Assembly: GCF_003576245.1 (NCBI RefSeq)
Contig: NZ_QWGA01000002.1
Location: forward strand, 1 to 64,000
DNA: 64,000 nucleotides
Reading direction: 5' to 3'
Source: Henriciella algicola
GTDB lineage: Bacteria; Pseudomonadota; Alphaproteobacteria; Caulobacterales; Hyphomonadaceae
Part shown: piece after piece, positions 1 to 64,000 of the stretch
Position numbering within the stretch: the first letter of the stretch is position 1
How the letters are laid out: every line of letters starts with the position of its first letter
The notes under the pieces: generated by a model
Seen by the model: only the letters and a program-made list of their open reading frames with translations
Database searches by the model: none
Told to the model about the DNA's origin: nothing
Made by a program: the position numbers and the translations under genes

Positions 1-5
1 AGGTC

Positions 6-1196
<1,191 letters not shown>

Positions 1197-1287
1197 AACA
1201 CGGCCTCCTCTAGCTACTGTCCGGCCCGCCGGACGGGGGGTGATGCTTCCTTTTGCCAGCGGGCCTTTGATTCCCGTTGAAGCGGGC

Positions 1288-1316
1288 GACATACACATGC
1301 GCGCGCGCGCTTTCAA
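1288..1316 (-). promoter_or_regulatory. Probable sigma-70 promoter of tuf
   Basis: Read on the minus strand: TTGAAA (1316-1311), a 17-base spacer, then TATGTC (1293-1288), giving a predicted start near 1281 and a leader of about 85 bases before tuf. The spacer is almost entirely alternating purine-pyrimidine with a GC-repeat run. The -10 is imperfect, so this is a prediction from spacing and position. Confidence 0.5.
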
Positions 1317-1394
1317 GCACCCATGACAATTCAAGCGCAGGAGCCAGGCTTTGGTCTTGACAGCCAGCGGCTCAGGCAGTCTCCCTTCCCCCTT

Positions 1395-2099
1395 ATGAGC
1401 CAGACAACAGCTTTCCACACATTCGGCACGCCAGAGACGCTCCACGTGGACGCAGCGCACTGGATCGAGACCCGCCTCGCCGACGCACTTGCCCGCCGCG
1501 GCAAGGCCAGCCTCATCTGTTCAGGCGGCTCCACGCCGGGCCCGGTCTACCGAGAGCTTTCGCAAATCGACCTCGACTGGTCGAAAGTCAGCGTCGGTCT
1601 CGCCGATGAGCGCTGGGTCGATGCGTCCGATGAAGCCTCGAATGAGCGCCTGGTCCGCGAAACACTGATCCAGAACAAGGCGGCCGAAGCAGCATTCATC
1701 CCAATGAAAGCCGCCGCCACCTCGCCCTTTGACGCAGTCGAGGAGGTGGACGCGCTCTACCGCCCGATTACCTCGCCCGTCGATGTGATGGTGCTTGGTA
1801 TGGGCGCCGACGGCCACACGCTCTCATGGTTTGCGGACGCCAAAGGCCTTGATGAAGCCATGTCGCCGGATACGACACGGAACGTGGCCGCCATCGAAGC
1901 CCAGAAATTAAAGACGACCGGCGACCATACGCTGCGCATGACGCTGACCCTGCCGGTCGTCGCGCGTGCCCGTTACATCCTGCTCCTGATGAGCGGCGAC
2001 AAGAAACGCACCGTGTTCGAGCGCCGCGATCGCTCCCATCCCGTTACACAGATGCGCCGGGCCGCGGGCGACGCGCTGACCATTTTCTCCTGTTCCTGA
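1395..2099 (+). CDS. pgl: 6-phosphogluconolactonase
   Basis: Hydrolyses 6-phosphogluconolactone to 6-phosphogluconate, the second step of the oxidative pentose phosphate and Entner-Doudoroff routes; cytoplasmic. The protein (234 aa from this start) shows [10 protein letters not shown] (43-52), [17 protein letters not shown] (70-86) and a [12 protein letters not shown] loop (135-146), the NagB/6PGL family signature. An in-frame ATG at 1323 would add 24 residues with no family resemblance, so 1395 is preferred although no clear ribosome-binding site is visible. A TTGACA lies at 1357-1362 without a convincing -10. Followed after 14 bases by pgi on the same strand, probably co-transcribed; zwf and edd are not in the window. 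Confidence 0.9.
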
Positions 2100-2113
2100 T
2101 CCAAGGCTGACCA

Positions 2114-3661
2114 ATGACACTGCATGACCATGCCGAGCGGCTGCGTGCCCTGCCCTTCCGCACCATATTGAGCGTCCGGGCCGCCACCAAACCGCTCTCA
2201 GCGGCTGGCTGGAACGTCGACCTGTCGCGCCACTATCTCGACACTGACGCAAACGCAGCGCTGTTTGCCTTTGCGGACGACATGAGGCTGAAGACCGCCA
2301 TCGATCAGCTGTTCGATGGCGAGATGGTCAATCCATCCGAGGGACGCGCTGCGCTTCACTGGGCGCTACGGGCGAAGGAGCCGGAACACGAAACGGTCCG
2401 CGACGTTCGCCAGAGCGTCGTCGATGCAGAAACACTCGCGCAGGAAATTGCCTGGTCCAGCCGCAAGGGCGCGACTGGCGAGCGCTTCAAGGCCGTCGTG
2501 CATATCGGCATTGGCGGTTCTGACTTCGGCCCGCGCCTCATCGCAGATGCTTTCGAAGATCGCCGCCGCGAGGACATCGAGCTGCGCTATTGCGCCAATC
2601 TCGACCCGCTGGACCTCGACCTCGCCCTGAAGGGTCTCGACCCGGCGCAGACGCTGATCGTGGGCGTATCCAAATCCTTCGGCACGGAAGAAACGCTGTA
2701 CAATCTCAGCCGCGCCCGCGATTGGGTAAAGGCTTCAATTCCAAAGGGTTGGAGCAAACACTTCGCGCTGATCACCGCGAATCGCGACCGTGCTCTGGAC
2801 TGGCTCGATGGCGCCGATGGCCTGATTCTCAACCTGCCAGAAACGATTGGCGGGCGCTTCTCCATCTGGTCGGCCGGTTCGCTGGCATGCTCCATTGCAC
2901 TGCAGTCCGATGTGATGGAAGATTTCCGCGCAGGTGCCGAAGCGATGGACCAGCACGTTGCAACCGCCGATATCGCGGACAATCTCGCGATTCGTCTCGC
3001 CCTGCTCGACTATTGGAACGCAACGATACTCGGCTTCGGCGCCCGCGCGCTGCTCGCCTATTCGCGCCGCCTGAGGCTTCTACCGGCCTACCTGCAGCAG
3101 CTTGAGATGGAATCGAACGGCAAGTCCGTGCGCCCTGACGGGCGGCCTGTATCAGGCCCGACGGCGCCCTTGCTCTGGGGCGGCGAAGGTACGATCGGTC
3201 AGCACTCCTACCATCAGTGGCTGCATCAGAGCCCGTCCATGGTACCTGCAGAGTTCATCCTCGCCCCCGGCGAGACGTCCGATTCAGATGGCGTGACGGG
3301 CCTCACGGCCCATGCGCTCGCGCAGGCAGAGGTTCTGGCGAATGGCCGGTCGCTTGCAGACGTTCAGGCTGATGAGCCGGACCTGCCGCTGGAAATTGCA
3401 GCGCAGAAAGTTCACGCAGGTGGGCGTCCATCAACGATCCTGCATGCCCCGCGCCTCAACCCGTATCGTCTCGGCAGCCTGATCGCCCTCTTCGAGCACC
3501 GCACCTATCTTGCGGGCAAGCTCTGGGGTCTCAACAGCTTCGACCAGTGGGGCGTGGAGCGCGGCAAGACCATGGCTGGACGGCTGAAGCCTGCCCTGCG
3601 CGGTGAGCGCCAGGCAAGCGACGCCATCACGGCAAAACTGATCGCCGCAATCCGTTCATAA
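2114..3661 (+). CDS. pgi: Glucose-6-phosphate isomerase
   Basis: Interconverts glucose-6-phosphate and fructose-6-phosphate; cytoplasmic. The 515-residue protein has the SIS-domain signatures IGIGGSDFGP (131-140) and SKSFGTEET (186-194), GGRFSIWSAGSL near 247-258, and the catalytic neighbourhoods MESNGKS (Glu333), GQHSYHQ (His364) and GVERGKT (Lys485), by analogy with the E. coli enzyme. It follows pgl by 14 bases, with AAGG before the ATG, so the pair makes a small sugar-phosphate operon. It converges with nusG, leaving only about 25 bases between stops. Confidence 0.96.
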   Translation: MTLHDHAERLRALPFRTILSVRAATKPLSAAGWNVDLSRHYLDTDANAALFAFADDMRLKTAIDQLFDGEMVNPSEGRAALHWALRAKEPEHETVRDVRQSVVDAETLAQEIAWSSRKGATGERFKAVVHIGIGGSDFGPRLIADAFEDRRREDIELRYCANLDPLDLDLALKGLDPAQTLIVGVSKSFGTEETLYNLSRARDWVKASIPKGWSKHFALITANRDRALDWLDGADGLILNLPETIGGRFSIWSAGSLACSIALQSDVMEDFRAGAEAMDQHVATADIADNLAIRLALLDYWNATILGFGARALLAYSRRLRLLPAYLQQLEMESNGKSVRPDGRPVSGPTAPLLWGGEGTIGQHSYHQWLHQSPSMVPAEFILAPGETSDSDGVTGLTAHALAQAEVLANGRSLADVQADEPDLPLEIAAQKVHAGGRPSTILHAPRLNPYRLGSLIALFEHRTYLAGKLWGLNSFDQWGVERGKTMAGRLKPALRGERQASDAITAKLIAAIRS

Positions 3662-3686
3662 GCTCTGATTGTACGGAGAAAATCCG

Positions 3687-4232
3687 TTAGCTGATCTTGT
3701 CGACCTGCGAGTAGTCGAGATCGACGGGCGTTGCGCGTCCGAAGATCGAAACCGAGACTTTCAGGCGGCCAGCAGCTTCGTCGACTTCTTCCACGCCGCC
3801 TTCAAAGCCCTGGAACGCGCCTTCATTGACGCGGACCTGCTCACCAATCTCGAACGAGACCTGCGGACGTGGACGTTCAGCGGCTGGCTCATCTGCCGTG
3901 CCGAGGATACGATCGACTTCGCGCTGTGGCACTGGAAGCGGGCGTTTACCACCTTCGGCCCCGAGGAAGCCTGACACTTTCGGCGTGTCACGAACAAGGT
4001 GATAGACGTCGTCGGTCAGGTTTGCCTTCAGCAGGACGTAGCCCGGAAAGTAGCGCTTCTCGACGGTCTTCTTCTTGCCGCGAACGACTTCAACGACTTC
4101 CTCAGTCGGAACTTCAATCTCTTCGATCAGCTCTGACAGGTTCTTGAGGTTCGCCTGATCGCGAATGGTCTGGGCGACCTTCTTCTCAAAGTTCGAGTAA
4201 GCGTGAACGATATACCATTTGGCCTCGGCCAT
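3687..4232 (-). CDS. nusG: Transcription termination/antitermination protein NusG
   Basis: Binds RNA polymerase and links it to Rho or to the ribosome. The 181-residue protein has an N-terminal NGN domain beginning MAEAKWYIVHAYSNFEKK and a C-terminal KOW domain (about 125-181, with VRVNEGAFQGFEG). Length is typical. It lies 24 bases downstream of secE, the usual gene pair. However, rplK, which normally follows nusG, is absent: the next genes (pgi, pgl) run on the opposite strand, so secE-nusG is a stand-alone unit here. Confidence 0.97.
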   Translation of the reverse strand: MAEAKWYIVHAYSNFEKKVAQTIRDQANLKNLSELIEEIEVPTEEVVEVVRGKKKTVEKRYFPGYVLLKANLTDDVYHLVRDTPKVSGFLGAEGGKRPLPVPQREVDRILGTADEPAAERPRPQVSFEIGEQVRVNEGAFQGFEGGVEEVDEAAGRLKVSVSIFGRATPVDLDYSQVDKIS

Positions 4233-4256
4233 GGGCGGGGCACTCCTTGAAAACTG

Positions 4257-4472
4257 TTAGGCGCCGAGACCGGTAATGAGGCCGATCAGTGCAGCGATGA
4301 CCTGGTCTGACAGGAAAAGAAACAATGCGACGATGATCGACATGATTACGACCATGATGGTCGCCTGCACCGTTTCCTGCGGCGAGGTCCACGTCACCTT
4401 GCGGCCTTCCGCCTCGACCTGGCGGGCGAAGGTCACAGGGTCCACGCTTTTTTTCTTGTCCTTATCGGCCAT
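4257..4472 (-). CDS. secE: Preprotein translocase subunit SecE
   Basis: Small essential subunit of the SecYEG channel in the inner membrane. The 71-residue protein begins MADKDKKKSVDPVTFARQVE, has the conserved amphipathic stretch EGRKVTWTSPQET before a single transmembrane helix (about 42-64), and ends at GLGA. ATG 4472 is chosen over an upstream in-frame codon because the family N-terminus starts here and AGGAC precedes it. No tRNA-Trp gene is visible upstream, although it is often found there in other bacteria. Confidence 0.95.
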   Translation of the reverse strand: MADKDKKKSVDPVTFARQVEAEGRKVTWTSPQETVQATIMVVIMSIIVALFLFLSDQVIAALIGLITGLGA

Positions 4473-4610
4473 CAAATACGTCCTGAAAGTCCGGGGAATT
4501 GTTACGGTCTCGACCGTATCGATGCACCGCCATACTCTTCCTTGCGCTGATTGTGAAGGCATGTGGGTGCAGGAAGTTCTGGGGGCAAGGTCGCAGCGCC
4601 TGTTGATGCG

Positions 4611-5489
4611 CTATTTCCCATGCCAGTTACGCACGCTCAGGCCTGCACAATCTGTCCGCATCGCGAACAATCCACCTGCGAATGGCTGGGTGTCCATTTG
4701 GAAGCCGGTCAGCCCCGTACGCGCTGTCGTGATGTAGAGCGTCCTGAGGTCGTTATCACCGAAACAGAGGCCCGTCGGGCGCACCGTAGCAAGAGACACA
4801 ACCCTGTCGACCGCCCCGTCTGGCCGGTATCTGACGATACGCGCGCCGTCCCACTCCGCGTTCCAGACAAATCCTTCAGCATCAACGGCGCATCCATCTG
4901 GATACCCTGCCCCAGCGCTGGTCGTTGCAAACACACGGCGGCCTTCAAGAGCGCCATCTTCACGGACATCGAACGCCAGGATTTCCTGCTCGGTCGTGTC
5001 CGCCGTGTAGAAAACCCGGCCGTCAGGCGAAAAGCACCCAGTGGAAGGGATGATGACGGAAGGCGCATTGAGCTGTTCCAGCACCCGGTCGGCGCGCAGC
5101 CTGTACCAGACAGTCCTTGCCTGTTTCTCGGCGCTGTCCATCACGGCAAACCAGAAGCTTCCATCGGGCCCGCAGCCGCCGCAATTGATGCGTAGATCAG
5201 AGACGTCGCCGTCGAGTTTGGCAATCTGCCGATAGTCTTCGGTTTCGATATCGAAGAGGCCGACTTCCAGCCCGCCTGCCATGAGCAGCTGGCCGCCCGC
5301 CAGGCCAAGCGCGCTTGCCTTCAGCGGCAGGTCATAGCGCCGCGTATTGCCAGTTTTTGGCTTGAAACGGTGGAGCTTCGCGCGGTTCGGGTCGACCCAG
5401 AACAGGAGGCCTTCACTGGCGCTCCAGACCGGGCTCTGACCGAGCAGACAACTTGTGGGGGCGACGCATTGCGGATCAGCTGGCTTCAT
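4611..5489 (-). CDS. SMP-30/gluconolactonase/LRE family protein
   Basis: Predicted six-bladed beta-propeller sugar lactonase of the SMP-30/regucalcin family (292 aa). Family-like segments include LGQSPVWSA near the N-terminus (usual LGEGPVW), the glycine-rich DLRINCGGCGPDGSFWF, and PDGCAVDAEGFVWNAEWDGA, a close match to the propeller metal-site region. Substrate is not readable from sequence; many relatives open aldonolactones. The frame extends upstream to a TTG at 5537, but the ATG at 5489 with a GAGG-like site is preferred. It is upstream of secE on the same strand with about 140 bases between, so probably separately transcribed. Confidence 0.85.
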   Translation of the reverse strand: MKPADPQCVAPTSCLLGQSPVWSASEGLLFWVDPNRAKLHRFKPKTGNTRRYDLPLKASALGLAGGQLLMAGGLEVGLFDIETEDYRQIAKLDGDVSDLRINCGGCGPDGSFWFAVMDSAEKQARTVWYRLRADRVLEQLNAPSVIIPSTGCFSPDGRVFYTADTTEQEILAFDVREDGALEGRRVFATTSAGAGYPDGCAVDAEGFVWNAEWDGARIVRYRPDGAVDRVVSLATVRPTGLCFGDNDLRTLYITTARTGLTGFQMDTQPFAGGLFAMRTDCAGLSVRNWHGK

Positions 5490-5612
5490 GCCTCGGCTGT
5501 AGCTGCGTTTGCGTTCCCGCAAAAGCCACTCGCTCAATTTCTGCAGCGCGCAAAAGAAAAGCGGCGCCGATTAAGGCACCGCTTTCCGGTAATTTCTGGT
5601 CTGTCTGACCGT

Positions 5613-5786
5613 CTACATCACACTTCGACCGCGGACTGCGCGAGCGATGAAGCTGATAACCAGCAGTGCGAGGAAAACGAAGAACAGGATCTGTGCGATA
5701 CCTGCCGAAGCACCGGCGATGCCACCGAAACCGAAGACTGCGGCGATGATAGCCAGTACGAAAAATGTAAGTGCCCAACCAAGCAT
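5613..5786 (-). CDS. DUF1328 (YtjA-type) small membrane protein
   Basis: A 57-residue protein starting [20 protein letters not shown], with a second hydrophobic helix (about 31-48) and a basic tail RAVRGRSVM. This two-helix layout and the MLGWALTF start match the DUF1328 family of small inner-membrane proteins, whose function is unknown. The ATG is preceded by AAGGAGAT. An exact EcfG-type promoter lies on the same strand upstream (5860-5835), so induction by the general stress response is predicted. It is divergent from the entericidin gene, which has its own EcfG-type site. Confidence 0.9.
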
Positions 5787-5834
5787 GATTGATCTCCTTA
5801 GTTACGTGTTACGGCCCGATGCCGTTGAGAAGAA

Positions 5835-5860
5835 AACGGGCATAGGGGCAAACCGGTTCC
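5835..5860 (-). promoter_or_regulatory. EcfG-type promoter of the DUF1328 gene
   Basis: On the minus strand: GGAAC (5860-5856), a 17-base spacer, CGTT (5838-5835). This is an exact match to the alphaproteobacterial general stress sigma factor consensus. The predicted start near 5828 gives a leader of about 40 bases. Confidence 0.8.
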
Positions 5861-5873
5861 GCAAAATAATTTT

Positions 5874-5899
5874 GGAACCAGACCGCCGGAGACGTCGTT
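5874..5899 (+). promoter_or_regulatory. EcfG-type promoter of the entericidin gene
   Basis: GGAAC (5874-5878), a 17-base spacer, CGTT (5896-5899): exact consensus, oriented toward the lipoprotein gene at 5931. It is back-to-back with the minus-strand site at 5860-5835, the two GGAAC elements being 13 bases apart. Confidence 0.82.
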
Positions 5900-5930
5900 G
5901 CAGCTGGTCCGCGACAAGAAAGGATATGTC

Positions 5931-6074
5931 ATGAAAAAGAACCCAATCATGATCGCAGGACTTGGCCTGATGGCGCTTCTGGCGGCGGGCTGCAACACTG
6001 TCGAAGGCGCTGGCGAAGACGTCGAAGCGACTGGCGAGGTGATCGAAGAATCTGCAGAAGAAGCTGGCGCGTAA
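5931..6074 (+). CDS. Entericidin A/B-type small lipoprotein
   Basis: A 47-residue lipoprotein. The N-terminus MKKNPIMIAGLGLMALLAAG is a lipoprotein signal peptide with lipobox LAAGC and lipidated Cys21. The mature part is short and acidic (NTVEGAGEDVEATGEVIEE and on), the pattern of entericidin-family proteins, described as stress- or stationary-phase-induced envelope lipoproteins in other bacteria. An AAGGATAT site precedes the ATG. An exact EcfG-type promoter sits about 30 bases upstream and an intrinsic terminator follows at once, so it is a one-gene unit. Confidence 0.9.
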   Translation: MKKNPIMIAGLGLMALLAAGCNTVEGAGEDVEATGEVIEESAEEAGA

Positions 6075-6097
6075 GCCGAGCCGACATCTGAAAAACG

Positions 6098-6131
6098 AAA
6101 AGCCCGGCCAAAAATATTGGTCGGGCTTTTT
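6098..6131 (+). terminator. Intrinsic terminator after the entericidin gene
   Basis: AAAAGCCCGGCC (6098-6109) pairs, with one wobble, with GGTCGGGCTTTT (6119-6130) across an AT-rich loop; the descending arm ends in a T run. The A-rich start means it could also work on the minus strand. Confidence 0.85.
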
Positions 6132-6155
6132 CGTGTGCAGCAGACTTGGGGCGAC

Positions 6156-6422
6156 CTACCTGACCGGTGTTACAGGCTGCTCAACAGGAATGTAAGACAG
6201 CAGATAGACCGTGGGACGAATGGTGGCTTTCATCGCCTTTGCCTTGCCCGTCCGCAGACACGACCAGAAGGCAACACAGGCGACGCCGATCATTGAGCAC
6301 ACCACGTCCAGCCTCGATATGCCGCCAAGGCGGCGGAATACGTGCGCCACGTCCCCCAGTGGTCCAACCGCTGGATCGTAAGGGCTTGAGGACACTGATT
6401 TTTGTGAGGCTGCGTTTTCCAT
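6156..6422 (-). CDS. Doubtful hypothetical small protein
   Basis: An 88-codon open frame. I do not recognise the product. It has one weakly hydrophobic stretch (VCSMIGVACVAFW, about 41-53) and no clear ribosome-binding site. The only supporting context is an imperfect EcfG-type site (GGAAC-N16-CGTA, 6455-6431) whose predicted start falls almost on the ATG. It could equally be non-coding sequence between the entericidin terminator and the divergent DUF7218 operon. Confidence 0.22.
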   Translation of the reverse strand: MENAASQKSVSSSPYDPAVGPLGDVAHVFRRLGGISRLDVVCSMIGVACVAFWSCLRTGKAKAMKATIRPTVYLLSYIPVEQPVTPVR

Positions 6423-6430
6423 ACCGATCT

Positions 6431-6455
6431 TACGCCGCCAGCGACCGTCGGTTCC
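6431..6455 (-). promoter_or_regulatory. Imperfect EcfG-type site, minus strand
   Basis: GGAAC (6455-6451), a 16-base spacer, then CGTA (6434-6431), one mismatch to CGTT. It faces the doubtful small frame at 6422. The GGAAC is the inverted partner, 5 bases away, of the exact plus-strand element at 6461. Confidence 0.35.
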
Positions 6456-6460
6456 CGGCG

Positions 6461-6485
6461 GGAACGAAATTCCCCAGCTGGCGTT
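6461..6485 (+). promoter_or_regulatory. EcfG-type promoter of the DUF7218-DAGK-phosphoesterase operon
   Basis: GGAAC (6461-6465), a 16-base spacer, CGTT (6482-6485): exact consensus. The predicted start near 6492 gives a leader of about 30 bases before the first gene. Confidence 0.82.
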
Positions 6486-6522
6486 CGAAAATCATGCAAT
6501 TAACAACGACTTCGAGGGCATG

Positions 6523-6789
6523 ATGGCCAAAGACCACGGACCATCCATCAAGGATGATGAAACATATGAAGCGCTGGTCGATGAGGGGTACTCCAAATCC
6601 ACCGCAGCGCGTATCGCAAACGCCAAGGCAAACTCTGATCAGGAGCCGTCCAAAAAGGGCGGCAAGGCCCAGGCTTATGAAGACTGGACCCGCGATGAGC
6701 TTTACGAGCGCGCTCAGGAGCTTGAGATCGAGGGCCGTTCCGACATGAACAAGGACGATCTGATCAAAGCATTGCGGGAGAGCCGATGA
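6523..6789 (+). CDS. DUF7218 / Rho_N domain small protein
   Basis: An 88-residue hydrophilic protein. The N-terminal half (AKDHGPSIKDDETYEALVDE, then GYSKSTAARIANA) matches DUF7218-type sequences. The C-terminal part (WTRDELYERAQELEIEGRS, then MNKDDLIKALR) looks like a Rho termination factor N-terminal-type SAP-like helical motif, which in relatives binds nucleic acid. Function is unknown. Two ATGs are adjacent (6520, 6523); the second is better spaced from GAGGG. An exact EcfG promoter lies upstream, and the stop overlaps the start of the lipid-kinase gene, so the three genes 6523-8446 form a coupled operon. Confidence 0.85.
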   Translation: MAKDHGPSIKDDETYEALVDEGYSKSTAARIANAKANSDQEPSKKGGKAQAYEDWTRDELYERAQELEIEGRSDMNKDDLIKALRESR

Positions 6790-7640
6790 GCAAGATCTCC
6801 GCGCTGGTCAATCCACACTCTGGCAGTGTGCCCGAAGACGGGGTTGAAGCGCTTCGCAAAGCTCTCGAAGAGATCGGGCACACTGCCGATATCATCGAAA
6901 TCGAGATCGACCAGCTCGTGGAGCAGGTCAAAAAGGCGATTGCCGACGAACCAGATATTCTGATTGTCTGGAGCGGCGACGGGACGATCGCATGCGCGTT
7001 TGAACACGCTGGACCAGACGGCCCCCTCATCCTGCCCTTACCCGGCGGCACGATGAATTTGTTTCACAAGCAGATCCATGGCGGTGCCTGCGAGTGGCAG
7101 GACTGTCTCACGCGTGCGCTGCAGGACGGCAAGGAAATCGACGTCCCCGCAGGCAAGGCCGGTGAGCGCACATTCTATGTCGCTGCAATGGCAGGCAACC
7201 TGACCGACCTTACCGGTCCGCGAGAGGCTATCCGCAAGGGCCACCTTCTGGAGGCGCTGGAAACACTCTCTGGTAGCGATGTTCTCGACCTTCGGACAAA
7301 CATGACCTTCGACGTCGAGAAAAGCGACGGCACGACAGAAGCGGGCTTCGCGACCGCGGTGTCCGTTTTCGTTGGCACGCAGCAGGATGAGACGCTTGAG
7401 TTTGCGTACATCGATCCCGACAATCCACTTGAACTCGCTGCGGCGGGGTTTGGCGCCCTCTTTGACGATTGGCGCAATGCATCAGGTGTAAGCTGTTCTC
7501 ACATCCGTTCCGGCAAGCTGGAGCATGAACGCGGGCTCGATCTGCGCGTAACGCTGGATGGGGAGCCAGTCCGCCTTAAGTCCGGGACTAGCTTCAAAAG
7601 GATCGCAAAAGCGGGGCGCGCCCTTAGCGCCAACTTGTAA
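6786..7640 (+). CDS. Diacylglycerol kinase catalytic-domain protein
   Basis: A 284-residue member of the DAGK/sphingosine kinase/YegS superfamily, predicted to phosphorylate a lipid hydroxyl with ATP. The nucleotide-binding loop appears as WSGDGTIA (about 60-67; the usual motif is GGDGT) and is followed by LPGGTMN, the second glycine-rich motif. The substrate is not readable. It overlaps the previous gene by ATGA and the next by TAATG, so translation is probably coupled. The upstream EcfG-type promoter places it in the general stress response. Confidence 0.85.
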   Translation: MSKISALVNPHSGSVPEDGVEALRKALEEIGHTADIIEIEIDQLVEQVKKAIADEPDILIVWSGDGTIACAFEHAGPDGPLILPLPGGTMNLFHKQIHGGACEWQDCLTRALQDGKEIDVPAGKAGERTFYVAAMAGNLTDLTGPREAIRKGHLLEALETLSGSDVLDLRTNMTFDVEKSDGTTEAGFATAVSVFVGTQQDETLEFAYIDPDNPLELAAAGFGALFDDWRNASGVSCSHIRSGKLEHERGLDLRVTLDGEPVRLKSGTSFKRIAKAGRALSANL

Positions 7641-8446
7641 TGTCAAAAATTATCCAGGTCGCAGACATCCATTTCGGAACCGAGAACCCGCGCGCCATTG
7701 ACGCCTTCAAGGCAACGGTGGACGCAATCGAACCCGACGCGATCGCCGTCTGCGGCGACCTTACCCAGCGCGGCAAACATGAAGAGTTCGAAGCGGCCCG
7801 AAAATGGCTCGATACGTTCTCGATGCCCAAACTCGTCGTCGCGGGCAACCACGACACGCCGCTTCTGAACCTGTATGAACGCGTCGTGTCGCCGTTTGAG
7901 CGTCATGATAGCTACTTCGATGAATTCAGTGATCCCGTACATCTGGATAATGCGGTGCTGACCGGCATTAACACGGCACGTGGCTGGCAAACCCGGAAAA
8001 ACTGGGCTGAAGGCTCAGTGAATCTGGATGATCTTGATAATGCGATATCAACCGGCGACGAAGTGGCCGAGAAGACGGCCTTCCTGATCTGCCACCACCC
8101 TTTCCTGTCGCCGCCTGATGCGCCAATGCGCACCTCAACGCGCCGCGGCAACCGGGCCAGCAAACGTCTTGCGAAAAGCGGCTTCAGATATCTGCTGACA
8201 GGTCACGTTCACGTTCCGTCTGTAACGGTCGTGGATCATGAGGACGATGCTTATATAGCCGTCTCAGCAGGCACGCTGTCGACGCGCCTGCGCGCCAATC
8301 CAGCCAGCTTCAACCTGATCGATATTTCCGGTGAGGACTGCGCCGTGACGATCTTCAATCTGCATGGCGACCGGTTCGTCCCGCAAAAACCACACGTCCT
8401 GACGCCGAACTTCGAGCTGAAGGAAACGCATCTGAGCGTCGACTAG
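7640..8446 (+). CDS. Calcineurin-like metallophosphoesterase
   Basis: A 268-residue phosphoesterase with the full metal-binding signature: ADIHFG (8-13), CGDLTQRG near 38, AGNHD, CHHPF and GHVHVP. These are the residues that coordinate the two metal ions in the Icc/CpdA-type superfamily. Substrate is unknown (phosphodiester of a cyclic nucleotide or a phospholipid are options). Third gene of the operon started at 6523 and coupled to the kinase by a TAATG overlap. It converges with the phyK-like kinase, overlapping by 4 bases at the stops. Confidence 0.88.
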   Translation: MSKIIQVADIHFGTENPRAIDAFKATVDAIEPDAIAVCGDLTQRGKHEEFEAARKWLDTFSMPKLVVAGNHDTPLLNLYERVVSPFERHDSYFDEFSDPVHLDNAVLTGINTARGWQTRKNWAEGSVNLDDLDNAISTGDEVAEKTAFLICHHPFLSPPDAPMRTSTRRGNRASKRLAKSGFRYLLTGHVHVPSVTVVDHEDDAYIAVSAGTLSTRLRANPASFNLIDISGEDCAVTIFNLHGDRFVPQKPHVLTPNFELKETHLSVD

Positions 8447-10164
8447 AAGTCGGTCGCTTTCATGACGCGTTCTGACGTCGGCATTCTAAGCTCCACCGTA
8501 TAACCTTCGCCAGGCTGGGAGTGCGAGCTCATATCGGCGCGCAGCTGCTTTGCGAACGCCGTCATCAGACGGGACCCAAGCCCCGTCGATTTAGGCGCAT
8601 CTTCCTGCTCTTGCACCCCAAAGCCGTCATCTATGACCGACAGCACGATATCGTCGCCGTCTTCCTTGAGCCTCACGAGGATCGTGCCGCCATTGTCGTC
8701 GAAGGCGTATTTCATGGCGTTGGTGACAGCTTCGAGGAGGAAGAGCGCGATCGGGATCGCATCGTCGGCCGGTCGGTCGATATCGGCGATGTCCTGCTTA
8801 ATCGTCACGCGGATCTCGTCCATGCCCAGCGCGCCCGCCAGGTGAGATAGAAGCGCGTCGAGAAACGGCTGCATATGCACCGTCTCTAGACGCTCATGCT
8901 GGTAAAGCGTCTGGTGCACGATAGAGAGCGCATCGATCCTGTGACGGGCCGCTGAAATCACATTCCTCGCCGCTGGGTCAGAAACCTGACGGCGTTGCAG
9001 GTTGAGAAAGCTCGCCACGATCTGGAGATTGTTCTTCACGCGGTGGTGAATCTCTTTCACCGCAGAATCGCGCATCGCGATGGCAGAGCGCAGGGAACTG
9101 TCGCGTTCAGCAATTCGGTTCGCCATTCGATCGAACGTGCGCGCAAAGGACTGGATTTCATCAGGGGCGTTGTCGAATTCGTTGCCGATCCGGAAATTAT
9201 AGTGCCCCTCACCATAGATCAGCGCGAGCCGGCGTAGCCTTGCGAGCCACTTCAGCACCAGTCCGTCGACGGCAAGCCATGCCGCGATCAGAGCCAGTGT
9301 GAACGACAGGAGCGGGATGCCGATCGATTCCAGCGGCTGCAGCGTGAACTCACTGAAAAGGCCCGGCGATGGCCGCGAGATAATCGCGTAGATGCGATTG
9401 TCGACGATGGCGCGGACGACCACGTCGACAGAGCCCTGATCCTCAACGTCGAGAACGAACAGTTCACCATCTTCGTCGCCAGTTGCGCTCTCGATCCATG
9501 CAGGATCTACGTTTGCGATCCGCGCACTGCCAAAGACCTGCCCACCGCTGTCCGACAGCGCCAGTTCGACATCTTCTGGCAGGTTGGTCAGCCTGATCGT
9601 TCGGATGAGCTCGTCAGTGCGGAGCGGGAATGCGATCGCGCCGCGAAAATCACCATCCGGGCCTTCAACGCGTCGCATGACAGAGAAGAGCCAAGCCTGG
9701 CTTTGCGGCCCAAAAAACGCGTCCGTGCGCACCTTCGTCTGTCCCTGCCGCAACAGCTCAAACGCTTCGAGTTGAACAACTCGCGCGCCGCTGACCTGGA
9801 GACCTGAGCAAGCGGCCAGGCCTTCAGCGTCAAAGAACGCAATGTTTGAAAGTTGCGGCACCCGCGGGGACAGCGTCGCATAGACGCCGCGGCAGTCGCC
9901 GTTCACGATGTCGGCTTCATAGATCTGCTGCAGCGTATCGACGGTCGAGAGGACCTGCTCGACTTCGTCAATCGCCCGGTCGGAAATCTCTACCAGATCA
10001 TTCCGGCGTTCAGCGCGCGAATCCTGCGCATTCAGGTAGGAGCGAAAGCCAGCGAAGATCAGGATAGGAGTCAAAGCGGCTGCGATCGTGATCAACAATC
10101 GCAGCCTCAGGGAGCCCCGTCTGGAAGGCGCTCGACTAGTTCCTGGCGTCGGCGGTTGATCCAC
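8443..10164 (-). CDS. phyK: HisKA_2 sensor histidine kinase, PhyK-like
   Basis: Inner-membrane kinase expected to phosphorylate PhyR in response to stress (573 aa). Layout: TM1 (about 21-43), a roughly 230-residue periplasmic sensor domain, TM2 (about 283-303), a HAMP-like linker, a HisKA_2 dimerisation domain with EIHHRVKNNLQ (phospho-His 373/374), then an ATPase domain with Asn482, DDGFG (512-516) and STGLGSRL (526-533). The only plausible start is GTG at 10164, inside the 3' end of ecfG (29-base overlap), so it is co-translated with the sigma factor. The symbol is assigned by context and domain type; the sensor ligand is unknown. Confidence 0.85.
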   Translation of the reverse strand: MDQPPTPGTSRAPSRRGSLRLRLLITIAAALTPILIFAGFRSYLNAQDSRAERRNDLVEISDRAIDEVEQVLSTVDTLQQIYEADIVNGDCRGVYATLSPRVPQLSNIAFFDAEGLAACSGLQVSGARVVQLEAFELLRQGQTKVRTDAFFGPQSQAWLFSVMRRVEGPDGDFRGAIAFPLRTDELIRTIRLTNLPEDVELALSDSGGQVFGSARIANVDPAWIESATGDEDGELFVLDVEDQGSVDVVVRAIVDNRIYAIISRPSPGLFSEFTLQPLESIGIPLLSFTLALIAAWLAVDGLVLKWLARLRRLALIYGEGHYNFRIGNEFDNAPDEIQSFARTFDRMANRIAERDSSLRSAIAMRDSAVKEIHHRVKNNLQIVASFLNLQRRQVSDPAARNVISAARHRIDALSIVHQTLYQHERLETVHMQPFLDALLSHLAGALGMDEIRVTIKQDIADIDRPADDAIPIALFLLEAVTNAMKYAFDDNGGTILVRLKEDGDDIVLSVIDDGFGVQEQEDAPKSTGLGSRLMTAFAKQLRADMSSHSQPGEGYTVELRMPTSERVMKATDF

Positions 10165-10744
10165 TAGAAAGCTCGTCAGCCTGTTTCATGATATCGTCGA
10201 AGGCTTCCGATGCCCGCAGCTTGCCATCACCGGAAAATCCACCCTGGGATTTATCAATGATTTCAGCAAGCGCCTTACGCGCACGGCTTACCCGGCTCTT
10301 GATCGTGCCTACGGCACATCCGCAGATCTCCGCGGTCTCTTCATAAGAGAGGCCACCTGCCCCAACCAGGATCAGGGCTTCGCGCTGATCTTCCGGAAGG
10401 ACCGTCAGGCCTGTGCGAAGCGCCAGAAGATCCATCGCAGACGACGGATCGTCATTCGCGATCAGCGTGGCCTCTGCCACTTCTGGATCCAGCTGCTGGC
10501 GACGCCAGCTGCGGCGCTTTTCCGAATAGAAGAGATTGCGGAGGATCGTGAAGGTCCAAGCCTTTAGATTTGTTCCCTGCTGATAGCTCTCACGCGCTTT
10601 CCATGCCTTCAGCATGGCTTCCTGCGCGAGATCGTCAGCAGCAGTGGCATTTCCGCAAAGACTGCGCGCAAATGCGCGCAAGTGTGGAATGAGTCCGGCG
10701 AGTTCTGCTTTGAACGCCTCATCATCGAGTGTCGGCTTGGTCAA
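10136..10744 (-). CDS. ecfG: EcfG-type general stress sigma factor
   Basis: A 202-residue ECF sigma factor of the alphaproteobacterial general stress response. Region 2 spans about 15-78 (RAFARSLCGN, DDLAQEAMLKAWKA, then LKAWTFTILRNLFYSEKRR). Region 4 spans about 108-158 (LPEDQREALILVGAGGLSYE, then CGCAVGTIKSRVSRARKAL). Expected to recognise GGAAC-N16/17-CGTT promoters and to be held inactive by NepR. It lies 8 bases downstream of nepR and overlaps the kinase gene, giving a nepR-ecfG-phyK operon divergent from phyR. Confidence 0.95.
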   Translation of the reverse strand: MTKPTLDDEAFKAELAGLIPHLRAFARSLCGNATAADDLAQEAMLKAWKARESYQQGTNLKAWTFTILRNLFYSEKRRSWRRQQLDPEVAEATLIANDDPSSAMDLLALRTGLTVLPEDQREALILVGAGGLSYEETAEICGCAVGTIKSRVSRARKALAEIIDKSQGGFSGDGKLRASEAFDDIMKQADELSSGSTADARN

Positions 10745-10752
10745 AACAGTCT

Positions 10753-10950
10753 CTATTGCTTGTTCTTGGTGTTGTCGGCCTGTTCGAGAAGATTCAAGAA
10801 TTCCTCTGGAACAGCTTCCTCTGTGACCTCGTCATAGAGGCGGCGGAGCTGATCGCCGATCCGTTTCTGACGCAATTTGCGTGAACGGTCGTCGTCTGCG
10901 CTCCCTCCTGCGTGTTGGTCCATCGGTGTATGACTCGCTTTTTCGCTCAT
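10753..10950 (-). CDS. nepR: Anti-sigma factor NepR
   Basis: A 65-residue anti-sigma factor that sequesters EcfG until PhyR~P captures it. The conserved core is KRIGDQLRRLYDEVTEEAVP (29-48) followed by EEFLNLLEQAD (49-59), the two helices that contact EcfG or PhyR; the N-terminal 28 residues are polar and low-complexity. The open frame runs 56 codons further upstream, but ATG 10950 gives the family length. It is immediately upstream of ecfG, the classical arrangement. Confidence 0.93.
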   Translation of the reverse strand: MSEKASHTPMDQHAGGSADDDRSRKLRQKRIGDQLRRLYDEVTEEAVPEEFLNLLEQADNTKNKQ

Positions 10951-10979
10951 AAGTCCCCGGTGCTTATCTGAACACGTGT

Positions 10980-11004
10980 AAAGCCTTCGGAAACGCAAAG
11001 TTCC
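10980..11004 (-). promoter_or_regulatory. Tentative EcfG-type promoter of nepR-ecfG-phyK
   Basis: GGAAC (11004-11000), a 16-base spacer, then CTTT (10983-10980), one mismatch in the -10 tetramer. Position (about 30-50 bases before nepR) and its pairing with the phyR site support it; the weak -10 does not. Confidence 0.45.
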
Positions 11005-11008
11005 ATTC

Positions 11009-11033
11009 GGAACAAACTTTTTTTCACTGGGTT
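11009..11033 (+). promoter_or_regulatory. EcfG-type promoter of phyR
   Basis: GGAAC (11009-11013), a 16-base spacer, GGTT (11030-11033), one mismatch to CGTT. The GGAAC is separated by only 4 bases from the inverted GTTCC at 11000-11004, so divergent -35 elements sit side by side. Confidence 0.6.
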
Positions 11034-11088
11034 GCAACTTTTGCGTCGAGCACAAGTTATAGACCGAACGTAATGTGCGAGGGTTAGC

Positions 11089-11877
11089 ATGAGTCTTGTT
11101 GAGCAATTTGGTCCACACCTGCCGTTTCTGCGCCGTTATGCGCGGGCGCTGACGGGCAGTCAGGAAAGTGGTGATTCATACATCCGCGCGTCTCTGACCG
11201 CATTGGCAGAGGATCCTAGTCAGGTTAGCGAAGAGCTGCCGGCGCGCCAGGCGCTGTATCGTTTTTTCCATGTCATCTGGGGGTCTACCGGGGCCCGTCT
11301 TGAGCGCCCGGGCGGCGCCATGACACCGGAAACACGTCTACAGGCTCTCGCGCCGATTGAACGCCAGGCATTCCTTCTCACCGCACTGGAAGGATTTCAG
11401 GTCAGCGAAGCGGCAACGATCCTTGGCAAGACTGTCCAGCAGGTCGAAGAACTGATCGCCAAAGCTCATACCGATATCGAAGAGACACTTTCGACCAAGG
11501 TGCTGATTATCGAAGATGAGCCGGTTATCGCTGCTGACCTTGAAAGCCTTGTTGAAGAACTGGGTCACGAGGTCACGGGCAACGCGACGACGCATACTGA
11601 GGCCGTCGCAATGGCACGGGCCAACCCACCGGGACTGATCCTCTGTGACATTCAGCTTGCTGATAATTCCTCGGGTATTGAGGCAGCTCACGAGATTCTC
11701 GAGGAGCTCGACGTCCCGATCATCTTCATCACGGCTTTCCCAGAGCGCCTGCTCACGGGTGAACGTCCGGAGCCGACTTACCTGATCCCGAAACCGTTCC
11801 AAGAAAACACGGTCAAGGCAGCTATCGGTCAGGCCCTATTCTTCCATCCTTCCTCGGAGTCCGTCGCAGCGGAGTAA
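11089..11877 (+). CDS. phyR: Response regulator PhyR
   Basis: Anti-anti-sigma regulator of the general stress response (262 aa). Residues 1-125 form a sigma-factor-like domain that mimics EcfG and binds NepR when activated. The C-terminal receiver (about 136-258) has acidic pocket Glu142/Asp143, phospho-acceptor Asp187 in LILCDIQLAD, Lys235 in IPKPF, and the FITAFPERLLTG segment (213-224) that corresponds to the FAT-GUY motif of this receiver class. Divergent from nepR-ecfG-phyK, the standard locus organisation. Confidence 0.96.
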   Translation: MSLVEQFGPHLPFLRRYARALTGSQESGDSYIRASLTALAEDPSQVSEELPARQALYRFFHVIWGSTGARLERPGGAMTPETRLQALAPIERQAFLLTALEGFQVSEAATILGKTVQQVEELIAKAHTDIEETLSTKVLIIEDEPVIAADLESLVEELGHEVTGNATTHTEAVAMARANPPGLILCDIQLADNSSGIEAAHEILEELDVPIIFITAFPERLLTGERPEPTYLIPKPFQENTVKAAIGQALFFHPSSESVAAE

Positions 11878-11923
11878 TCGTTGCAAACCTTTCGGCGAAC
11901 GGCTGCTTCAGCAGAGGAATGAT

Positions 11924-13150
11924 ATGTCTGACTTGCTGGAACTTGCGGTGCGCCGTCTGGAGAGGATTGTTGAAATTGATGAGGAGCTGGCAAATGTTTG
12001 TCGGCTCCTCAAACTGCCCGCGGAACTTATCGAACGAGAGCTTTCAATCAGCCGCGACGATGGCAAAACCAGCTTCATGCGGGCGTGGCGCTGTCGTTAC
12101 AATACGCTCAAAGGTCCCACGAAAGGCGGCGTTCGTTTCTCCGCCAGCGCTGACCCCGACGAGGTAAATCGCCTCGCCTTTCTCATGACATTGAAATGCG
12201 CGCTCCTCGATCTGCCTTTTGGCGGTGCCAAGGGCGCTATTCGAATCGATCCAGACACCTTGTCGGACGATGAAAGACGCCAGCTGGCCATTGCATATGG
12301 TGAGCTGTTTTCGGACACGTTGCGCGCTGACAATGACATCGCAGCGCCCGACGTTGCCACAACACCCCATGACATGGAAAACATCGTCAAAGGGCTGGAG
12401 CCTGCGCACAATAGCGGCTCTGTCGGCGCCGTCACAGGCAAGCCCCTGGACATGGGCGGCCTCTCGATCCGCGAAGGGGCCACAGGACGTGGCGCAGTCT
12501 TTCTGTTGCGTACTCTTGGCGAAGAACTCGGCATTGATATTTCGAGTGCACGCATCGCCGTTCAGGGTATGGGGAAGGCAGGTTTAGAGTTTGCGCAGGA
12601 TGCCGCCGACGCAGGCGCGATGATCATCGCCATGTCAGATAGTAGCGGGACGATCTCCAACGCTGATGGTCTCGATATTGAGAAGGTGGCCAAGCAGAAG
12701 GCAGCTGGCAAACTGAATTACAATGCAAGCTCTGACGACGTGCTGAGAGCTGATGTGGACATACTCTGCCTCGCGGCGATGTCGGATGTGATCAAGGCTG
12801 ACAATGTCGATAATCTGTCCTGTAGAATGATTGTCGAGATTGCGAACGCGGCGATCACCGCAGATGCTGACGCGGCATTGGCGGAAAAGGGCATAATTGT
12901 CGGGCCTGATATTCTGTTCAATGCTGGCGGCGTGGCCGCGTCACACCTTGAGTGGCTCGCCTTCCGCAAAGGCGGCGAGGACAAGCTGGGTGACATTCAG
13001 GCGATGTGGGAAGACAGGCTGTCGGCCGCTGCCGGCTCGGTCTCTTCTACGGTCCACGAATGCGGCGGTAGCTGGCGTGAGGCCGCCCTGCTCTATGCAT
13101 TGAGGGATCTCAACGCAGTTGCTGTCGGTCAGGGCCTGTTCGAAAGCTGA
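11924..13150 (+). CDS. Glu/Leu/Phe/Val dehydrogenase family (glutamate dehydrogenase type)
   Basis: Predicted NAD(P)-dependent amino-acid dehydrogenase (408 aa), most like glutamate dehydrogenase. Signatures: GPTKGGVRF (64-72, Lys67), LKCALLDLPFGGAKG (90-104, Lys91 and catalytic Lys103), APDVAT (141-146, Asp143) and a Rossmann loop GMGKAG (215-220). Leu or Phe dehydrogenase cannot be excluded, but length and motifs favour the glutamate enzyme. Preceded by GAGGAATGAT. It follows phyR by about 45 bases on the same strand, so read-through from the phyR promoter is possible. Convergent with the Crp/Fnr gene. Confidence 0.88.
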   Translation: MSDLLELAVRRLERIVEIDEELANVCRLLKLPAELIERELSISRDDGKTSFMRAWRCRYNTLKGPTKGGVRFSASADPDEVNRLAFLMTLKCALLDLPFGGAKGAIRIDPDTLSDDERRQLAIAYGELFSDTLRADNDIAAPDVATTPHDMENIVKGLEPAHNSGSVGAVTGKPLDMGGLSIREGATGRGAVFLLRTLGEELGIDISSARIAVQGMGKAGLEFAQDAADAGAMIIAMSDSSGTISNADGLDIEKVAKQKAAGKLNYNASSDDVLRADVDILCLAAMSDVIKADNVDNLSCRMIVEIANAAITADADAALAEKGIIVGPDILFNAGGVAASHLEWLAFRKGGEDKLGDIQAMWEDRLSAAAGSVSSTVHECGGSWREAALLYALRDLNAVAVGQGLFES

Positions 13151-13164
13151 GTACTCGACCCCCT

Positions 13165-13938
13165 TTAGTCAGCGAGGCCTCTCTGCGCTTCGCCAGCATC
13201 CCTTACAGGCCGACCGGACGTGATGTGCAGCTTTTTCAGATGCAGATAGTCGGTATCGAAGTGCGATAGCCGCGCCAGCTTTGCGCGGTCCACGATCGTG
13301 ATTTCGCCGCCGCGCCCTTCGGTGATCAGATCCGCCCGCCGCATGGCAGACATGGTCCGCGACACATGTACCGGCGTAAGACCGAGCGCGTCTGCAATAT
13401 CGGCGCGCGTCAGCGGCACGGTGAGACGCTCGACCTCCATACCGGTCGCCCCGACAAAGCGGCGATGTAGTTCCAGCAGCAAATGCCCGATACGTTCTCG
13501 CGCTGAGCGACGGCCAATCCTGACGATCTGTTCGCGCAGGATGGATTCTTCCTGCACAGCTGACCACCAGAAGGCGGATGCGAGGCTCGCAGACGTCTGC
13601 AGCATATTCACGAACACGCTCGACGAGATCACGAGCACCTTGCACTCGGTGATGGCGGTCAGCGAATGGTCCGCCTTCAGATCGGCCAGCGACTGCAAAT
13701 CGAACACGTCACCTGGAAGCATGAAATTGACGATCTGCCGGCGCCCATCCTCCAGCAGCCGGTAACGGATCGCCCACCCCTCCATGACGATGAACACCTG
13801 ACGGATTTCATCACCTGCCTGCACGATGTCATCGCCAGCCAGATAGACCTGCTCATGATGGTCAAGCTCATCGAAAGGTAGCCAGTCATCCTCGCCGAGG
13901 CTCACATACTGGCCGAGCCGCTTCTTGAAAACGCTCAT
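13165..13938 (-). CDS. Crp/Fnr family transcriptional regulator
   Basis: A 257-residue regulator with an N-terminal cyclic-nucleotide-binding-type beta barrel (about 25-125, including VQAGDEIRQVFIVMEGWA and FMLPGDVFDLQSL) and a C-terminal winged helix with LTRADIADALGLTPVHVSRT (about 175-195) as recognition segment. The Fnr-type N-terminal Cys cluster is absent, so it is not an oxygen-sensing Fnr; an effector cannot be assigned. It converges with the dehydrogenase gene, 14 bases between the stops, and is divergent from the EcfG-controlled DUF883 operon. Confidence 0.9.
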   Translation of the reverse strand: MSVFKKRLGQYVSLGEDDWLPFDELDHHEQVYLAGDDIVQAGDEIRQVFIVMEGWAIRYRLLEDGRRQIVNFMLPGDVFDLQSLADLKADHSLTAITECKVLVISSSVFVNMLQTSASLASAFWWSAVQEESILREQIVRIGRRSARERIGHLLLELHRRFVGATGMEVERLTVPLTRADIADALGLTPVHVSRTMSAMRRADLITEGRGGEITIVDRAKLARLSHFDTDYLHLKKLHITSGRPVRDAGEAQRGLAD

Positions 13939-14003
13939 GAAAACAGCCCTCCTTTCCCAGCCGCAGAATTAGATCGCCCGACGCCCCAAATTCCATAGCT
14001 CTT

Positions 14004-14028
14004 GGAACGATTGCAAGGGCTTGGCGTT
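14004..14028 (+). promoter_or_regulatory. EcfG-type promoter of the DUF883 operon
   Basis: GGAAC (14004-14008), a 16-base spacer, CGTT (14025-14028): exact consensus. The predicted start near 14035 is about 30 bases before the first ATG (14067). Confidence 0.83.
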
Positions 14029-14066
14029 GATTACATGAGATTAATTGAAAACGCCGGGAGTTACCA

Positions 14067-14411
14067 ATGGCTGGACGAACTGCAACAAAAGCAAATGGCG
14101 TCAAAGACGTCGCCGCTGAAGCTGCTGCAAAAGCGGCTGGCTCGGACTTTGAATCGCTGAAAGGCGACATTGCCCAACTTCAGAAGGACCTACAGTCCCT
14201 CGCCTCCAATTCGGGCAAATACATTCGCGAGCGTACCTCGAAGGAATACGATCGCGGCGTAAAAGTTTCAAAGGACTACGCTACGAAAGCAGGTGACGAA
14301 GCCGAGAAAGCTCGCGACTATATTGAGGACAAGGTGCGTGAAAACCCGCTCGCCTCCATCGGTATCGCATTCGGTACGGGTGTCCTGCTCGCCATGTTGA
14401 AGCGTAAGTAA
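14067..14411 (+). CDS. DUF883 (ElaB/YqjD-type) membrane-anchored protein
   Basis: A 114-residue protein. A long Ala/Lys-rich, heptad-like helix (about 15-88, with DIAQLQKDLQSLASNSGKYI) is followed by a C-terminal membrane anchor ENPLASIGIAFGTGVLLAML and KRK. This is the layout of DUF883 proteins; E. coli YqjD and ElaB are inner-membrane, ribosome-associated, stationary-phase proteins. First gene under an exact EcfG promoter, 12 bases before the holin-like gene. The pair resembles the E. coli yqjD-yqjE order. Confidence 0.87.
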   Translation: MAGRTATKANGVKDVAAEAAAKAAGSDFESLKGDIAQLQKDLQSLASNSGKYIRERTSKEYDRGVKVSKDYATKAGDEAEKARDYIEDKVRENPLASIGIAFGTGVLLAMLKRK

Positions 14412-14423
14412 CAGCTTACCTTC

Positions 14424-14822
14424 ATGGATGTAGCAAAACTGAGAATAATCGCTGGCGCTGGCGCGGTCTTTTTTGGCTTCGCCGGCGTCACGACGTTGAC
14501 CGTGGCAGTCGTTGTCGCTCTCATGCCGGTCATTGGCCTGCTATGGGCAACTGTGTGTGTTGCCAGTCTTTTCCTGTTTGTCGCGTGCGTCTGCACGGTT
14601 GTGTTCCTCAAGCCAGGAAAATCGACTGAGGAAGAGCTCGACCAATTTGAGAATGCGACAGCTGACATGCTAGCCGATCTGCCATTCGATGCCATCGAAG
14701 CGCTGGTAGAAAAGCGTCCGATCGTAGCGGCGACGGCTGCGCTCGCGGCTGGATACTTCCTTATTTCGAGCCCTGACAGCGCGTCGAAAGGCTTGCAAAA
14801 ACTGTTCGATCAACTGATCTAA
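14424..14822 (+). CDS. Phage-holin-like (YqjE/DUF1469-type) membrane protein
   Basis: A 132-residue membrane protein. Two adjacent hydrophobic helices (about 8-34 and 36-62) are followed by a cytoplasmic acidic segment (STEEELDQFENATADMLADL) and a short C-terminal hydrophobic stretch RPIVAATAALAAGYFLI. Layout and position after DUF883 suggest the 'phage holin family'/YqjE group; there is no phage context, so a lytic role is not implied. No strong ribosome-binding site precedes its ATG. Predicted to be co-transcribed from the EcfG promoter at 14004. Confidence 0.7.
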   Translation: MDVAKLRIIAGAGAVFFGFAGVTTLTVAVVVALMPVIGLLWATVCVASLFLFVACVCTVVFLKPGKSTEEELDQFENATADMLADLPFDAIEALVEKRPIVAATAALAAGYFLISSPDSASKGLQKLFDQLI

Positions 14823-14871
14823 CGGCCTATGGCCAGTGCTCGAAAGAAGCCAATCAGATCTAAAATCTGGT

Positions 14872-14894
14872 CCGTCCTCAAATGTTGAGGACGG
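14872..14894 (+). repeat. 10-bp hairpin with the start codon in its loop
   Basis: CCGTCCTCAA (14872-14881), ATG (14882-14884), TTGAGGACGG (14885-14894): a perfect inverted repeat whose 3-base loop is the ATG of the next annotated frame, followed by CCTTTCT. It may act as a terminator, as a translation block, or show that the start lies elsewhere. Confidence 0.8.
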
Positions 14895-15538
14895 CCTTTC
14901 TCGTTGTTTCGGCGCTCACCACGGGCGTCAGCCTTGGCCGCAAGGCGATCGGCGACGCGGTAAACCGCAAAAAGCAGAAGATCATTCATCAGGCCGCCAT
15001 TGAGGCGCGTGAGCGCATCAGAAGCCATGCGGTGGTCTTTTTTCAGGAAAACCTGATCCACTTTGTGCAGTCAGTTTTCATAAAGGCCTGCCTCTTGGTC
15101 CTTGTCTGGCTGGGCTTTCGGATCGGCATCTATTCTCATGCGGTCATGTCGGTCGCGACTGTTATCCTGCTCGCGATATTTATCGTACGCGACGCGATCG
15201 TCATCTTCCCCACTGCCAGACTGGTCCTGAGTAAGCTTCATGAGCATCACTGGCGCCCGAAGAAGGCCCTTGGAGAGACGGTCGCTGCGCTTGTCTTTGA
15301 ACAGGTCCTTGAAGAGGCGGAAGAGTTTGATGCTGGGCGCACAACGCGGATCATCCTGTCGCTGGCTGGCCACAAGATGGATAACATGACGCGGGAGATC
15401 GCATCCGAAGTCGCGGACATAGCCCGCCAGACCAGCTGGCAGGATTTGCGCCCCTTCGTGCTGGCAGCGCTAGGAAAGTTCGCGATTCTTTCGGCCCTTT
15501 ATTCGCTATTCGTTTTCATTCTGGTGAACACGGGCTGA
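14882..15538 (+). CDS. Unknown membrane protein, third gene of the DUF883 operon
   Basis: I do not recognise this 218-residue protein. It has an N-terminal hydrophobic segment (RTAFLVVSALTTGVSLG), a basic helical region, two central membrane helices (about 64-80 and 86-105), a cytoplasmic amphipathic region with FEQVLEEAEEFDAGRTTRII, and a C-terminal helix (FAILSALYSLFVFILVNTG). The ATG sits in the loop of a perfect hairpin and lacks a ribosome-binding site. A 19-codon frame at 14829-14888 (MASARKKPIRSKIWSVLKC) runs into it in another frame; joined by one extra base it would give a natural basic N-terminus, so the start may be frameshifted. Confidence 0.7.
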   Translation: MLRTAFLVVSALTTGVSLGRKAIGDAVNRKKQKIIHQAAIEARERIRSHAVVFFQENLIHFVQSVFIKACLLVLVWLGFRIGIYSHAVMSVATVILLAIFIVRDAIVIFPTARLVLSKLHEHHWRPKKALGETVAALVFEQVLEEAEEFDAGRTTRIILSLAGHKMDNMTREIASEVADIARQTSWQDLRPFVLAALGKFAILSALYSLFVFILVNTG

Positions 15539-15590
15539 CCAACACCTGCACATTCTGCCGCTCATTAAGGGTAATTCACACAGCATATGC

Positions 15591-15615
15591 GGAACCGCTT
15601 AGCTGTGGCGACGTT
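15591..15615 (+). promoter_or_regulatory. EcfG-type promoter of the 109-aa secreted protein gene
   Basis: GGAAC (15591-15595), a 16-base spacer, CGTT (15612-15615): exact consensus. The predicted start near 15622 is about 25 bases before the ATG at 15648. Confidence 0.82.
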
Positions 15616-15647
15616 TTTCTCTCAATCGAGGAAAGCAGAACAGTCAC

Positions 15648-15977
15648 ATGCGCAACGCCGTCAGATCACTCGCAATTGTCGCAGCCGCAGCGTTATTCGC
15701 AGCGCCAGCGATTGCAGAGCGCGTTCACCTGACGGCTGCTGAGTTGTCCGACGCTGAGACGGCGTGCCGCTCCGGACTGCCGCTCATTCCGGTCGAAGTC
15801 GACACAGACGTTGAAGTCGGTCAGTACGCTCTGCCACTGAAGGGTGAGAGCGGCGAGTTCAACTCCGCCCTCATCCTCGACGAAGAAACGTTGGATGCGC
15901 TGCCGGAGTGCCGCGCGCGTGTCGAGCAGGCTGACTTCCTGCCAGAGCGTCCGGCACGCCACACGGCGCTTTCCTAA
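15648..15977 (+). CDS. Unknown small secreted protein
   Basis: A 109-residue protein with a clear Sec signal peptide (MRNAVRSLAIVAAAALFAAP, cleavage after AIA, about residue 23). The mature part is acidic, has two cysteines (in ETACRSG and PECRARV) that could form a disulfide in the periplasm, and no family I recognise. An exact EcfG-type promoter immediately upstream predicts stress induction. Followed by the convergent tRNA-Leu gene. Mono-cistronic. Confidence 0.75.
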   Translation: MRNAVRSLAIVAAAALFAAPAIAERVHLTAAELSDAETACRSGLPLIPVEVDTDVEVGQYALPLKGESGEFNSALILDEETLDALPECRARVEQADFLPERPARHTALS

Positions 15978-15996
15978 AACTCGCGACAATCAGATG

Positions 15997-16083
15997 TGGT
16001 GCGGGCGGCCGGGCTTGAACCGGCAAGACCATACGGTCGAGGGATTTTAAGTCCCTTGCGTTTACCAATTTCGCCACGCCCGC
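15997..16083 (-). tRNA. tRNA-Leu (UAA)
   Basis: The minus strand folds as a class II tRNA of 87 bases: acceptor GCGGGCG pairs with CGCCCGC, followed by discriminator A and encoded CCA. The anticodon arm AGGGA-CTTAAAA-TCCCT gives anticodon TAA. A variable arm follows (CGACCGTATGGTCT), and the T arm is GCCGGTTCAAGCCCGGC. Long variable arm and UAA anticodon identify tRNA-Leu reading UUA/UUG. It stands alone between convergent and tandem protein genes. Confidence 0.96.
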
Positions 16084-16121
16084 AAGGCGCACTCCGACTG
16101 TCTAGTTTGCACCGGCGGCTT

Positions 16122-16141
16122 CAGGCAAGCACGCTTGCCTG
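16122..16141 (-). terminator. 20-bp palindrome after the thiolase gene
   Basis: CAGGCAAGC (16122-16130), two bases, GCTTGCCTG (16133-16141): a perfect 9-bp stem, 11 bases past the thiolase stop and upstream of the tRNA on the minus strand. No T run follows, so its role as a terminator is uncertain. Confidence 0.4.
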
Positions 16142-16152
16142 TTCGCACCCCG

Positions 16153-17367
16153 TTAGTCTGTGACCCGCTCAAAGATCGCGGCCAGACCCTGACCGCCGCC
16201 AATGCACATTGTCTCAAGACCGTACCGTGCCTCGCGGCGCTCCATCTCGTAGAGCATCGTCGTCAGAATGCGCACGCCCGTCGCGCCAACCGGGTGACCA
16301 AGCGAAATGCCGGACCCGTTCGGGTTGAGGCGTTCATAGTCCTCTTTCTCAAAACCAAGCGCCTTGGTGCAGGCTAGCACCTGCGACGCAAACGCCTCGT
16401 TGAGCTCGATCACGTCGAGGTCGGAGAGCTTGAGGCCAGCCCGGTCCAGCGCCTTCTGGGTCGAAGGCACAGGGCCGATGCCCATGACTTCTGGACCAAC
16501 GCCAGCGACCGACCATGACGTCAGACGCGCGAGAGGCTTCAGGCCATACTTCTCGGCGGCTTCACGCGTACAGACGATACAGGCTGCTGCGCCATCATTC
16601 TGACCCGATGCATTACCCGCCGTGACAGTTGCGTCCGGATCGACCTTGCCGCGCAGCGCGCGCAGCGTGGACAGCTTCTCAAGAGATGAGTCAGCGCGGA
16701 TGTGCTCGTCCTTGTCGACGACGGTGTCGCCCTTGCGGCCTTTCACAGTGAACGGCACGATTTCCTGGTCGAACTTGCCGGACTTCTGCGCCGCGGCCGC
16801 TTTCATGTGGGAGTTGTAAGCGAACTCGTCCTGCGCCTCGCGGGTGATGCCATAGTCACGGCGGAGGTTCTCTGCCGTCTCGATCATGCCACCTTCGACC
16901 GGGTAGAACTTGCCGCCAGCGGTGTAGCGACCGCGCGTCAGGCCGTCATGCAGCATCAGGCCATCGCCCTTGATCTGCCAGCGCATATGGGTGGAGAAGA
17001 ACGGCGCGTTCGACATGCTTTCTGCGCCGCCTGCGATCATCACATCACTTGCGCCCGTCGCGATTTGCATGATCGCATAGATGACGCCCTGCAGGCCCGA
17101 GCCACAACGGCGGTCGATCTGGATGCCGCCGGTCCCCGTGGTGAGGCCCGCGTCCAGCGCAACGACGCGGCCAAGCGCCGGCGCTTCCATGGACGGATAG
17201 CACTGGGCGAACACGCAATCATCGACCGCTTCTGCCGGCACGTCATTGCGGCTCATCAGCTCGCGAACGAGGAAGGAAGCCAGGTCATGCGCCTGCTCTG
17301 ATTTGAGGCTGCCGCCGAAGCCGCCGACAGGCAGACGAAGCGGTGAACAGATGACGACATCACGCAT
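16153..17367 (-). CDS. Acetyl-CoA acetyltransferase (thiolase)
   Basis: A 404-residue thiolase that condenses two acetyl-CoA or cleaves 3-ketoacyl-CoA; cytoplasmic. Motifs: active-site Cys88 in DRRCGSGLQ, NEAFASQ, GHPVGATG with the catalytic His, and CIGGGQG with the second Cys near the C-terminus. ATG 17367 (MRDVVICSPLR) is chosen over an upstream frame because GGGAGGA precedes it and the family starts here. Biosynthetic (PHB) versus degradative role cannot be decided; an enoyl-CoA hydratase gene lies 1.1 kb away on the same strand. Confidence 0.93.
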   Translation of the reverse strand: MRDVVICSPLRLPVGGFGGSLKSEQAHDLASFLVRELMSRNDVPAEAVDDCVFAQCYPSMEAPALGRVVALDAGLTTGTGGIQIDRRCGSGLQGVIYAIMQIATGASDVMIAGGAESMSNAPFFSTHMRWQIKGDGLMLHDGLTRGRYTAGGKFYPVEGGMIETAENLRRDYGITREAQDEFAYNSHMKAAAAQKSGKFDQEIVPFTVKGRKGDTVVDKDEHIRADSSLEKLSTLRALRGKVDPDATVTAGNASGQNDGAAACIVCTREAAEKYGLKPLARLTSWSVAGVGPEVMGIGPVPSTQKALDRAGLKLSDLDVIELNEAFASQVLACTKALGFEKEDYERLNPNGSGISLGHPVGATGVRILTTMLYEMERREARYGLETMCIGGGQGLAAIFERVTD

Positions 17368-17465
17368 GGTATTTCCTCCCGAAACTGGTCCACGCCATAC
17401 AGCCAATCTCGGCCTTGCGTGCAACCCATACCGTGGAGAAATGCGCGGCTAAGCGATGCGGGACC

Positions 17466-18011
17466 CTAGCCAGAAACGATGATCCGCCCGCCATCGACAT
17501 CAAAGCGGTCACGCGTCACCTGAACAAGGTCAGTTGCCGTACCAGTCGTGATACGCACCCACACCGCATCGACCTCTCCGTCTTCAGACTGGACCATTGC
17601 GACAGAGCCGATATCGTCGCCATAAGCGCTCTCGACGCGCATACCTGCTTTAGGCCCTGTCGGCGCGGCCGGTTCAGACCTAGCGACGTCAGACCGGATT
17701 TCGGCGCTCGCAAGGCGAAGCTCTGGACGGATGGAGCCGACTTCTGCAACCGCCGCCCTGCCGAACCGTGGCTCGCCGGGCTTTGCGACGGGCCCACCGA
17801 GCAGTTCGTCGGAGGCCATATATCGCTGTTCCAGATAGTCAGTCTGCCGCGCCCGGTCGCTGTCCGGCCAGCTGCCGACTTCATAGTCGGTCGCATAGCG
17901 GCCATTGGCGACATAGGTCTGCGCGTTCTGCGCCAAAACCGGAGCGGTCAAGGTGAGACCGGCAACAAGCGCCAGTGTGATCCTTGTGAGATGGGAACGC
18001 GGTACAGACAT
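17466..18011 (-). CDS. Unknown secreted protein with PRC-barrel-like C-terminus
   Basis: A 181-residue protein with a signal peptide (MSVPRSHLTRITLALVAGLT, cleavage after VLA, about residue 27), a Tyr/Asp-rich segment, and a C-terminal part (GMRVESAYGDDIGSVAMVQS, then VRITTGTATDLVQVTRDRFD) that reads like a PRC-barrel-type beta fold; this is a resemblance only. An exact EcfG-type promoter ends 9 bases upstream of the ATG, so the transcript would be leaderless or nearly so. It lies 36 bases after another small secreted-protein gene. Confidence 0.72.
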   Translation of the reverse strand: MSVPRSHLTRITLALVAGLTLTAPVLAQNAQTYVANGRYATDYEVGSWPDSDRARQTDYLEQRYMASDELLGGPVAKPGEPRFGRAAVAEVGSIRPELRLASAEIRSDVARSEPAAPTGPKAGMRVESAYGDDIGSVAMVQSEDGEVDAVWVRITTGTATDLVQVTRDRFDVDGGRIIVSG

Positions 18012-18019
18012 GCCGGATC

Positions 18020-18045
18020 AACGGCATGCCCGCAGGTTCGGTTCC
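18020..18045 (-). promoter_or_regulatory. EcfG-type promoter upstream of the 181-aa secreted protein
   Basis: On the minus strand: GGAAC (18045-18041), a 17-base spacer, CGTT (18023-18020): exact consensus, placed in the 36-base gap between two genes. The predicted start (about 18012-18014) almost coincides with the ATG at 18011. Confidence 0.68.
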
Positions 18046-18047
18046 CG

Positions 18048-18395
18048 CTAGTCGTCGACGCGCTCAATCTCGCTCTCGGCGAGGTCTTCTTCGGTGACAG
18101 GTTCCGGAATGCCGGTATCGATCAACGTACCGGTTTCTTCGGCGCTCTCTTCGTCGCGCATCCGCTGCCAGCGCTGGCGAAGCCGCTCGTCGGCCTCGCG
18201 GTCACGGTCGACATCTGCACGCAGATCGTCGAGCGAGCTACGCGGCCCAAAGCGGCTCTCGGACGTGAAGGAGGAATCAATGTCGTTCGAATAAGCGCCC
18301 GTTGCCCCCTTCTCATTGCTAGTCGCAATCTGTCCGGCCGCCGTCATCGAGAAGGCGAGCGGAAGTGAAGCAAGGACAAGAATACGGGTGAGCAT
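18048..18395 (-). CDS. Unknown small secreted, highly charged protein
   Basis: A 115-residue protein with signal peptide MLTRILVLASLPLAFSMTAA (cleavage after about residue 20) and an Arg/Asp/Glu-rich mature part (SSLDDLRADVDRDREADERL, then RQRWQRMRDEESAEE). No family recognised. ATG 18395 is preferred over upstream in-frame codons because it begins the signal peptide. The next gene on the strand is the 181-aa secreted protein with its own EcfG-type promoter; no such site was found upstream of this one. Confidence 0.7.
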   Translation of the reverse strand: MLTRILVLASLPLAFSMTAAGQIATSNEKGATGAYSNDIDSSFTSESRFGPRSSLDDLRADVDRDREADERLRQRWQRMRDEESAEETGTLIDTGIPEPVTEEDLAESEIERVDD

Positions 18396-18483
18396 CTGAA
18401 ACTCCGAATAACAACCTTCACGCAGGAACTGGAGCATTTGCAGCACTTTCCAAGACAAAGCCAGCAAATTTGCCCTTTAGAGC

Positions 18484-19260
18484 CTATCCGTTTTGTCCGC
18501 GCCCGCGTTCTGTCACTGCCTTGCGCGCCTGCTCGACGCTGTCAGCGGTGACCGACTGGGCGTGCTCAGCAGAGCGTTTGACTTCCATCTTCATCGCATC
18601 GCCGAATGTGGTCGCGAAGCCGTCATCGATCAGCGCCTTGTACTTGCGCAGTAGCACGGCGTCACAGCTTGCCATCTCATGCGCCATCTTGATCGCTGCG
18701 GGAACGAGCGCGTCAGCCTTGTACACGCGGTTGACCAGGCCCCAGCGTTCTGCGGTCTCCGCATCGAGGAAGTTACCAGTGAAGGACAGCTCCTTGGCGC
18801 GGCTCATCCCGATCATGCGCGGCAGCTTCTGGCTAAGCCCCCAGCCCGGCACGATGCCGACGCGCGCATGCGTGTCAGCGAACTTCGCATTCTCCGATGC
18901 CAGCAGCACGTCGCACATCAGGGCAAGCTCAAACCCGCCCGTAATCGCGAAGCCGTTGATCGCGCCGATGATCGGCCAGGGGAAAGCGGCAAGTCCCTTG
19001 GAGAGGTCGATCTCGCCGCCATCTGCGCCGAGCGCAAAACCGGTCTGCCCGGCTTCCTTGAGGTCGACGCCAGCGGTGAAGGCGCGGCCTTCGCCCGTCA
19101 GCACCGCCGCGCGAACCGCGTCGTCCTTTGCAAGCTCGGTGAACACTTTCACGAGTTCGGCACGCAGGGCCCGGCTAAGCGCGTTCAGTGCATCCGGCCG
19201 GTTCATCGTTACGATCGCAACTGGGCCGTCTCTTTCCACGCGCACGATATTCTCGGACAT
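18484..19260 (-). CDS. Enoyl-CoA hydratase/isomerase family protein
   Basis: A 258-residue crotonase-fold protein. The oxyanion-hole segments GRAFTAGVDLKE (about 58-69) and AINGFAITGGFELALMCDVL (about 99-118) are present, with the catalytic-region Glu in GGFELAL. It probably hydrates 2-enoyl-CoA; the second catalytic Glu seen in classical hydratases (position 164 in the rat enzyme) is replaced by a GIVPGWG stretch, so isomerase or other crotonase chemistry is possible. Divergent from the cyclic-nucleotide-binding reductase gene, 81 bases between them. Confidence 0.87.
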   Translation of the reverse strand: MSENIVRVERDGPVAIVTMNRPDALNALSRALRAELVKVFTELAKDDAVRAAVLTGEGRAFTAGVDLKEAGQTGFALGADGGEIDLSKGLAAFPWPIIGAINGFAITGGFELALMCDVLLASENAKFADTHARVGIVPGWGLSQKLPRMIGMSRAKELSFTGNFLDAETAERWGLVNRVYKADALVPAAIKMAHEMASCDAVLLRKYKALIDDGFATTFGDAMKMEVKRSAEHAQSVTADSVEQARKAVTERGRGQNG

Positions 19261-19341
19261 CTGGCTTCCTCTCCATGGTCTTTGTTCTGCTTCGTCGCTA
19301 GAGACTTAAACTGGACCATCCGGAAACGCCAAGGCCAGACC

Positions 19342-21024
19342 ATGGGTAAGCCCCCCGCAGATGTGAACTTCACCTTCTCGGACGAAGAACTTGAGACGCT
19401 GAAGCCCTTCGGCGATGTGCGCGCCCATGCGATGGGCGATCCGCTGATCGATGAGGGCGACGCCAATGTCGATTGCCTCATCACGCTATCCGGCCACACC
19501 AGCATCCTTGTTGAAACGCCAGAAGGCGAAAAGCGCCTTGGCTGGATGGAACGCGGCCAGTTTGCCGGCGACATCGCCATCCTGACCGGTCAGGCCTCGC
19601 TCTCGCGCGTTGAGATGGGAGAGGCGGGCGAAGTGCTCCATATCTCGCACGACAATTTCCAGCGCCTGCTCGTCGAGAACTCGCATTTCTCCGACATTTT
19701 CGTGCGCACGCTGACAGCTCGGCGGATCTTCTCGCACAATGCATCGCACGGCGCCGTCATCGTGATCGGCGACGCGCATGACCGCGACGTGTTCGTCGCC
19801 CGTGACACCCTCTCCAAGCATATGATCGCCCATCGCTGGCTCGACCCGGACAAGGATCCGCTGGCAAAGCGCATCATGGAAGCGCGCGAGATCGCAGCCG
19901 CTGACCTGCCCGTGGTGATCCGCGGACGCTCTCGCATCATGTCGCGCCCCGATGTCGGCGAATTGTCCGAAGCCTTTGGGCTAGACCTCGTACCCGACAA
20001 TAGCTGCACCGATGTCGTCGTGGTGGGCGCAGGCCCGGCCGGTCTCGCCGCATCGGTCTATGCGGCTTCGGAAGGCCTGACTGTTGTCACGCTGGACAGT
20101 GATGGTCCTGGTGGCCAGGCAGGCACCTCGTCAAAGATCGAGAATTATCTCGGCTTCCCAATGGGAGTTTCAGGGCGCGAGCTTGCTTCGCGCGCTTCTA
20201 TTCAGGCGCAGAAATTCGGCGCCCGTATCGCCTCACCTGCCAGCGCGGTCGATCTTGCCCGCGACGGCGACAATTACTGCATTTCGCTGAAGGATGGCCG
20301 CCGCCTCAAGGCCCGCGCCGTCGTCATCGCCACCGGCGCGCAATATAGCCGCCTGCCGATAGAGAACCTGGAACGGTTCGAAGGACGCGGCATCTATTAT
20401 GGCGCAACGCCCATGGAGGCGCAGCTCTGCGGTGGCCAGGATGTCTGTATCGTCGGTGCGGGCAATTCAGCTGGTCAGGGCGCGGTCTTCCTCAGCCAGA
20501 CGGCGCGCAACGTCCACGTCCTGTTCCGGCGCCCTAACATTCGCGACACCATGTCAGAATACCTCGTGCGCCGCCTCGAAGAGACGCCAAACATCCACCT
20601 TCACCCCGAGACTGAAATCGGCACGCTTCATGGCACAGGCAGCGAGGATCAGCTAACTGATCGCCTGACCCGGCTCAGCCTTCGCCACCGCGCCACCAAA
20701 GAGGTGAGCGAGCATGATATCGGTTTCGTCTTCCTCTTCATCGGGGCCCAGCCATTCACCGACTGGCTGCCCCAGCATATGAGCTGCGATGAGAAGGGGT
20801 TCGTGAAAACCGGGCCCGACCTTTCCAATCTCGATCTCGTGCGCGCAGGCTGGACCCTCGACCGGATGCCGACCCGCTATGAAACTTCATGGCCACGCGT
20901 CTACGCCGTCGGCGATGTGCGTATCGGGTCCGTCAAACGTGTCGCCTCCAGCGTGGGCGAAGGCTCCGTCGTCGTAAGCGACATTCACAAGGCGCTCGCG
21001 GAAACGACGCCTAGCGGTTCCTGA
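19342..21024 (+). CDS. Cyclic-nucleotide-binding domain fused to thioredoxin-reductase-like flavoprotein
   Basis: A 560-residue fusion. Residues about 15-130 form a cyclic-nucleotide-binding-type beta barrel (LIDEGDANVDCLITLSGHTS, GWMERGQFAGDIAILTGQAS). Residues about 136-215 look like a thioredoxin/glutaredoxin-fold linker without a CxxC. Residues 223-560 form a two-dinucleotide reductase with GAGPAG (229-234, FAD) and VGAGNSAGQ (371-379, NAD(P)H). Where thioredoxin reductase has the redox CxxC, this protein has YYGATPMEAQLC (352-363), so it is unlikely to reduce thioredoxin. The frame extends far upstream, but ATG 19342 is the first that fits the family. Substrate unknown. Confidence 0.86.
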   Translation: MGKPPADVNFTFSDEELETLKPFGDVRAHAMGDPLIDEGDANVDCLITLSGHTSILVETPEGEKRLGWMERGQFAGDIAILTGQASLSRVEMGEAGEVLHISHDNFQRLLVENSHFSDIFVRTLTARRIFSHNASHGAVIVIGDAHDRDVFVARDTLSKHMIAHRWLDPDKDPLAKRIMEAREIAAADLPVVIRGRSRIMSRPDVGELSEAFGLDLVPDNSCTDVVVVGAGPAGLAASVYAASEGLTVVTLDSDGPGGQAGTSSKIENYLGFPMGVSGRELASRASIQAQKFGARIASPASAVDLARDGDNYCISLKDGRRLKARAVVIATGAQYSRLPIENLERFEGRGIYYGATPMEAQLCGGQDVCIVGAGNSAGQGAVFLSQTARNVHVLFRRPNIRDTMSEYLVRRLEETPNIHLHPETEIGTLHGTGSEDQLTDRLTRLSLRHRATKEVSEHDIGFVFLFIGAQPFTDWLPQHMSCDEKGFVKTGPDLSNLDLVRAGWTLDRMPTRYETSWPRVYAVGDVRIGSVKRVASSVGEGSVVVSDIHKALAETTPSGS

Positions 21025-21502
21025 GTGCAAAACGCGCCAACGCCAGAAGGCCGAGAACGCCTGCCAGCAAGGCCGCGACACCGAACATGCCGAATTTCGC
21101 TGGCGTCAGATACGTCTTCAGCCAGAAGTGATTGCCCGCCCCCTGGAGCGCGATCATCTGAACCGTGTTTTCAGCCAGATCCAGAATGACGATCAGGAAT
21201 GCTGGCACCATGGCGAGCCTTGCAAATCGCATAGGCGCAAAGCGCGCCGCCAGCCCGGCGAGGAATGCGCCGTAGGCAAGCGGATAGGCGGTATCGATGA
21301 CGAACGTCGTCCAGAAATGGGCCGTACGGGCGCTTCCATCCATTTCCGCGAGCCGTGCTTCAGCGGCTGGCCCGGTCCAGATCATGTCGAGAAGTTCCCC
21401 GTCCACGGCTGGCGCGACAAGGCTGAAGCAGAACCCGATGGCGACCATCGCCAGACCGGACAGGATGATCATGGGCGTCCTGGCGAGATAGGGCCGGGTC
21501 AA
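21011..21502 (-). CDS. Unknown four-helix membrane protein
   Basis: A 163-residue protein with about four transmembrane helices (about 11-31, 67-87, 96-115, 137-157). No family recognised. The first start is TTG at 21502, overlapping the cinA-type stop (TTGA, analogous to ATGA coupling); an ATG lies 10 codons downstream at 21472. The overlap supports the TTG and co-translation with the upstream gene. Its 3' end overlaps the convergent flavoprotein gene by 14 bases. Confidence 0.7.
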   Translation of the reverse strand: MTRPYLARTPMIILSGLAMVAIGFCFSLVAPAVDGELLDMIWTGPAAEARLAEMDGSARTAHFWTTFVIDTAYPLAYGAFLAGLAARFAPMRFARLAMVPAFLIVILDLAENTVQMIALQGAGNHFWLKTYLTPAKFGMFGVAALLAGVLGLLALARFALRNR

Positions 21503-22266
21503 CTTGCTTCCCCTTCGATGACTTCGCTCTCGCCGCCAACGGACGCGGCCAGCTCGACAAGTTTTTGCGCCGCTGTAGTCAATGTGTCCTCATCTGCCGA
21601 GCGGGCAATGAGTGAGACGCCATGGTCGCTCACAGACCGGAACCATGGATAGGAGCCGAAGCTCACCTCTTCATAGGACTTGTCGAGTTCACTGAGCGCT
21701 TCGGCGATATCACCTTCACGAAGACCTGGCACGCGGACGGTCCTCGCATGCACCACCCTGCCATGCTCCAGCCTGTGTCCAATATCCTGCAGCATCCCCT
21801 GAACGATGGAAGGCACCCCTGCCAGCGTGAAGACATTACCTGTCTGGAAACCCGGCGCACCCGATACCGGGTTTTCGATCAGGCTCGCACCATCCGGTAT
21901 CCGCGCCATGCGCTGGCGGGCTTCTGTGAACTCGGTGCCGATCTCGTCATAGCGTGCCTGCAGCATCGCCATCACGTCAGGGTGCTTGTCGATCCCGACG
22001 CCGAAGGCCGCAGCGATGGCGTCCGCGGTAATGTCGTCATGGGTCGGGCCGATCCCGCCCGTCGTGAAGACATAGGAGTATCGCTCGCGCAGCGCGTTGA
22101 CTGCCTCGACGATGCGCGCCTGCACGTCCGGTACGATCCGTACTTCTTCGACCAGTATGCCGAGCGGCCTCAAATAGCCCGCAATCTGCTGGACATTGAT
22201 GTCGCGCGTGCGCCCGGAGAGAAGCTCGTCCCCGATGAGACAGATGGCGGCGGTTGGTGCTGTCAT
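21499..22266 (-). CDS. CinA N-terminal / molybdopterin-binding-domain protein
   Basis: A 255-residue protein consisting of the MoCF_biosynth-type domain: GDELLSGRTRDIN near the start, then TTGGIGPTHDDITADAIAAA, the canonical binding loop, and GAPGF near 139. It corresponds to the N-terminal half of competence/damage-inducible protein CinA without the C-terminal NMN-deamidase domain. Relatives include ADP-ribose pyrophosphatase-active proteins; activity here is not proven. ATG 22266 has GCAGGA upstream and is preferred over an in-frame TTG at 22281. Followed in overlap by a small membrane protein gene. Confidence 0.85.
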   Translation of the reverse strand: MTAPTAAICLIGDELLSGRTRDINVQQIAGYLRPLGILVEEVRIVPDVQARIVEAVNALRERYSYVFTTGGIGPTHDDITADAIAAAFGVGIDKHPDVMAMLQARYDEIGTEFTEARQRMARIPDGASLIENPVSGAPGFQTGNVFTLAGVPSIVQGMLQDIGHRLEHGRVVHARTVRVPGLREGDIAEALSELDKSYEEVSFGSYPWFRSVSDHGVSLIARSADEDTLTTAAQKLVELAASVGGESEVIEGEAS

Positions 22267-22339
22267 GGATGTATCCTGCAAACGCTACGCCCTCCCCTCA
22301 CCGCGTCGAAGCGGAAAGGGAAGCAGCTGAATTATCTCA

Positions 22340-23707
22340 TTATTCCTGCAAAGCCTCATAGACCAGCGCCATCGATTGGGCACGTGGCTCGAACGGCATG
22401 TCCGGATTATTGCCGAAACGCTGGATCATGGCGATGAAGTACAGATCGTTCACCGGATCGATCCAGAACCATGTCCCGGCTGCCCCGCCCCAGTAATAGG
22501 TGCCAGCCCCTGCCGGGCTCGCCATGGCTTCCGGGTCTGAAATGATCCCCCAGTCCAGACCGAACTTGTGCGGCTCTGCCGTCATGGTGGCCCGCGCCGT
22601 ACCATTGAAGCTGATGCCTAGCCCTTCTGGCAACTGGTCGCTTGTCATCAGCTCAACCGTCTCTGGCGAAATGATCTCTGCGCCATCGAGGCTCCCCCCA
22701 TTCAGCATCATCTGGCTGAACCGCGCATAGTCGCCAATTGTCGCCACCAAACCGTGACCGCCCGACTCGAATGGCACCGTGTCCTGCCGGTAGAGATAGG
22801 GCAGCGCCGCCGGGCTCTCGCGCGTCTCAGGCACCGGCACGAACCGGCCCGCCTCAGGGGACCAGACCATGAGGTCAGCGAAGCGGTCATAGTCTGCGTC
22901 CGGCACGTAAAAGCCGGTATCGTTCATCCCGAGCGGGGTGAAGATATTTGCGTCGAGATAGTCGCCAAGGCTCATGCCAGAGAATTGCTCGATGAGATAA
23001 CCCTGGATATCGACGCCGACCGAATAGGACCAACGCTCCCCAGGCTGGAAGAGAAGAGGCACCTCGGCAACCCGGTCGACGAGGACATCAAGCCCAGGCG
23101 AACTCAGGATTCTCTGTTCCCGGAACTGGCGGTTGGCATAGTCCTCACCGAACAGGCCATAGGCGAACCCTGCCGTGTGGCGCATTGCGTCGCGAATTGT
23201 CGGCTCACGCGCAAGCGGCTCGAGGATGGGTGTACCATCCTCATTCTCACCGGCCAGAACCTGCAAATTCTCAAATTCGGGGATATAGTCGCTCAGCGGA
23301 TCGTCGAGGTCGAACTTGCCGTCTTCGTAAAGCTGCATCAGCGCGACGCCGGTCACCGGCTTTGACATGGAATAGATGCGCCAGATGGTGTCCTCGCCGA
23401 GCGGGGTCTGGTCTTCAACGTCACGAAGCCCGTGCGTCGCCGAATAGGCAATCTCACCATCCTTGACGAGCATCGCCTCGATGCCGGCGACCTGCCCCGC
23501 CTCGACATAGCCAGCGAGCAGCTCATCCAGCGCGGCAAGGCCTTCTTCACTGAAAGCGGCGCGCGTTTCGGTGGCGGCGTCTGCGCTTGCTGGCGACACT
23601 TCGGCTACATTTTCAGCAGGGTCAGCTGCATTTGTGCAAGCTGCCGCCAGAAACACCGCCAGTACACCGCCAATGCACCGTGACTGCACCATGATTTCGT
23701 TCTTCAC
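22340..23707 (-). CDS. Serine hydrolase lipoprotein, beta-lactamase/esterase family
   Basis: A 455-residue class C beta-lactamase-type hydrolase. SMSK (113-116) is the SxxK nucleophile motif and YSV (228-230) occupies the tyrosine-motif position; the family includes family VIII esterases and D-aminopeptidases, and sequence does not show which. The N-terminus is a lipoprotein signal ending in FLAAAC (Cys24). GTG 23707 is chosen because GGGAGG lies 8 bases before it; an ATG at 23692 is the alternative. Monocistronic and divergent from the OsmC gene. Confidence 0.87.
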   Translation of the reverse strand: MKNEIMVQSRCIGGVLAVFLAAACTNAADPAENVAEVSPASADAATETRAAFSEEGLAALDELLAGYVEAGQVAGIEAMLVKDGEIAYSATHGLRDVEDQTPLGEDTIWRIYSMSKPVTGVALMQLYEDGKFDLDDPLSDYIPEFENLQVLAGENEDGTPILEPLAREPTIRDAMRHTAGFAYGLFGEDYANRQFREQRILSSPGLDVLVDRVAEVPLLFQPGERWSYSVGVDIQGYLIEQFSGMSLGDYLDANIFTPLGMNDTGFYVPDADYDRFADLMVWSPEAGRFVPVPETRESPAALPYLYRQDTVPFESGGHGLVATIGDYARFSQMMLNGGSLDGAEIISPETVELMTSDQLPEGLGISFNGTARATMTAEPHKFGLDWGIISDPEAMASPAGAGTYYWGGAAGTWFWIDPVNDLYFIAMIQRFGNNPDMPFEPRAQSMALVYEALQE

Positions 23708-23862
23708 GACGAATTCCTCCCAAGGATTTTCCGACTGTACCAAGCGCTAGTTTCCGCCTGCAGGCAACCTCCGCATGGGCCTCCACGTTTCACTCTTGAC
23801 GCGCCACCTCGCCGCTCAAGGTGAGAGGTATCAACAGCTTCCCCAAAGGAAAGGACTTCAGA

Positions 23863-24297
23863 ATGAAACGCCACGCCACAGCCCACTGGTCAGGCCCCCT
23901 CAAGGACGGCAAAGGCACCATCGACACCCAGAGCGGTGCCCTCTCGAGCCACGGCTATTCTTTCAAGGCCCGCTTCGAAGACGAAAGCGGCAAGGCCGGA
24001 ACGAACCCGGAAGAGCTGCTGGCTGCGGCCCATGCAGGCTGCTTTGCCATGCAGCTCTCGGCTTTCCTCGCGATGAACGACACCCCTGCCGAAGACCTCG
24101 AGGCAAAGTCCGTCATCACGGTTGAGGAAGTCGACAGCGGCTTTGAGGTGAAGTCGTCTGCCCTCACCCTCACCGGCAAAGTGCCGGGGATCGACGAGGC
24201 GAAATTCCAGGAGCTTGCCAACAAGGCCAAGGAAGAATGCCCGATGTCAAAGGCACTTGGCGCCATCAAGGTGACGCTCGATGCCAAACTCGCCTGA
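23863..24297 (+). CDS. OsmC family organic hydroperoxide reductase
   Basis: A 144-residue OsmC/Ohr-type peroxiredoxin that reduces organic peroxides with two cysteines: Cys60 in AAAHAGCFAM and Cys126 in KAKEECPMSKAL. NPEELLAAAHAGC is the OsmC-subtype signature. Likely cytoplasmic. AAAGGA precedes the ATG. Divergent from the serine hydrolase and followed by an intrinsic terminator, so monocistronic. No EcfG-type site was found upstream. Confidence 0.94.
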   Translation: MKRHATAHWSGPLKDGKGTIDTQSGALSSHGYSFKARFEDESGKAGTNPEELLAAAHAGCFAMQLSAFLAMNDTPAEDLEAKSVITVEEVDSGFEVKSSALTLTGKVPGIDEAKFQELANKAKEECPMSKALGAIKVTLDAKLA

Positions 24298-24325
24298 TCC
24301 GTTTCAGGGATAGTACAGCGGAAAG

Positions 24326-24350
24326 CGGGGCCCTTTGCGGCCCCGTTTTC
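24326..24350 (+). terminator. Intrinsic terminator after the OsmC gene
   Basis: CGGGGCC (24326-24332), a 6-base loop, GGCCCCG (24339-24345), then TTTTC. It ends right at the stop of the convergent dioxygenase gene. Confidence 0.88.
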
Positions 24351-25202
24351 TTATGCCTCAAAGTATGGCCCGTCGCCCGCAATCGTCACGCGCTCCATGA
24401 CGCGCACATCCGGGAAATAGTCGCTCGCCGCATAATGCTGGCAGGCGCGATTATCCCAGAACGCGATAGAGCCCACCTCCCAGCGGAAACGGCACTGATA
24501 CTCTGGCACCGCTGCCTGACTGTAGAGATGCTGCAGAAGCCAGTCGCTCTCTTCTTTCGACAAGTCCTTGATATGGCTCGTGAAAGCTGTGTTCACATAG
24601 ATCAGGCGCTCGCCAGTTTCCGGGTGGGTACGGATGACCGGATGCTCTTGCGGCGGAAACTTGTCGTGCAGCTCCTTGGGGTCCTTGCCCAAACGCTTTG
24701 CGAAGACCCGGGCAATGTCATGCACCGCCGTCAGGCCGCAGCAGAATTCCTTCATCTTTTCTGAAAGGCCTTCATACGCCATCACCATGTCGGAAAAGAG
24801 CGTATCGCCACCCACCTGCGGCAGCTCGATTGCCCTTAGTATAGAGCCAAGCGACGGCTCCGCCCGCCATGTCACATCAGAATGCCAGAAGTTTTCCTGG
24901 CCCTTATTGCTGGCATTATGCGCAATACGAAGGACTTCGGCATTCTCCTGATCCTTCGGCGTCGCGGGGTGGATTTCAAGCTCACCAAACTTGCGGGCGA
25001 AGGCGATATGCTGCTCTCGCGTGATGTCCTGATCGCGGAAGAAGATCACTTTGTAGCGCAGCAGCGCCTTGCGGATCTCGCCGACCAGCGCGTCATCCAT
25101 CGGCTCGGACAGGTCCACACCGTGAAGCTCTGCCCCGATCGCTGGCGACAGGCGCCGCGCCTCAAAGCGCGCAAATGCCTCTGCTCCGACATGTATGTTC
25201 AT
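24351..25202 (-). CDS. TauD/TfdA family 2-oxoglutarate-dependent dioxygenase
   Basis: A 283-residue Fe(II)/2-oxoglutarate dioxygenase. The metal triad is visible as His107 and Asp109 (FWHSDVTW) and His256 (ACQHYAASDY), with Arg271 in VRVMERV as the likely 2-oxoglutarate anchor. Family members hydroxylate taurine, aryloxyalkanoates or related compounds; the substrate here cannot be named, and no sulfonate transporter is nearby. Monocistronic, divergent from map. Confidence 0.88.
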   Translation of the reverse strand: MNIHVGAEAFARFEARRLSPAIGAELHGVDLSEPMDDALVGEIRKALLRYKVIFFRDQDITREQHIAFARKFGELEIHPATPKDQENAEVLRIAHNASNKGQENFWHSDVTWRAEPSLGSILRAIELPQVGGDTLFSDMVMAYEGLSEKMKEFCCGLTAVHDIARVFAKRLGKDPKELHDKFPPQEHPVIRTHPETGERLIYVNTAFTSHIKDLSKEESDWLLQHLYSQAAVPEYQCRFRWEVGSIAFWDNRACQHYAASDYFPDVRVMERVTIAGDGPYFEA

Positions 25203-25360
25203 TCCGCTTCCTCCAGATCTTATATTTTGCCCAGTCTACGCCGAAAGCGACCACCGCGAAAGCAACATGCCAGAACCGCTGCAGTCTGGCGCCCTGCCGA
25301 GGTGGAAACTCAGGCCGAGTGCTGCCATATTGCGGGCCTAACCAGTTCTGAGGCCACCCC

Positions 25361-26182
25361 ATGTCCGAAGCCGACCTGATCATGCCCGTGCGCAACGGCG
25401 AAATCCGCATCCATGACGAGGCGGGCTTTGAAGGCATGCGCAAGGCTGGCAGGCTCGTCGCCGAATGCCTCGATATGCTGGTGCCAGAGGTCAAACCCGG
25501 CGTCACGACAGCTCATCTGGACCATCTGATCCGCGAATTTGTCTACGATCACGGCGCGCAATCCGCCACCATCGGCTATCGCGGCTATCGCCACGCCTCG
25601 TGCATCTCGCTCAACCATGTGATCTGTCACGGCATTCCAGGCGACCGCCCTCTGAAGGATGGCGACATTGCCAATATCGATGTCACAGTCATCGTCAATG
25701 GCTGGCACGGCGACCATTCGCGCATGTATGCGGCCGGCACACCGAAGCGCAAAGCCGAGCGTCTGATGGATGTGACCTATGAATCGCTGATGGCAGGCAT
25801 CGCGGCGGTGAAGCCCGGCAACCGTTTCGGCGATATCGGCGCGGCCATCTCAAAGATCGCCGCCAAGAACCGGCTTTCGGTGGTTGAGGATTTCTGCGGC
25901 CACGGCCTCGGCCAGCTTTTCCATGATGAGCCGAATGTCGTCCATTCAGCCCGCGCTGGCACAGGGCCCGAGCTGAAGCCCGGCATGTTCTTCACGATCG
26001 AGCCAATGCTCAATATCGGCCGCAAGGACGCGGCAATCCTGCCCGATGGCTGGACTGCCGTGACCCGCGACCGTCAGCTTTCGGCCCAGTTCGAGCACTC
26101 CGTCGGCGTCACCGAAGACGGTGTCGAGATTTTCACGAGCTCACCAAAGGGCTGGCACACCCCTCATACGGTGGAGCTCTAG
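25361..26182 (+). CDS. map: Type I methionine aminopeptidase
   Basis: Removes N-terminal Met from nascent proteins; cytoplasmic. The 273-residue protein has the five metal ligands in order: Asp in NIDVTV, Asp in WHGDHSRM, His in CGHGLGQLFHDEP, Glu in FTIEPML and Glu in AQFEHSVGV. Length and motif order are typical. Translation starts at ATG 25361; the open frame's upstream region holds no other start. Convergent with the cupin gene, only 4 bases apart. Confidence 0.96.
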   Translation: MSEADLIMPVRNGEIRIHDEAGFEGMRKAGRLVAECLDMLVPEVKPGVTTAHLDHLIREFVYDHGAQSATIGYRGYRHASCISLNHVICHGIPGDRPLKDGDIANIDVTVIVNGWHGDHSRMYAAGTPKRKAERLMDVTYESLMAGIAAVKPGNRFGDIGAAISKIAAKNRLSVVEDFCGHGLGQLFHDEPNVVHSARAGTGPELKPGMFFTIEPMLNIGRKDAAILPDGWTAVTRDRQLSAQFEHSVGVTEDGVEIFTSSPKGWHTPHTVEL

Positions 26183-26203
26183 CCTCCTACTCGGCTGGAG
26201 GCG
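26181..26203. terminator. Hairpin between map and the cupin gene
   Basis: GCCTCC and GGAGGC arms flank a 9-base loop across the two convergent stop codons. There is no T run on either side; a weak bidirectional terminator is possible. Confidence 0.3.
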
Positions 26204-26858
26204 GCGCATAATGGGGCGCTGCCGCCGCCGGCATCATCTCCATCGAAATTTCGATGCCGTGTTCTGCGGCGAGCTGGCCAATGACAGCGCCTGCCGCCTC
26301 AGGTGAAGCTGGCTTGGCTTCCGCGAGGCGCGGGCTCACGCTTTCAAGAAACTGCTCAAAAGACGCCCCGGTCGTCATCATGAGAAGCTGGGTTTCGGTG
26401 TCAGAGCCGTTCCAGAACATGTGCGCATTGCCGCGTTTGAGGGCTGCAAAGTCGCCTTCCGAAATGCGTTTGACCGAACCATCCGAGAGAATATCAAGCG
26501 TGCCCTGAAGCACATAGAAATACTCGTCCTCCCGCGAATGCGTGTGCGGCGGCGAACCCGGGCTCTTTGGCGGCAGAATGAACTCGTAGATCGTTACTTC
26601 GCCCATGCTTTCTTCAGACGACAGCAGCAGGCGCACCGGGTGGAACGGGTTCTCAACCGCCTCGCCTGTCTCCGCCAGCACAAGCTTGTCCGTGTGATGA
26701 TCCTTGTGATGGGCGGCGTGCCCTTCATGCTCACCATGGTCCGCGTGCTCAATATGCGCGCCATGCGCCTGATGCTCAGCATGCGCGCTATGGTCTTGCG
26801 CGGCTGCGGACATGGCGGCTCCGAGCGTAAGCACGCCCCCTAGAATGATCCTGAACAT
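26187..26858 (-). CDS. Secreted cupin-domain protein with histidine-rich N-terminus
   Basis: A 223-residue exported protein: signal peptide MFRIILGGVLTLGAAMSAAA (cleavage about residue 20), then a His-rich stretch (about 23-58) with repeated HxxH/HH spacing such as HSAHAEHQAHGAHIEHADHG, then a single cupin barrel (about 85-155) with PPHTHSREDEYFYVLQG, the metal-ligand motif 1, and GNAHMFWN in motif 2. GGGGGAG precedes the ATG. The His-rich segment suggests metal binding in the periplasm; the reaction is unknown. Confidence 0.82.
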   Translation of the reverse strand: MFRIILGGVLTLGAAMSAAAQDHSAHAEHQAHGAHIEHADHGEHEGHAAHHKDHHTDKLVLAETGEAVENPFHPVRLLLSSEESMGEVTIYEFILPPKSPGSPPHTHSREDEYFYVLQGTLDILSDGSVKRISEGDFAALKRGNAHMFWNGSDTETQLLMMTTGASFEQFLESVSPRLAEAKPASPEAAGAVIGQLAAEHGIEISMEMMPAAAAPHYAPPPAE

Positions 26859-26972
26859 AACTCCCCCCTGTTTTTTATATTGCACTCGTTTTTATCCGGC
26901 TTTCAAAACCAGACAAGCTTGACGAGATGGCGCGACCGGAACATTATAAGAACAAACCGGAAGAACGGGCAG

Positions 26973-27422
26973 ATGGCTTTCTACGTTTACATCGTCACCA
27001 ATCAGCGGAACGGCACGCTCTATATCGGCCATACCGACGATATCGAACGCCGTGCGCACGAACATCGAAATGGCGTTATTCGGGGCTTTGCGAGCAAATA
27101 TGGCTGCCGACGCCTTGTCTGGTACGACACATTCGGGACGAGGGACGCCGCGCTGACACGTGAGCGGCAGATGAAGGCGTGGCGCCGTGAATGGAAGATT
27201 TCCCTGATTGAGAAAGACAATCCGGGCTGGCGGGATCTGGCTGACGATTGGCACCTTTTGGGCGTGCGTCACTATCGGATGCCTTATCCCCCAGCCGCCA
27301 TGAATCCTGACTTTCGTCAGGAGGGCGGCCAATCCAGCGCGCACCCCAAACTCATATCCGCCACCCCAGCGAAAGCTGGGGCCCATGGCGGCTGGGGTGG
27401 CACGTCAAAGGTGGCGAGATGA
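26973..27422 (+). CDS. GIY-YIG nuclease family protein with repeat-derived C-terminus
   Basis: A 149-residue protein. Residues 1-95 are a GIY-YIG domain of the UPF0213/YhbQ type: YVYIVTN (4-10), YIGHT (17-21), Arg26, then SKYGCRRLVWYDTFGTRDAA. Single-domain relatives are about 85-100 residues; here about 45 extra codons run through two palindromic repeats (27305-27400) and look repeat-derived (ATPAKAGAHGGWGG). The stop overlaps the radC start as ATGA, so the genes are translationally coupled. Nuclease activity and target are not known for this group. Confidence 0.82.
   Translation: MAFYVYIVTNQRNGTLYIGHTDDIERRAHEHRNGVIRGFASKYGCRRLVWYDTFGTRDAALTRERQMKAWRREWKISLIEKDNPGWRDLADDWHLLGVRHYRMPYPPAAMNPDFRQEGGQSSAHPKLISATPAKAGAHGGWGGTSKVAR
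27305..27400 (+). repeat. Palindromic repeat elements inside the GIY-YIG 3' end
   Basis: Element 1: TCCTGAC-TTTC-GTCAGGA (27305-27322). Element 2: CCCCAGC-GAAA-GCTGGGG (27364-27381). A second GCTGGGGTGG (27391-27400) pairs fully with CCACCCCAGC (27361-27370), so two mutually exclusive stems can form. This type of short palindrome with a tetraloop is typical of dispersed intergenic repeats; here it is translated. Confidence 0.75.
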
Positions 27423-28156
27423 AACGCGTTGAGGAAGCCCCGCTACTCGGAATAACGGCACCGACGCGCCATTTTGTCTCTGACAAGCCGCACTGGAAAG
27501 GCCATCGTGACCGGTTGCGCACGAAGCTGATTGAGCGCGGCGCCATCGCGCTTGAGGATTATGAACTACTCGAGACGCTGCTCTTCGCCTTCATTCCGCG
27601 CCGGGATGTCAAACCGATTTCAAAGGCGCTGCTGGCTCGTTTCGGATCGCTGAGCGCCGTTCTGTCGGCGCGCCCGGCTGACCTTATCAAGGTCGCTGGC
27701 GTTGGGGAGACTGTTGCGGCCTATCTCAAAGCCACCGCCGAGATTGGCGCGCGCGCAACCCGCGAGACGCTGGCTTCGCGCACCGTGATCTCGAGCTGGT
27801 CGGCGCTGACAGACTATGTAAAGCGCGAGCTTCAACATGAGGGCCGCGAGCAGTTTCGTGTCCTCTTCCTCGACCGCAAGAACCAGCTCATCGCTGATGA
27901 GATCATGGGACATGGAACGGTGGATCACGCGCCTGTCTATCCACGCGAGATAGCGCGGCGGGCGCTGGAACTTCAGGCGTCCAGCCTGATACTCGTTCAC
28001 AACCATCCATCTGGCGACCCGACACCCTCACGCGCTGATATCGACATGACGCGCGCCATCATCGATGCACTCGACGCACTGGAAATCACCGTGCACGACC
28101 ATCTCATCGCGGCGCGCGGCGGGGTGACCAGCTTCAAGGCCCAAGGGCTCATCTAG
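27419..28156 (+). CDS. radC: RadC family JAB-domain protein
   Basis: A 245-residue RadC-like protein. The N-terminal part carries a helix-hairpin-helix (SLSAVLSARPADLIKVAGVG, about 77-96), and the C-terminal part a JAB/MPN domain with the metal-binding signature LVHNHPSGDPTPSRAD (about 195-210) and the upstream Glu in ADEIMGHGT. Despite the name, a DNA-repair role is not established for the family; a metal-dependent hydrolase function is inferred from the motif. Coupled to the GIY-YIG gene by ATGA overlap; 155 bases separate it from the helicase. Confidence 0.92.
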   Translation: MKRVEEAPLLGITAPTRHFVSDKPHWKGHRDRLRTKLIERGAIALEDYELLETLLFAFIPRRDVKPISKALLARFGSLSAVLSARPADLIKVAGVGETVAAYLKATAEIGARATRETLASRTVISSWSALTDYVKRELQHEGREQFRVLFLDRKNQLIADEIMGHGTVDHAPVYPREIARRALELQASSLILVHNHPSGDPTPSRADIDMTRAIIDALDALEITVHDHLIAARGGVTSFKAQGLI

Positions 28157-28311
28157 AGCGCTTGCATCTTTGCTGCTGGAAGGGATGGCTGTCAGCCTCA
28201 AAAACCGCTATGAGCCGCGCTTCGGCCCATGATGTGCACATAAGGTACACTCGACTGCGGCCGGGCCGCGATTTGGTTGCGGCCGACGACATTGACCGAA
28301 AGCCTCCCTAA

Positions 28312-30330
28312 ATGACCGACCAATCCGCAATTGTCCCTGCACTGGGCCAAGCTCTTGCTGCGCGTGGATATGACCAGCTGACCCCTGTGCAATCTGCCAT
28401 GCTCGACCCCGAGATTGCCGCGTCAGACCTGCTGGTTTCTGCGCAGACGGGTTCGGGCAAGACGGTCGCGTTCGGCATTGCTATGGCCCCTTCCCTGCTG
28501 ATGGGGGCGGACCGGCTTCCACGTCCAGGCACACCGCTGGCGCTCGTTGTTGCGCCGACGCGAGAACTCGCTGTGCAGGTGCACCGCGAACTCGACTGGC
28601 TGTATGCCGAAGCAGGCGCACGCGTTGTATCCTGCGTGGGCGGTATGGATCCGCGCGAAGAACGCTCTGACCTGATGAAGGGCGCGCACATTGTCGTGGG
28701 CACGCCGGGCCGCCTAGTCGACCATCTCAATCGCGGCAGCCTCGTGCTCGACGACATCCGCGTCGTCGCCATGGATGAAGCCGATGAGATGCTGGACCTT
28801 GGCTTCCGCGAGGAGCTTGAAACCCTTCTCAGCGCTGCGCCGGAAGACCGCCGCACGCTTCTCTTCTCGGCGACCGTGTCAAAGCCGATCGCCCGCCTCG
28901 CTGAGACGTTCCAGCGTGATGCCGTGCGCATCAACACGATTTCCGACACCGACCAGCATGCCGATATCGACTACCGCGCGCACTCCATCGCGCCGTCGGA
29001 TGTCGAGAATGCAATCATCAACGTCCTGCGCTTTCATGAAGCCAAGAATGCGCTTGTCTTCTGCAAGACGCGCGCGAATGTGAACCACCTCCTCGCGCGC
29101 TTTCACAATCGCGGCCTGAGCGTTGTTGCCCTGTCAGGTGAGCTCAGCCAGAGCGAGCGTACGCATGCGCTGCAGGCCCTGCGCGATGGGCGTGCCAATG
29201 TCTGCGTCGCGACCGATGTCGCCGCACGCGGCCTCGACCTGCCGGACCTTGACCTCGTCATTCATGCAGACCTGCCGACCAACCGCGAAGCCCTGCTGCA
29301 CCGGTCCGGGCGCACGGGCCGCGCTGGTCGCAAGGGCGTCAGCGTCCTGATCGTGCCGTTCAAGGCGCGCCGCCGGATCGAGCGCCTGCTGCAGGATGCC
29401 CGCGTCGAGGCGAGCTGGACCGATGCCCCCGGCGCCGACGATATCCGCAAGCGCGATGATGAGCGCTTACTCAACCACCCGTCCCTGACCGAAACGGCCA
29501 GCACCAGCGACCATGAGATGGCGCGCATGCTGATCGACATTCACGGCGCCGAACAGGTCGCCGCTGCCTTCGTCGCGCATCATCGCGCGCGGCGCTCTGC
29601 CCCTGAAGAACTCATGGACGTGCCGGAGTACCGCCCCGCCGATAGGCGTGAGCGCCCGCCGCGCGGCGATGGGCCTCGCGGTGATGGACCGCGCCGTGAG
29701 CGCACAGAGCGCCGCGAACCGCGCGCTGAACGCAACGATTTTGAAGACAGTGTCTGGATCAATCTTTCCGTTGGCCGCAAATCCGGCGCGGACCCTCGCT
29801 GGCTGCTGCCGATGCTCTGCAAGGCTGGCGGCCTTCACCGGACTGATGTGGGCGCAATCCGCATCGAGGACGCACATACGCGCGTCGAGCTGAAAGCTGA
29901 AAGCGCGCCGGGCTTCCTGGAACGTGTCGGGCCTGATGGCCGGCTTGAGAAATCAATCTCTGCCTGGCGCGAGGGCGAGAAGCCGGCCGGCTGGACTGAA
30001 GGCTCTGCCCCTGCCCGCCGGGAACGCCGCGATGATCGCGATTCAGACCGCGCAGCCAAGAAGCGGTCTGGCCCGCCATCCGGCCCACGCTCTGACAAGC
30101 GCCCCGGCAAGTTCGCTGGAAGGCCTCGCGCCGAAGGAAAGCCTCGCTTTGAAGGCAAGCCGCGTAGCGACGGCAAACCAGCCCGCAAGCCGCGGCCCGT
30201 CCCGCCGTCGCAGCTGGAAGATCGCGCGCCCGAACGGCCAAAGTCGAAAAAGCCTGCCAAGCCAAAGCCGCGCCGCTTTGACCCGACGGCCGAAAAGCCG
30301 CCAAAGCGCCGCAAGCTAAAGCAGGACTAG
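28312..30330 (+). CDS. DEAD-box RNA helicase with DbpA-type RNA-binding domain
   Basis: A 672-residue ATP-dependent RNA helicase. Core motifs: AQTGSGKT (44-51), PTRELAVQ (82-89), DEAD (155-158), SAT (186-188) and HRSGRTGRAGRKG (about 330-342). After the helicase core an Arg/Pro-rich linker leads to a DbpA/CsdA-type RNA-binding fold (about 480-555, VWINLSVGRKSGADPRWLLP), and about 110 C-terminal residues are strongly basic and disordered. Likely roles are ribosome assembly or mRNA turnover. The longest intergenic space near it (28157-28311) shows nothing I can name. Confidence 0.9.
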   Translation: MTDQSAIVPALGQALAARGYDQLTPVQSAMLDPEIAASDLLVSAQTGSGKTVAFGIAMAPSLLMGADRLPRPGTPLALVVAPTRELAVQVHRELDWLYAEAGARVVSCVGGMDPREERSDLMKGAHIVVGTPGRLVDHLNRGSLVLDDIRVVAMDEADEMLDLGFREELETLLSAAPEDRRTLLFSATVSKPIARLAETFQRDAVRINTISDTDQHADIDYRAHSIAPSDVENAIINVLRFHEAKNALVFCKTRANVNHLLARFHNRGLSVVALSGELSQSERTHALQALRDGRANVCVATDVAARGLDLPDLDLVIHADLPTNREALLHRSGRTGRAGRKGVSVLIVPFKARRRIERLLQDARVEASWTDAPGADDIRKRDDERLLNHPSLTETASTSDHEMARMLIDIHGAEQVAAAFVAHHRARRSAPEELMDVPEYRPADRRERPPRGDGPRGDGPRRERTERREPRAERNDFEDSVWINLSVGRKSGADPRWLLPMLCKAGGLHRTDVGAIRIEDAHTRVELKAESAPGFLERVGPDGRLEKSISAWREGEKPAGWTEGSAPARRERRDDRDSDRAAKKRSGPPSGPRSDKRPGKFAGRPRAEGKPRFEGKPRSDGKPARKPRPVPPSQLEDRAPERPKSKKPAKPKPRRFDPTAEKPPKRRKLKQD

Positions 30331-30467
30331 CCTGATTGGCTGACAGCGGCCTGTGACCTTCGGGACACAGGCGCGCGCCCTCAGATAGAATTCTTAGGCG
30401 CCCGACATTGACGCCGGGACCGAGAGCTGACATCTGCCGCGCCTCATTCAACTCCATGGAGTGCCCG

Positions 30468-30554
30468 ATGACCTATCGGCCATTCAATTTCAAAGCATTG
30501 CCCGTCGCCTGGCCGCAGGTCGGCGAAGGTATGCCTATGGAGGATGTTGAGTGA
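30468..30554 (+). CDS. Possible 28-residue small protein
   Basis: The frame reads MTYRPFNFKALPVAWPQVGE then GMPMEDVE and stops; GGAG lies 7 bases before the ATG, and a strong terminator follows 40 bases after the stop. The spacing of ribosome-binding site, frame and terminator fits a small-protein transcription unit, but the frame is short and unrecognised, so it may be chance. Confidence 0.35.
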   Translation: MTYRPFNFKALPVAWPQVGEGMPMEDVE

Positions 30555-30594
30555 GGGGCTGACCGTCAGCCTACCGGGCAACCGGATTACACGC

Positions 30595-30630
30595 ACCCTC
30601 CACGCGCTTCAGCCTGGAGGGTTTTTCTTT
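30595..30630 (+). terminator. Intrinsic terminator upstream of rtcB
   Basis: CCCTCCA (30596-30602) pairs with TGGAGGG (30615-30621), followed by a T-rich run (TTTTTCTTTC). It separates rtcB from upstream transcription. Confidence 0.85.
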
Positions 30631-30673
30631 CTCTCGATCCGACAGGCTGCCGTGTGGAGGGCTCTCTAAGAAA

Positions 30674-30705
30674 AGGAGGGCTCGTCTGACGAGCACAGTA
30701 CAATG
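30674..30705 (+). promoter_or_regulatory. rtcB ribosome-binding site with intervening hairpin
   Basis: AGGAGGG (30674-30680) lies 22 bases from the ATG (30703), too far for normal use. Between them GCTCGT-CTG-ACGAGC (30680-30694) forms a hairpin that leaves 8 unpaired bases before the ATG, so folding would bring the site to a normal distance. Confidence 0.55.
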
Positions 30706-31914
30706 AGTGATTTTGAAGTGATCGAAACCGCACGCGGCGGAGCGATCAAGGCCTGGGTCAAGGGCGTGCCAGTCGAAGACAAGGCGCGCGAGCAGCTGGA
30801 GAATGTGGCGGGGCTTCCCTTCGTTCATTCCCACCTCGCCGTCATGCCAGACGTGCATTTCGGGCGCGGCGCCACTGTGGGATCTGTGATCCCGACCAAG
30901 GGCGCCATCATCCCGGCTGCGGTCGGGGTGGATATCGGATGCGGCATGATGGCGATTCGCACCAGCCTGCGCGCAGAGCACCTGCCGGATAGCCTCAAGG
31001 GCATCCGCCGGGCGATCGAACGCGCTGTGCCAGTGGGGAACGGGCGCGGTGGCAGCCATAAATACGTGCCCGCCACCGTGGAATCGCGCCTCAAGGCATC
31101 CAACCTCATGGACCGGTTTGACCGCATCCATGAGCGGCACGCCAAGATCGCGTCGAAGACCTACACTACGCAGCTCGGTACGCTGGGCGGGGGTAATCAC
31201 TTTATCGAGCTCTGCCTCGATGAAGCAGATGCCGTGTGGGTGATGCTGCATTCCGGCTCACGCGGGACGGGGAACCGCATCGGGACCTACTTCATCGAAG
31301 AGGCCCGCCGTGCGCTCGAAACCCGTGTGCTCGGCTATCATGTGCCGGACCGCGACCTTGCCTTCTTTGTGGAAGGTGAGCCGCTGTTCGACGACTACGT
31401 CGAGGCTGTGGGCTGGGCGCAGGATTATGCGCGCCTGAACCGTGAAGTGATGATGGCCCGCGTGCTGATGGCGCTGCGGGAAACCTTCGAAAGCTTCACG
31501 ACCGACAAGCACGCGGTGAACTGCCACCACAATTATGTGGAGAAGGAACGCCACTTCGGCGCCGATGTCTGGGTGACCCGCAAGGGCGCCGTGCGGGCAG
31601 GCGCTGGAGAACTTGGCATCATCCCGGGATCGATGGGGGCAAAGTCCTTCATCGTGCGCGGGAAAGGGAATGTGGACAGCTTCTGCTCCTGCTCTCACGG
31701 GGCCGGGCGGGCGATGTCGCGTACCGAAGCCAAGCGGCGCTTCACCGTGGATGACCACGTGGCCGCCACCGAAGGCGTTGAGTGCCGCAAGGATGCCGGC
31801 GTCGTGGACGAAACGCCGATGGCCTATAAGGACATCGACGCTGTAATGGCCGCGCAGGCCTCTCTGGTGGAGGTGGAACACACCCTGCGCCAGGTGGTCT
31901 GTGTGAAGGGGTAA
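30703..31914 (+). CDS. rtcB: RNA-splicing ligase RtcB
   Basis: GTP- and Mn-dependent ligase joining 2',3'-cyclic phosphate (or 3'-phosphate) to 5'-OH RNA ends. The 403-residue protein carries the metal ligands Asp77 and Cys80 (DIGCGMM), His166 (GGGNHFIE), His183 (HSGSRGTG) and the NCHHNY motif (273-278), and the guanylylated His332 in SHGAGRAMS. All catalytic residues appear present. No rtcA, rtcR or archease gene is next to it, so it is not the E. coli-type rtcBA arrangement. A terminator follows. Confidence 0.93.
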   Translation: MSDFEVIETARGGAIKAWVKGVPVEDKAREQLENVAGLPFVHSHLAVMPDVHFGRGATVGSVIPTKGAIIPAAVGVDIGCGMMAIRTSLRAEHLPDSLKGIRRAIERAVPVGNGRGGSHKYVPATVESRLKASNLMDRFDRIHERHAKIASKTYTTQLGTLGGGNHFIELCLDEADAVWVMLHSGSRGTGNRIGTYFIEEARRALETRVLGYHVPDRDLAFFVEGEPLFDDYVEAVGWAQDYARLNREVMMARVLMALRETFESFTTDKHAVNCHHNYVEKERHFGADVWVTRKGAVRAGAGELGIIPGSMGAKSFIVRGKGNVDSFCSCSHGAGRAMSRTEAKRRFTVDDHVAATEGVECRKDAGVVDETPMAYKDIDAVMAAQASLVEVEHTLRQVVCVKG

Positions 31915-31994
31915 GTGGTGAACGCTGAACGTCTGCAGCCATCCGGTGAAACGCCGGACACCACCCCAACGCCGGGCCATGCCCCGCTTCCATG

Positions 31995-32033
31995 AAGGCG
32001 GCGCTATCCATCTGGATGGCGCCGCCTTTTTCG
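31995..32033 (+). terminator. Intrinsic terminator after rtcB
   Basis: AAGGCGGCGC (31995-32004) pairs with GCGCCGCCTT (32019-32028), with an additional ATCCA/TGGAT inner stem, followed by TTT. Confidence 0.85.
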
Positions 32034-32091
32034 TGGCAGGATAGCGCGAACCGGTTCAGACTGGCTGGACGATATAAACGGGGATCGGCTC

Positions 32092-32562
32092 ATGAACTGG
32101 ACGCTGTTCGACTTTGTTTTGGCAGGCTTTCTTCTGGCCGCGCTGGCCCTCGCGGTCTTTCTTCTTCTGCGCCTCAAACGCAGCCGCGCCTACAGGGGCG
32201 GGCTCTTCCTGTTCATCGCCACGAGTGTGCTGCTGATCCTCGTAAATGGCGCGGTCGGCATCATTGACGGGTCGGAGCATGACGCGAACATGCTCTACGT
32301 CGCCGCCCTAGGTGCAGCCTGGCTGGGCGGCGCGGTCATGCGGTTTCGATCTAACTGGCTGTCTCGCTTCCTGAGCGTCCTTGCGCTGTCCTATGTCTTT
32401 ATCGCCGCGGCTGCCGTCATCCTTGGCTGGGGACAGGCGGGCGCCGCATGGCCATGGGACGTGCTGGTCGGGAGCGCCGTCTTCGCTATCCTCTGGCAGG
32501 TCAGCGCCTGGCTGTTCGGCCTCGACGCTGACATTCGCACGCTGAAAGGCACCAGCGCCTGA
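32092..32562 (+). CDS. Unknown four-helix membrane protein
   Basis: A 156-residue integral membrane protein with four predicted helices (about 6-26, 38-58, 66-84, 92-112) and a further hydrophobic stretch (WDVLVGSAVFAILWQVSAWL, about 121-140). I recognise no family and see no catalytic motif. It starts about 60 bases after the rtcB terminator and is followed after 88 bases by the hydroquinone reductase gene, so it may be a separate unit. Confidence 0.7.
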   Translation: MNWTLFDFVLAGFLLAALALAVFLLLRLKRSRAYRGGLFLFIATSVLLILVNGAVGIIDGSEHDANMLYVAALGAAWLGGAVMRFRSNWLSRFLSVLALSYVFIAAAAVILGWGQAGAAWPWDVLVGSAVFAILWQVSAWLFGLDADIRTLKGTSA

Positions 32563-32650
32563 CACGGCGCTGGAAATCCAGCCCCTGCCCCATAATTCCA
32601 GGTCCGAAACCGCGCAAAAAAGCGCGCCATATCGATGACAGGAGCGACTT

Positions 32651-33625
32651 ATGGGCCTGCTGAATAACGGCATCTGGCAAGACAAATGGTACGACACTGA
32701 CAGCACGGGCGGACGCTTCGAGCGCCATGAGAGCCAGTTTCGCAACTGGATCACGCCTGATGGGTCCGCAGGTCCGGATGGCAAGGCGGGCTTCAAGGCG
32801 GAAGCTGGCCGGTATCACCTCTATGTCGCCTATGCCTGTCCGTGGGCGCACCGCGCGCTTGTCTTCCGCAAGCTCAAAGGCCTGGAGGACATGATCGACG
32901 TCTCCTACACGCACTGGTTCATGGGCGAGAATGGATGGACGTTCAAAGACGACCCGGACGGCATCGTTGGCGACAAGCTCTTCGGCTCTGACTTCATGTA
33001 TGAGATCTACCTGAAGGCAGACCCGCACTATACCGGGCGCGTCACCGTCCCGACGCTCTGGGACAAGCAGCAGAACACCATCGTCAGCAATGAGTCGGCC
33101 GACATCATCCGCATGTTCAACTCCGCTTTTGACGGCGTCGGTGCAGCCGATGGCGACTATTACCCGGCTGAGAAACAAGCCGAAATCGATGACATCAATG
33201 AACGCGTCTACCACACTGTAAACAATGGTGTTTACAAGGCCGGATTTGCGACCGCGCAGGACGCCTATGAAGAGGCTGTCTTTCCGTTGTTCGAGTCGCT
33301 GGACTGGCTGGACGAGAAGCTCGGCAAGTCACGCTTTCTGACCGGCGATACACCAACTGAGGCGGACTGGCGTCTCTGGACGACGCTTTACCGTTTCGAC
33401 CTCGTCTATCACGGTCACTTCAAGTGCAACATCCTGCGCCTCGTCGACTACTCCAATCTCTGGCCCTATGCGCGCGACCTCTATCAGTGGCCGGGTATCG
33501 CAGAGACGGTGAACCCGATGCATGCCCAGCGCCACTATTATGAGAGCCACGACATGGTGAACCCGACCCGTGTCGTTCCGGCCGGGCCGGACATCGACTG
33601 GGAGAAGCCGCACGGACGCGGCTGA
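32651..33625 (+). CDS. Glutathionyl-hydroquinone reductase (Xi-class GST)
   Basis: A 324-residue member of the Xi-class/ECM4 group that removes glutathione from glutathionyl-hydroquinones. The active-site motif CPWAHR (63-68, nucleophile Cys63) is followed by the characteristic VSYTHWFMGENGWTF segment and a C-terminal helical GST domain with NNGVYKAGFAT. Length is typical for the group. AGGAG lies 8 bases before the ATG. The physiological substrate could be chlorinated hydroquinones or quinone metabolites. Confidence 0.92.
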   Translation: MGLLNNGIWQDKWYDTDSTGGRFERHESQFRNWITPDGSAGPDGKAGFKAEAGRYHLYVAYACPWAHRALVFRKLKGLEDMIDVSYTHWFMGENGWTFKDDPDGIVGDKLFGSDFMYEIYLKADPHYTGRVTVPTLWDKQQNTIVSNESADIIRMFNSAFDGVGAADGDYYPAEKQAEIDDINERVYHTVNNGVYKAGFATAQDAYEEAVFPLFESLDWLDEKLGKSRFLTGDTPTEADWRLWTTLYRFDLVYHGHFKCNILRLVDYSNLWPYARDLYQWPGIAETVNPMHAQRHYYESHDMVNPTRVVPAGPDIDWEKPHGRG

Positions 33626-33698
33626 CCCGGCGTCCTGCTGGACAGGTCGAAGGGCAATCGCCACACTTCCGGGCATACAAAAACTCCGGGAGGTTCTC

Positions 33699-34646
33699 AT
33701 GAAATCGATCTGTCTGGCACTCGGTGCCGTTGCCCTGTCCGCCGCGCCGTCATTCGCGCAAGAGACCGCCTCGGAAGCGGACTGGTATCCATCTGAATAC
33801 GGTGCAGACGACCGCCTTGGCGCTGTCGCCAATCTCAGCGAAGAGAAAACGGCGGCCGCCGCCAGGCTAATCCAGACCGGCAAGACGTATGCGCTGGGTC
33901 AGATCACCAGCCGTGACACACCCGCCTATGCGCCGCGCCGCTACGATGTCTATGTCATGCAACCGTCTGACGGGTCGGGCACCCCACTCGGTGAGAACAA
34001 GGCAGTCGGCAATGACGACCTCGTCCAGACTTTCGTCGGTATCGGCAGCCAGATCGACGGCCTCGGCCATATGGGCATCGACCACCTCTACTATAATGGC
34101 GTGCACGTTTCAGAGTTCGTCACGCCAGCTGGCCTGACGCAGATGGGCACGCAGGACATCCCGCCCATCGTTACGCGCGGTATTCTTCTCGATATGACCG
34201 CCGTCTTCGGAGAAAGCCCGGTTCCTGATGGCACGGCGTTCAATCGCCCCGAAATCGAGCAAGCCGCCGAGCGCGCAGGCGTGACGATCGAGAAAGGCGA
34301 CGTCGTTCTCTTCCATACAGGTGCCATGGAGGCCCATGGCGATTCAACAGAACTGATGGCGACCCATCCCGGGCTTGGCGTTGAAGGCGCAACCTATCTT
34401 GCTGATCTTGGCGTGGTCGCAATCGGTGCTGATTCAACGGCGCTGGAGGCAATCCCGTTTGAGAACCCGGCGCGTCCGTTCGAAGTTCACCAGACCCTTC
34501 TGGCAAAGCGGGGCGTCTACATTCTCGAGAACATGGTGACGAGTGAACTGGCCGCAGATGGTGCGACCGAGTTCTTTTTCTCGCTCGGTATTCCGCGCCT
34601 CAATGGCACGGTTCAGGCCATCATCAACCCTGTCGCTATTCGCTAG
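33699..34646 (+). CDS. Secreted cyclase/kynurenine-formamidase-like hydrolase
   Basis: A 315-residue member of the cyclase family (PF04199-type), exported by a signal peptide MKSICLALGAVALSAAPSFA (cleavage after about residue 20). Metal-binding residues appear in GSQIDGLGHMGI (Asp and His of the usual HxGTHxDxPxH motif), and the family core runs VTRGILLDM, KGDVVLFHTGAM, GADSTALEAI. The HTGTH part of the motif is altered to IGSQID here. Kynurenine formamidase and amidohydrolase activities are known in the family; the substrate here is open. GGGAGG precedes the ATG at 33699, which rules out a longer frame. Confidence 0.85.
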   Translation: MKSICLALGAVALSAAPSFAQETASEADWYPSEYGADDRLGAVANLSEEKTAAAARLIQTGKTYALGQITSRDTPAYAPRRYDVYVMQPSDGSGTPLGENKAVGNDDLVQTFVGIGSQIDGLGHMGIDHLYYNGVHVSEFVTPAGLTQMGTQDIPPIVTRGILLDMTAVFGESPVPDGTAFNRPEIEQAAERAGVTIEKGDVVLFHTGAMEAHGDSTELMATHPGLGVEGATYLADLGVVAIGADSTALEAIPFENPARPFEVHQTLLAKRGVYILENMVTSELAADGATEFFFSLGIPRLNGTVQAIINPVAIR

Positions 34647-34667
34647 GCCATGAGGCAACGCATTGCG

Positions 34668-34710
34668 AAGTGTCGCCGCCATGACCCGAGATCATGGTCG
34701 GGCGGCACTT
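34668..34710 (+). repeat. Long imperfect inverted repeat upstream of the MFS genes
   Basis: AAGTGTCGCC-GCCATGA pairs with TCATGGTCGGGCGGCACTT with one mismatch and two bulged bases, 22 bases after the cyclase stop. No T run follows, so it may be a processing or regulatory hairpin rather than a terminator. Confidence 0.5.
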
Positions 34711-34778
34711 GCATGCACAGCTCAACTGCACGACAACAGGGATGAGTCGCCCGTAGAGAGGCGATATGGGAGGCATTT

Positions 34779-36293
34779 ATGAGCGATACGGCAGCGACCG
34801 CTGGCCAGGGCCACATCACCGGCTTCGGTACCAAGGGATACAGGTCATTCGTCCTGATCTCCCTCATGTTGGTCTACACGCTGAACTTTATTGACCGCAC
34901 GCTCATTACGGTCGTCGCCCAGCCGATCATCAACGAATTCAACCTGTCTGACACGCAGTGGGGGCTCCTGTCAGGCCCTCCATTCGCGCTCTTCTACGCG
35001 CTGATGGGCATCCCGATTGCCATGTGGGCTGACCGGGCGAACCGGGTGATGATCATCTCGCTCTGTATCGTCGTCTGGTCGGTCATGACAGCTCTTTGCG
35101 GGATTGCATCAGGCTTTATCTGGCTGCTTGTTTTCCGCGTCGGCGTCGCCGTCGGTGAGGCCGGGTGTACGCCGCCAGCCAACTCTATCATCACCGATTA
35201 CTATCCGCCCAAAAGCCGCGCTGGAGCGCTCGGCATCTATTCGATGGGCGTGACCATTGGCGGTGTGCTGGCCCAGCTATTCGGCGGCACGATTGCTGGC
35301 ATCCAGGGTGAAGACTTTGGCGCCTGGCTCGGGTCTCTGGGTCTCGGCGGCCTTTTCTCCGGTATTGATTGGTCGACCGTTGGCGGATGGCGCATTGCTT
35401 TTGTTGTTGTCGGCTTGCCAGGCGTCCTGATCGCAATCCTGCTCTTCTTCACGATCAAGGAGCCACCGCGTGGCTATTCCGACCCGCCAACCGAGGTCGA
35501 CACCACAAAGAAAGTCGGCTTCTTCGACGCGTTCCGCGAGTTTTCTCCAAAGCCAACCTTCTGGTGGCTGTCGATGGGCGCGGCTCTCGTTGCCTTTGTC
35601 GGATATGGCCTGATCAGCTTTCAGGCGCCATTCTTCCAGCGCGTACACGGCATCGGCGTGCGAGATGCAGCGGTACTCTACGGCGCCCCGCTCGCTGCTG
35701 TGGCCGCTGGCGGTACCTTCCTCGGCGGCTTCCTTTCCGAGAAGCTCGAAGGCCGGTTCCCGAGCGCGGCAGCCTGGGTCCCGGGGGTCGGTCTCCTCAT
35801 CTCCGTGCCAACTTATGTCGGGGCATTCTTTGCGCCGACAATCGGCTTGGCATTTGCCCTATGGATCGTCGCGGCAATCGCGCACTACGCCTATCTCGGC
35901 GCGCAATACACTGTCGGCACCGGTATCGTGAGCCCGAAATCGCGCGCGACGACGATCTCGGTCCTGCTCCTCATTGTGAGCCTGATCGGCAACGGTATTG
36001 GCCCGCTCTTCGTGGGCGCCATGTCCGACTTCTTCATGTCGGGCCAGATCGCAGCGGCAGGCCTTGCTGACGCAGCCGCCGATTTCAATCCGCGCCTCTG
36101 TGGCACTGATCCCGCTTCGCTCGGTGAGAACGGCCCCGCTCTCTGTCAGGCCTATGCGGACGGTCTTCGCTATTCGATGGCCGCCACGGCGTGCTTCATG
36201 GCGCTAGCCGCCGTTTGTTACTTCATGGCCGCGCGCTATTTCGGACGCGACCGCTACAATCCGGTGGTGCCAGCCGCGGGCATGCATACCTGA
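34779..36293 (+). CDS. MFS transporter, first of a tandem pair
   Basis: A 504-residue major facilitator superfamily permease with about 12 transmembrane helices. Family signatures include NFIDRTLITV in the first helix and the loop 2-3 motif GIPIAMWADRANR (usual GxxxDRxGR), and RVGVAVGEAGCTPPANSIIT in helix 4, a pattern of the spinster-type/oxalate-like group. Substrate unknown. Large insert DFGAWLGSLGLGG around 185. It is 56 % or so similar by eye to the next gene, with the same start (FGTKGYRSFVL), so the two are a tandem duplication. Confidence 0.87.
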   Translation: MSDTAATAGQGHITGFGTKGYRSFVLISLMLVYTLNFIDRTLITVVAQPIINEFNLSDTQWGLLSGPPFALFYALMGIPIAMWADRANRVMIISLCIVVWSVMTALCGIASGFIWLLVFRVGVAVGEAGCTPPANSIITDYYPPKSRAGALGIYSMGVTIGGVLAQLFGGTIAGIQGEDFGAWLGSLGLGGLFSGIDWSTVGGWRIAFVVVGLPGVLIAILLFFTIKEPPRGYSDPPTEVDTTKKVGFFDAFREFSPKPTFWWLSMGAALVAFVGYGLISFQAPFFQRVHGIGVRDAAVLYGAPLAAVAAGGTFLGGFLSEKLEGRFPSAAAWVPGVGLLISVPTYVGAFFAPTIGLAFALWIVAAIAHYAYLGAQYTVGTGIVSPKSRATTISVLLLIVSLIGNGIGPLFVGAMSDFFMSGQIAAAGLADAAADFNPRLCGTDPASLGENGPALCQAYADGLRYSMAATACFMALAAVCYFMAARYFGRDRYNPVVPAAGMHT

Positions 36294-36309
36294 TACGAGC
36301 ATCATCATT

Positions 36310-36339
36310 CGGGCCGCCTGACCTCAGGGAGGCGGCCCG
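36310..36339 (+). terminator. GC-rich hairpin after the first MFS gene
   Basis: CGGGCCGCCT (36310-36319) and AGGCGGCCCG (36330-36339) form a perfect 10-bp stem 16 bases past the stop; no T run, so termination is likely only partial. Confidence 0.5.
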
Positions 36340-36484
36340 GAAAATGCTTCACCTGTGAAATTTCTTCAGCGACTCCACCGAATTCTCTGGAATCCGGACG
36401 CCCATTTTGCTTTTGTGGCGGGAATCGAGAGCAGGCCTGCCCAATCCGATATCCGGGCAGAGTTTAGCGATGAGGGAGAGATAC

Positions 36485-37969
36485 ATGTCGACAGTCGACC
36501 AAGCGGCCAGCGCCGTTAGTGCACCGAATTCTGGTTTTGGCACAAAGGGTTACCGATCCTTTGTTCTTGGCTCGCTGCTGCTCGTCTACGTATTCAACTT
36601 CATCGACCGCTCGATCATCAACATCCTGACAGAGCCGATCAAGGCATCCTTCGGGGTCGAAGACTGGCAGATGGGCCTGCTGGGCGGCCCGGCCTTCGCG
36701 ATCCTCTATACCATGCTTGGTATTCCAATCGCCCGCTTCGCCGAGCGCTTCCACCGGGTCTGGATTATCGCAGTCGCCGTTTTCGTCTGGAGCTTGATGA
36801 CCGCGCTCTGCGGTGTCGCTACGTCATTCCTGGTGCTTTTCCTTTTCCGCGTCGGCGTCAGTGTCGGTGAAGCGGGTTGTACCCCGCCCGCACAGTCGCT
36901 GATCGCAGACTATTTTGTGCCCAAGAGCCGCGCGACCGCGGTGTCCATCTACGCGCTCGGCGTGCCACTCGGCGGCATGTTCGCCGCTGTCTTTGCCGGC
37001 TTCATTGTCGGCAATCTCGATGGCCCATCGCTCGCCGCGCTGTTCGAGGCCTGGGGCTGGAACTGGATGCTTGGCCTTCTCGACTGGCAAGCCGTGGAAG
37101 GCTGGCGCGTTGCGTTCATCCTCGTGGGCATTCCGGGGATCATACTCGCCTTTGTCGTCAAGCTGACCATCCAGGAGCCACCACGCGGTTATACCGACCC
37201 GCCATCGGCCCAGAAGCTGGAAAAAGCCAGCATGAAGGACGTTTTCAAGATCCTGTCTGGCAAGCCAACCTTCTGGCATATCGTGGCCGGTGCAACGGTG
37301 GCGTCTTTCGTCGGCTATGGCGTTGCCCAGTTCACCACATCATTCCTCGTCCGCACGCATGGCCTCAGCCTTGAGACGGCAGCGATCCTGTTCGGTGTCA
37401 TCATTGGCCTGATGGCAGCGCTCGGCGTGTTCCTGTCGGGTTACCTTGCTGACCAGATGGCGGCCCGTCACCCTCGCGCGCTCTGCTGGATGCCTGCGCT
37501 CGGCATGGGCGCATCTGTCCCGCTCTATGCGCTTGGCTATCTTGCGCCGACTGTGTGGCTCGCCCTGCCGCCGCTTATGGCTGCGGCGACGCTTCACTAC
37601 TTCTATCTCGGCCCGATGTACGCCATCGTTGGCGGCGTTGTAGACAGCCGCATGCGCGCGACATCCGTTGCGGTTACCCTCTTTATCGTGAACCTGCTTG
37701 GTTATGGTCTTGGACCACCGCTCATCGGTATCCTGTCGACCTTCCTGAAAAGCGTGTTCCTGTCTGGCAATGATCTCGGCATGACGCTCGAGACCTGTAA
37801 GGTGGTTGCAGACCTGACCGCCGACGCCGCCGCAACATGCGCTAGCGCCAACAGCGAAGGCCTGCGCTGGTCGATCATCGCCTTCTGTTCGCTCTATGCC
37901 TGGGCAGCAGTTCATTATCTTCTGGCTGGCCGCACGCTGATGCGTGACATGATGCCGAAGGAACTCTAG
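36485..37969 (+). CDS. MFS transporter, second of a tandem pair
   Basis: A 494-residue MFS permease, paralogous to the upstream gene: shared start FGTKGYRSFVLGSLLLVYVF, NFIDRSIINI in helix 1, GIPIARFAERFHR in loop 2-3, and VGEAGCTPPAQSLIADYF in helix 4. Divergence is greatest in the central loop and C-terminus. ATG 36485 with GGGAGAG upstream is preferred over an earlier in-frame codon. Substrate unknown. Only 10 bases precede thrB, so the two may be co-transcribed. Confidence 0.86.
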   Translation: MSTVDQAASAVSAPNSGFGTKGYRSFVLGSLLLVYVFNFIDRSIINILTEPIKASFGVEDWQMGLLGGPAFAILYTMLGIPIARFAERFHRVWIIAVAVFVWSLMTALCGVATSFLVLFLFRVGVSVGEAGCTPPAQSLIADYFVPKSRATAVSIYALGVPLGGMFAAVFAGFIVGNLDGPSLAALFEAWGWNWMLGLLDWQAVEGWRVAFILVGIPGIILAFVVKLTIQEPPRGYTDPPSAQKLEKASMKDVFKILSGKPTFWHIVAGATVASFVGYGVAQFTTSFLVRTHGLSLETAAILFGVIIGLMAALGVFLSGYLADQMAARHPRALCWMPALGMGASVPLYALGYLAPTVWLALPPLMAAATLHYFYLGPMYAIVGGVVDSRMRATSVAVTLFIVNLLGYGLGPPLIGILSTFLKSVFLSGNDLGMTLETCKVVADLTADAAATCASANSEGLRWSIIAFCSLYAWAAVHYLLAGRTLMRDMMPKEL

Positions 37970-37979
37970 CCGACCTGAT

Positions 37980-38945
37980 ATGGCGGTATACACCCAGGTC
38001 TCCGACGATGCGCTTGAGGCTTTCCTGGACGGCTACGACATTGGCCGCCCAAGAAGCTTCAAGGGTATCGCGGAAGGGGTAGAAAACTCCAACTACTATC
38101 TCGAGACAGATCAGGGCCGGTTCATCCTGACCCTGTTTGAGCGTAGGGCGGACCCAAAGGATCTGCCCTATTTCGTTGCCCTGAAGCAGCACCTCGCCGC
38201 GCGCGGCTTTCCATGCCCGGCACCCGTGCCTGCCAGCGATGGCGAGCCGCTTCAGACGCTAGAGGGGCGCCCTGCCCTCATCGTTACCTTCCTCGATGGC
38301 CTGTCGCCCAAACGCCCCAATGCCGCGCAATGCCGGTCCATGGGCGAAGCGCTTGCGCGCATGCATGCTGCGCTCGCTGACTTCGATCAGGTGCGCGAAA
38401 ACGCACTTGGCCCCGCAAGCTGGCCGCTTCTATGGGAAGGCCGCAGCCAGACCGCCGAAGAGCTACAGCCCGGTCTCGCAGCGCTGATAGAGGATGACTT
38501 GGCAGAGACGGCAAAGGCCCGCCCGCAGAGCCCGCATCTGCCGCGCGGGACGATCCATGCCGACCTCTTTCCGGACAACGCCTTCTTCCTCGACGACAAA
38601 TTCTCCGGTGCCATCGACTTCTATTTCGCGTGTACTGATGCCCTCGCTTACGATCTGGCGGTCTGCCTCAACTCATGGGCTTTCGAGGATGGACGCGAGT
38701 ATAATTACTCCAAGGGCGCCGCGATGATTGCAGGCTATGAAAGCGTCCGCCCGCTGAAGGAAGCAGAGCGCACCGTCCTTCCGCTTCTTTGCCGGGGTGC
38801 AGCGCTTCGCTTCTTCATGACGCGCCTTGTCGACTGGACCGACACGCCCGCCGACGCGCTGGTGCGCCCCAAAAACCCGCTCGAATATGCCGACCGGCTC
38901 GCCTTTCACCGCCAAGCCAAATCAGTCACCGATTATGGCGGCTAG
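37980..38945 (+). CDS. thrB: Homoserine kinase (APH-type ThrB)
   Basis: Phosphorylates homoserine in threonine biosynthesis; cytoplasmic. The 321-residue protein is of the aminoglycoside-phosphotransferase-fold type: GVENSNYYLETDQGRFILTL (33-52, nucleotide-binding sheet), the catalytic loop GTIHADLFPDN (about 189-199) and IDFYF (Mg-binding Asp). This form is usual in alphaproteobacteria. Normally followed closely by rnhA; here two extra genes and about 1.3 kb lie between them. Confidence 0.93.
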   Translation: MAVYTQVSDDALEAFLDGYDIGRPRSFKGIAEGVENSNYYLETDQGRFILTLFERRADPKDLPYFVALKQHLAARGFPCPAPVPASDGEPLQTLEGRPALIVTFLDGLSPKRPNAAQCRSMGEALARMHAALADFDQVRENALGPASWPLLWEGRSQTAEELQPGLAALIEDDLAETAKARPQSPHLPRGTIHADLFPDNAFFLDDKFSGAIDFYFACTDALAYDLAVCLNSWAFEDGREYNYSKGAAMIAGYESVRPLKEAERTVLPLLCRGAALRFFMTRLVDWTDTPADALVRPKNPLEYADRLAFHRQAKSVTDYGG

Positions 38946-39033
38946 GCAAATTGCCCCGCCGCCGGCCTGATTTCGCCGTGCTCTGCGATAATCGTGGCTT
39001 ATGGTGATTTAGGACAGCTAGGGGGAACGTTGA

Positions 39034-39618
39034 ATGGCGAGTTTTGGGCCGAATGGCGCGGTGGTTCGCGAGGCGGATGAAGCGAATGTCCGAGACTATA
39101 GCACGGCCGCGCCGACCAGGATCAAGCGCGTCCTTTTAGGCGTCTTTCTATGTGGGATTGCCGCGAGCCTCCTCGTTGCGCTGATCGCAGGTATCTCTCT
39201 CTTCGGGATCACTATTGTGACCGAGATTTCTGGATCGACGACCTATGGCATGTCCTCAGGAGACGGCTTTCTCGCCGGCGCATTTCTCAGCCTCGCATTC
39301 TGTAGCCTCAACTGGTTCTTTTTCTACATCGTCGTCCCGGTCACGTGGATTGTTCTTGCGTTCTCCGTAGGCCGGTTTCCGAGGCGAGGGATTGGGCGGC
39401 CAGCCGCCTATCTGCGATGGAGCGCAATATGGGGCGCCGTACTGGCGGGCGGCATCTCCAGCCTGTTCACGCTCAACATCTCGCTCACTGCCTGGCTGGG
39501 CGCATTGATCACTGGAGGCAGCGTTGGTGCACTCGCCGGTATCATTTGCGGGTGGTTGTTCATTGCAATCGTCCGGCCCGCGCGCCAGCTTGCTGACAAG
39601 ACAGCGGATGTATTCTAG
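39034..39618 (+). CDS. Unknown four-helix membrane protein
   Basis: A 194-residue protein: 30 hydrophilic residues, then about four to five membrane helices (about 31-58, 74-92, 96-110, 127-144, 151-175). I recognise no family. GGGGGAA precedes the ATG. It lies between thrB and rnhA, interrupting a pair usually adjacent. Base composition is a little lower in G+C than the surroundings but not as low as the next gene. No helper genes suggest a function. Confidence 0.65.
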   Translation: MASFGPNGAVVREADEANVRDYSTAAPTRIKRVLLGVFLCGIAASLLVALIAGISLFGITIVTEISGSTTYGMSSGDGFLAGAFLSLAFCSLNWFFFYIVVPVTWIVLAFSVGRFPRRGIGRPAAYLRWSAIWGAVLAGGISSLFTLNISLTAWLGALITGGSVGALAGIICGWLFIAIVRPARQLADKTADVF

Positions 39619-39639
39619 CGCGGTCGCCGGCAGGCAAGC

Positions 39640-40200
39640 GAAACTTGGTCTTTCGATGCGCTTATTATCTTAGGTTGACTGAGCAATTTCTTTAACATTA
39701 AGTAGCGTTACCAACCCTCAGGATGAGGAGAAGAAATTCATGCGGTTTTGTGTTGCAGGTATCGTGAGTATTTTTATATCCACCGGATTGTTTGCTAATG
39801 CTCAAGCGACTTGTTTTGGACCTGCGTGTCCGCCTTCGGAATCCGACGGAATTGGCGGAGAAGGTTTTTTCGAGACATACCGAGATTATTGGCCAATGGA
39901 CTTGTATCAAGCGCAGACACAATGGTCGCTTACGCAAACAACGTCGTTTCAAACACGAGAGCAATGTGTGGAAGACTGCAAACAGGCTTACCTAGATGAT
40001 CTTGAAATTTGCCGAAATACACACGGCGTGCCGACACCCAACGAGGATCCGGGAATCTCTCAATCTAGGATCAATTGTGCTGATGCGATGCGTCAGCGAG
40101 AAATTCAATGTATCAGTCCCGCCTCGTTGTTAAATTGCCCTGTAAGTTAAGGGATCGGTGCAGCAATAGGGCGTTCTGCATTTAAGGAGTTGCATGGGGT
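39640..40200. other. Low-G+C segment between thrB and rnhA
   Basis: The stretch is clearly richer in A and T than its surroundings (for example the 60 bases from 39661 and the coding sequence from 39740). It contains one gene and no transposase, integrase or inverted repeat that would explain its arrival. Transfer is inferred from composition only. Confidence 0.6.
39740..40150 (+). CDS. Low-G+C gene for a Cys-rich secreted protein
   Basis: A 136-residue protein, no family recognised. Signal peptide MRFCVAGIVSIFISTGLFAN with cleavage after AQA (about residue 23); the mature part holds eight cysteines (TCFGPAC, EQCVEDC, EICRN, NCADA, QCISP, LNCPVS), an even number consistent with four disulfides in the periplasm or outside. 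GAGGAG precedes the ATG. Codon use and G+C differ from neighbours, suggesting recent acquisition. Function unknown. Confidence 0.68.
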   Translation: MRFCVAGIVSIFISTGLFANAQATCFGPACPPSESDGIGGEGFFETYRDYWPMDLYQAQTQWSLTQTTSFQTREQCVEDCKQAYLDDLEICRNTHGVPTPNEDPGISQSRINCADAMRQREIQCISPASLLNCPVS

Positions 40201-40249
40201 TGCAGCCTCATCTTGACGGATCTGAACCGTTGAGGGTACCGCGTACCGG

Positions 40250-40702
40250 ATGTCGAAGCTCGTTGAAATCTGGACAGACGGTGCCTGCAGCGGCAATCCC
40301 GGCCCCGGCGGCTGGGGCGCACTGCTCAAATCTGGCGGCCATGAAAAAGAGCTGATGGGCGGCGAATATGAGACCACCAATAACCGGATGGAGCTCATGG
40401 CCGCGATCGAAGGGCTCAACGCGCTGAAGCGTCCGTCCAAGGTCCGCCTGCACACTGATTCGACCTATGTGAAAGATGGCCTGACCAAGTGGATCCATGG
40501 CTGGAAGCGCAACGGCTGGAAGACGGCATCGAAAAAGCCCGTCAAGAACAAGGACCTCTGGCAGGCTCTTGAGACAGCCTGCAAGCCTCACGACATTGAA
40601 TGGATCTGGGTAAAGGGGCACGCTGGCGACGAAGGTAATGAACGCGCCGATGAGCTGGCCCGCCTCGCCGCACGCCAGAAGAAAGACGCCTCAGCGCTCT
40701 AA
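40250..40702 (+). CDS. rnhA: Ribonuclease HI
   Basis: Cleaves RNA in RNA-DNA hybrids. The 150-residue protein has the complete catalytic set: Asp10 ([11 protein letters not shown]), Glu48 (NNRMEL), Asp70 (HTDSTYV), His124 (KGHAGDEGN) and Asp134 (ERADELA). Length matches bacterial RNase HI. Usually next to thrB in alphaproteobacteria; here separated by 1.3 kb. Converges with the nitronate monooxygenase-family gene across a terminator. Confidence 0.96.
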
Positions 40703-40719
40703 GGCTCCCCCCAAAAAAA

Positions 40720-40748
40720 GAGGCGGCACCGATTGTCGGCACCGCCTC
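40720..40748 (-). terminator. Intrinsic terminator of the nitronate monooxygenase gene
   Basis: GAGGCGG-CA-CCGA-TTG-TCGG-CA-CCGCCTC forms a symmetric two-part stem; on the minus strand it is followed by a run of seven T. The plus strand, serving rnhA, lacks the T run. Confidence 0.85.
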
Positions 40749-40771
40749 CCATCTATTAGCTGTCAGCTCGA

Positions 40772-41767
40772 TCAGGCGTTGGCCGACGCCTTCGTGCCGA
40801 GGAAGCCGCGAAGGCGGTCCTCGATGATGTCGTGAGCCTCTTTCATGATCCGGTCGATCAGCTCCTTACAGGTTGGGATGTCGTAGATCAGGCCCGCAAC
40901 CATGCCGCATGACCAGGCGCCAGCATCCATCTCGCCTTCCTTCATGATCTTCGGATAGACGCCAGCGACTTCCTCGATGATGTCCTCGAACTTGATGTCG
41001 GAGCCGAGGCGCTGTTCCTTCTCGAGAAGGCGCTCAACGCCGGCATTGTTCAGCACGCGCTCTGTGTTACGCAGAGGGCGCATGACGAGGCGGGTGTCGA
41101 GCTCGGTCGCAGCGACGATGGCCTGCTTCACATTCTCATGCACAGGCGCTTCTTTCGTCGCGATGAAGCGAGTGCCCATATTCATGCCTTGCGCGCCCAT
41201 GGCGAGCGAGGCAACCAGTGAGCGGCCGTCAGCCTGACCACCGGACGAGACGAATGGAATCTCCAGTTCATCGGCAGCGCGCGGCAGGAGGATCATGTTC
41301 GGCACATCGTCTTCACCGGGGTGGCCGCCGCACTCGAAACCGTCAACGGAGACAGCGTCACAGCCGATCGACTGCGCCTTCAGCGCGTGGCGAACAGCGG
41401 TACATTTGTGGATGACCTTGATGCCATTGTCCTTGAGGATCGGCAGGACCTGCGCCGGGTTGTTGCCCGCCGTCTCGACCGCTTTCACGCCGCCTTCGAT
41501 GATGGCCTTGATATAGCCAGGATAATCCGGCGGGTTCACCGATGGCAGGAAGGTGAGGTTCACGCCGAACGGCTTGTCGGTCATGTCCTTGCAGCGCGCG
41601 ATCTCATTGGCGAGATCGGCAGGCGTTTTCTGCGTCAGCGCCGTGATGATGCCGAGGCCGCCGGCATTGGACACGGCCGCAGCCATCTCGGCGAAACCGA
41701 CATAGTGCATACCGCCCTGGATGATGGGATGTTCGATGCCGAACATTTCGGTGATCGCTGTCTTCAT
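40772..41767 (-). CDS. Nitronate monooxygenase family flavoprotein
   Basis: A 331-residue FMN-dependent TIM-barrel enzyme of the 2-nitropropane dioxygenase/nitronate monooxygenase group. Starts MKTAITEMFGIEHPIIQGGM, then VSNAGGLGIITA, GFECGGHPGEDD (FMN phosphate region and the conserved His) and FVSSGGQADGRSLVASLAMG. Class I enzymes oxidise nitronates; enoyl-ACP-reductase-type relatives (FabK) share the fold, but the HPGEDD variant fits the NMO group. Monocistronic with its own terminator. Confidence 0.88.
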   Translation of the reverse strand: MKTAITEMFGIEHPIIQGGMHYVGFAEMAAAVSNAGGLGIITALTQKTPADLANEIARCKDMTDKPFGVNLTFLPSVNPPDYPGYIKAIIEGGVKAVETAGNNPAQVLPILKDNGIKVIHKCTAVRHALKAQSIGCDAVSVDGFECGGHPGEDDVPNMILLPRAADELEIPFVSSGGQADGRSLVASLAMGAQGMNMGTRFIATKEAPVHENVKQAIVAATELDTRLVMRPLRNTERVLNNAGVERLLEKEQRLGSDIKFEDIIEEVAGVYPKIMKEGEMDAGAWSCGMVAGLIYDIPTCKELIDRIMKEAHDIIEDRLRGFLGTKASANA

Positions 41768-41870
41768 TGAATTTATCCTCCGGCAAAATCAGTTGGGCGC
41801 AACTTGCCAAAGAAGCACCGACCGCGGCAAGCCTGCCGACGGGGAAAGACGCTGATGAGTGCGATTATCT

Positions 41871-43703
41871 TCAGAAGACGCTGCTGAACCGGGCCAGTGT
41901 CTTCGGACCCAGACTTTCCTTCAGCGGCGCGAGCTGGTGCTCCACCGCCCGCCATTGGCCAATGCCATCATTGTTGAGCGGCTGGCGGACCTGCTCACTG
42001 CTGGCGGTGCGCACAGCCCGCTCATTCTCATGGAAAGAAAGACAGGCTGGCTCAAAGCCTATGCCGATATCCTCCAACAGGCGGGTGATGACCTTTTCAG
42101 GTTCGGCGACCAGCTCTTCATAGATGACGCGGTGCACCCGGCCGGGGAGCACCGCGTCCCAATGGACCATCAAGTCGAGATAGCCATTATAGTAAGCGCC
42201 TATGTCACGGAGGTCGTAGCTATAGCCGACGCCGGCCGCGAAATACTGTTTGTAGAGGCTAAGCCCGCAGTCGAGCGGATTGCGCCGGATGTCGATGATA
42301 ACCGCATGCGGCAGGATTTTGTGGATCAGGCCGATATGCTCGAAGTTGTGGGGCAGCTTGTCGGTGACGTAGGCAGCGCCCTCTTTTCGGAAGACCGCGC
42401 TGTCGTCGACGTATTGCTGCCCCAATGCCGCGAGGTCGTCCGCTGAAAGCTCGCCCACTTTGTTCAGGTAATCGCCGCCGAGCGCCTCGGCGCAGAGCTT
42501 GTGCGCCCGTCGCTTAACCGATGGCAGGACGGGCAGCTCCATTGTCCCCTCGACATTGGAATGGCTCGCGAGGATCTGCTCGAGCAGCGTCGAGCCGGAG
42601 CGCGGCAGACCGAGGATGAAAATCGGCGTGGGCCCCGTGGCTAAATGATCGGCCTGCGTTTCAAGCGCGGCCGTATCAAAACCCCGCTTCAGGCGTTCAA
42701 TGGCGTCCGAGAATTCCGTGCGGTCAAAACCGAGCCCGAAAGCGCGGCCTTCGTTCTGCGCGAAAGCGAGCTGCAAGGCATTTGCCTTGGCATAGGCTTC
42801 CATTGCTTGTTGCTGATCTCCGGGCACATCGCTTGCCCGCGCGAGCGCAAAGGCCACTTGCGCCTTTTGCTGGCGATTTACGCTGGACGAGGCGAGGAGG
42901 TCTCGCATGGCCGCCCGCGCGTCATCAGTGAACTTGTAGGTCTTCAGGTCTGCAAGCCCCCACCACGCCGCAGTCTGACCGGGGTGAAGGCGTAGGCTTT
43001 CATGAAACGCCTTAACGGACGCTGCCTTGTCGCCGAGTATCCTGTGAAGCTGGCCGCGCAGGAGATTGATTTCACTCAGCTTTCGTGAATCGTTTCCTGC
43101 GAGCATTTCGGCGCGCTCGCAGAGCTCCAGCGCCTCTTCATTCTGGCCATAGCGCAGAAGCACCGTCAGGAGCCGGTGGACTGCCGCAAATCCGTTGTCG
43201 AGCCGGGCGAGTTCGTGTGCCGCCTCAATAGCCCCTGCATAATTGCCCGTATCCTCCAGTGCGCTGATGTGCAATTCACGAAGGACGGGGTTTGCCGGCG
43301 CGTGCTGGAAACTGATCGACAAATGTGTCGCCGCGGCCTCATGATCACCGCGTGCACGCGCGAGGTGGGCCAGGGAGAATACAGCGCGCGGATGGCCCGG
43401 CACCTCGGCCAGCATAGCCTCTGCCATGGCGCGCGCGTCTTCATAGCGACGCGACTGGATCGCCTGTTGTATGCGCGCAAAGCCATCCGGCATCGGATCT
43501 GCCCGCTCTGCCTCGCGCATGGCGGCAATAGCAGCGGAATATTCACCAGCATCGTAGTGAAGACTGGAGAGGCGCAGCCAGAGTGCAAAGGCCCGCGGCT
43601 CTCGCTTTAGTGCGGCTTTTAACTGGACAATGGCCTCCTCGCCCTGCCCCGCACCGGCAAGCCGGTCGACAGTTTCCAGAAGTGCGTCAGTCGTTTCAGG
43701 CAT
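41871..43703 (-). CDS. TPR-repeat sulfotransferase
   Basis: A 610-residue protein with N-terminal tetratricopeptide-type repeats (about 8-340, helical pairs such as EEAIVQLKAALKREP) and a C-terminal sulfotransferase domain beginning IFILGLPRSGSTLLEQIL, whose LPRSGST (366-372) is the 5'-phosphosulfate (PAPS) binding loop. A 3'-phosphate-binding segment (DIRRNPLDCGLSLYKQYF) follows about 130 residues later. Acceptor unknown. It lies 75 bases downstream of a TonB-dependent receptor on the same strand, a pairing seen in related genomes, with a terminator hairpin between them. Confidence 0.88.
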   Translation of the reverse strand: MPETTDALLETVDRLAGAGQGEEAIVQLKAALKREPRAFALWLRLSSLHYDAGEYSAAIAAMREAERADPMPDGFARIQQAIQSRRYEDARAMAEAMLAEVPGHPRAVFSLAHLARARGDHEAAATHLSISFQHAPANPVLRELHISALEDTGNYAGAIEAAHELARLDNGFAAVHRLLTVLLRYGQNEEALELCERAEMLAGNDSRKLSEINLLRGQLHRILGDKAASVKAFHESLRLHPGQTAAWWGLADLKTYKFTDDARAAMRDLLASSSVNRQQKAQVAFALARASDVPGDQQQAMEAYAKANALQLAFAQNEGRAFGLGFDRTEFSDAIERLKRGFDTAALETQADHLATGPTPIFILGLPRSGSTLLEQILASHSNVEGTMELPVLPSVKRRAHKLCAEALGGDYLNKVGELSADDLAALGQQYVDDSAVFRKEGAAYVTDKLPHNFEHIGLIHKILPHAVIIDIRRNPLDCGLSLYKQYFAAGVGYSYDLRDIGAYYNGYLDLMVHWDAVLPGRVHRVIYEELVAEPEKVITRLLEDIGIGFEPACLSFHENERAVRTASSEQVRQPLNNDGIGQWRAVEHQLAPLKESLGPKTLARFSSVF

Positions 43704-43721
43704 GACAGTTCGAATAACAAG

Positions 43722-43748
43722 AAATGCGGAGGCTTTCGCCTCCGCATT
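43722..43748 (-). terminator. Intrinsic terminator after the TonB receptor gene
   Basis: AATGCGGAGG and CCTCCGCATT (43723-43732, 43739-43748) form a 10-bp stem around a 6-base loop. On the minus strand TTTCTTGTT follows, between the receptor stop and the sulfotransferase start. Confidence 0.8.
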
Positions 43749-43777
43749 CCAATTTATCTTCAGGTCTGACTAATGCC

Positions 43778-46700
43778 CTAGTGGGTGTAGGTCAGGCCGA
43801 GGAAGAAGAAGCGACCACGTGGACCGACCGGCCATGCCGTCTGCGTCGAGAATGGCTCCTTGTCTGCAATATTGTTCACGCCGCCATAGAAGGTGAACTG
43901 GTCGCTGAACTCATAGGATGCGTTCACGTCGAAGATGTAGCTCTCATCGAAGAAGCCAGCATTGCCGTAGAGCGCCTGATTGCCATAGAGCCCAAGCACG
44001 TCTTCGACCTCATCGACGGCCTGACGGCTGATATACTGGGTCTGGAAGCCGACGGCCAGTGGACCGCGTGCCCAGGTCAGGTTCAGATTACCCGAAAGCT
44101 CAGGCAGGAACAGCTCTTCGATCTCCGGGTCGATTTCTTCCGGATCGAGCGGGTTGAAGTACCGGTCCAGCTTCTCCTGATAGGAGCCAACCAGGGTCGC
44201 GCCGAACGTATTCTCTCCTACATCGAACGTGTAGTTCGCGGAGAAGTCGACACCGCTTGCCTCGATCTTTGCGAAGTTGATCTGGCCGGTTTCAAGACCG
44301 TTCAGGCCACCATCAGCGCGGCGGGTGTAGAGGCTACAGAATTCCAGACCTGGGTAGTTCGTCGAGTCGAGACAGCCATCGAGAATGTCGCCAGACGCCA
44401 CAGCCGAGATGGCGTCCTCAATCGACACATCCCAGTAGTCCACTGTCATGGAGAAGCCCGGCAGGAAGCGAGGCTGGAACACTGCACCAATCGTGTAGGT
44501 TTCGGCCGTCTCCACATCGAGATCCGGATTACCGCCTGATACGCCTGAGAAGCGTCCCGTCAGCGGGTTCACCCAGATATAGTTGCCCGATCCATCAAGG
44601 ATCTGGCTTTGTGGGACGCCGGCGGCGAGAAGGTCAGCCACACAGTTTGCCTGACGTACGCTGGAACCAGCGCCGACATTGCCCGGATCACAAGGGTCGG
44701 CGGTTGCCGAAACGGTGATCGGAAGACGCGGATCGAACAGTTCGGAGATGTTGGGTGCGCGCACAGCTTCAGAGACGGTGCCGCGGAAGCTGATGTCCTC
44801 GATCGGCGCCCACGTACCACCAACTTTCCAGGTGGTCGCTTCACCCAGCGTCGAATAGCTGGCGAGGCGAACAGCACCGTCCAGTGTCAGCTCTCTTGCG
44901 AACGGCCGGTCTTCGAAGATCGGCAGGCGGACTTCGGCGAAGGCGTCGTAGACGTCATAGCCGCCGCCCGTATTGAACTGCTGGGTATTGTCGATGCTGG
45001 TGAATGAGAACAGCCACGGGCTGATCTGGCTGACCTGCGCGCCCGGCGTGAAGGACGTCGTTGGCGGCAGGATGCCGAGCGTCAGTGGATCCAGCGTGCT
45101 GGAGCTGCGCTCATCGCGGAATTCGAGACCAGCAGCATAGCCGAGCGGGCCGTCGAGAACATAGTCCATGACATCGAAGTTACCGGTCGCGATCAGCGAG
45201 ATCACCGTCTGCTCCAGTTTCAGCTCATCGCGCAGGTTTGACGTCACGAAGTCACGCGCAGCCTGGCTGGTCGAGTAGGTGCCGAACGGATTGAGCGGCG
45301 CACACGAACCGTCGCCCGGAGTGAATGAGTAATAGGCATTCGACGAATAGAAGCCGTCAGCGTAGCCGTTGCCGCCTGCGAAATAGTCGATTTCGTAGAA
45401 GGCGTTCGGATCGAGGTCAGAACGACAGACAATGTTGCCATTGCCGTCTTCGACAGCATCGATGGCAGCAAATACGCGGTCTAGATACAGGCCGGTATAT
45501 TCATCGGTGCGCTTGAACTCGCCGCGATTGATCGAGCCTTCGATCAGGTGGCCGTCGGCAGGCTCCCATTCAAAGCCCGCGACGAAGCGAAGCGTCTCGC
45601 GCTCATACGTCGATGGGTTGTCATCGCTGAAATCGAGCGGGTCCTGCGTCAGCAAGAGGCCGCCTGTCACAGCAACGACCGGATCGAGCTGCGATGGGAT
45701 GAACGGGTTGTCCGCCTGGATGAATAGTGTGTCGTAGAAGGTATCCTGCTCTGCGAACGTCGTCGACTCGGCGTTCACATACTTACCTTCAAAGAAGACA
45801 GAGAAGGTTGGCGCCAGCTCATAATTGGCGTTGAGGTTCAGAACGACCTTGTCAGTTTCCGGATAAAGCGTATCGCGGTTGAAGCTGATCGCACCGCCAT
45901 CGCCGCCAATGCCCCAGAGACCGTTCAGGACGATGCCGTCCTGGTTCACGCGGATCGAACCATCAGGGTTTGTCAGCCAGCAGCCTGCAAGGAAGCCAAC
46001 GCGGCCGCCCTCAGATTCCTGACAGTCCGGCGTGCCGTTGCCGTTAATGTCGACATAGAGCGTGTTGCGGCCGCCGAAAGTCGGCGCGATGGAGCCTTCC
46101 TGCGAAGTCAGCCAGAAGGTCGGGTTGTTGATCACGGCCCGTGGTGGCGCATTTGGATCGGTCAGAGCCGCCGGGTTTGCACGCGGCTCAACGCTGGCGA
46201 TGCCATTGTCACGAGACCAGTCACGGTCGCCATAGGTGATGGCCGAATCGTCTTCATAGGTCAGCGCGAGAACAACGTTACCCTTGCCATTGTCAAAGTT
46301 CTGACCGGCCAGAAGGTCAAAGGTGAAGTTCTCACCGTCGCCTTCGCCGGACACACCGCCGCGGAGATCAAGCTGGAGGCCTTCAAAGTCGTCCTTGAGA
46401 ACGAAGTTCACAACACCGGTAACAGCGTCGGCACCATAGACGGCCGATGCACCGCCAGTCGTGACTTCAACGCGTTCAACCAGTGAACGCGGGATCGTGC
46501 CGACATCGACAGCCTGCGTGCCGCGGAAACCGGCCACGTGGCGGCGTCCATTGACGAGGGTCAGCGTCCGCTCCTGTCCGAGACCGCGCAGGTTCAAAGC
46601 GTTGGCGCCGGTATCTGACTGTTCTGCCGTCGTCGATGAAATAAGCGCCGGGATATCATTCACGACGTCGGCGAGGTTCAGTTCACCCGACAGCTTGATT

Positions 46701-46942
46701 GCGTCTTCCCCAAGCGACTGAACCGGAACCGACGAAATCAGATTGGGGTCAGACGGAATGCGCGAACCCGTGACGGTTACCGTCTGCTGGACTGCGGCCT
46801 CTTCCTCGACTTCCGGGATTGTCTCGACTTCATCCTGCGCAAACGCTGCCGGACCTGCAAAGGCAAACACCGTTGTCGCTGCGACTCCAGACAGCAACAG
46901 ACGCTGGAAACCTGCTTCTGTTCTTTGACGAACAAGGCTCAT
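43778..46942 (-). CDS. TonB-dependent receptor
   Basis: Outer-membrane active transporter of 1054 residues. Signal peptide with cleavage near residue 36 (AAFAQ), then a TonB-box-like acidic/valine segment (VQQTVTVTGSRIP), a plug domain (about 60-180, with LNLRGLGQERTLTLVNGRR and GADAVTGVVNFVLK) and a long 22-strand barrel ending in an aromatic residue (GRFFFLGLTYTH). The sequence type (TGSRI, VTGVVNFVL) belongs to the large sphingomonad/caulobacterial receptor group. Ligand unknown. ATG 46942 has GAGGAGAGAGAG upstream and is preferred over an ATG 7 codons earlier. Confidence 0.93.
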   Translation of the reverse strand: MSLVRQRTEAGFQRLLLSGVAATTVFAFAGPAAFAQDEVETIPEVEEEAAVQQTVTVTGSRIPSDPNLISSVPVQSLGEDAIKLSGELNLADVVNDIPALISSTTAEQSDTGANALNLRGLGQERTLTLVNGRRHVAGFRGTQAVDVGTIPRSLVERVEVTTGGASAVYGADAVTGVVNFVLKDDFEGLQLDLRGGVSGEGDGENFTFDLLAGQNFDNGKGNVVLALTYEDDSAITYGDRDWSRDNGIASVEPRANPAALTDPNAPPRAVINNPTFWLTSQEGSIAPTFGGRNTLYVDINGNGTPDCQESEGGRVGFLAGCWLTNPDGSIRVNQDGIVLNGLWGIGGDGGAISFNRDTLYPETDKVVLNLNANYELAPTFSVFFEGKYVNAESTTFAEQDTFYDTLFIQADNPFIPSQLDPVVAVTGGLLLTQDPLDFSDDNPSTYERETLRFVAGFEWEPADGHLIEGSINRGEFKRTDEYTGLYLDRVFAAIDAVEDGNGNIVCRSDLDPNAFYEIDYFAGGNGYADGFYSSNAYYSFTPGDGSCAPLNPFGTYSTSQAARDFVTSNLRDELKLEQTVISLIATGNFDVMDYVLDGPLGYAAGLEFRDERSSSTLDPLTLGILPPTTSFTPGAQVSQISPWLFSFTSIDNTQQFNTGGGYDVYDAFAEVRLPIFEDRPFARELTLDGAVRLASYSTLGEATTWKVGGTWAPIEDISFRGTVSEAVRAPNISELFDPRLPITVSATADPCDPGNVGAGSSVRQANCVADLLAAGVPQSQILDGSGNYIWVNPLTGRFSGVSGGNPDLDVETAETYTIGAVFQPRFLPGFSMTVDYWDVSIEDAISAVASGDILDGCLDSTNYPGLEFCSLYTRRADGGLNGLETGQINFAKIEASGVDFSANYTFDVGENTFGATLVGSYQEKLDRYFNPLDPEEIDPEIEELFLPELSGNLNLTWARGPLAVGFQTQYISRQAVDEVEDVLGLYGNQALYGNAGFFDESYIFDVNASYEFSDQFTFYGGVNNIADKEPFSTQTAWPVGPRGRFFFLGLTYTH

Positions 46943-47134
46943 ACTCTCTCTCCTCACACTCACGAGATGAGCGAACGATGCTCGGCAATATTAAATTCCG
47001 TCAATGAAACCGCACGATTTCGAGACCGAAAAGACGAAGTGTCCAGAATTCGGTCATTTCCGCCTTTATTGTGGACAGGGGTCCTCGGCGGTATTGGTGA
47101 GAGATACGGGCCTGGTGGAAGGGGAAGACTGCAA

Positions 47135-47863
47135 ATGAAGACGATTCTCGTGCACGGCGTGCCGGACACGCCGGCGATGTGGCAGCCGCTGATTGATGCA
47201 CTTGGCAGTGACATCTCGGCGGACTTGTCGGCCCCTGCCCTTCCCGGGTTCATGTCGCCGGTGCCGCCTGGCTTTGACTGCACCAAGGAAGCCTATGTCG
47301 ACTGGCTCATCTCCCAGATCGAAGCAGCTGGTGAGCCAGTGAATTTGGTTGGGCATGACTGGGGGGCACTGCTCGTCGTCCGGGCCGCATCGCTTCGCCC
47401 GGACCTCGTTCGCAGCTGGGCCGTCGCTAACGCCCTGCCAGAGCGTAGCTACAAATGGCACCAGACCGCCCGGATCTGGCAGACGCCGCTGCTGGGCGAG
47501 ATGTTCATGGCGCTTACGGGTAAAGACAGGCTCGCGCGCTCGCTTGCCTCAGCCGGTATGCCAGAGGCCCTCGCCCGTCATGAGGCTGATCACTGGTCGC
47601 CACATATGAGGAAAGCCATCCTGCAGCTCTACCGCTCGGCCAAGAACATCGCTGAGGAGTGGACAGGCGATCTGCACAAACTTCCCGGCAGAGGACTCGT
47701 CTTCTGGGGTGATGACGATCCGTTCGTGCCTGTCGAGGCGGCAGAACGCTTCTGCGCCGAAACCAACACGCCGCTGCACCGGAACGCCAGTACGGGTCAC
47801 TGGTCGGTCGTTGAGAAGGCGCCAGAGTTTGCAGCGCTCCTCCAAGCGCACTGGAAAAGCTGA
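47135..47863 (+). CDS. Alpha/beta hydrolase, epoxide hydrolase/dehalogenase-like
   Basis: A 242-residue alpha/beta-fold hydrolase. HGVPDTPAMW (7-16) is the oxyanion-side motif HGxP, and VGHDWGA (72-78) places an Asp (75) rather than Ser at the nucleophile position, as in epoxide hydrolases and haloalkane dehalogenases. The acid in WGDDDPFVP and the His in STGHWSVVEKAP complete the triad. GGAAGGGGAAG precedes ATG 47135, so the longer open frame is rejected. Divergent from the TonB receptor; acyl-CoA dehydrogenase follows after 70 bases. Confidence 0.87.
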   Translation: MKTILVHGVPDTPAMWQPLIDALGSDISADLSAPALPGFMSPVPPGFDCTKEAYVDWLISQIEAAGEPVNLVGHDWGALLVVRAASLRPDLVRSWAVANALPERSYKWHQTARIWQTPLLGEMFMALTGKDRLARSLASAGMPEALARHEADHWSPHMRKAILQLYRSAKNIAEEWTGDLHKLPGRGLVFWGDDDPFVPVEAAERFCAETNTPLHRNASTGHWSVVEKAPEFAALLQAHWKS

Positions 47864-47932
47864 CGCGCGGTCACGGCTTGCACGCGGGAGTGGGCTTGCG
47901 ATGATGGAGTTCGTCCACCATCGGAGGCTCAG

Positions 47933-49141
47933 ATGCAGCTTACATTCAGCCGCGAAGAAGAAGCGTTTCGTCAGGAGGTCCGCGACTTCCTTGTCGACAA
48001 GCTGACACCAGAGCTGCGACGCTACGCATCGCGCATGACGAGCGTTTATGCCGACAAGGAAACCGCTCTCGAATGGCAGGCGATACTTGTTGAGCAAGGC
48101 TGGGCTGCTCCTTCCTGGCCGGTGGAATATGGCGGCTGCGACTGGAGCGTCGCCCAGCACTATATCTTTGACGTCGAAATGGCGCGCGCGGGTGCGCCGC
48201 CGCTGTCGCCCATGGGCATTGGCATGTGCGGCCCGGCCCTCATCGGTCACGGCTCGAAAGAGCAGAAAAACCATTACCTGCCCCGCATCCTCTCAGGTGA
48301 GGATTTCTGGTGTCAGGGCTATTCCGAGCCCCATGCCGGCTCCGACCTCGCCGCGCTCACAATGAGCGCCGAGGATGATGGCGACGCCTTCATCTGTTCG
48401 GGTTCGAAAATCTGGACCACTCATGCCCATGAAGCGAACATGATGTTCTGCCTCATTCGCACGGACGCGTCCGGCAAACCTCAGACCGGCATCACCTTCG
48501 TCCTGATCGACATGAACGCGCCCGGCGTCACTGTTGACCCGATCATCATGCTGTCGGGCGAGCACATCCAGAATGCCGTCTTCTTCGACAAGGTCCGCGT
48601 CCCGAAAGCCAATGTGGTGGGCGAGATCAACAAGGGCTGGACTGTCGCCAAATATCTGCTGGAATTTGAGCGTGGCGGCTCCTCCTATGGTCCCCGTCTC
48701 TTACAGAGAATTGCGGGGCTACGCCGCACCGCCCACGCGCTGGACCGTATGACGCCTGACCTCGATGCACATCTAACGCAGGCCGAAATAGATGCGTCGA
48801 CGCTTGAGGCTGCCGAGCTGATGATGATGGCAGAGCTGGCAGGCGGCGGAACGCCGGGCCTGAAGGCATCCATGATGAAGGTTCGCGGGACCGAACTCAG
48901 CCAGCGCCTCACCGAAGTCGGCCTCGACCTCGCAGGCATCCATGCGCAACCATTCCAGCCAGAACATACAGAAACAGGGGGGCCTGTTGTGACCCACGCG
49001 CCTTCCAATCAGGGTCTAGTGGGGCCGGAGAGCCTCGTCACGGTGTCAGCGAAGTATCTCAACGACCGGGCAGGATCGATCTATGCTGGCTCAAACGAGA
49101 TCCAGCGCAACATTCTCTCCAAGGGCCAACTCGGCCTCTAG
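47933..49141 (+). CDS. Acyl-CoA dehydrogenase
   Basis: A 402-residue FAD-dependent dehydrogenase of acyl-CoA thioesters. The N-terminal helical domain starts MQLTFSREEEAFRQEVRDFL; the middle beta-barrel has GYSEPHAGSDLAAL (FAD/substrate region); the C-terminal helical domain ends SIYAGSNEIQRNILSKGQLG, the family's FAD-binding closing signature. Substrate chain length is not readable. Likely transcribed with the upstream hydrolase and ended by a terminator shared with rplQ. Confidence 0.94.
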   Translation: MQLTFSREEEAFRQEVRDFLVDKLTPELRRYASRMTSVYADKETALEWQAILVEQGWAAPSWPVEYGGCDWSVAQHYIFDVEMARAGAPPLSPMGIGMCGPALIGHGSKEQKNHYLPRILSGEDFWCQGYSEPHAGSDLAALTMSAEDDGDAFICSGSKIWTTHAHEANMMFCLIRTDASGKPQTGITFVLIDMNAPGVTVDPIIMLSGEHIQNAVFFDKVRVPKANVVGEINKGWTVAKYLLEFERGGSSYGPRLLQRIAGLRRTAHALDRMTPDLDAHLTQAEIDASTLEAAELMMMAELAGGGTPGLKASMMKVRGTELSQRLTEVGLDLAGIHAQPFQPEHTETGGPVVTHAPSNQGLVGPESLVTVSAKYLNDRAGSIYAGSNEIQRNILSKGQLGL

Positions 49142-49165
49142 CCCGCACAATTTATAACGCTAAAG

Positions 49166-49197
49166 AAAAGCCCCGCCGGATAGACCAGCGGGGCTTT
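49166..49197. terminator. Bidirectional intrinsic terminator, acyl-CoA dehydrogenase / rplQ
   Basis: AAAAGCCCCGC (49166-49176) pairs with GCGGGGCTTT (49188-49197) across an 11-base loop. T runs on the 3' side of either strand suit both the plus-strand dehydrogenase and the end of the ribosomal cluster. Confidence 0.85.
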
Positions 49198-49221
49198 AAA
49201 TTTCTGCAGGAATGGAAAGAC

Positions 49222-49650
49222 CTATTCGTAGTCTTCCATCGCCTCGAGCTCAGCCTCGTGGCGGGCGCGGTCTTCCTTGCCCTTGGCTTCCTCGTCGCGG
49301 TCGACCAGCTCAATCACAGCAACCGGTGCGTTGTCGCCATGGCGGAAGCCGGCTTTCAGCACGCGGGTGTAACCGCCATTACGATCCTTGTAGCGCTCAC
49401 CGAAAACTTCGAAGAGCTTTGCCACGGCGTCCTTGCTGCGGACCTGGGCGATTGCCCGGCGGCGCGAAGCAAGGTCGCCTTTCTTGGCAAGCGTCACGAG
49501 CTTGTCCATGATCGGCTTCAGCTCCTTTGCCTTCGGGAGCGTCGTCACAATCTGCTCATGCTGGATCAGCGAAGCCGCCATGTTCGCGAACATCGCCTTA
49601 CGATGCGCGCTGGTGCGGTTCAGCTTGCGGTGTGCAATTGCGTGGGCCAT
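49222..49650 (-). CDS. rplQ: Ribosomal protein bL17
   Basis: Large-subunit protein (142 aa) starting [20 protein letters not shown], the bL17 signature. Its C-terminus is extended and acidic/basic-mixed ([20 protein letters not shown]), about 20 residues longer than the E. coli form. Last gene of the alpha operon, after rpoA, with the terminator 49166-49197 just beyond. Confidence 0.97.
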
Positions 49651-49686
49651 TTGCTTGGTCTCCTGCGCGCCCTCCCGGGCGGACGT

Positions 49687-50727
49687 TTAGAGGTGATCGT
49701 CGTATTTCTTGGCAAGTGCCTCGATGTCTTCTGGTGGCCAATCTGGCACTTCCATGCCAAGATGCAGCCCCATACCAGCGAGGACTTCCTTGATTTCGTT
49801 CAGCGACTTGCGGCCGAAGTTCGGGGTGCGAAGCATTTCGGCTTCCGACTTCTGGATAAGGTCGCCAATGTAAACAATGTTGTCGTTCTTCAGGCAGTTT
49901 GCCGAACGCACAGACAGCTCGAGCTCGTCGACCTTCTTGAGAAGGACCGGGTTGAAACCAAGGTCGGTTTCTTCGCTCGACGATGTGCTCTCGGTCTCTG
50001 GCTCATCGAAGGTGATGAAGAGCTGGAGCTGGTCCTGAAGAATGCGCGCTGCGTAGGCAACGGCGTCTTCCGGCGTGATCGAACCATCGGTTTCGACGGA
50101 CAGGCTGAGCTTGTCATAGTCAAGAACCGTACCCTCGCGGGTGTCTTCGACCTGGTAGCCAACGCGGCGCACTGGCGAATAGATCGCATCGACCGGAATA
50201 AAACCGATCGGGGCGTCTTCCGGACGGCTCTGATCGGCAGGCACATAGCCCTTGCCGGTCGCAACCGTGAATTCCATTCGGACCGAAGCACCATCGTCAA
50301 GCGTACAAATGACGAGATCCGGGTTGAGGATCTTCACGTCACCGGACGTTTCGATCTGGCCGGCTTTCACTTCCCCCTTGCCATCAGCCTTCAGGATCAT
50401 GCGCTTCGGCGTATCCGAGACCATGTCGATGGCGATTTGCTTGAGGTTCAGAACGATCGTCGTGACGTCTTCGCGCACGCCCGGAATGGACGAGAACTCA
50501 TGAACGACACCGTCGATCTGGACGCCGGTGATGGCAGCGCCCTGAAGCGAAGAAAGAAGAACGCGGCGGAGCGCGTTGCCAAGCGTCGTGCCGAAGCCGC
50601 GCTCGAGTGGCTCGATCACCAGCTTGGCGTGGCGGCGCGGGTCGCGGCCTGCCTCAACCTTCGGGCGGTTCGGGCGGATCAGTTCTTTCCAGTTACGGTC
50701 ATTCACACTGGTCGCAGTATCGGCCAT
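49687..50727 (-). CDS. rpoA: RNA polymerase alpha subunit
   Basis: Core RNA polymerase subunit (346 aa) that nucleates assembly and contacts activators and UP elements. The N-terminal domain includes [20 protein letters not shown] (about 42-61) and the C-terminal domain (about 258-335) includes [20 protein letters not shown] and [18 protein letters not shown]. In the alpha operon between rpsK and rplQ. The rpsD gene, present here in enterobacteria, is absent, as usual in alphaproteobacteria. Confidence 0.98.
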
Positions 50728-50768
50728 TCATGGCCTCCTTGGTCTTGCTACAGGACAGTCGCTAGGGC

Positions 50769-51158
50769 CTAGACGCGGCGGCGTTTTGGCGGGCGGCAGC
50801 CATTGTGCGGAATTGGGGTCGTATCGCGGATAGACGTGATGGTCAGACCGGCAGCCTGCAGGGCGCGCAGTGCGCTCTCACGACCGGAACCCGGGCCACG
50901 CACGTTGACTTCAACAGTCTGGAGGCCGTGCTCCTGCGCCTTCTTGGCAGCATCTTCAGCGGCAACCTGAGCAGCATAAGGGGTCGACTTACGTGAACCC
51001 TTGAAGCCCATCGCTCCAGCGGAAGACCAGGAAATCGTGTTTCCCTGAGCGTCGCTGATGGTGACCATCGTGTTGTTGAAGCTGGAGTTCACATGCACGA
51101 CGCCCGAAGAAATGTTCTTACGGGCGCGGCGGCGAACGCGGGTCGTATCACGAGCCAT
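50769..51158 (-). CDS. rpsK: Ribosomal protein uS11
   Basis: Small-subunit platform protein (129 aa). Clear uS11 sequence: [40 protein letters not shown], and the C-terminal [17 protein letters not shown]. Located between rpsM and rpoA, 12 bases from rpsM. Typical length. Confidence 0.98.
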
Positions 51159-51170
51159 ATCGGTCCTGTC

Positions 51171-51539
51171 CTATTTCTTCTTGCCGGCAATCGGCTTTGC
51201 CGGGCCCTTACGGGTGCGGGCGTTGGTATGGGTGCGCTGACCGCGGACCGGAAGGCGTTTGCGGTGGCGCAGGCCACGGTAGCAGCCAAGATCCATCAGG
51301 CGCTTGATGTTCATCGAAACTTCACGGCGCAGGTCACCTTCAACGAGGTAATCAGCATCGATCGTCTCGCGAATCTGGATGACTTCTGCGTCGGTCAGGT
51401 CAGCGACACGGCGATGCGATTCGATACCGATCTTGTCGGTGATCTCACGTGCCTTTGCCGGACCGATGCCGTGAATGTAACGAAGCGCGATTTCGACACG
51501 CTTATTCGTCGGAATGTTTACGCCTGCAATACGGGCCAT
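51171..51539 (-). CDS. rpsM: Ribosomal protein uS13
   Basis: Small-subunit head protein (122 aa) starting [20 protein letters not shown] with the C-terminal [20 protein letters not shown] tail. First gene of the alpha operon (rpsM-rpsK-rpoA-rplQ), with a predicted promoter about 95-120 bases upstream in the adk-rpsM gap. rpmJ, often found here, is not present. Confidence 0.98.
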
Positions 51540-51633
51540 TGGGCCTCTCTCCTGAACTGCCGAAAGCGGGTCCGGCGCGAAACGAAAAACAACGCTCCGC
51601 GCGCGCGAACCCGACCTCTTAACGAAGTGCGTC

Positions 51634-51661
51634 GTTATAGACGTGCAATTCCCCGCGTCAA
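51634..51661 (-). promoter_or_regulatory. Predicted sigma-70 promoter of the alpha operon
   Basis: On the minus strand: TTGACG (51661-51656), a 16-base spacer, TATAAC (51639-51634). Both boxes are close to consensus. Predicted start near 51627, leaving a leader of about 88 bases to rpsM. Confidence 0.68.
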
Positions 51662-51673
51662 CTGGGGAATTGC
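51645..51673 (-). repeat. 10-bp hairpin overlapping the alpha-operon promoter
   Basis: GCAATTCCCC (51645-51654) and GGGGAATTGC (51664-51673) form a 10-bp stem whose 9-base loop contains most of the -35 box. It begins 4 bases past the adk stop. It may serve as a weak terminator for the upstream operon; there is no T run. Confidence 0.6.
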
Positions 51674-51677
51674 GGCT

Positions 51678-52247
51678 TTATGCGGTCTCTTTCAGCGCCT
51701 TTTCAACGCCTTCCGTAACCGTCTCTATACTGGCCATTCCATCGACTTCGCGAAGGATTCCGCGCTCTGCATAGAATGGCAGAAGCGGGGCCGTATCCTG
51801 ATTGTATTTCTCCAGCCTGGCGGCAAACGTCGCCGGGTTGTCATCCTTGCGACCCTGCTCTTCGAACCGCTTGGTCACGCGGGCCATGAGCTGGTCCTCG
51901 TCAACCACGAGACGGATCACGCGGTCGAGCTTGGTGCCACGCGACTCAAGCAGCTGGTCCAGAGCCTTGGCCTGGCCAAGGGTGCGCGGGAAGCCATCAA
52001 AGATGAAGCCTGCAGCGCCCTTGTTCTGATTCAGCTGATCATCGATCAGGTCGATGACGATCTCATCGGAAACTAGCCCGCCCTCGTCCATGATTTTTGC
52101 AACCCGGTTGCCGAGCTCTGAGCCCGACGCGCGTGCGGCGCGAAGCATGTCGCCCGTGGAAAGTTGTACATAGCCATGTTCCTCAACGAGGCGCTTGGCC
52201 TGGGTACCCTTGCCCGCAGCGGGTGGTCCGAAAAGAATGAGATTCAT
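51678..52247 (-). CDS. adk: Adenylate kinase
   Basis: Interconverts AMP, ADP and ATP; cytoplasmic. The 189-residue protein has P-loop GPPAAGKGTQ (7-16), STGDMLRAA, and FDGFPRTLGQA. The LID (RFEEQGRKDDNPATFAARLE) is the short, zinc-free type. It overlaps the secY 3' end by ATGA-type spacing (4 bases), and the secY-adk order is common in bacteria. Confidence 0.97.
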   Translation of the reverse strand: MNLILFGPPAAGKGTQAKRLVEEHGYVQLSTGDMLRAARASGSELGNRVAKIMDEGGLVSDEIVIDLIDDQLNQNKGAAGFIFDGFPRTLGQAKALDQLLESRGTKLDRVIRLVVDEDQLMARVTKRFEEQGRKDDNPATFAARLEKYNQDTAPLLPFYAERGILREVDGMASIETVTEGVEKALKETA

Positions 52248-53617
52248 CGTCTGCGTTTGCCTCCCAGCCGCGATTTCTTGATCAGCCCTTCATACTGGTG
52301 CGCGATCAGATGCGACTGTATCTGTGTCACTGTATCCATCGTCACCGATACAACGATCAGTAGCGACGTGCCACCGATGTAGAAAGGAATTTCCGGCATA
52401 TATCGGCGAAGAACTTCCGGAAGCAGACAGACGAAGACGAGATAGATCGCACCGATCGTGGTCAGGCGGGTCAGCACATAGTCGAAATAGGCTGCCGTGT
52501 TCTTGCCTGGGCGAATCCCCGGGACGAAGCCGCCATACTTGCGCAGATTGTCTGCCGTCTCCTGCGGATTGAACATGATGGACGTGTAGAAGAAGCAGAA
52601 GAATGCGACGAGCACGCCATAGGTGATGATGTAGGTCCAGCTGCCTGGCGAGAAGTTGATCGCCAGCCATTGCAGGATACCCGGGTCGCCCGCGGCAACC
52701 ATCTGACCATCCGGGCCAACGCCGGTGTTGCCGCCTACGAGACCAACAGCCGTCATCGGAAGCATCAGGATCGCGATCGCGAAGATCGGCGGAATCACGC
52801 CCGACGTGTTGAGCTTCAGCGGCATGAACGAGGATTGGCCCTGGCTCATCTTGTTGCCCTGCTGGCGCTTTGGATACTGGATCAGGATCCGGCGCTGCGA
52901 GCGCTCGATGAACACGATGAACAAGACGAGCGCGATCACGAGCACGAGAATGCCGAGAACGAAGACCACGTTGATCCCCTGCTCGCGGCCGCCCGAGAAC
53001 AGGTTGAAGATTGCCTTTGGCATCTCGGCGATAATGCCCGCGAAGATGATGAGCGAGATACCGTTACCTATACCGCGCGCAGTGATCTGCTCACCCATCC
53101 ACATCAGGAACATTGTGCCACCGACAAAGGTCGATACGGCGGTGAGGATGAAGAACCATTGGGCGATGCCTTCATAGGCAACGCTGGAAAGGCCCATCGC
53201 AATGCCGAAGCCCTGGAAGAACGCAAAGCCGACCGTCAGATAGCGAGTATACTGGTTGATCTGCTTGCGGCCCGCCTCGCCTTCCTTCTTCAGCTTTTCA
53301 AGCGAAGGAATGGCCGATGTCATCATCTGCACGATGATGGACGCGGTAATGTAGGGCATCACGTTGAGCGCAAACACGCTCATCCGCTCAACAGCACCAC
53401 CGGCAAACATGTTGAGAGAGCCGAGCATGCCGCCCGACTGTCTCTGGAAGAGTTGCTCAAACTGGGAAGGGTCGACGCCCGGCACCGGAATGTACGTGCC
53501 GAGGCGATAGAGGACCAGGATGAAAAGCGTGAACAGGATACGCGCCTGAAGGTCCTTTGCCTTTGCAAAGGTACCGAAGTTCATATTGCGCGCCATTTGC
53601 TCTGCGGCTGTGGCCAA
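52244..53617 (-). CDS. secY: Preprotein translocase subunit SecY
   Basis: Pore-forming subunit of the SecYEG channel in the inner membrane (457 aa). Ten transmembrane helices are visible; hallmark segments are FVLYRLGTYIPVPGVD-like ILVLYRLGTYIPVPG near the start, GNGISLIIFAGI, GGFVPGIRPGKNTA and the C-terminal IQSHLIAHQYEGLIKKSRLG. It follows rplO after 86 bases and overlaps adk by 4 bases. SecE is encoded at 4257, far from here. Confidence 0.98.
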   Translation of the reverse strand: MATAAEQMARNMNFGTFAKAKDLQARILFTLFILVLYRLGTYIPVPGVDPSQFEQLFQRQSGGMLGSLNMFAGGAVERMSVFALNVMPYITASIIVQMMTSAIPSLEKLKKEGEAGRKQINQYTRYLTVGFAFFQGFGIAMGLSSVAYEGIAQWFFILTAVSTFVGGTMFLMWMGEQITARGIGNGISLIIFAGIIAEMPKAIFNLFSGGREQGINVVFVLGILVLVIALVLFIVFIERSQRRILIQYPKRQQGNKMSQGQSSFMPLKLNTSGVIPPIFAIAILMLPMTAVGLVGGNTGVGPDGQMVAAGDPGILQWLAINFSPGSWTYIITYGVLVAFFCFFYTSIMFNPQETADNLRKYGGFVPGIRPGKNTAAYFDYVLTRLTTIGAIYLVFVCLLPEVLRRYMPEIPFYIGGTSLLIVVSVTMDTVTQIQSHLIAHQYEGLIKKSRLGGKRRR

Positions 53618-53703
53618 AGGACCCTCCTACCCGAAATGAAATCGCCGCCAACATTGGCGGCGAGATCGTGTTTGTGAAGGTGTATAGACGAAAAAGACCC
53701 GTC

Positions 53704-54183
53704 TTACTCAGCTTTTTCAGCAGCTGCAGCCCCGGTTACCGTTACGGAGCCACCTGCTTTTTCCACCGCTTCAATTGCGGCCTTGCTGGCGCCGGTCACC
53801 GTGATCTTTGCATTCTTGGGTGCATCACCCTTTGCAAGAAGACGGACACCGTCCTTCGTGCGGCGGACAACACCGGACGCAACCAGCGTCTCTTCGGTAA
53901 TGTCATTGGCTTTCAGCTTGCCGGCTTCGATCGCCTTGGTCAGACGACCAAGATTGACCCAGGCATGCGTCTTTGAGCTGCGGGCCGTGAAGCCGCGCTT
54001 TGGCAGACGCATATAGATCGGCATCTGGCCGCCTTCAAAGCCATTGAGGGCCACGCCGGAGCGTGCCTTCTGACCTTTGACACCACGTCCGCCAGTCTTG
54101 CCCTTGCCGGAGCCGACGCCGCGGCCAACACGATGGCGGCTGTGGGTGGAGCCCGCATTTGGAGAGAGTTCGTTGAGTTTCAT
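53704..54183 (-). CDS. rplO: Ribosomal protein uL15
   Basis: Large-subunit protein (159 aa) starting [20 protein letters not shown], with the glycine-rich [20 protein letters not shown] that is diagnostic. C-terminus ends in an Ala-rich extension. Follows rpmD by 44 bases in the spc operon. Typical length. Confidence 0.97.
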
Positions 54184-54227
54184 CGCTCTATTCCTGACTG
54201 GCGTTTGAAAGGGTCGCCCCTATACGC

Positions 54228-54425
54228 CTACTCTTCTACGACTTCAATAAGGTGTGACACCTTGGTGATCATGCCCTGGACAGCCGGGGTATTAACGAGC
54301 TCGCGCTCGCGGCCGATCTTGTTCAGACCGAGGCCGATCAGCGTTGCGCGCTGCTCTGGCTTGCGGCGGATCGGGCTACCGGTCTGGCGGACCTTGATCG
54401 TGTCAGCTTGTTTCTTGGCCATCAT
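54228..54425 (-). CDS. rpmD: Ribosomal protein uL30
   Basis: Large-subunit protein (65 aa): [20 protein letters not shown] then [20 protein letters not shown] and [17 protein letters not shown], the uL30 pattern. Length is typical for bacteria. Located between rpsE and rplO as expected. Confidence 0.96.
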
Positions 54426-54442
54426 CAGATTCCTTCTCTAAA

Positions 54443-55030
54443 TCAGGCGGTCTCGGAAACGCCGGCTTCAGACGCACCATCGGTGCGGCGGCCAACGATG
54501 TCCTGAACCTTCAGGCCACGCTTCGATGCGACCGAACGCGGGCTTGCCTGCTCTTTGAGCGCCTGGAAGGTCGCGCGAACCATGTTGTATGGGTTCGACG
54601 AACCGTTCGACTTGGCAACCACGTCCTGGATGCCGAGAACTTCCATGACAGCGCGCATCGGGCCACCAGCGATCACGCCGGTACCTGGAGGGGCTGCACG
54701 AAGGATCACCTTACCTGCGCCCCAGCGGCCTTTGCCGTCATGGTGCAGGGTGCGGCCTTCACGAAGCGGAATGCGAACGAGGTTGCGCTTTGCATCCTCG
54801 GTTGCCTTACGGATGGCTTCAGGTACTTCGCGGGCCTTGCCCTTGCCGAAGCCAGCGCGGCCTTTCTGGTCGCCAACGACAACCAGGGCTGCGAAGCCGA
54901 AATTCTTACCGCCTTTAACCGTCTTTGCGACACGGTTGATGCCGACGAGCTTGTCGGTGAGCTCGCTCTGCTCTTCCTGGCGGTCGTCTCTGCGCCCGCG
55001 TCCGCGGCCGCGTCCTCGTTCTTCTGCCAT
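54443..55030 (-). CDS. rpsE: Ribosomal protein uS5
   Basis: Small-subunit protein involved in decoding accuracy (195 aa). Diagnostic core [40 protein letters not shown] and [20 protein letters not shown]. The N-terminus is a Arg/Gly-rich extension ([11 protein letters not shown]) and the C-terminus is extended, making it about 30 residues longer than E. coli S5. Confidence 0.97.
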
Positions 55031-55039
55031 AATGGCCTC

Positions 55040-55402
55040 CTAGAACTTCAGGCCGCCCTCACGGGCGGCATCTGCCAGGGCTTTCACCCGGCCGTGGAAC
55101 ATATAGCCGCCGCGATCGAAGACGACGTCTTCTACACCGGCCTGCTTGGCGCGCTCAGCGATGAGCTCACCGATTTTCTGTGCCGCTGCGACGTCGCTCG
55201 TAGCCTTGAGCTGCTCACGCAGGTCTTTTTCGAGCGTCGAAGCCGCTGCAACCGTCAGACCCTTTTCATCATCGATGATCTGGGCAGAGATGTTCTTGTG
55301 CGAGCGGGCAACCGACAGACGCGGCTTGCCTTCTGCAACCTTGCGGAGCTTGGCACGGACGCGCTGGGCGCGGCGGAGTGTCTTTTCGCGTGTCGTCTTC
55401 AT
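55040..55402 (-). CDS. rplR: Ribosomal protein uL18
   Basis: 5S rRNA-binding large-subunit protein (120 aa) starting [20 protein letters not shown], with [20 protein letters not shown] and [23 protein letters not shown] 55402 is chosen over a longer open frame that overlaps rplF and lacks family similarity. Nine bases from rpsE. Confidence 0.97.
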
Positions 55403-55406
55403 GGCG

Positions 55407-56018
55407 TTACTTCTTCTTGCCTTCTTTGCGGCGGACGTATTCGCCTGCGTAGCGCACGCCCTTGCCCTTGAATGGCTCTGGCTTGCGGAACTGGCGGATC
55501 TCTGCGGCAGCCTGGCCAACGGCCTGCTTGTCAGCACCCGACACGATGATCTCGGTCGGCTTTGGTGCTTCCAGCTTGATGCCGTCTGGTGCCTTGAAGA
55601 TCACGTCGTGCGAATAGCCGAGCGACAGTTTCAGGTCATTGCCCTGCATCTGCGCGCGGTAACCAACGCCGACGAGCTCAAGCGACTTCGAGAAGCCCTC
55701 GGCAGCGCCGTGGACGACGTTCGCAGCGTTTGCGCGCGCCGTGCCCCACTGAGTGCGGACTTTCGGGTCCAGCGCCTCAGCAAAGGTCATCTTCTTGCGG
55801 CCCTTGGCATCGTTTGCCTTGATGCGCTCATTGGCTTCCGTGACATAGTCTTCGCGCGGCATGATCGACAGCTCACCGTCTTTCAGCTCAGCGGAGACCA
55901 GTTCGGACACCGTGAACGCCAGGTTACCCTTCGGGCCCTTGGCTTCGATCTTGTTGCCATTCACCGTAACGGTCGTGCCGTTAGGAACAGGAATGGGGAG
56001 TTTTCCAATACGGGACAT
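55407..56018 (-). CDS. rplF: Ribosomal protein uL6, with internal insertion
   Basis: Large-subunit protein (203 aa) versus about 177 in most bacteria. Core is clear: [57 protein letters not shown] and the C-terminal [20 protein letters not shown]. Between PRED (about 55-58) and [14 protein letters not shown] (about 88 on) there are about 26 extra, charged residues (including [20 protein letters not shown]), inserted in the first domain hairpin. Four bases separate it from rplR. Confidence 0.96.
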
Positions 56019-56035
56019 ATCAGTTCATCCTCGTC

Positions 56036-56431
56036 CTAGAAGACCCGGCAAAGGATCTCGCCACCAACATTCTCGTTACGTGCGACGGCGTCAGAGATGA
56101 CACCCTTCGACGTGGAGAGAATGGAGATGCCCAGTCCGTTACGGACCAGCGGCAGATCATTCACCGAAGAATAGACGCGGCGACCAGGCTTCGAGACCCG
56201 GCGGATCTCGGAGATGACAGGCGCGCCATCGAAATACTTAAGCTCGATCTCGACATTGCGATGACCGTCTTTCTCCACTTCCGTGTAGCCACGGATGTAA
56301 CCCTCGCTCTGCAGCACGTCGAGGACGCGAAGACGGAGCTTGGAAGACGGAGAGACAACCTTCGTCATGCCACGCATCTGCGCATTGCGGATGCGGGTCA
56401 GGAGATCGCCAAGGGGATCGGAAATATTCAT
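56036..56431 (-). CDS. rpsH: Ribosomal protein uS8
   Basis: Small-subunit 16S-binding protein (131 aa), also the translational regulator of spc in E. coli. Starts [20 protein letters not shown] with C-terminal [23 protein letters not shown] 56431, with GGAGGAA upstream, is preferred over an earlier frame. Follows rpsN by 16 bases. Confidence 0.97.
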
Positions 56432-56447
56432 CTTGGTTCCTCCTTTC

Positions 56448-56753
56448 CTACCAGCTTGACTTGACCAGGCCCGGGACCATGCCGAGTGAGCCAAGCTCAC
56501 GCAGCGCGATACGGGACATTTTCATCTTGCGATAATAACCGCGCGGACGGCCGGTGACCTGGCAACGGTTGCGAACGCGGCTCGGTGCGGAGTTGCGCGG
56601 AAGTTCAGCCAGCTTCAGGCGAGCCTTGAAGCGGTCTTCCAGCGGCAGATCCTCATCCATCGCCATTGCTTTCAGCTTCGCGCGACGTGCCGCGTACTGG
56701 GCGACCATCTTGCGACGCTTCTCGTTCTTCTCGATTGCGCTTTTCTTAGCCAT
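56448..56753 (-). CDS. rpsN: Ribosomal protein uS14
   Basis: Small-subunit protein (101 aa) starting [20 protein letters not shown], ending with [20 protein letters not shown]. It is the C-minus form ([12 protein letters not shown] lacks the four-Cys zinc ribbon). Follows rplE in the spc operon. Confidence 0.97.
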
Positions 56754-56772
56754 ATCGTTTCGTCCTCAAGCG

Positions 56773-57327
56773 CTAGTTACGGAACGGGAAGCCGCAATGC
56801 GCGAGCAGCGCCTTGGCTTCTTCGTTCGTCTTGGCGGTGGTGCAGACAATGATGTCCATACCGCGAATGTCCTCGATGTCGTCATAGTTGATCTCCGGGA
56901 ACACAATCTGTTCCTTGAGACCCATGGCGTAGTTGCCACGGCCATCGAAGCTCTTGCCGTTGAGACCACGGAAGTCCTTCACACGCGGAAGGGCCATGTT
57001 GGTCAGACGGTCCAGGAACTCGTACATACGGTCGCGGCGGAGCGTGACCTTTGCACCGATGATCATGCCTTCACGAAGCTTGAAGCCGGCAATCGACTTA
57101 CGAGCCTTGGTTGGCACTGGCTTCTGGCCAGAGATCTTCTCGAGCTCGGCAAGTGCGGTCTTGATCTTCTTGGAGTCAGCGACAGCTTCGCCAACACCCA
57201 TGTTGATCACGACCTTGTCGAGCTTCGGCACCATCATCTCGTTGGAGTATTTGAACTCCTCCTGAAGCTTGGCGCGAATCTGGTCACGGTACTTGGTCTT
57301 GAGACGGGGTTCGTAATTCTCAGACAT
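56773..57327 (-). CDS. rplE: Ribosomal protein uL5
   Basis: 5S rRNA-binding large-subunit protein (184 aa). Diagnostic [40 protein letters not shown] and [23 protein letters not shown] 57327 overlaps the last codons of rplX by 8 bases; the longer open frame through rplX is rejected. Typical length. Confidence 0.97.
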
Positions 57328-57637
57328 CGATCGATTCCCCTGAACGCTTGGCATAGCGCGTCTTGCGGCCATGCTCGTCAGTCTTGAAGCCAACACGGGT
57401 AGCCTTGCCGTCACGCGGGTCCACAATCGCCACGTTGGAGATGTGGATCGGCGCTTCGAAGGTCTTGATGCCACCCGGATCCATTTGCGATGGGCGCTGG
57501 TGGCGCTTCACCACGTTCACGCCCTGGACAACGACACGGTCTTCGGCCGGGATTACCTTGAGCACTTCGCCCTTGGCACCCTTGTTACGGCCTGCCGTGA
57601 CGATGACGCGATCACCTTTTTTCACTTTGGCAGCCAT
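57320..57637 (-). CDS. rplX: Ribosomal protein uL24
   Basis: Large-subunit assembly initiator (105 aa). Starts [20 protein letters not shown], with the KOW motif followed by [20 protein letters not shown] and [20 protein letters not shown]. Two bases separate it from rplN; its end overlaps rplE. Confidence 0.97.
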
Positions 57638-57639
57638 GA

Positions 57640-58008
57640 CTACAGCACCTCCGGAGCCAGCGAGACGATCTTCATGTGGTTCTTGGCGCGAAGCTCGCGC
57701 GGAACCGGCCCGAAGATACGGGTCCCGATTGGTTCGCCATTATTGTTCACAAGCACAGCGGCGTTCGTGTCGAAACGGATGACAGAGCCGTCACGGCGCT
57801 TGATGTCCTTGGCAACGCGAACCACGACAGCGCGGCGAACGTCACCCTTCTTCACGCGGCCGGTCGGAATTGCTTCCTTGATCGACACCACGATGATGTC
57901 GCCGACAGACGCATAGCGGCGGCCTGCACCACCCAGCACCTTGATGCACTGGACGCGGCGTGCGCCGGAATTGTCAGCCACGCGAAGGTTGGACTGCATC
58001 TGAATCAT
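57640..58008 (-). CDS. rplN: Ribosomal protein uL14
   Basis: Large-subunit protein (122 aa) starting [20 protein letters not shown], ending [16 protein letters not shown]. Canonical length. First gene of the spc-type block, overlapping rpsQ by 4 bases, so in this genome S10 and spc appear to be one transcription unit. Confidence 0.98.
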
Positions 58009-58250
58009 GAGTCAGCTCCTTCGCTTGCAACAACTTCCCACGTCTTGAGCTTGGAGCGCGGCGGGCATTCACGGATCGTGATGCGCTCGCCCTCGACAGC
58101 GACGTTGCCCTCATCATGGGCGTGATACTTCTTCGAGCGGCGCACGATCTTTTTCAGAACAGGGTGAAGAAAGGTGCGGTCGATGCGGACCACAGCCGTC
58201 TTGTCCTGTTTCGTGGACACCACAACGCCTTCCATTACGCGCTTTGGCAT
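58005..58250 (-). CDS. rpsQ: Ribosomal protein uS17
   Basis: Small-subunit protein (81 aa): [40 protein letters not shown] and [19 protein letters not shown] 58250 is preferred over an in-frame codon upstream that overlaps rpmC. Typical length. Confidence 0.97.
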
Positions 58251-58260
58251 GTCTCTTCTC

Positions 58261-58464
58261 CTACGCCTCTGCTTCCGCTTTGGCCTGTTGGGCAAGAAGG
58301 GTCTTCACACGCGCGATGTCGCGGCGGACTTCCTTTACCCGGGCCGTCTTCTCCAGCTGGCCGGTTGCCTGCTGGAAGCGGAGGTTGAACTGTTCCTTCT
58401 TCAGCTGAACAAGCTGAGCTTGCAGCTGGTCGGCACTCTTCGAACGCAAATCAGCGGTTTTCAT
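58261..58464 (-). CDS. rpmC: Ribosomal protein uL29
   Basis: Large-subunit protein at the tunnel exit (67 aa), two helices: [20 protein letters not shown] and [20 protein letters not shown] followed by [13 protein letters not shown]. Located between rplP and rpsQ with 2 bases to rplP. Confidence 0.97.
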
Positions 58465-58466
58465 GA

Positions 58467-58883
58467 CTAGATCCCTTCAATGCGTTTGATGATCTTGGTC
58501 TTGATCGGCAGCTTTGCGGCGCCGAGCTTCAGAGCCTGGATCGCGACTTCGTCTGGAACACCGTCGATCTCGAACAGGATACGGCCAGGAGCAACGCGAG
58601 CGACCCAACGGTCGATCGAGCCCTTACCCTTACCCATACGAACCTCGATCGGCTTTGCCGAAACAGGCGTGTCCGGGAAGACGCGGATCCACACTTTACC
58701 CTGACGCTTCATTTCACGCGTCACGGCACGGCGGGTTGCCTCGATCTGGCGGGCAGTGACCCGCTCAGGCTCAAGCGCTTTCAGACCGAACGAGCCGAAG
58801 TTGAGGCTATAGCCACCCTTCGCGGTCCCGCTGATACGGCCTTTGAACGCCTTGCGGTATTTCGTACGTTTTGGCTGCAGCAT
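58467..58883 (-). CDS. rplP: Ribosomal protein uL16
   Basis: Large-subunit protein near the A-site (138 aa) starting [20 protein letters not shown], with [20 protein letters not shown] and [20 protein letters not shown]. Typical length; 3 bases from rpsC. Confidence 0.98.
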
Positions 58884-58886
58884 GTT

Positions 58887-59621
58887 TTACGCTCCTGCGC
58901 CTTGCGGACCCGAAGCCGGACCGCGCTGATTGGTCGAACGCGCACGCGCCTGGCCAGAATCTTCGGCCTTGCGGTCTTGCGCCATCGGATCGTGCTCCAT
59001 GATCTCGCCTTTGTAGATCCAGACCTTGATACCGATAATACCGTAGGTCGTCTCTGCTTCGGCGGTGCCATAGTCGATGTCGGCGCGAAGTGTGTGCAGC
59101 GGCACGGAGCCCTCTGCATACTGCTCGGTACGCGCGATTTCAGCGCCGCCAAGACGGCCGGAAACCATGATGCGCACACCCAGCGCGCCAAGACGCATCG
59201 AATTCTGGATCGAACGCTTCATCGCGCGGCGGAACGAACCGCGGCGCTCAAGCTGACGAGCTATGTCCTCGGCGACGAGCGTGGCATCGATTTCCGGCTT
59301 GCGAATCTCGACCAGGTTCACGCGGACTTCGTCCTCGGTCATCTTCGACAGCTTCTTGCGAAGCACTTCGATGTCAGCACCCTTCTTACCGATCACCAGA
59401 CCCGGACGGGCCGTGTGGATCGTGACGATGCACTTCTTGTGCGGGCGCTCGATAACAATGCGGGAAATGCCCGCCTGCTTGAGCTCATGCTTGATCGTGT
59501 TGCGGATTTTCAGGTCTTCATGAACCAGACGGCCATAGTCTGCCGTGTCGGCATACCAGCGGCTGTCCCAGGTCCGGTTGACACCCAGACGAAACCCGAC
59601 GGGATTGATCTTCTGACCCAT
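58887..59621 (-). CDS. rpsC: Ribosomal protein uS3
   Basis: Small-subunit mRNA-entry protein (244 aa) with a KH domain ([20 protein letters not shown], about 73-92) and the C-terminal domain [20 protein letters not shown]. The C-terminus carries a short Pro/Gly/Ala extension ([11 protein letters not shown]). Overlaps the rplV stop by one base. Confidence 0.98.
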
Positions 59622-60010
59622 TACGCGGCCTCCGCTTCAACTGATGTGTCGCGCAGCACGATGGTGAGCTGCGAGAAAGGTTTCATGATGCGCGCGGCGC
59701 GGCCACGGGCACGGGCACGGATGCGCTTCATGACCAGGTTCTTGCCGACATGCGCTTCAGCGACGACGAGGCTATCAATGTCGAGACCGTGATTGTTCTC
59801 GGCGTTCGACATGGCGGAATACAGGACCTTGTAGACATCCTTGGCAGCGCGCTTACGCGAGAACTGCATCTGGTCCATCGCCTTCTGCACCGGAAGACCG
59901 CGGATCTGCTGAGCCAGAAGGTTCAGCTTCTGCGGGCTCGAACGGTACATGCGCAGAACAGCGCGCGACTCGTTGGACGCCTGTTTCGGAGGATTCTTTG
60001 CCTTACCCAT
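59621..60010 (-). CDS. rplV: Ribosomal protein uL22
   Basis: Large-subunit tunnel protein (129 aa). Core: [40 protein letters not shown] and [20 protein letters not shown], the latter the tunnel hairpin region. Three bases from rpsS. Typical length for alphaproteobacteria. Confidence 0.97.
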
Positions 60011-60013
60011 GGC

Positions 60014-60292
60014 TTACTTCCTCTTGGCTTTCTTGTCGGCGCCGTGGCCATAGTAGGTGCGGGACGGCGCGAACTCGCCGAACTTGTGACCCACCATTTC
60101 CTCGGTGACGAGAACGGGAACGAACTTGTTGCCGTTGTGAACCTGGAAGTTCAGGCCCACGAATTGCGGCATGATGGTCGAGCGGCGCGACCAGGTCTTG
60201 ATGACTTCGCGGCGCTCTGAAGCTTGCGCGGACTCTGCCTTCTTGAGCAGATAGCCGTCGACAAACGGGCCTTTCCATACGGAACGTGGCAT
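60014..60292 (-). CDS. rpsS: Ribosomal protein uS19
   Basis: Small-subunit head protein (92 aa) starting [20 protein letters not shown], with [20 protein letters not shown] and [19 protein letters not shown]. Canonical length and context between rplB and rplV. Confidence 0.98.
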
Positions 60293-60306
60293 ATCTCTCT
60301 CGCTCC

Positions 60307-61137
60307 CTAGCGTTTCGCGTTACGGCGACGGATGATCAGACGATCCGAAGCCTTGGTCTTGCGGGTTTTCGGACCGCGGGTCTTCTTACCCCACGGCGTG
60401 ACCGGGTGACGGCCACCGGACGTCTTGCCCTCACCACCACCGTGCGGGTGGTCGACCGGGTTCATGGCAACACCGCGGACCTTAGGACGTTTGCCGAAGT
60501 GACGGGCGCGGCCCGCTTTCGACAGCACAGTGTTCATGTTGTCCGGGTTAGACACGGCGCCGATTGCTGCGAGGCAGCTATCTGGAACCATGCGAAGCTC
60601 ACCAGAGGAAAGCTTGACCTGGGCATAACCTGCGTCGCGGCCAACGATCTGCACATAGGTGCCGGCCGAACGTGCGATCTGAGCGCCCTTGAGCGGCTTC
60701 ATTTCGACGTTATGAACAATGGTACCAACCGGAATATTCTTCAGCGGAAGAACGTTACCCGGCTTGATGTCAGCAGTGGTCGAGGTGATCACCTTGTCAC
60801 CGACAGCCAGACGCTGCGGCGCGATGATGTAAGCCTGCTCACCATCAGTGTAGCGGATCAGCGCAATGAATGCGGTCCGGTTCGGATCGTATTCCAGACG
60901 CTCGACCGTCGCTTCGATGTCCCAGCGCTGACGCTTGAAGTCGATCTTGCGGTAGAGACGCTTTGCGCCGCCGCCGATACCGCGAACGGTAACGCGGCCA
61001 CGGTTGTTACGACCACCGGACTTCGACAGACCTTCGGTCAGCGACTTGACTGGACGGCCCTTGTACAGCTCCGACTTGTCTACGATGACAAGCTGGCGCT
61101 GACCGGGCGACGTTGGATTGAATGTCTTGAGTGCCAT
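60307..61137 (-). CDS. rplB: Ribosomal protein uL2
   Basis: Large-subunit protein close to the peptidyl-transferase centre (276 aa): [40 protein letters not shown], and the conserved loop [20 protein letters not shown] holding the His important for peptidyl transfer. Canonical length. A 533-codon frame on the other strand is its shadow. Confidence 0.98.
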
Positions 61138-61146
61138 ATCGCTCTC

Positions 61147-61446
61147 CTACAGTCCCGTCGTGATGTCGACGGACTGGCCGTCTTTCAGCGTGACGATCGC
61201 CTTCTTCGTGTCAGAACGCTGACCGAGCTTTCCGCGGAAACGCTTGGTCTTGCCCTTCTGAACGATCACGTTGACCTTGGTCACGTCGACCTTGAACAGG
61301 TTTTCGACAGCGTCCTTGATCTCGGTCTTGTTCGCCGTGAGCGGAACCTGGAAGACAATCTTGTTTTCTTCAGCGAGCAGCGTTGCCTTTTCCGTGATGT
61401 GCGGAGCGAGCAGCGCGTCGTAGTGGTGTGCTTTCACGTCAGCCAT
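61147..61446 (-). CDS. rplW: Ribosomal protein uL23
   Basis: Large-subunit tunnel-exit protein, docking site for trigger factor and SRP (99 aa): [40 protein letters not shown]. Three bases from rplD. Typical length. Confidence 0.97.
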
Positions 61447-61449
61447 GGC

Positions 61450-62094
61450 TTATTTCCCTTCCTTGGCCTTCGTTTCGAAACGCGCACCGATACCTTCGAG
61501 CGCATCCTTGGTCACAACCAGCTGGCGGCGGCGCATCACGTCATAGACGTTGAGGCCGGCAACCGGCAGAACGTCGATATTCGGGATGTTGCGGGCCGCT
61601 TTCGCGAAGTTCTGGTCGACGTCGGAGCCACCGATGATCAGTGCGTTCTCGACGCCGAGCGCCTTGAACTTTGCCGAAAGCTCTTTCGTCTTCGCTTCGG
61701 ACAACTTTGCCTCGTCCAGAACGATGAGAGAGCCGTCTTTCACTTTCGAAGAAAGCGCGTGTGCGAGCGCCAGCTTGCGGACCTTCTTTGGAAGATCGTG
61801 GGCGTGGCTGCGAACGCGTGGGCCGTGCGCAACAGCGCCGCCAACAAAGATGTTCGCATTACGCGAGCCGTGACGTGCGCCGCCTGAACCCTTCTGACGG
61901 ATGAACTTCTTGGTCGTAACCGAGACTTCACCACGCTCTTGGGTCTTGTGCGTGCCTGCCTGACGCTTGGCCAGCTGCCAGCGGACGGTGCGGTGCAGCA
62001 GGTCGGCACGAATATCGGTCAGGCCGAAGATGGCCTCATCGACACTTGCCTTGCCAGCTGACTTGCCGTCGAGATTCTTGACGTCGAGTTCCAT
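61450..62094 (-). CDS. rplD: Ribosomal protein uL4
   Basis: Large-subunit protein that in E. coli also represses the S10 operon (214 aa). Diagnostic [40 protein letters not shown] and the C-terminal [20 protein letters not shown]. Overlaps the rplC stop by one base. Typical length. Confidence 0.97.
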
Positions 62095-62891
62095 TATTCA
62101 CCAGCCTCCGCATTGTCAGCTTCAGCAGACTGACCTGCCGCGCCCTTGCCACGGAAAGAACCTTGAGCAGGCGCATCTTCGTGGAGCGCCTTCTTCACCG
62201 CATCGCGAACTTCGACGTAAGAACCGTCGTGACCCGGGATCGAGCCCTTCACGAGGATCAGGCCGCGCTCAGCGTCCGTGCGAATGATTTCGAGATTCTG
62301 GATGGTCACGCGCTCGGTACCGTAGTGACCGGCCATCTTCTTGCCCTTGAACACCTTGCCCGGGTCCTGGCACTGGCCAGTCGAACCGTGGGCGCGGTGA
62401 GAGATGGACACACCGTGAGAGGCGCGAAGACCACCGAAGTTCCAGCGTTTCATGGCACCGGAGAAACCCTTACCGAGCGTGATGCCTGCGATATCGACGC
62501 GCTGACCAGCAACGAAGTGATCAGCAACCACTTCTGCGCCGAGCTCAGGAAGCTCGTTAGAGGTCACGCGGAATTCGACGAGTTTGCGCTTTGGCGCAAC
62601 GCCAGCCTTCGCGAATGCTTCGCGCTGGGCTTTCGTCGTGCGCTTGGCTTTCGCCTCGCCTGCGCCCATCACGACAGCACTGTAGCCATCATTACGGGTG
62701 ACGGTGACTTTTTCTTTCTTCTTGCCGCGGTTGACGCTGACTTCACGGTCAGCATCGGTGCGGTGACCGACGACCTGGCAGCCGTCGAGCGAAAGCACGG
62801 TCACAGGGACGTGACGGCCTTCGTCATTGAAGATACGGGTCATACCCAGCTTACGGGCAACGACCCCGGTACGTGACGCCGGAAGTGCCAT
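62094..62891 (-). CDS. rplC: Ribosomal protein uL3
   Basis: Large-subunit protein (265 aa, longer than the 209 of E. coli; alphaproteobacterial forms are long). Core: [60 protein letters not shown] and [20 protein letters not shown]. The last about 25 residues are an Ala/Glu-rich tail. ATG 62891, one base after the rpsJ stop, is chosen over an upstream frame. Confidence 0.97.
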
Positions 62892-62892
62892 C

Positions 62893-63213
62893 TTAGCGCG
62901 CTCCCTCAAGTTTGATCTCGATGCCAACGCCAGCCGAGAGGTCGAGCTTCATAAGCGCATCGACGGTCTGCGGGGTTGGGTCGACAATGTCGAGAATACG
63001 TTTGTGCGTGCGGATCTCGAACTGGTCGCGGGACTTCTTGTCGATGTGCGGCGAGCGGTTCACCGTGAAGCGCTCGATACGTGTCGGCAGTGGGATCGGG
63101 CCACGCACATCAGCGCCGGTGCGCTTGGCGGTGGACACGATCTCTTTCGCCGACATGTCGAGGGCGCGGTGATCGAAGGCTTTCAGCCGGATCCGGATAT
63201 TCTGTTTTTCCAT
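62893..63213 (-). CDS. rpsJ: Ribosomal protein uS10
   Basis: Small-subunit protein that also binds NusB in antitermination (106 aa): [40 protein letters not shown] and [20 protein letters not shown]. First gene of the ribosomal cluster. The open frame extends upstream through the leader, but ATG 63213 is the family start. fusA and tuf, which precede rpsJ in many relatives, are replaced here by a divergent cdd. Confidence 0.98.
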
Positions 63214-63349
63214 CGTACGGTATCCCGTCAACATGAATGTTGCGCCAAGGCGCACGCTTGGAAGCGCCCGGACGCAATCGGCTCGAATTGTTTCGTTTCG
63301 GTGGGAAGCGTTTGCCTGAAACTGGCACTGCCGACCCTTCGAAGGGCGC

Positions 63350-63378
63350 GGTGTATGGGATTTGCAGTGAACCGTCAA
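63350..63378 (-). promoter_or_regulatory. Predicted sigma-70 promoter of the S10 cluster
   Basis: On the minus strand: TTGACG (63378-63373), a 17-base spacer, TACACC (63355-63350). Predicted start near 63343, giving a leader of about 130 bases before rpsJ. The -35 is strong, the -10 partial. Confidence 0.55.
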
Positions 63379-63506
63379 CAGTTCATGACGGAATCTTTGC
63401 AGCCGCGATGAGACCAGTTCAGTCAGCTGCGATATTGCAATAGTGACAGGCCTCGCCGAAGCTCTACCTCTGGCTTGTCCACAGGTTTGCAAAGGACCAC
63501 TGCCGC

Positions 63507-63893
63507 GTGACTGATGACCTTTACCACAAAGCCCGGGCGGTTCGCGAGAATGCGCATGCACCCTATTCGAACTTCAAGGTTGGCGCCGCAATCCGGTCAG
63601 CCTCCGGGATCCATGTCGGCTGTAACGTCGAGAACGCAGCCTTTCCCGAAGGTATTTGCGCAGAAGGCGGCGCGATCACGTCAATGGTCGCTGCCGGCGA
63701 CAAAGCGATTCTCGAAGTCCTCGTCTATGCCGAATCCGATTCGCTCGTCGCCCCATGCGGCGGGTGCCGGCAGAAACTATCAGAGTTTGCCGGACCAGAC
63801 GTCAAAGTCACTATGGCCGGCCCGGACGGTGTCGAGAAGGTTATGACCATGGCAGAGCTCCTGCCGGCGGCATTCCTGCTCAAACCAGCCTGA
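63507..63893 (+). CDS. cdd: Cytidine deaminase
   Basis: Deaminates cytidine and deoxycytidine in pyrimidine salvage; cytoplasmic. The 128-residue protein has the zinc and proton-shuttle motif CAEGGAI (Cys51, Glu53) and PCGGCRQ (Cys84, Cys87), i.e. the tetrameric three-Cys class, plus [10 protein letters not shown] binding the ribose. Start is GTG 63507 with AAGGA upstream. Divergent from rpsJ; overlaps the end of the next minus-strand frame. Confidence 0.94.
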
Positions 63894-64000
63894 CAAGCTC
63901 GGCAATGATCTCATCAACCGCTGTGTGAAGGATGTTGGCGCCGTGTCCATCCAGTGTCCGGCACGTCACTTGCGGCCGGCCTTGGACATGTTGCGTGACT
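63880..64000 (-). CDS. 3' end of an unidentified gene
   Basis: An open frame enters from the right edge on the minus strand and stops at 63882-63880, giving a C-terminus that includes PQVTCRTLDGHGANILHTAV followed by [11 protein letters not shown]. The 39 visible residues look protein-like (amphipathic C-terminal helix), but I cannot assign a family. It would converge with cdd with a 14-base overlap. Partial. Confidence 0.4.
   Translation of the reverse strand, partial: VTQHVQGRPQVTCRTLDGHGANILHTAVDEIIAELVRLV

Follow-up and report, generated by a model that had tools for sequence, protein, structure and literature searches.

The locus described here raises the question of why a run of predicted EcfG promoters surrounds the genes of EcfG's own regulators, and whether such closeness means anything. 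It lies in a window, the whole stretch of DNA that was analysed, of 64,000 nucleotides. The best reading, with a probability of about 0.86, is a canonical PhyR–NepR–EcfG switch that serves a Hyphomonadaceae bacterium as its primary general stress response locus and has EcfG's predicted direct targets clustered around it, a conserved arrangement (Table 1).

The four regulators named by the sequence-only reading, NepR, EcfG, a PhyK-like kinase and PhyR, were all confirmed by Pfam or NCBIfam models and, for EcfG and PhyR, by relatives of solved structure. PhyR comprises a sigma-like domain and a receiver, both Pfam domains above their cut-offs, and aligns with 3n0r over residues 2–258; the stretch DIQLAD is common to both, and its Asp is presumably the phospho-acceptor. 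The sigma factor is of the EcfG type, the ECF superfamily model being the sole NCBIfam model above cut-off among the best 25 of its 80 matches, while NepR scored 51.2 bits against the NCBIfam NepR model, under the cut-off of 100. The nepR gene lies directly ahead of ecfG and is divergent from phyR. All core proteins and the divergent phyR/nepR-ecfG layout of the known PhyR–NepR–EcfG (ECF15) general stress response are found here, as are the adjoining PhyK-like kinase and the GGAAC-N16-CGTT motif.

Table 1. Regulators, predicted promoters and predicted target genes of the locus (coordinates are those of the window).
Feature	Position	Strand	Evidence
Small membrane protein of the DUF1328 family, predicted target of EcfG	5613..5786	-	Pfam PF07043, 56.5 bits (cut-off 27)
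Predicted EcfG promoter GGAAC-N17-CGTT, DUF1328 gene	5835..5860	-	Exact in 13/13 genus neighbourhoods, window included
AT-rich 13-bp segment separating two -35 boxes placed back to back	5861..5873		13 bp in 12/13 genus neighbourhoods, 24 bp in L122
Predicted EcfG promoter GGAAC-N17-CGTT, entericidin-like lipoprotein gene	5874..5899	+	Exact in 13/13
Entericidin EcnA/B-family small lipoprotein	5931..6074	+	Pfam PF08085, 29.3 bits (cut-off 23.3)
Near-consensus site GGAAC-N16-CGTA upstream of ORF 6156-6422, status unsure	6431..6455	-	
Predicted EcfG promoter GGAAC-N16-CGTT, gene run 6520-8446	6461..6485	+	Exact in 13/13
DUF7218/Rho N-terminal-like protein (RhoN), first gene of run	6520..6789	+	Pfam
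Diacylglycerol-kinase-like protein (DAGK), overlaps preceding gene	6786..7640	+	Pfam PF00781
Calcineurin-like metallophosphoesterase	7640..8446	+	Pfam PF00149
PhyK-like sensor histidine kinase (HisKA_2)	8443..10164	-	Pfam; NCBIfam PhyK, 372 bits (under cut-off 750)
EcfG sigma factor	10136..10744	-	Pfam models for sigma r2/r4 and PhyR_sigma2 pass cut-off; top solved relative 5uxx (2.7e-42)
NepR anti-sigma factor	10753..10950	-	Pfam PF18557, 51.5 bits (cut-off 25.7)
Candidate weak nepR-ecfG promoter GGAAC-N16-CTTT	10980..11004	-	Best match upstream of nepR: 1 mismatch in 9/14 genomes, 2 in 3, 3 in 2
Candidate weak phyR promoter GCAAC-N16-AGTT	11034..11058	+	Sequence
PhyR anti-anti-sigma response regulator	11089..11877	+	NCBIfam PhyR, 359 bits (cut-off 240); best solved relative 3n0r, 2.2e-88
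Predicted EcfG promoter GGAAC-N16-CGTT, DUF883 run	14004..14028	+	Exact in 13/13
DUF883-type small membrane protein	14067..14411	+	Pfam PF19029, 29.4 bits (cut-off 27)
Holin-like membrane protein, presumably YqjE-type	14424..14822	+	Pfam PF07332, 22.8 bits (under cut-off 28.4)
Conserved protein, same run as DUF883 gene	14882..15538	+	In 14/29 genus genomes
Predicted EcfG promoter GGAAC-N16-CGTT, gene 15648..15977 downstream	15591..15615	+	Exact in 13/13
Small protein, signal-peptide-like start (by eye)	15648..15977	+	ORF, conserved in genus
Protein, signal-peptide-like start (by eye)	17466..18011	-	ORF
Predicted EcfG promoter GGAAC-N17-CGTT, 17466 gene, 8 bp from ATG	18020..18045	-	

A pattern scan of both strands found seven exact GGAAC-N16/17-CGTT matches in the window, of which six lie within 5835–18045. 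These six were recovered with the positions and strands given by the sequence-only reading, whose list omitted the seventh, at 2383–2407 inside pgi. Its expectation of about one exact match in 64 kb of random sequence agrees with dinucleotide shuffles of the window (n = 100), which gave a mean of 1.04 and never reached seven. All six clustered sites are intergenic and oriented toward a gene, as had been proposed, with a start codon 8–48 bp past the -10 box according to a home-made gene caller. The motif agrees with the EcfG promoters in the available text of two published studies (PMC7083833, PMC3892343).

For a possible autoregulation of nepR-ecfG and phyR, the only candidate promoters in the window and the genus are non-consensus; exact ones occur in outgroups for nepR in 4/16 and for phyR in 3/17. 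A GCAAC-N16-NAGTT-like site with two mismatches lies 30–32 bp from the phyR start in 13/13 genus relatives, and the available text on Sphingopyxis gives GCAAC as one of the two commonest -35 boxes (PMC7083833). The near-consensus site at 6431–6455 is the best match upstream of its ORF in at least three other genus neighbourhoods, a lower bound because one best match was tabulated per gene; it is also visible in the flanks of further genus neighbourhoods.

The controlled genes had been described as mostly encoding small membrane, lipoprotein or secreted proteins; this fits in part, since the RhoN/DUF7218, lipid-kinase-like and phosphoesterase products look cytoplasmic, a location suggested by their Pfam families. 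The entericidin-like lipoprotein matches the NCBIfam entericidin models only far under cut-off, and neither Pfam nor NCBIfam gave a match for the proteins at 14882..15538, 15648..15977 and 17466..18011.

The simplest alternative is that motif matches happened to run together in one region and carry no regulatory meaning. Exact matches number 53 in the whole genome and 55 for the reversed control pattern; this raw count shows no excess and, being uninformative alone, was set aside as evidence. Placement tells the two patterns apart: 39/53 motif sites have a gene in the right orientation starting no more than 200 bp downstream, as against 1/55 for the control, and because of this difference a scattered EcfG regulon with GGAAC-N16/17-CGTT target promoters across the genome can be taken to exist. 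The genes were called with a caller trained on this genome, which missed nepR and misplaced the TrxR start, so that the TrxR call swallowed ECH. Six sites within 12.2 kb, a width taken from the data, were reached in 0/20,000 random placements of the 39 promoter-placed sites and in 1/20,000 when all 53 were placed. The density of sites near phyR is therefore higher than elsewhere in the genome, and the claim that six such sites are hard to explain by chance is borne out.

Chance is made scarcely credible by conservation as well. All 13 genus neighbourhoods (window included) carry five of the six promoters in exact form, at similar distances; in the alignment the -35 and -10 boxes of these promoters are 100% alike, whereas the spacers have diverged to 28–46%. 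The site at 18020–18045 is the least conserved of the six, being exact in 6/8 genus neighbourhoods that have the gene. The pgi row was left out of the genus promoter table as an indexing artefact near locus ends.

The regulon itself is not compact in place of scattered, as the sequence-only reading had it, for 33 of the 39 promoter-placed sites lie outside the cluster; among the outside targets, 7/30 scanned had no Pfam match. The cluster is the linked part (6/39 promoter-placed exact sites) of an otherwise scattered predicted regulon. What stood of the earlier claim is a real, conserved and regulator-centred grouping beyond chance, and what fell is its contrast with scattered regulons.

A second ecfG (C2:480230, 48% alike) with its own nepR is present elsewhere in the genome, and in other species paralogues share promoters according to the available text of one paper (PMC8103513). 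The sites might accordingly be read mainly by this paralogue and not by the EcfG of the locus, which is improbable: the 20 kb around this genome's paralogous loci contain no exact site in 3/3 stretches, and in genus genomes that have the paralogous system only, 10 stretches of about 20 kb at such loci yielded four sites in total and no cluster.

The grouping extends well beyond this genome. A strong PhyR match (E 4e-71 or better) was found in 29 relatives, and the neighbourhoods of 20 were analysed; G031, G037, G041, G051, G053, G054, G055, G057, G059 and the second PhyR place of G035 are not among them. Up to 20 kb around phyR, these 20 relatives have 121 sites against 6.0 expected and four control matches, enrichment being judged against the reversed pattern and each genome's own rate. 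G054, outside the 20, has eight sites within 9 kb of PhyR. Unrelated response-regulator loci (7 matches in 32 loci) were set aside as an enrichment baseline, a poor one because most are Bacteroidota. The cluster is not peculiar to this genome: it recurs in the majority of the Hyphomonadaceae loci retrieved, though not in every one, and a weaker form or one with different genes is present in other alphaproteobacterial loci. Class-wide loci were assigned to orders by record title and judgement, some titles being uninformative (L056, L057 and L077 among them). L032 and L039, two of the 10 named loci of Hyphomonadaceae type, have no exact site.

How the cluster arose can be approached through its neighbours. 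Gene order is nearly fixed within the genus, flanking genes included, and the locus is confined to one branch of the genus tree. Both facts are consistent with passive inheritance, in which an ancestral stress locus and nearby stress genes were held together by slow rearrangement and closeness brought no benefit. In the 17 outgroup loci (16 distinct, as L037 and L125 belong to one genome), the genes beside phyR include DUF1328 in 14, entericidin in 13, DAGK, phosphoesterase and holin-like in 12 each, and DUF883 in 11. The less tightly kept RhoN (1/17), the 15648 gene (2/17) and the 17466 gene (0/17) fade as kinship grows distant, again as passive inheritance would have it. Against it, the plain flanking genes pgi, nusG, SMP-30, GDH, thiolase, ECH, TrxR and cinA were beside phyR in 0/17, a control in which several lost neighbours lie farther from phyR than the kept genes, some loci are incomplete, cinA is mostly beyond reach of the retrieved loci, and the best inside case is GDH, 0.8 kb away. 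The synteny comparison proposed earlier thus came out with several EcfG-driven neighbours staying by phyR in other genera and plain flanks not. Some kept genes have moreover switched phyR side (DUF1328 and DAGK in L124, DUF883 in L129). In the outgroups, exact promoters are less frequent ahead of the genes that stayed (DUF1328 6/14, entericidin 10/13, DAGK 5/12, DUF883 7/11). Passive inheritance is, on this evidence, a possible but not a probable account.

Selection for closeness to the sigma gene itself can be suggested more speculatively. A core of first-line envelope stress genes would then stay no more than about 7 kb from ecfG in related genera even as the surroundings rearrange. Regulator and effectors would form a self-contained module, retained or lost together, that may be reached first by freshly released sigma factor.

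Horizontal transfer of regulators and targets together, as a mobile island, has several features in its favour. The 14882 gene occurs in 14/29 genus genomes, exactly those carrying this phyR, a tRNA-Leu lies at 15997–16083, G+C dips mildly (0.55–0.59 inside, 0.60–0.62 alongside), and the same kind of locus is also found in Gammaproteobacteria. Nonetheless, no integrase-type family was found in the 19 window proteins scanned, and the presence of the locus fits a single branch of the genus tree; transfer is very improbable, and loss is the simpler reading because further genera of this family also have related loci. The same single branch makes any contrast of the 14 genomes with the 15 one event. 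Genus genomes without the locus have a motif/control ratio of 0.49 versus 0.86 with it (Mann-Whitney p 3.4e-5), part of which base composition may explain because the reversed control is denser in the 15 (24.6 versus 19.0 per Mb).

Among the closest known systems is the sigT locus of Caulobacter crescentus (CC_3473-CC_3477), which has the same regulators as here and, in the available text, one direct target named there as against six promoters here (PMC3073932). This target, the SigT-dependent entericidin homologue CC_3473, has a SigT motif and a locus number adjacent to that of the kinase CC_3474, although one sentence of the paper labels PhyR as CC_3473, contrary to its figure legend; CC_3466, near the sigT locus, depends on SigT and SigU and lacks the motif (PMC3073932). 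As far as that text goes, Caulobacter holds a recorded small form of a target-by-regulator cluster. The available text of the ECF15 literature names regulators, not targets, as locus partners (PMC8103513, PMC7083833, PMC3892343), whereas at least five predicted target units are found here. No description of such an EcfG target island was found in literature on such clusters or on Hyphomonas and EcfG, as available in part and with subscription titles mostly outside its scope. E. coli sigma-S (RpoS) is likewise a general stress sigma factor, with a sigma family and control unrelated to EcfG. In E. coli, entericidin and DUF883/YqjE-type genes are RpoS-linked; RpoS targets are not known to crowd around rpoS.

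By analogy with the known switch, PhyK would phosphorylate PhyR under stress, and PhyR would withdraw NepR from EcfG. EcfG could then guide RNA polymerase to GGAAC-N16/17-CGTT promoters, these six included, which are predicted to drive DUF1328, the entericidin-like gene, RhoN-DAGK-phosphoesterase, DUF883-holin-like and two secreted-type genes. Much of the neighbourhood is kept in relatives, which points to a conserved stress module. The gene set that stays by the regulators is likely the core of the stress response and offers a short list for deletion; many EcfG targets are without known function, hence the value of a linked core set. The cluster is also a natural test of whether the targets of a global regulator gain from nearness to its gene.

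The exact EcfG promoter motif (GGAAC-N16/17-CGTT) occurs seven times in the window, six of them within the island (5835-18045). The components of the locus are canonical, and the four regulators named in the sequence-only reading were all confirmed (table). The closest named relatives of its PhyR belong to Hyphomonas, Ponticaulis and further Hyphomonadaceae (68-74%).

Coordinates of the regulators, their paralogues in the host genome (G000; C, contig) and two further features
Feature	Position	Strand	Basis
PhyK-like kinase	8443-10164	-	family/profile comparisons
EcfG	10136-10744	-	family/profile and structure comparisons
NepR	10753-10950	-	family/profile comparisons
PhyR	11089-11877	+	family/profile and structure comparisons
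GDH (dehydrogenase beside phyR)	11924-13150		
tRNA-Leu (TAA)	15997-16083	-	
Paralogous NepR-EcfG	G000:C2:480059-480703		
Paralogous PhyR	G000:C5:1143226-1143930		
Paralogous NepR	G000:C8:148175-148264		

The six island sites had been called hard to explain by chance, which holds against an average of 1.04 exact sites per shuffled window. In the whole genome (3.2 Mb, eight contigs), 53 exact sites and 55 matches to the reversed control pattern were counted, so the raw count is uninformative by itself. The flanks of all 53 and all 55 sites were taken and genes were called by a codon-usage script, inspected on the window; 42/53 motif sites lie between genes vs. 4/55 controls, and 39/53 vs. 1/55 of these intergenic sites also have, no more than 200 bp away, a start in the correct orientation, and therefore the motif marks real promoters. 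The island accounts for six of the 39, the other 33 being dispersed across the genome; thus the compact cluster claimed earlier exists, but its contrast with a scattered regulon does not hold. With sites placed uniformly across contigs, in intergenic and genic DNA alike, six within 12.2 kb (a width derived from the data) were reached in 0/20,000 trials for the 39 sites and in 1/20,000 for all 53. The motif was absent in the 20 kb round each of the three paralogous loci.

A Pfam scan covered 30 of the 33 genes behind the outside promoters (all except L021, L024, and L027). The families found were Pmp3 and RcnB (two each), glycine-zipper, OmpA, DJ-1/PfpI, hemerythrin, aldo-keto reductase, short-chain reductase, PRC-barrel, and DUF4112; L010 and L139 gave matches below the cut-off only, and seven of the 30 had no Pfam match at E 0.001. 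Such a set is presumably usual for a general stress response and speaks for the motif.

The enrichment near phyR proposed in the sequence-only reading was borne out in 20 relatives (a subset of 29 with a strong PhyR match), where the PhyR surroundings hold 121 exact sites vs. 6.0 expected from the genomes' own rates, with four control matches. In named-genome loci, motif and control matches stand at 43:1 in Hyphomonadaceae-type (n = 10), 26:6 in sphingomonad-type (n = 21), 25:0 in rhizobial or other (n = 8), 18:2 in rhodobacterial (n = 5), and 13:1 in Steroidobacter-type loci (n = 4). The clustering is not universal, since six loci lack an exact site (L032 and L039, both Hyphomonadaceae-type; L041, L062, L063, and L064); sphingomonad loci average 1.2 sites per 20 kb, mostly a single site adjoining the regulators or entericidin. 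The neighbors kept beside phyR in 17 outgroup loci are chiefly EcfG-driven, and eight plain flanking genes (pgi, nusG, SMP-30, GDH, thiolase, ECH, TrxR, and cinA) are there in 0/17, a linkage partly confounded by distance (cinA lies mostly past the fetched reach; L031 and L033 are truncated on the left). Some targets are not retained beside phyR, RhoN remaining in 1/17, the 15648 gene in 2/17, and the 17466 gene in 0/17 (the latter two named by left coordinate); Crp, whose status is unsure, is retained in 5/17.

The Steroidobacter-type loci (L053, L058, L061, and L066) are gammaproteobacterial and carry PhyR, EcfG, a PhyK-like kinase, DUF1328, and exact EcfG motifs; tblastn found NepR in L066 only among the four. 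PhyR-domain matches (E 7e-23 or better) occur in 4/60 family genomes. EcfG is called exclusive to Alphaproteobacteria in one paper, and the literature search found no paper on Steroidobacter with PhyR.

Promoters were compared per gene over the genus neighborhoods extending to it, the window counted as one. DUF1328, entericidin, RhoN, DUF883, and the 15648 gene have exact promoters in 13/13, and the 17466 gene in 6/8; GDH is the only other gene of the genus table preceded by an exact match, the pgi row being an artefact. The boxes are identical and the spacers only 28-46% alike, in a table that takes only rows with an exact site and thus omits two for the 17466 gene. Ahead of nepR and phyR, the candidate promoters are weaker forms of the motif (GGAAC-N16-CTTT for nepR, GCAAC-N16-AGTT for phyR). 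Exact promoters are rarer in the outgroups: DUF1328 6/14, entericidin 10/13, DAGK 5/12, and DUF883 7/11. GDH has one in 4/13 genus neighborhoods (L117, L118, L120, and L121) and none in the window, as if neighbors acquire or drop EcfG control. At the 18020-18045 site, 8 bp separate the -10 box from the ATG, so that the message of the 17466 gene would be almost leaderless.

This PhyR (at least 86%) occurs in 14/29 genus genomes, and the 14882 gene (no Pfam/NCBIfam match) in exactly the same 14. Nine of the remaining 15 have only a distant PhyR (34-41%), and genome searches found no PhyR-like or NepR match in six (G005, G006, G012, G022, G023, and G027; G006 and G023 about 90% complete), from which the general stress response seems absent; G010 and G026 are less than 90% complete. 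In the Pgi tree, the 14 form one side of a single branch (support 100/100), so presence and absence are read as one event. The motif/control ratio is 0.49 in the 15 vs. 0.86 in the 14 (p 3.4e-5, ignoring relatedness), the control pattern itself being denser in the 15. The old island site, read in eight of the 15 over 16-20 kb, still has pgi and nusG (8/8) and SMP-30 (7/8); island genes are absent there, and motif matches total three. The tRNA-Leu gene lies directly past the 15648 gene, was found in 12/12 genus neighborhoods scanned, and is a possible landing site.

In relatives, partner switching is an established mechanism (PMC8103513). Stress would set EcfG free, and free EcfG would fire the six local promoters and some 33 others. 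At the back-to-back DUF1328/entericidin promoters (5835-5899), the -35 boxes are 13 bp apart in 12/13 genus neighborhoods; 19/40 divergent EcfG pairs in the fetched loci show 12-14 bp, about 14 of them being orthologues of this pair. Two polymerases probably cannot occupy the pair simultaneously, and the promoters may therefore be read alternately.

In the parts of published accounts consulted, the regulators are described as common to one locus, with no targets mentioned, and in Caulobacter an entericidin homologue adjoining the regulators is listed as a SigT target (PMC3073932). The literature searched, which leaves out most subscription papers, yielded no account of several direct targets forming a conserved cluster, and the layout is therefore regarded as a new arrangement within a known system.
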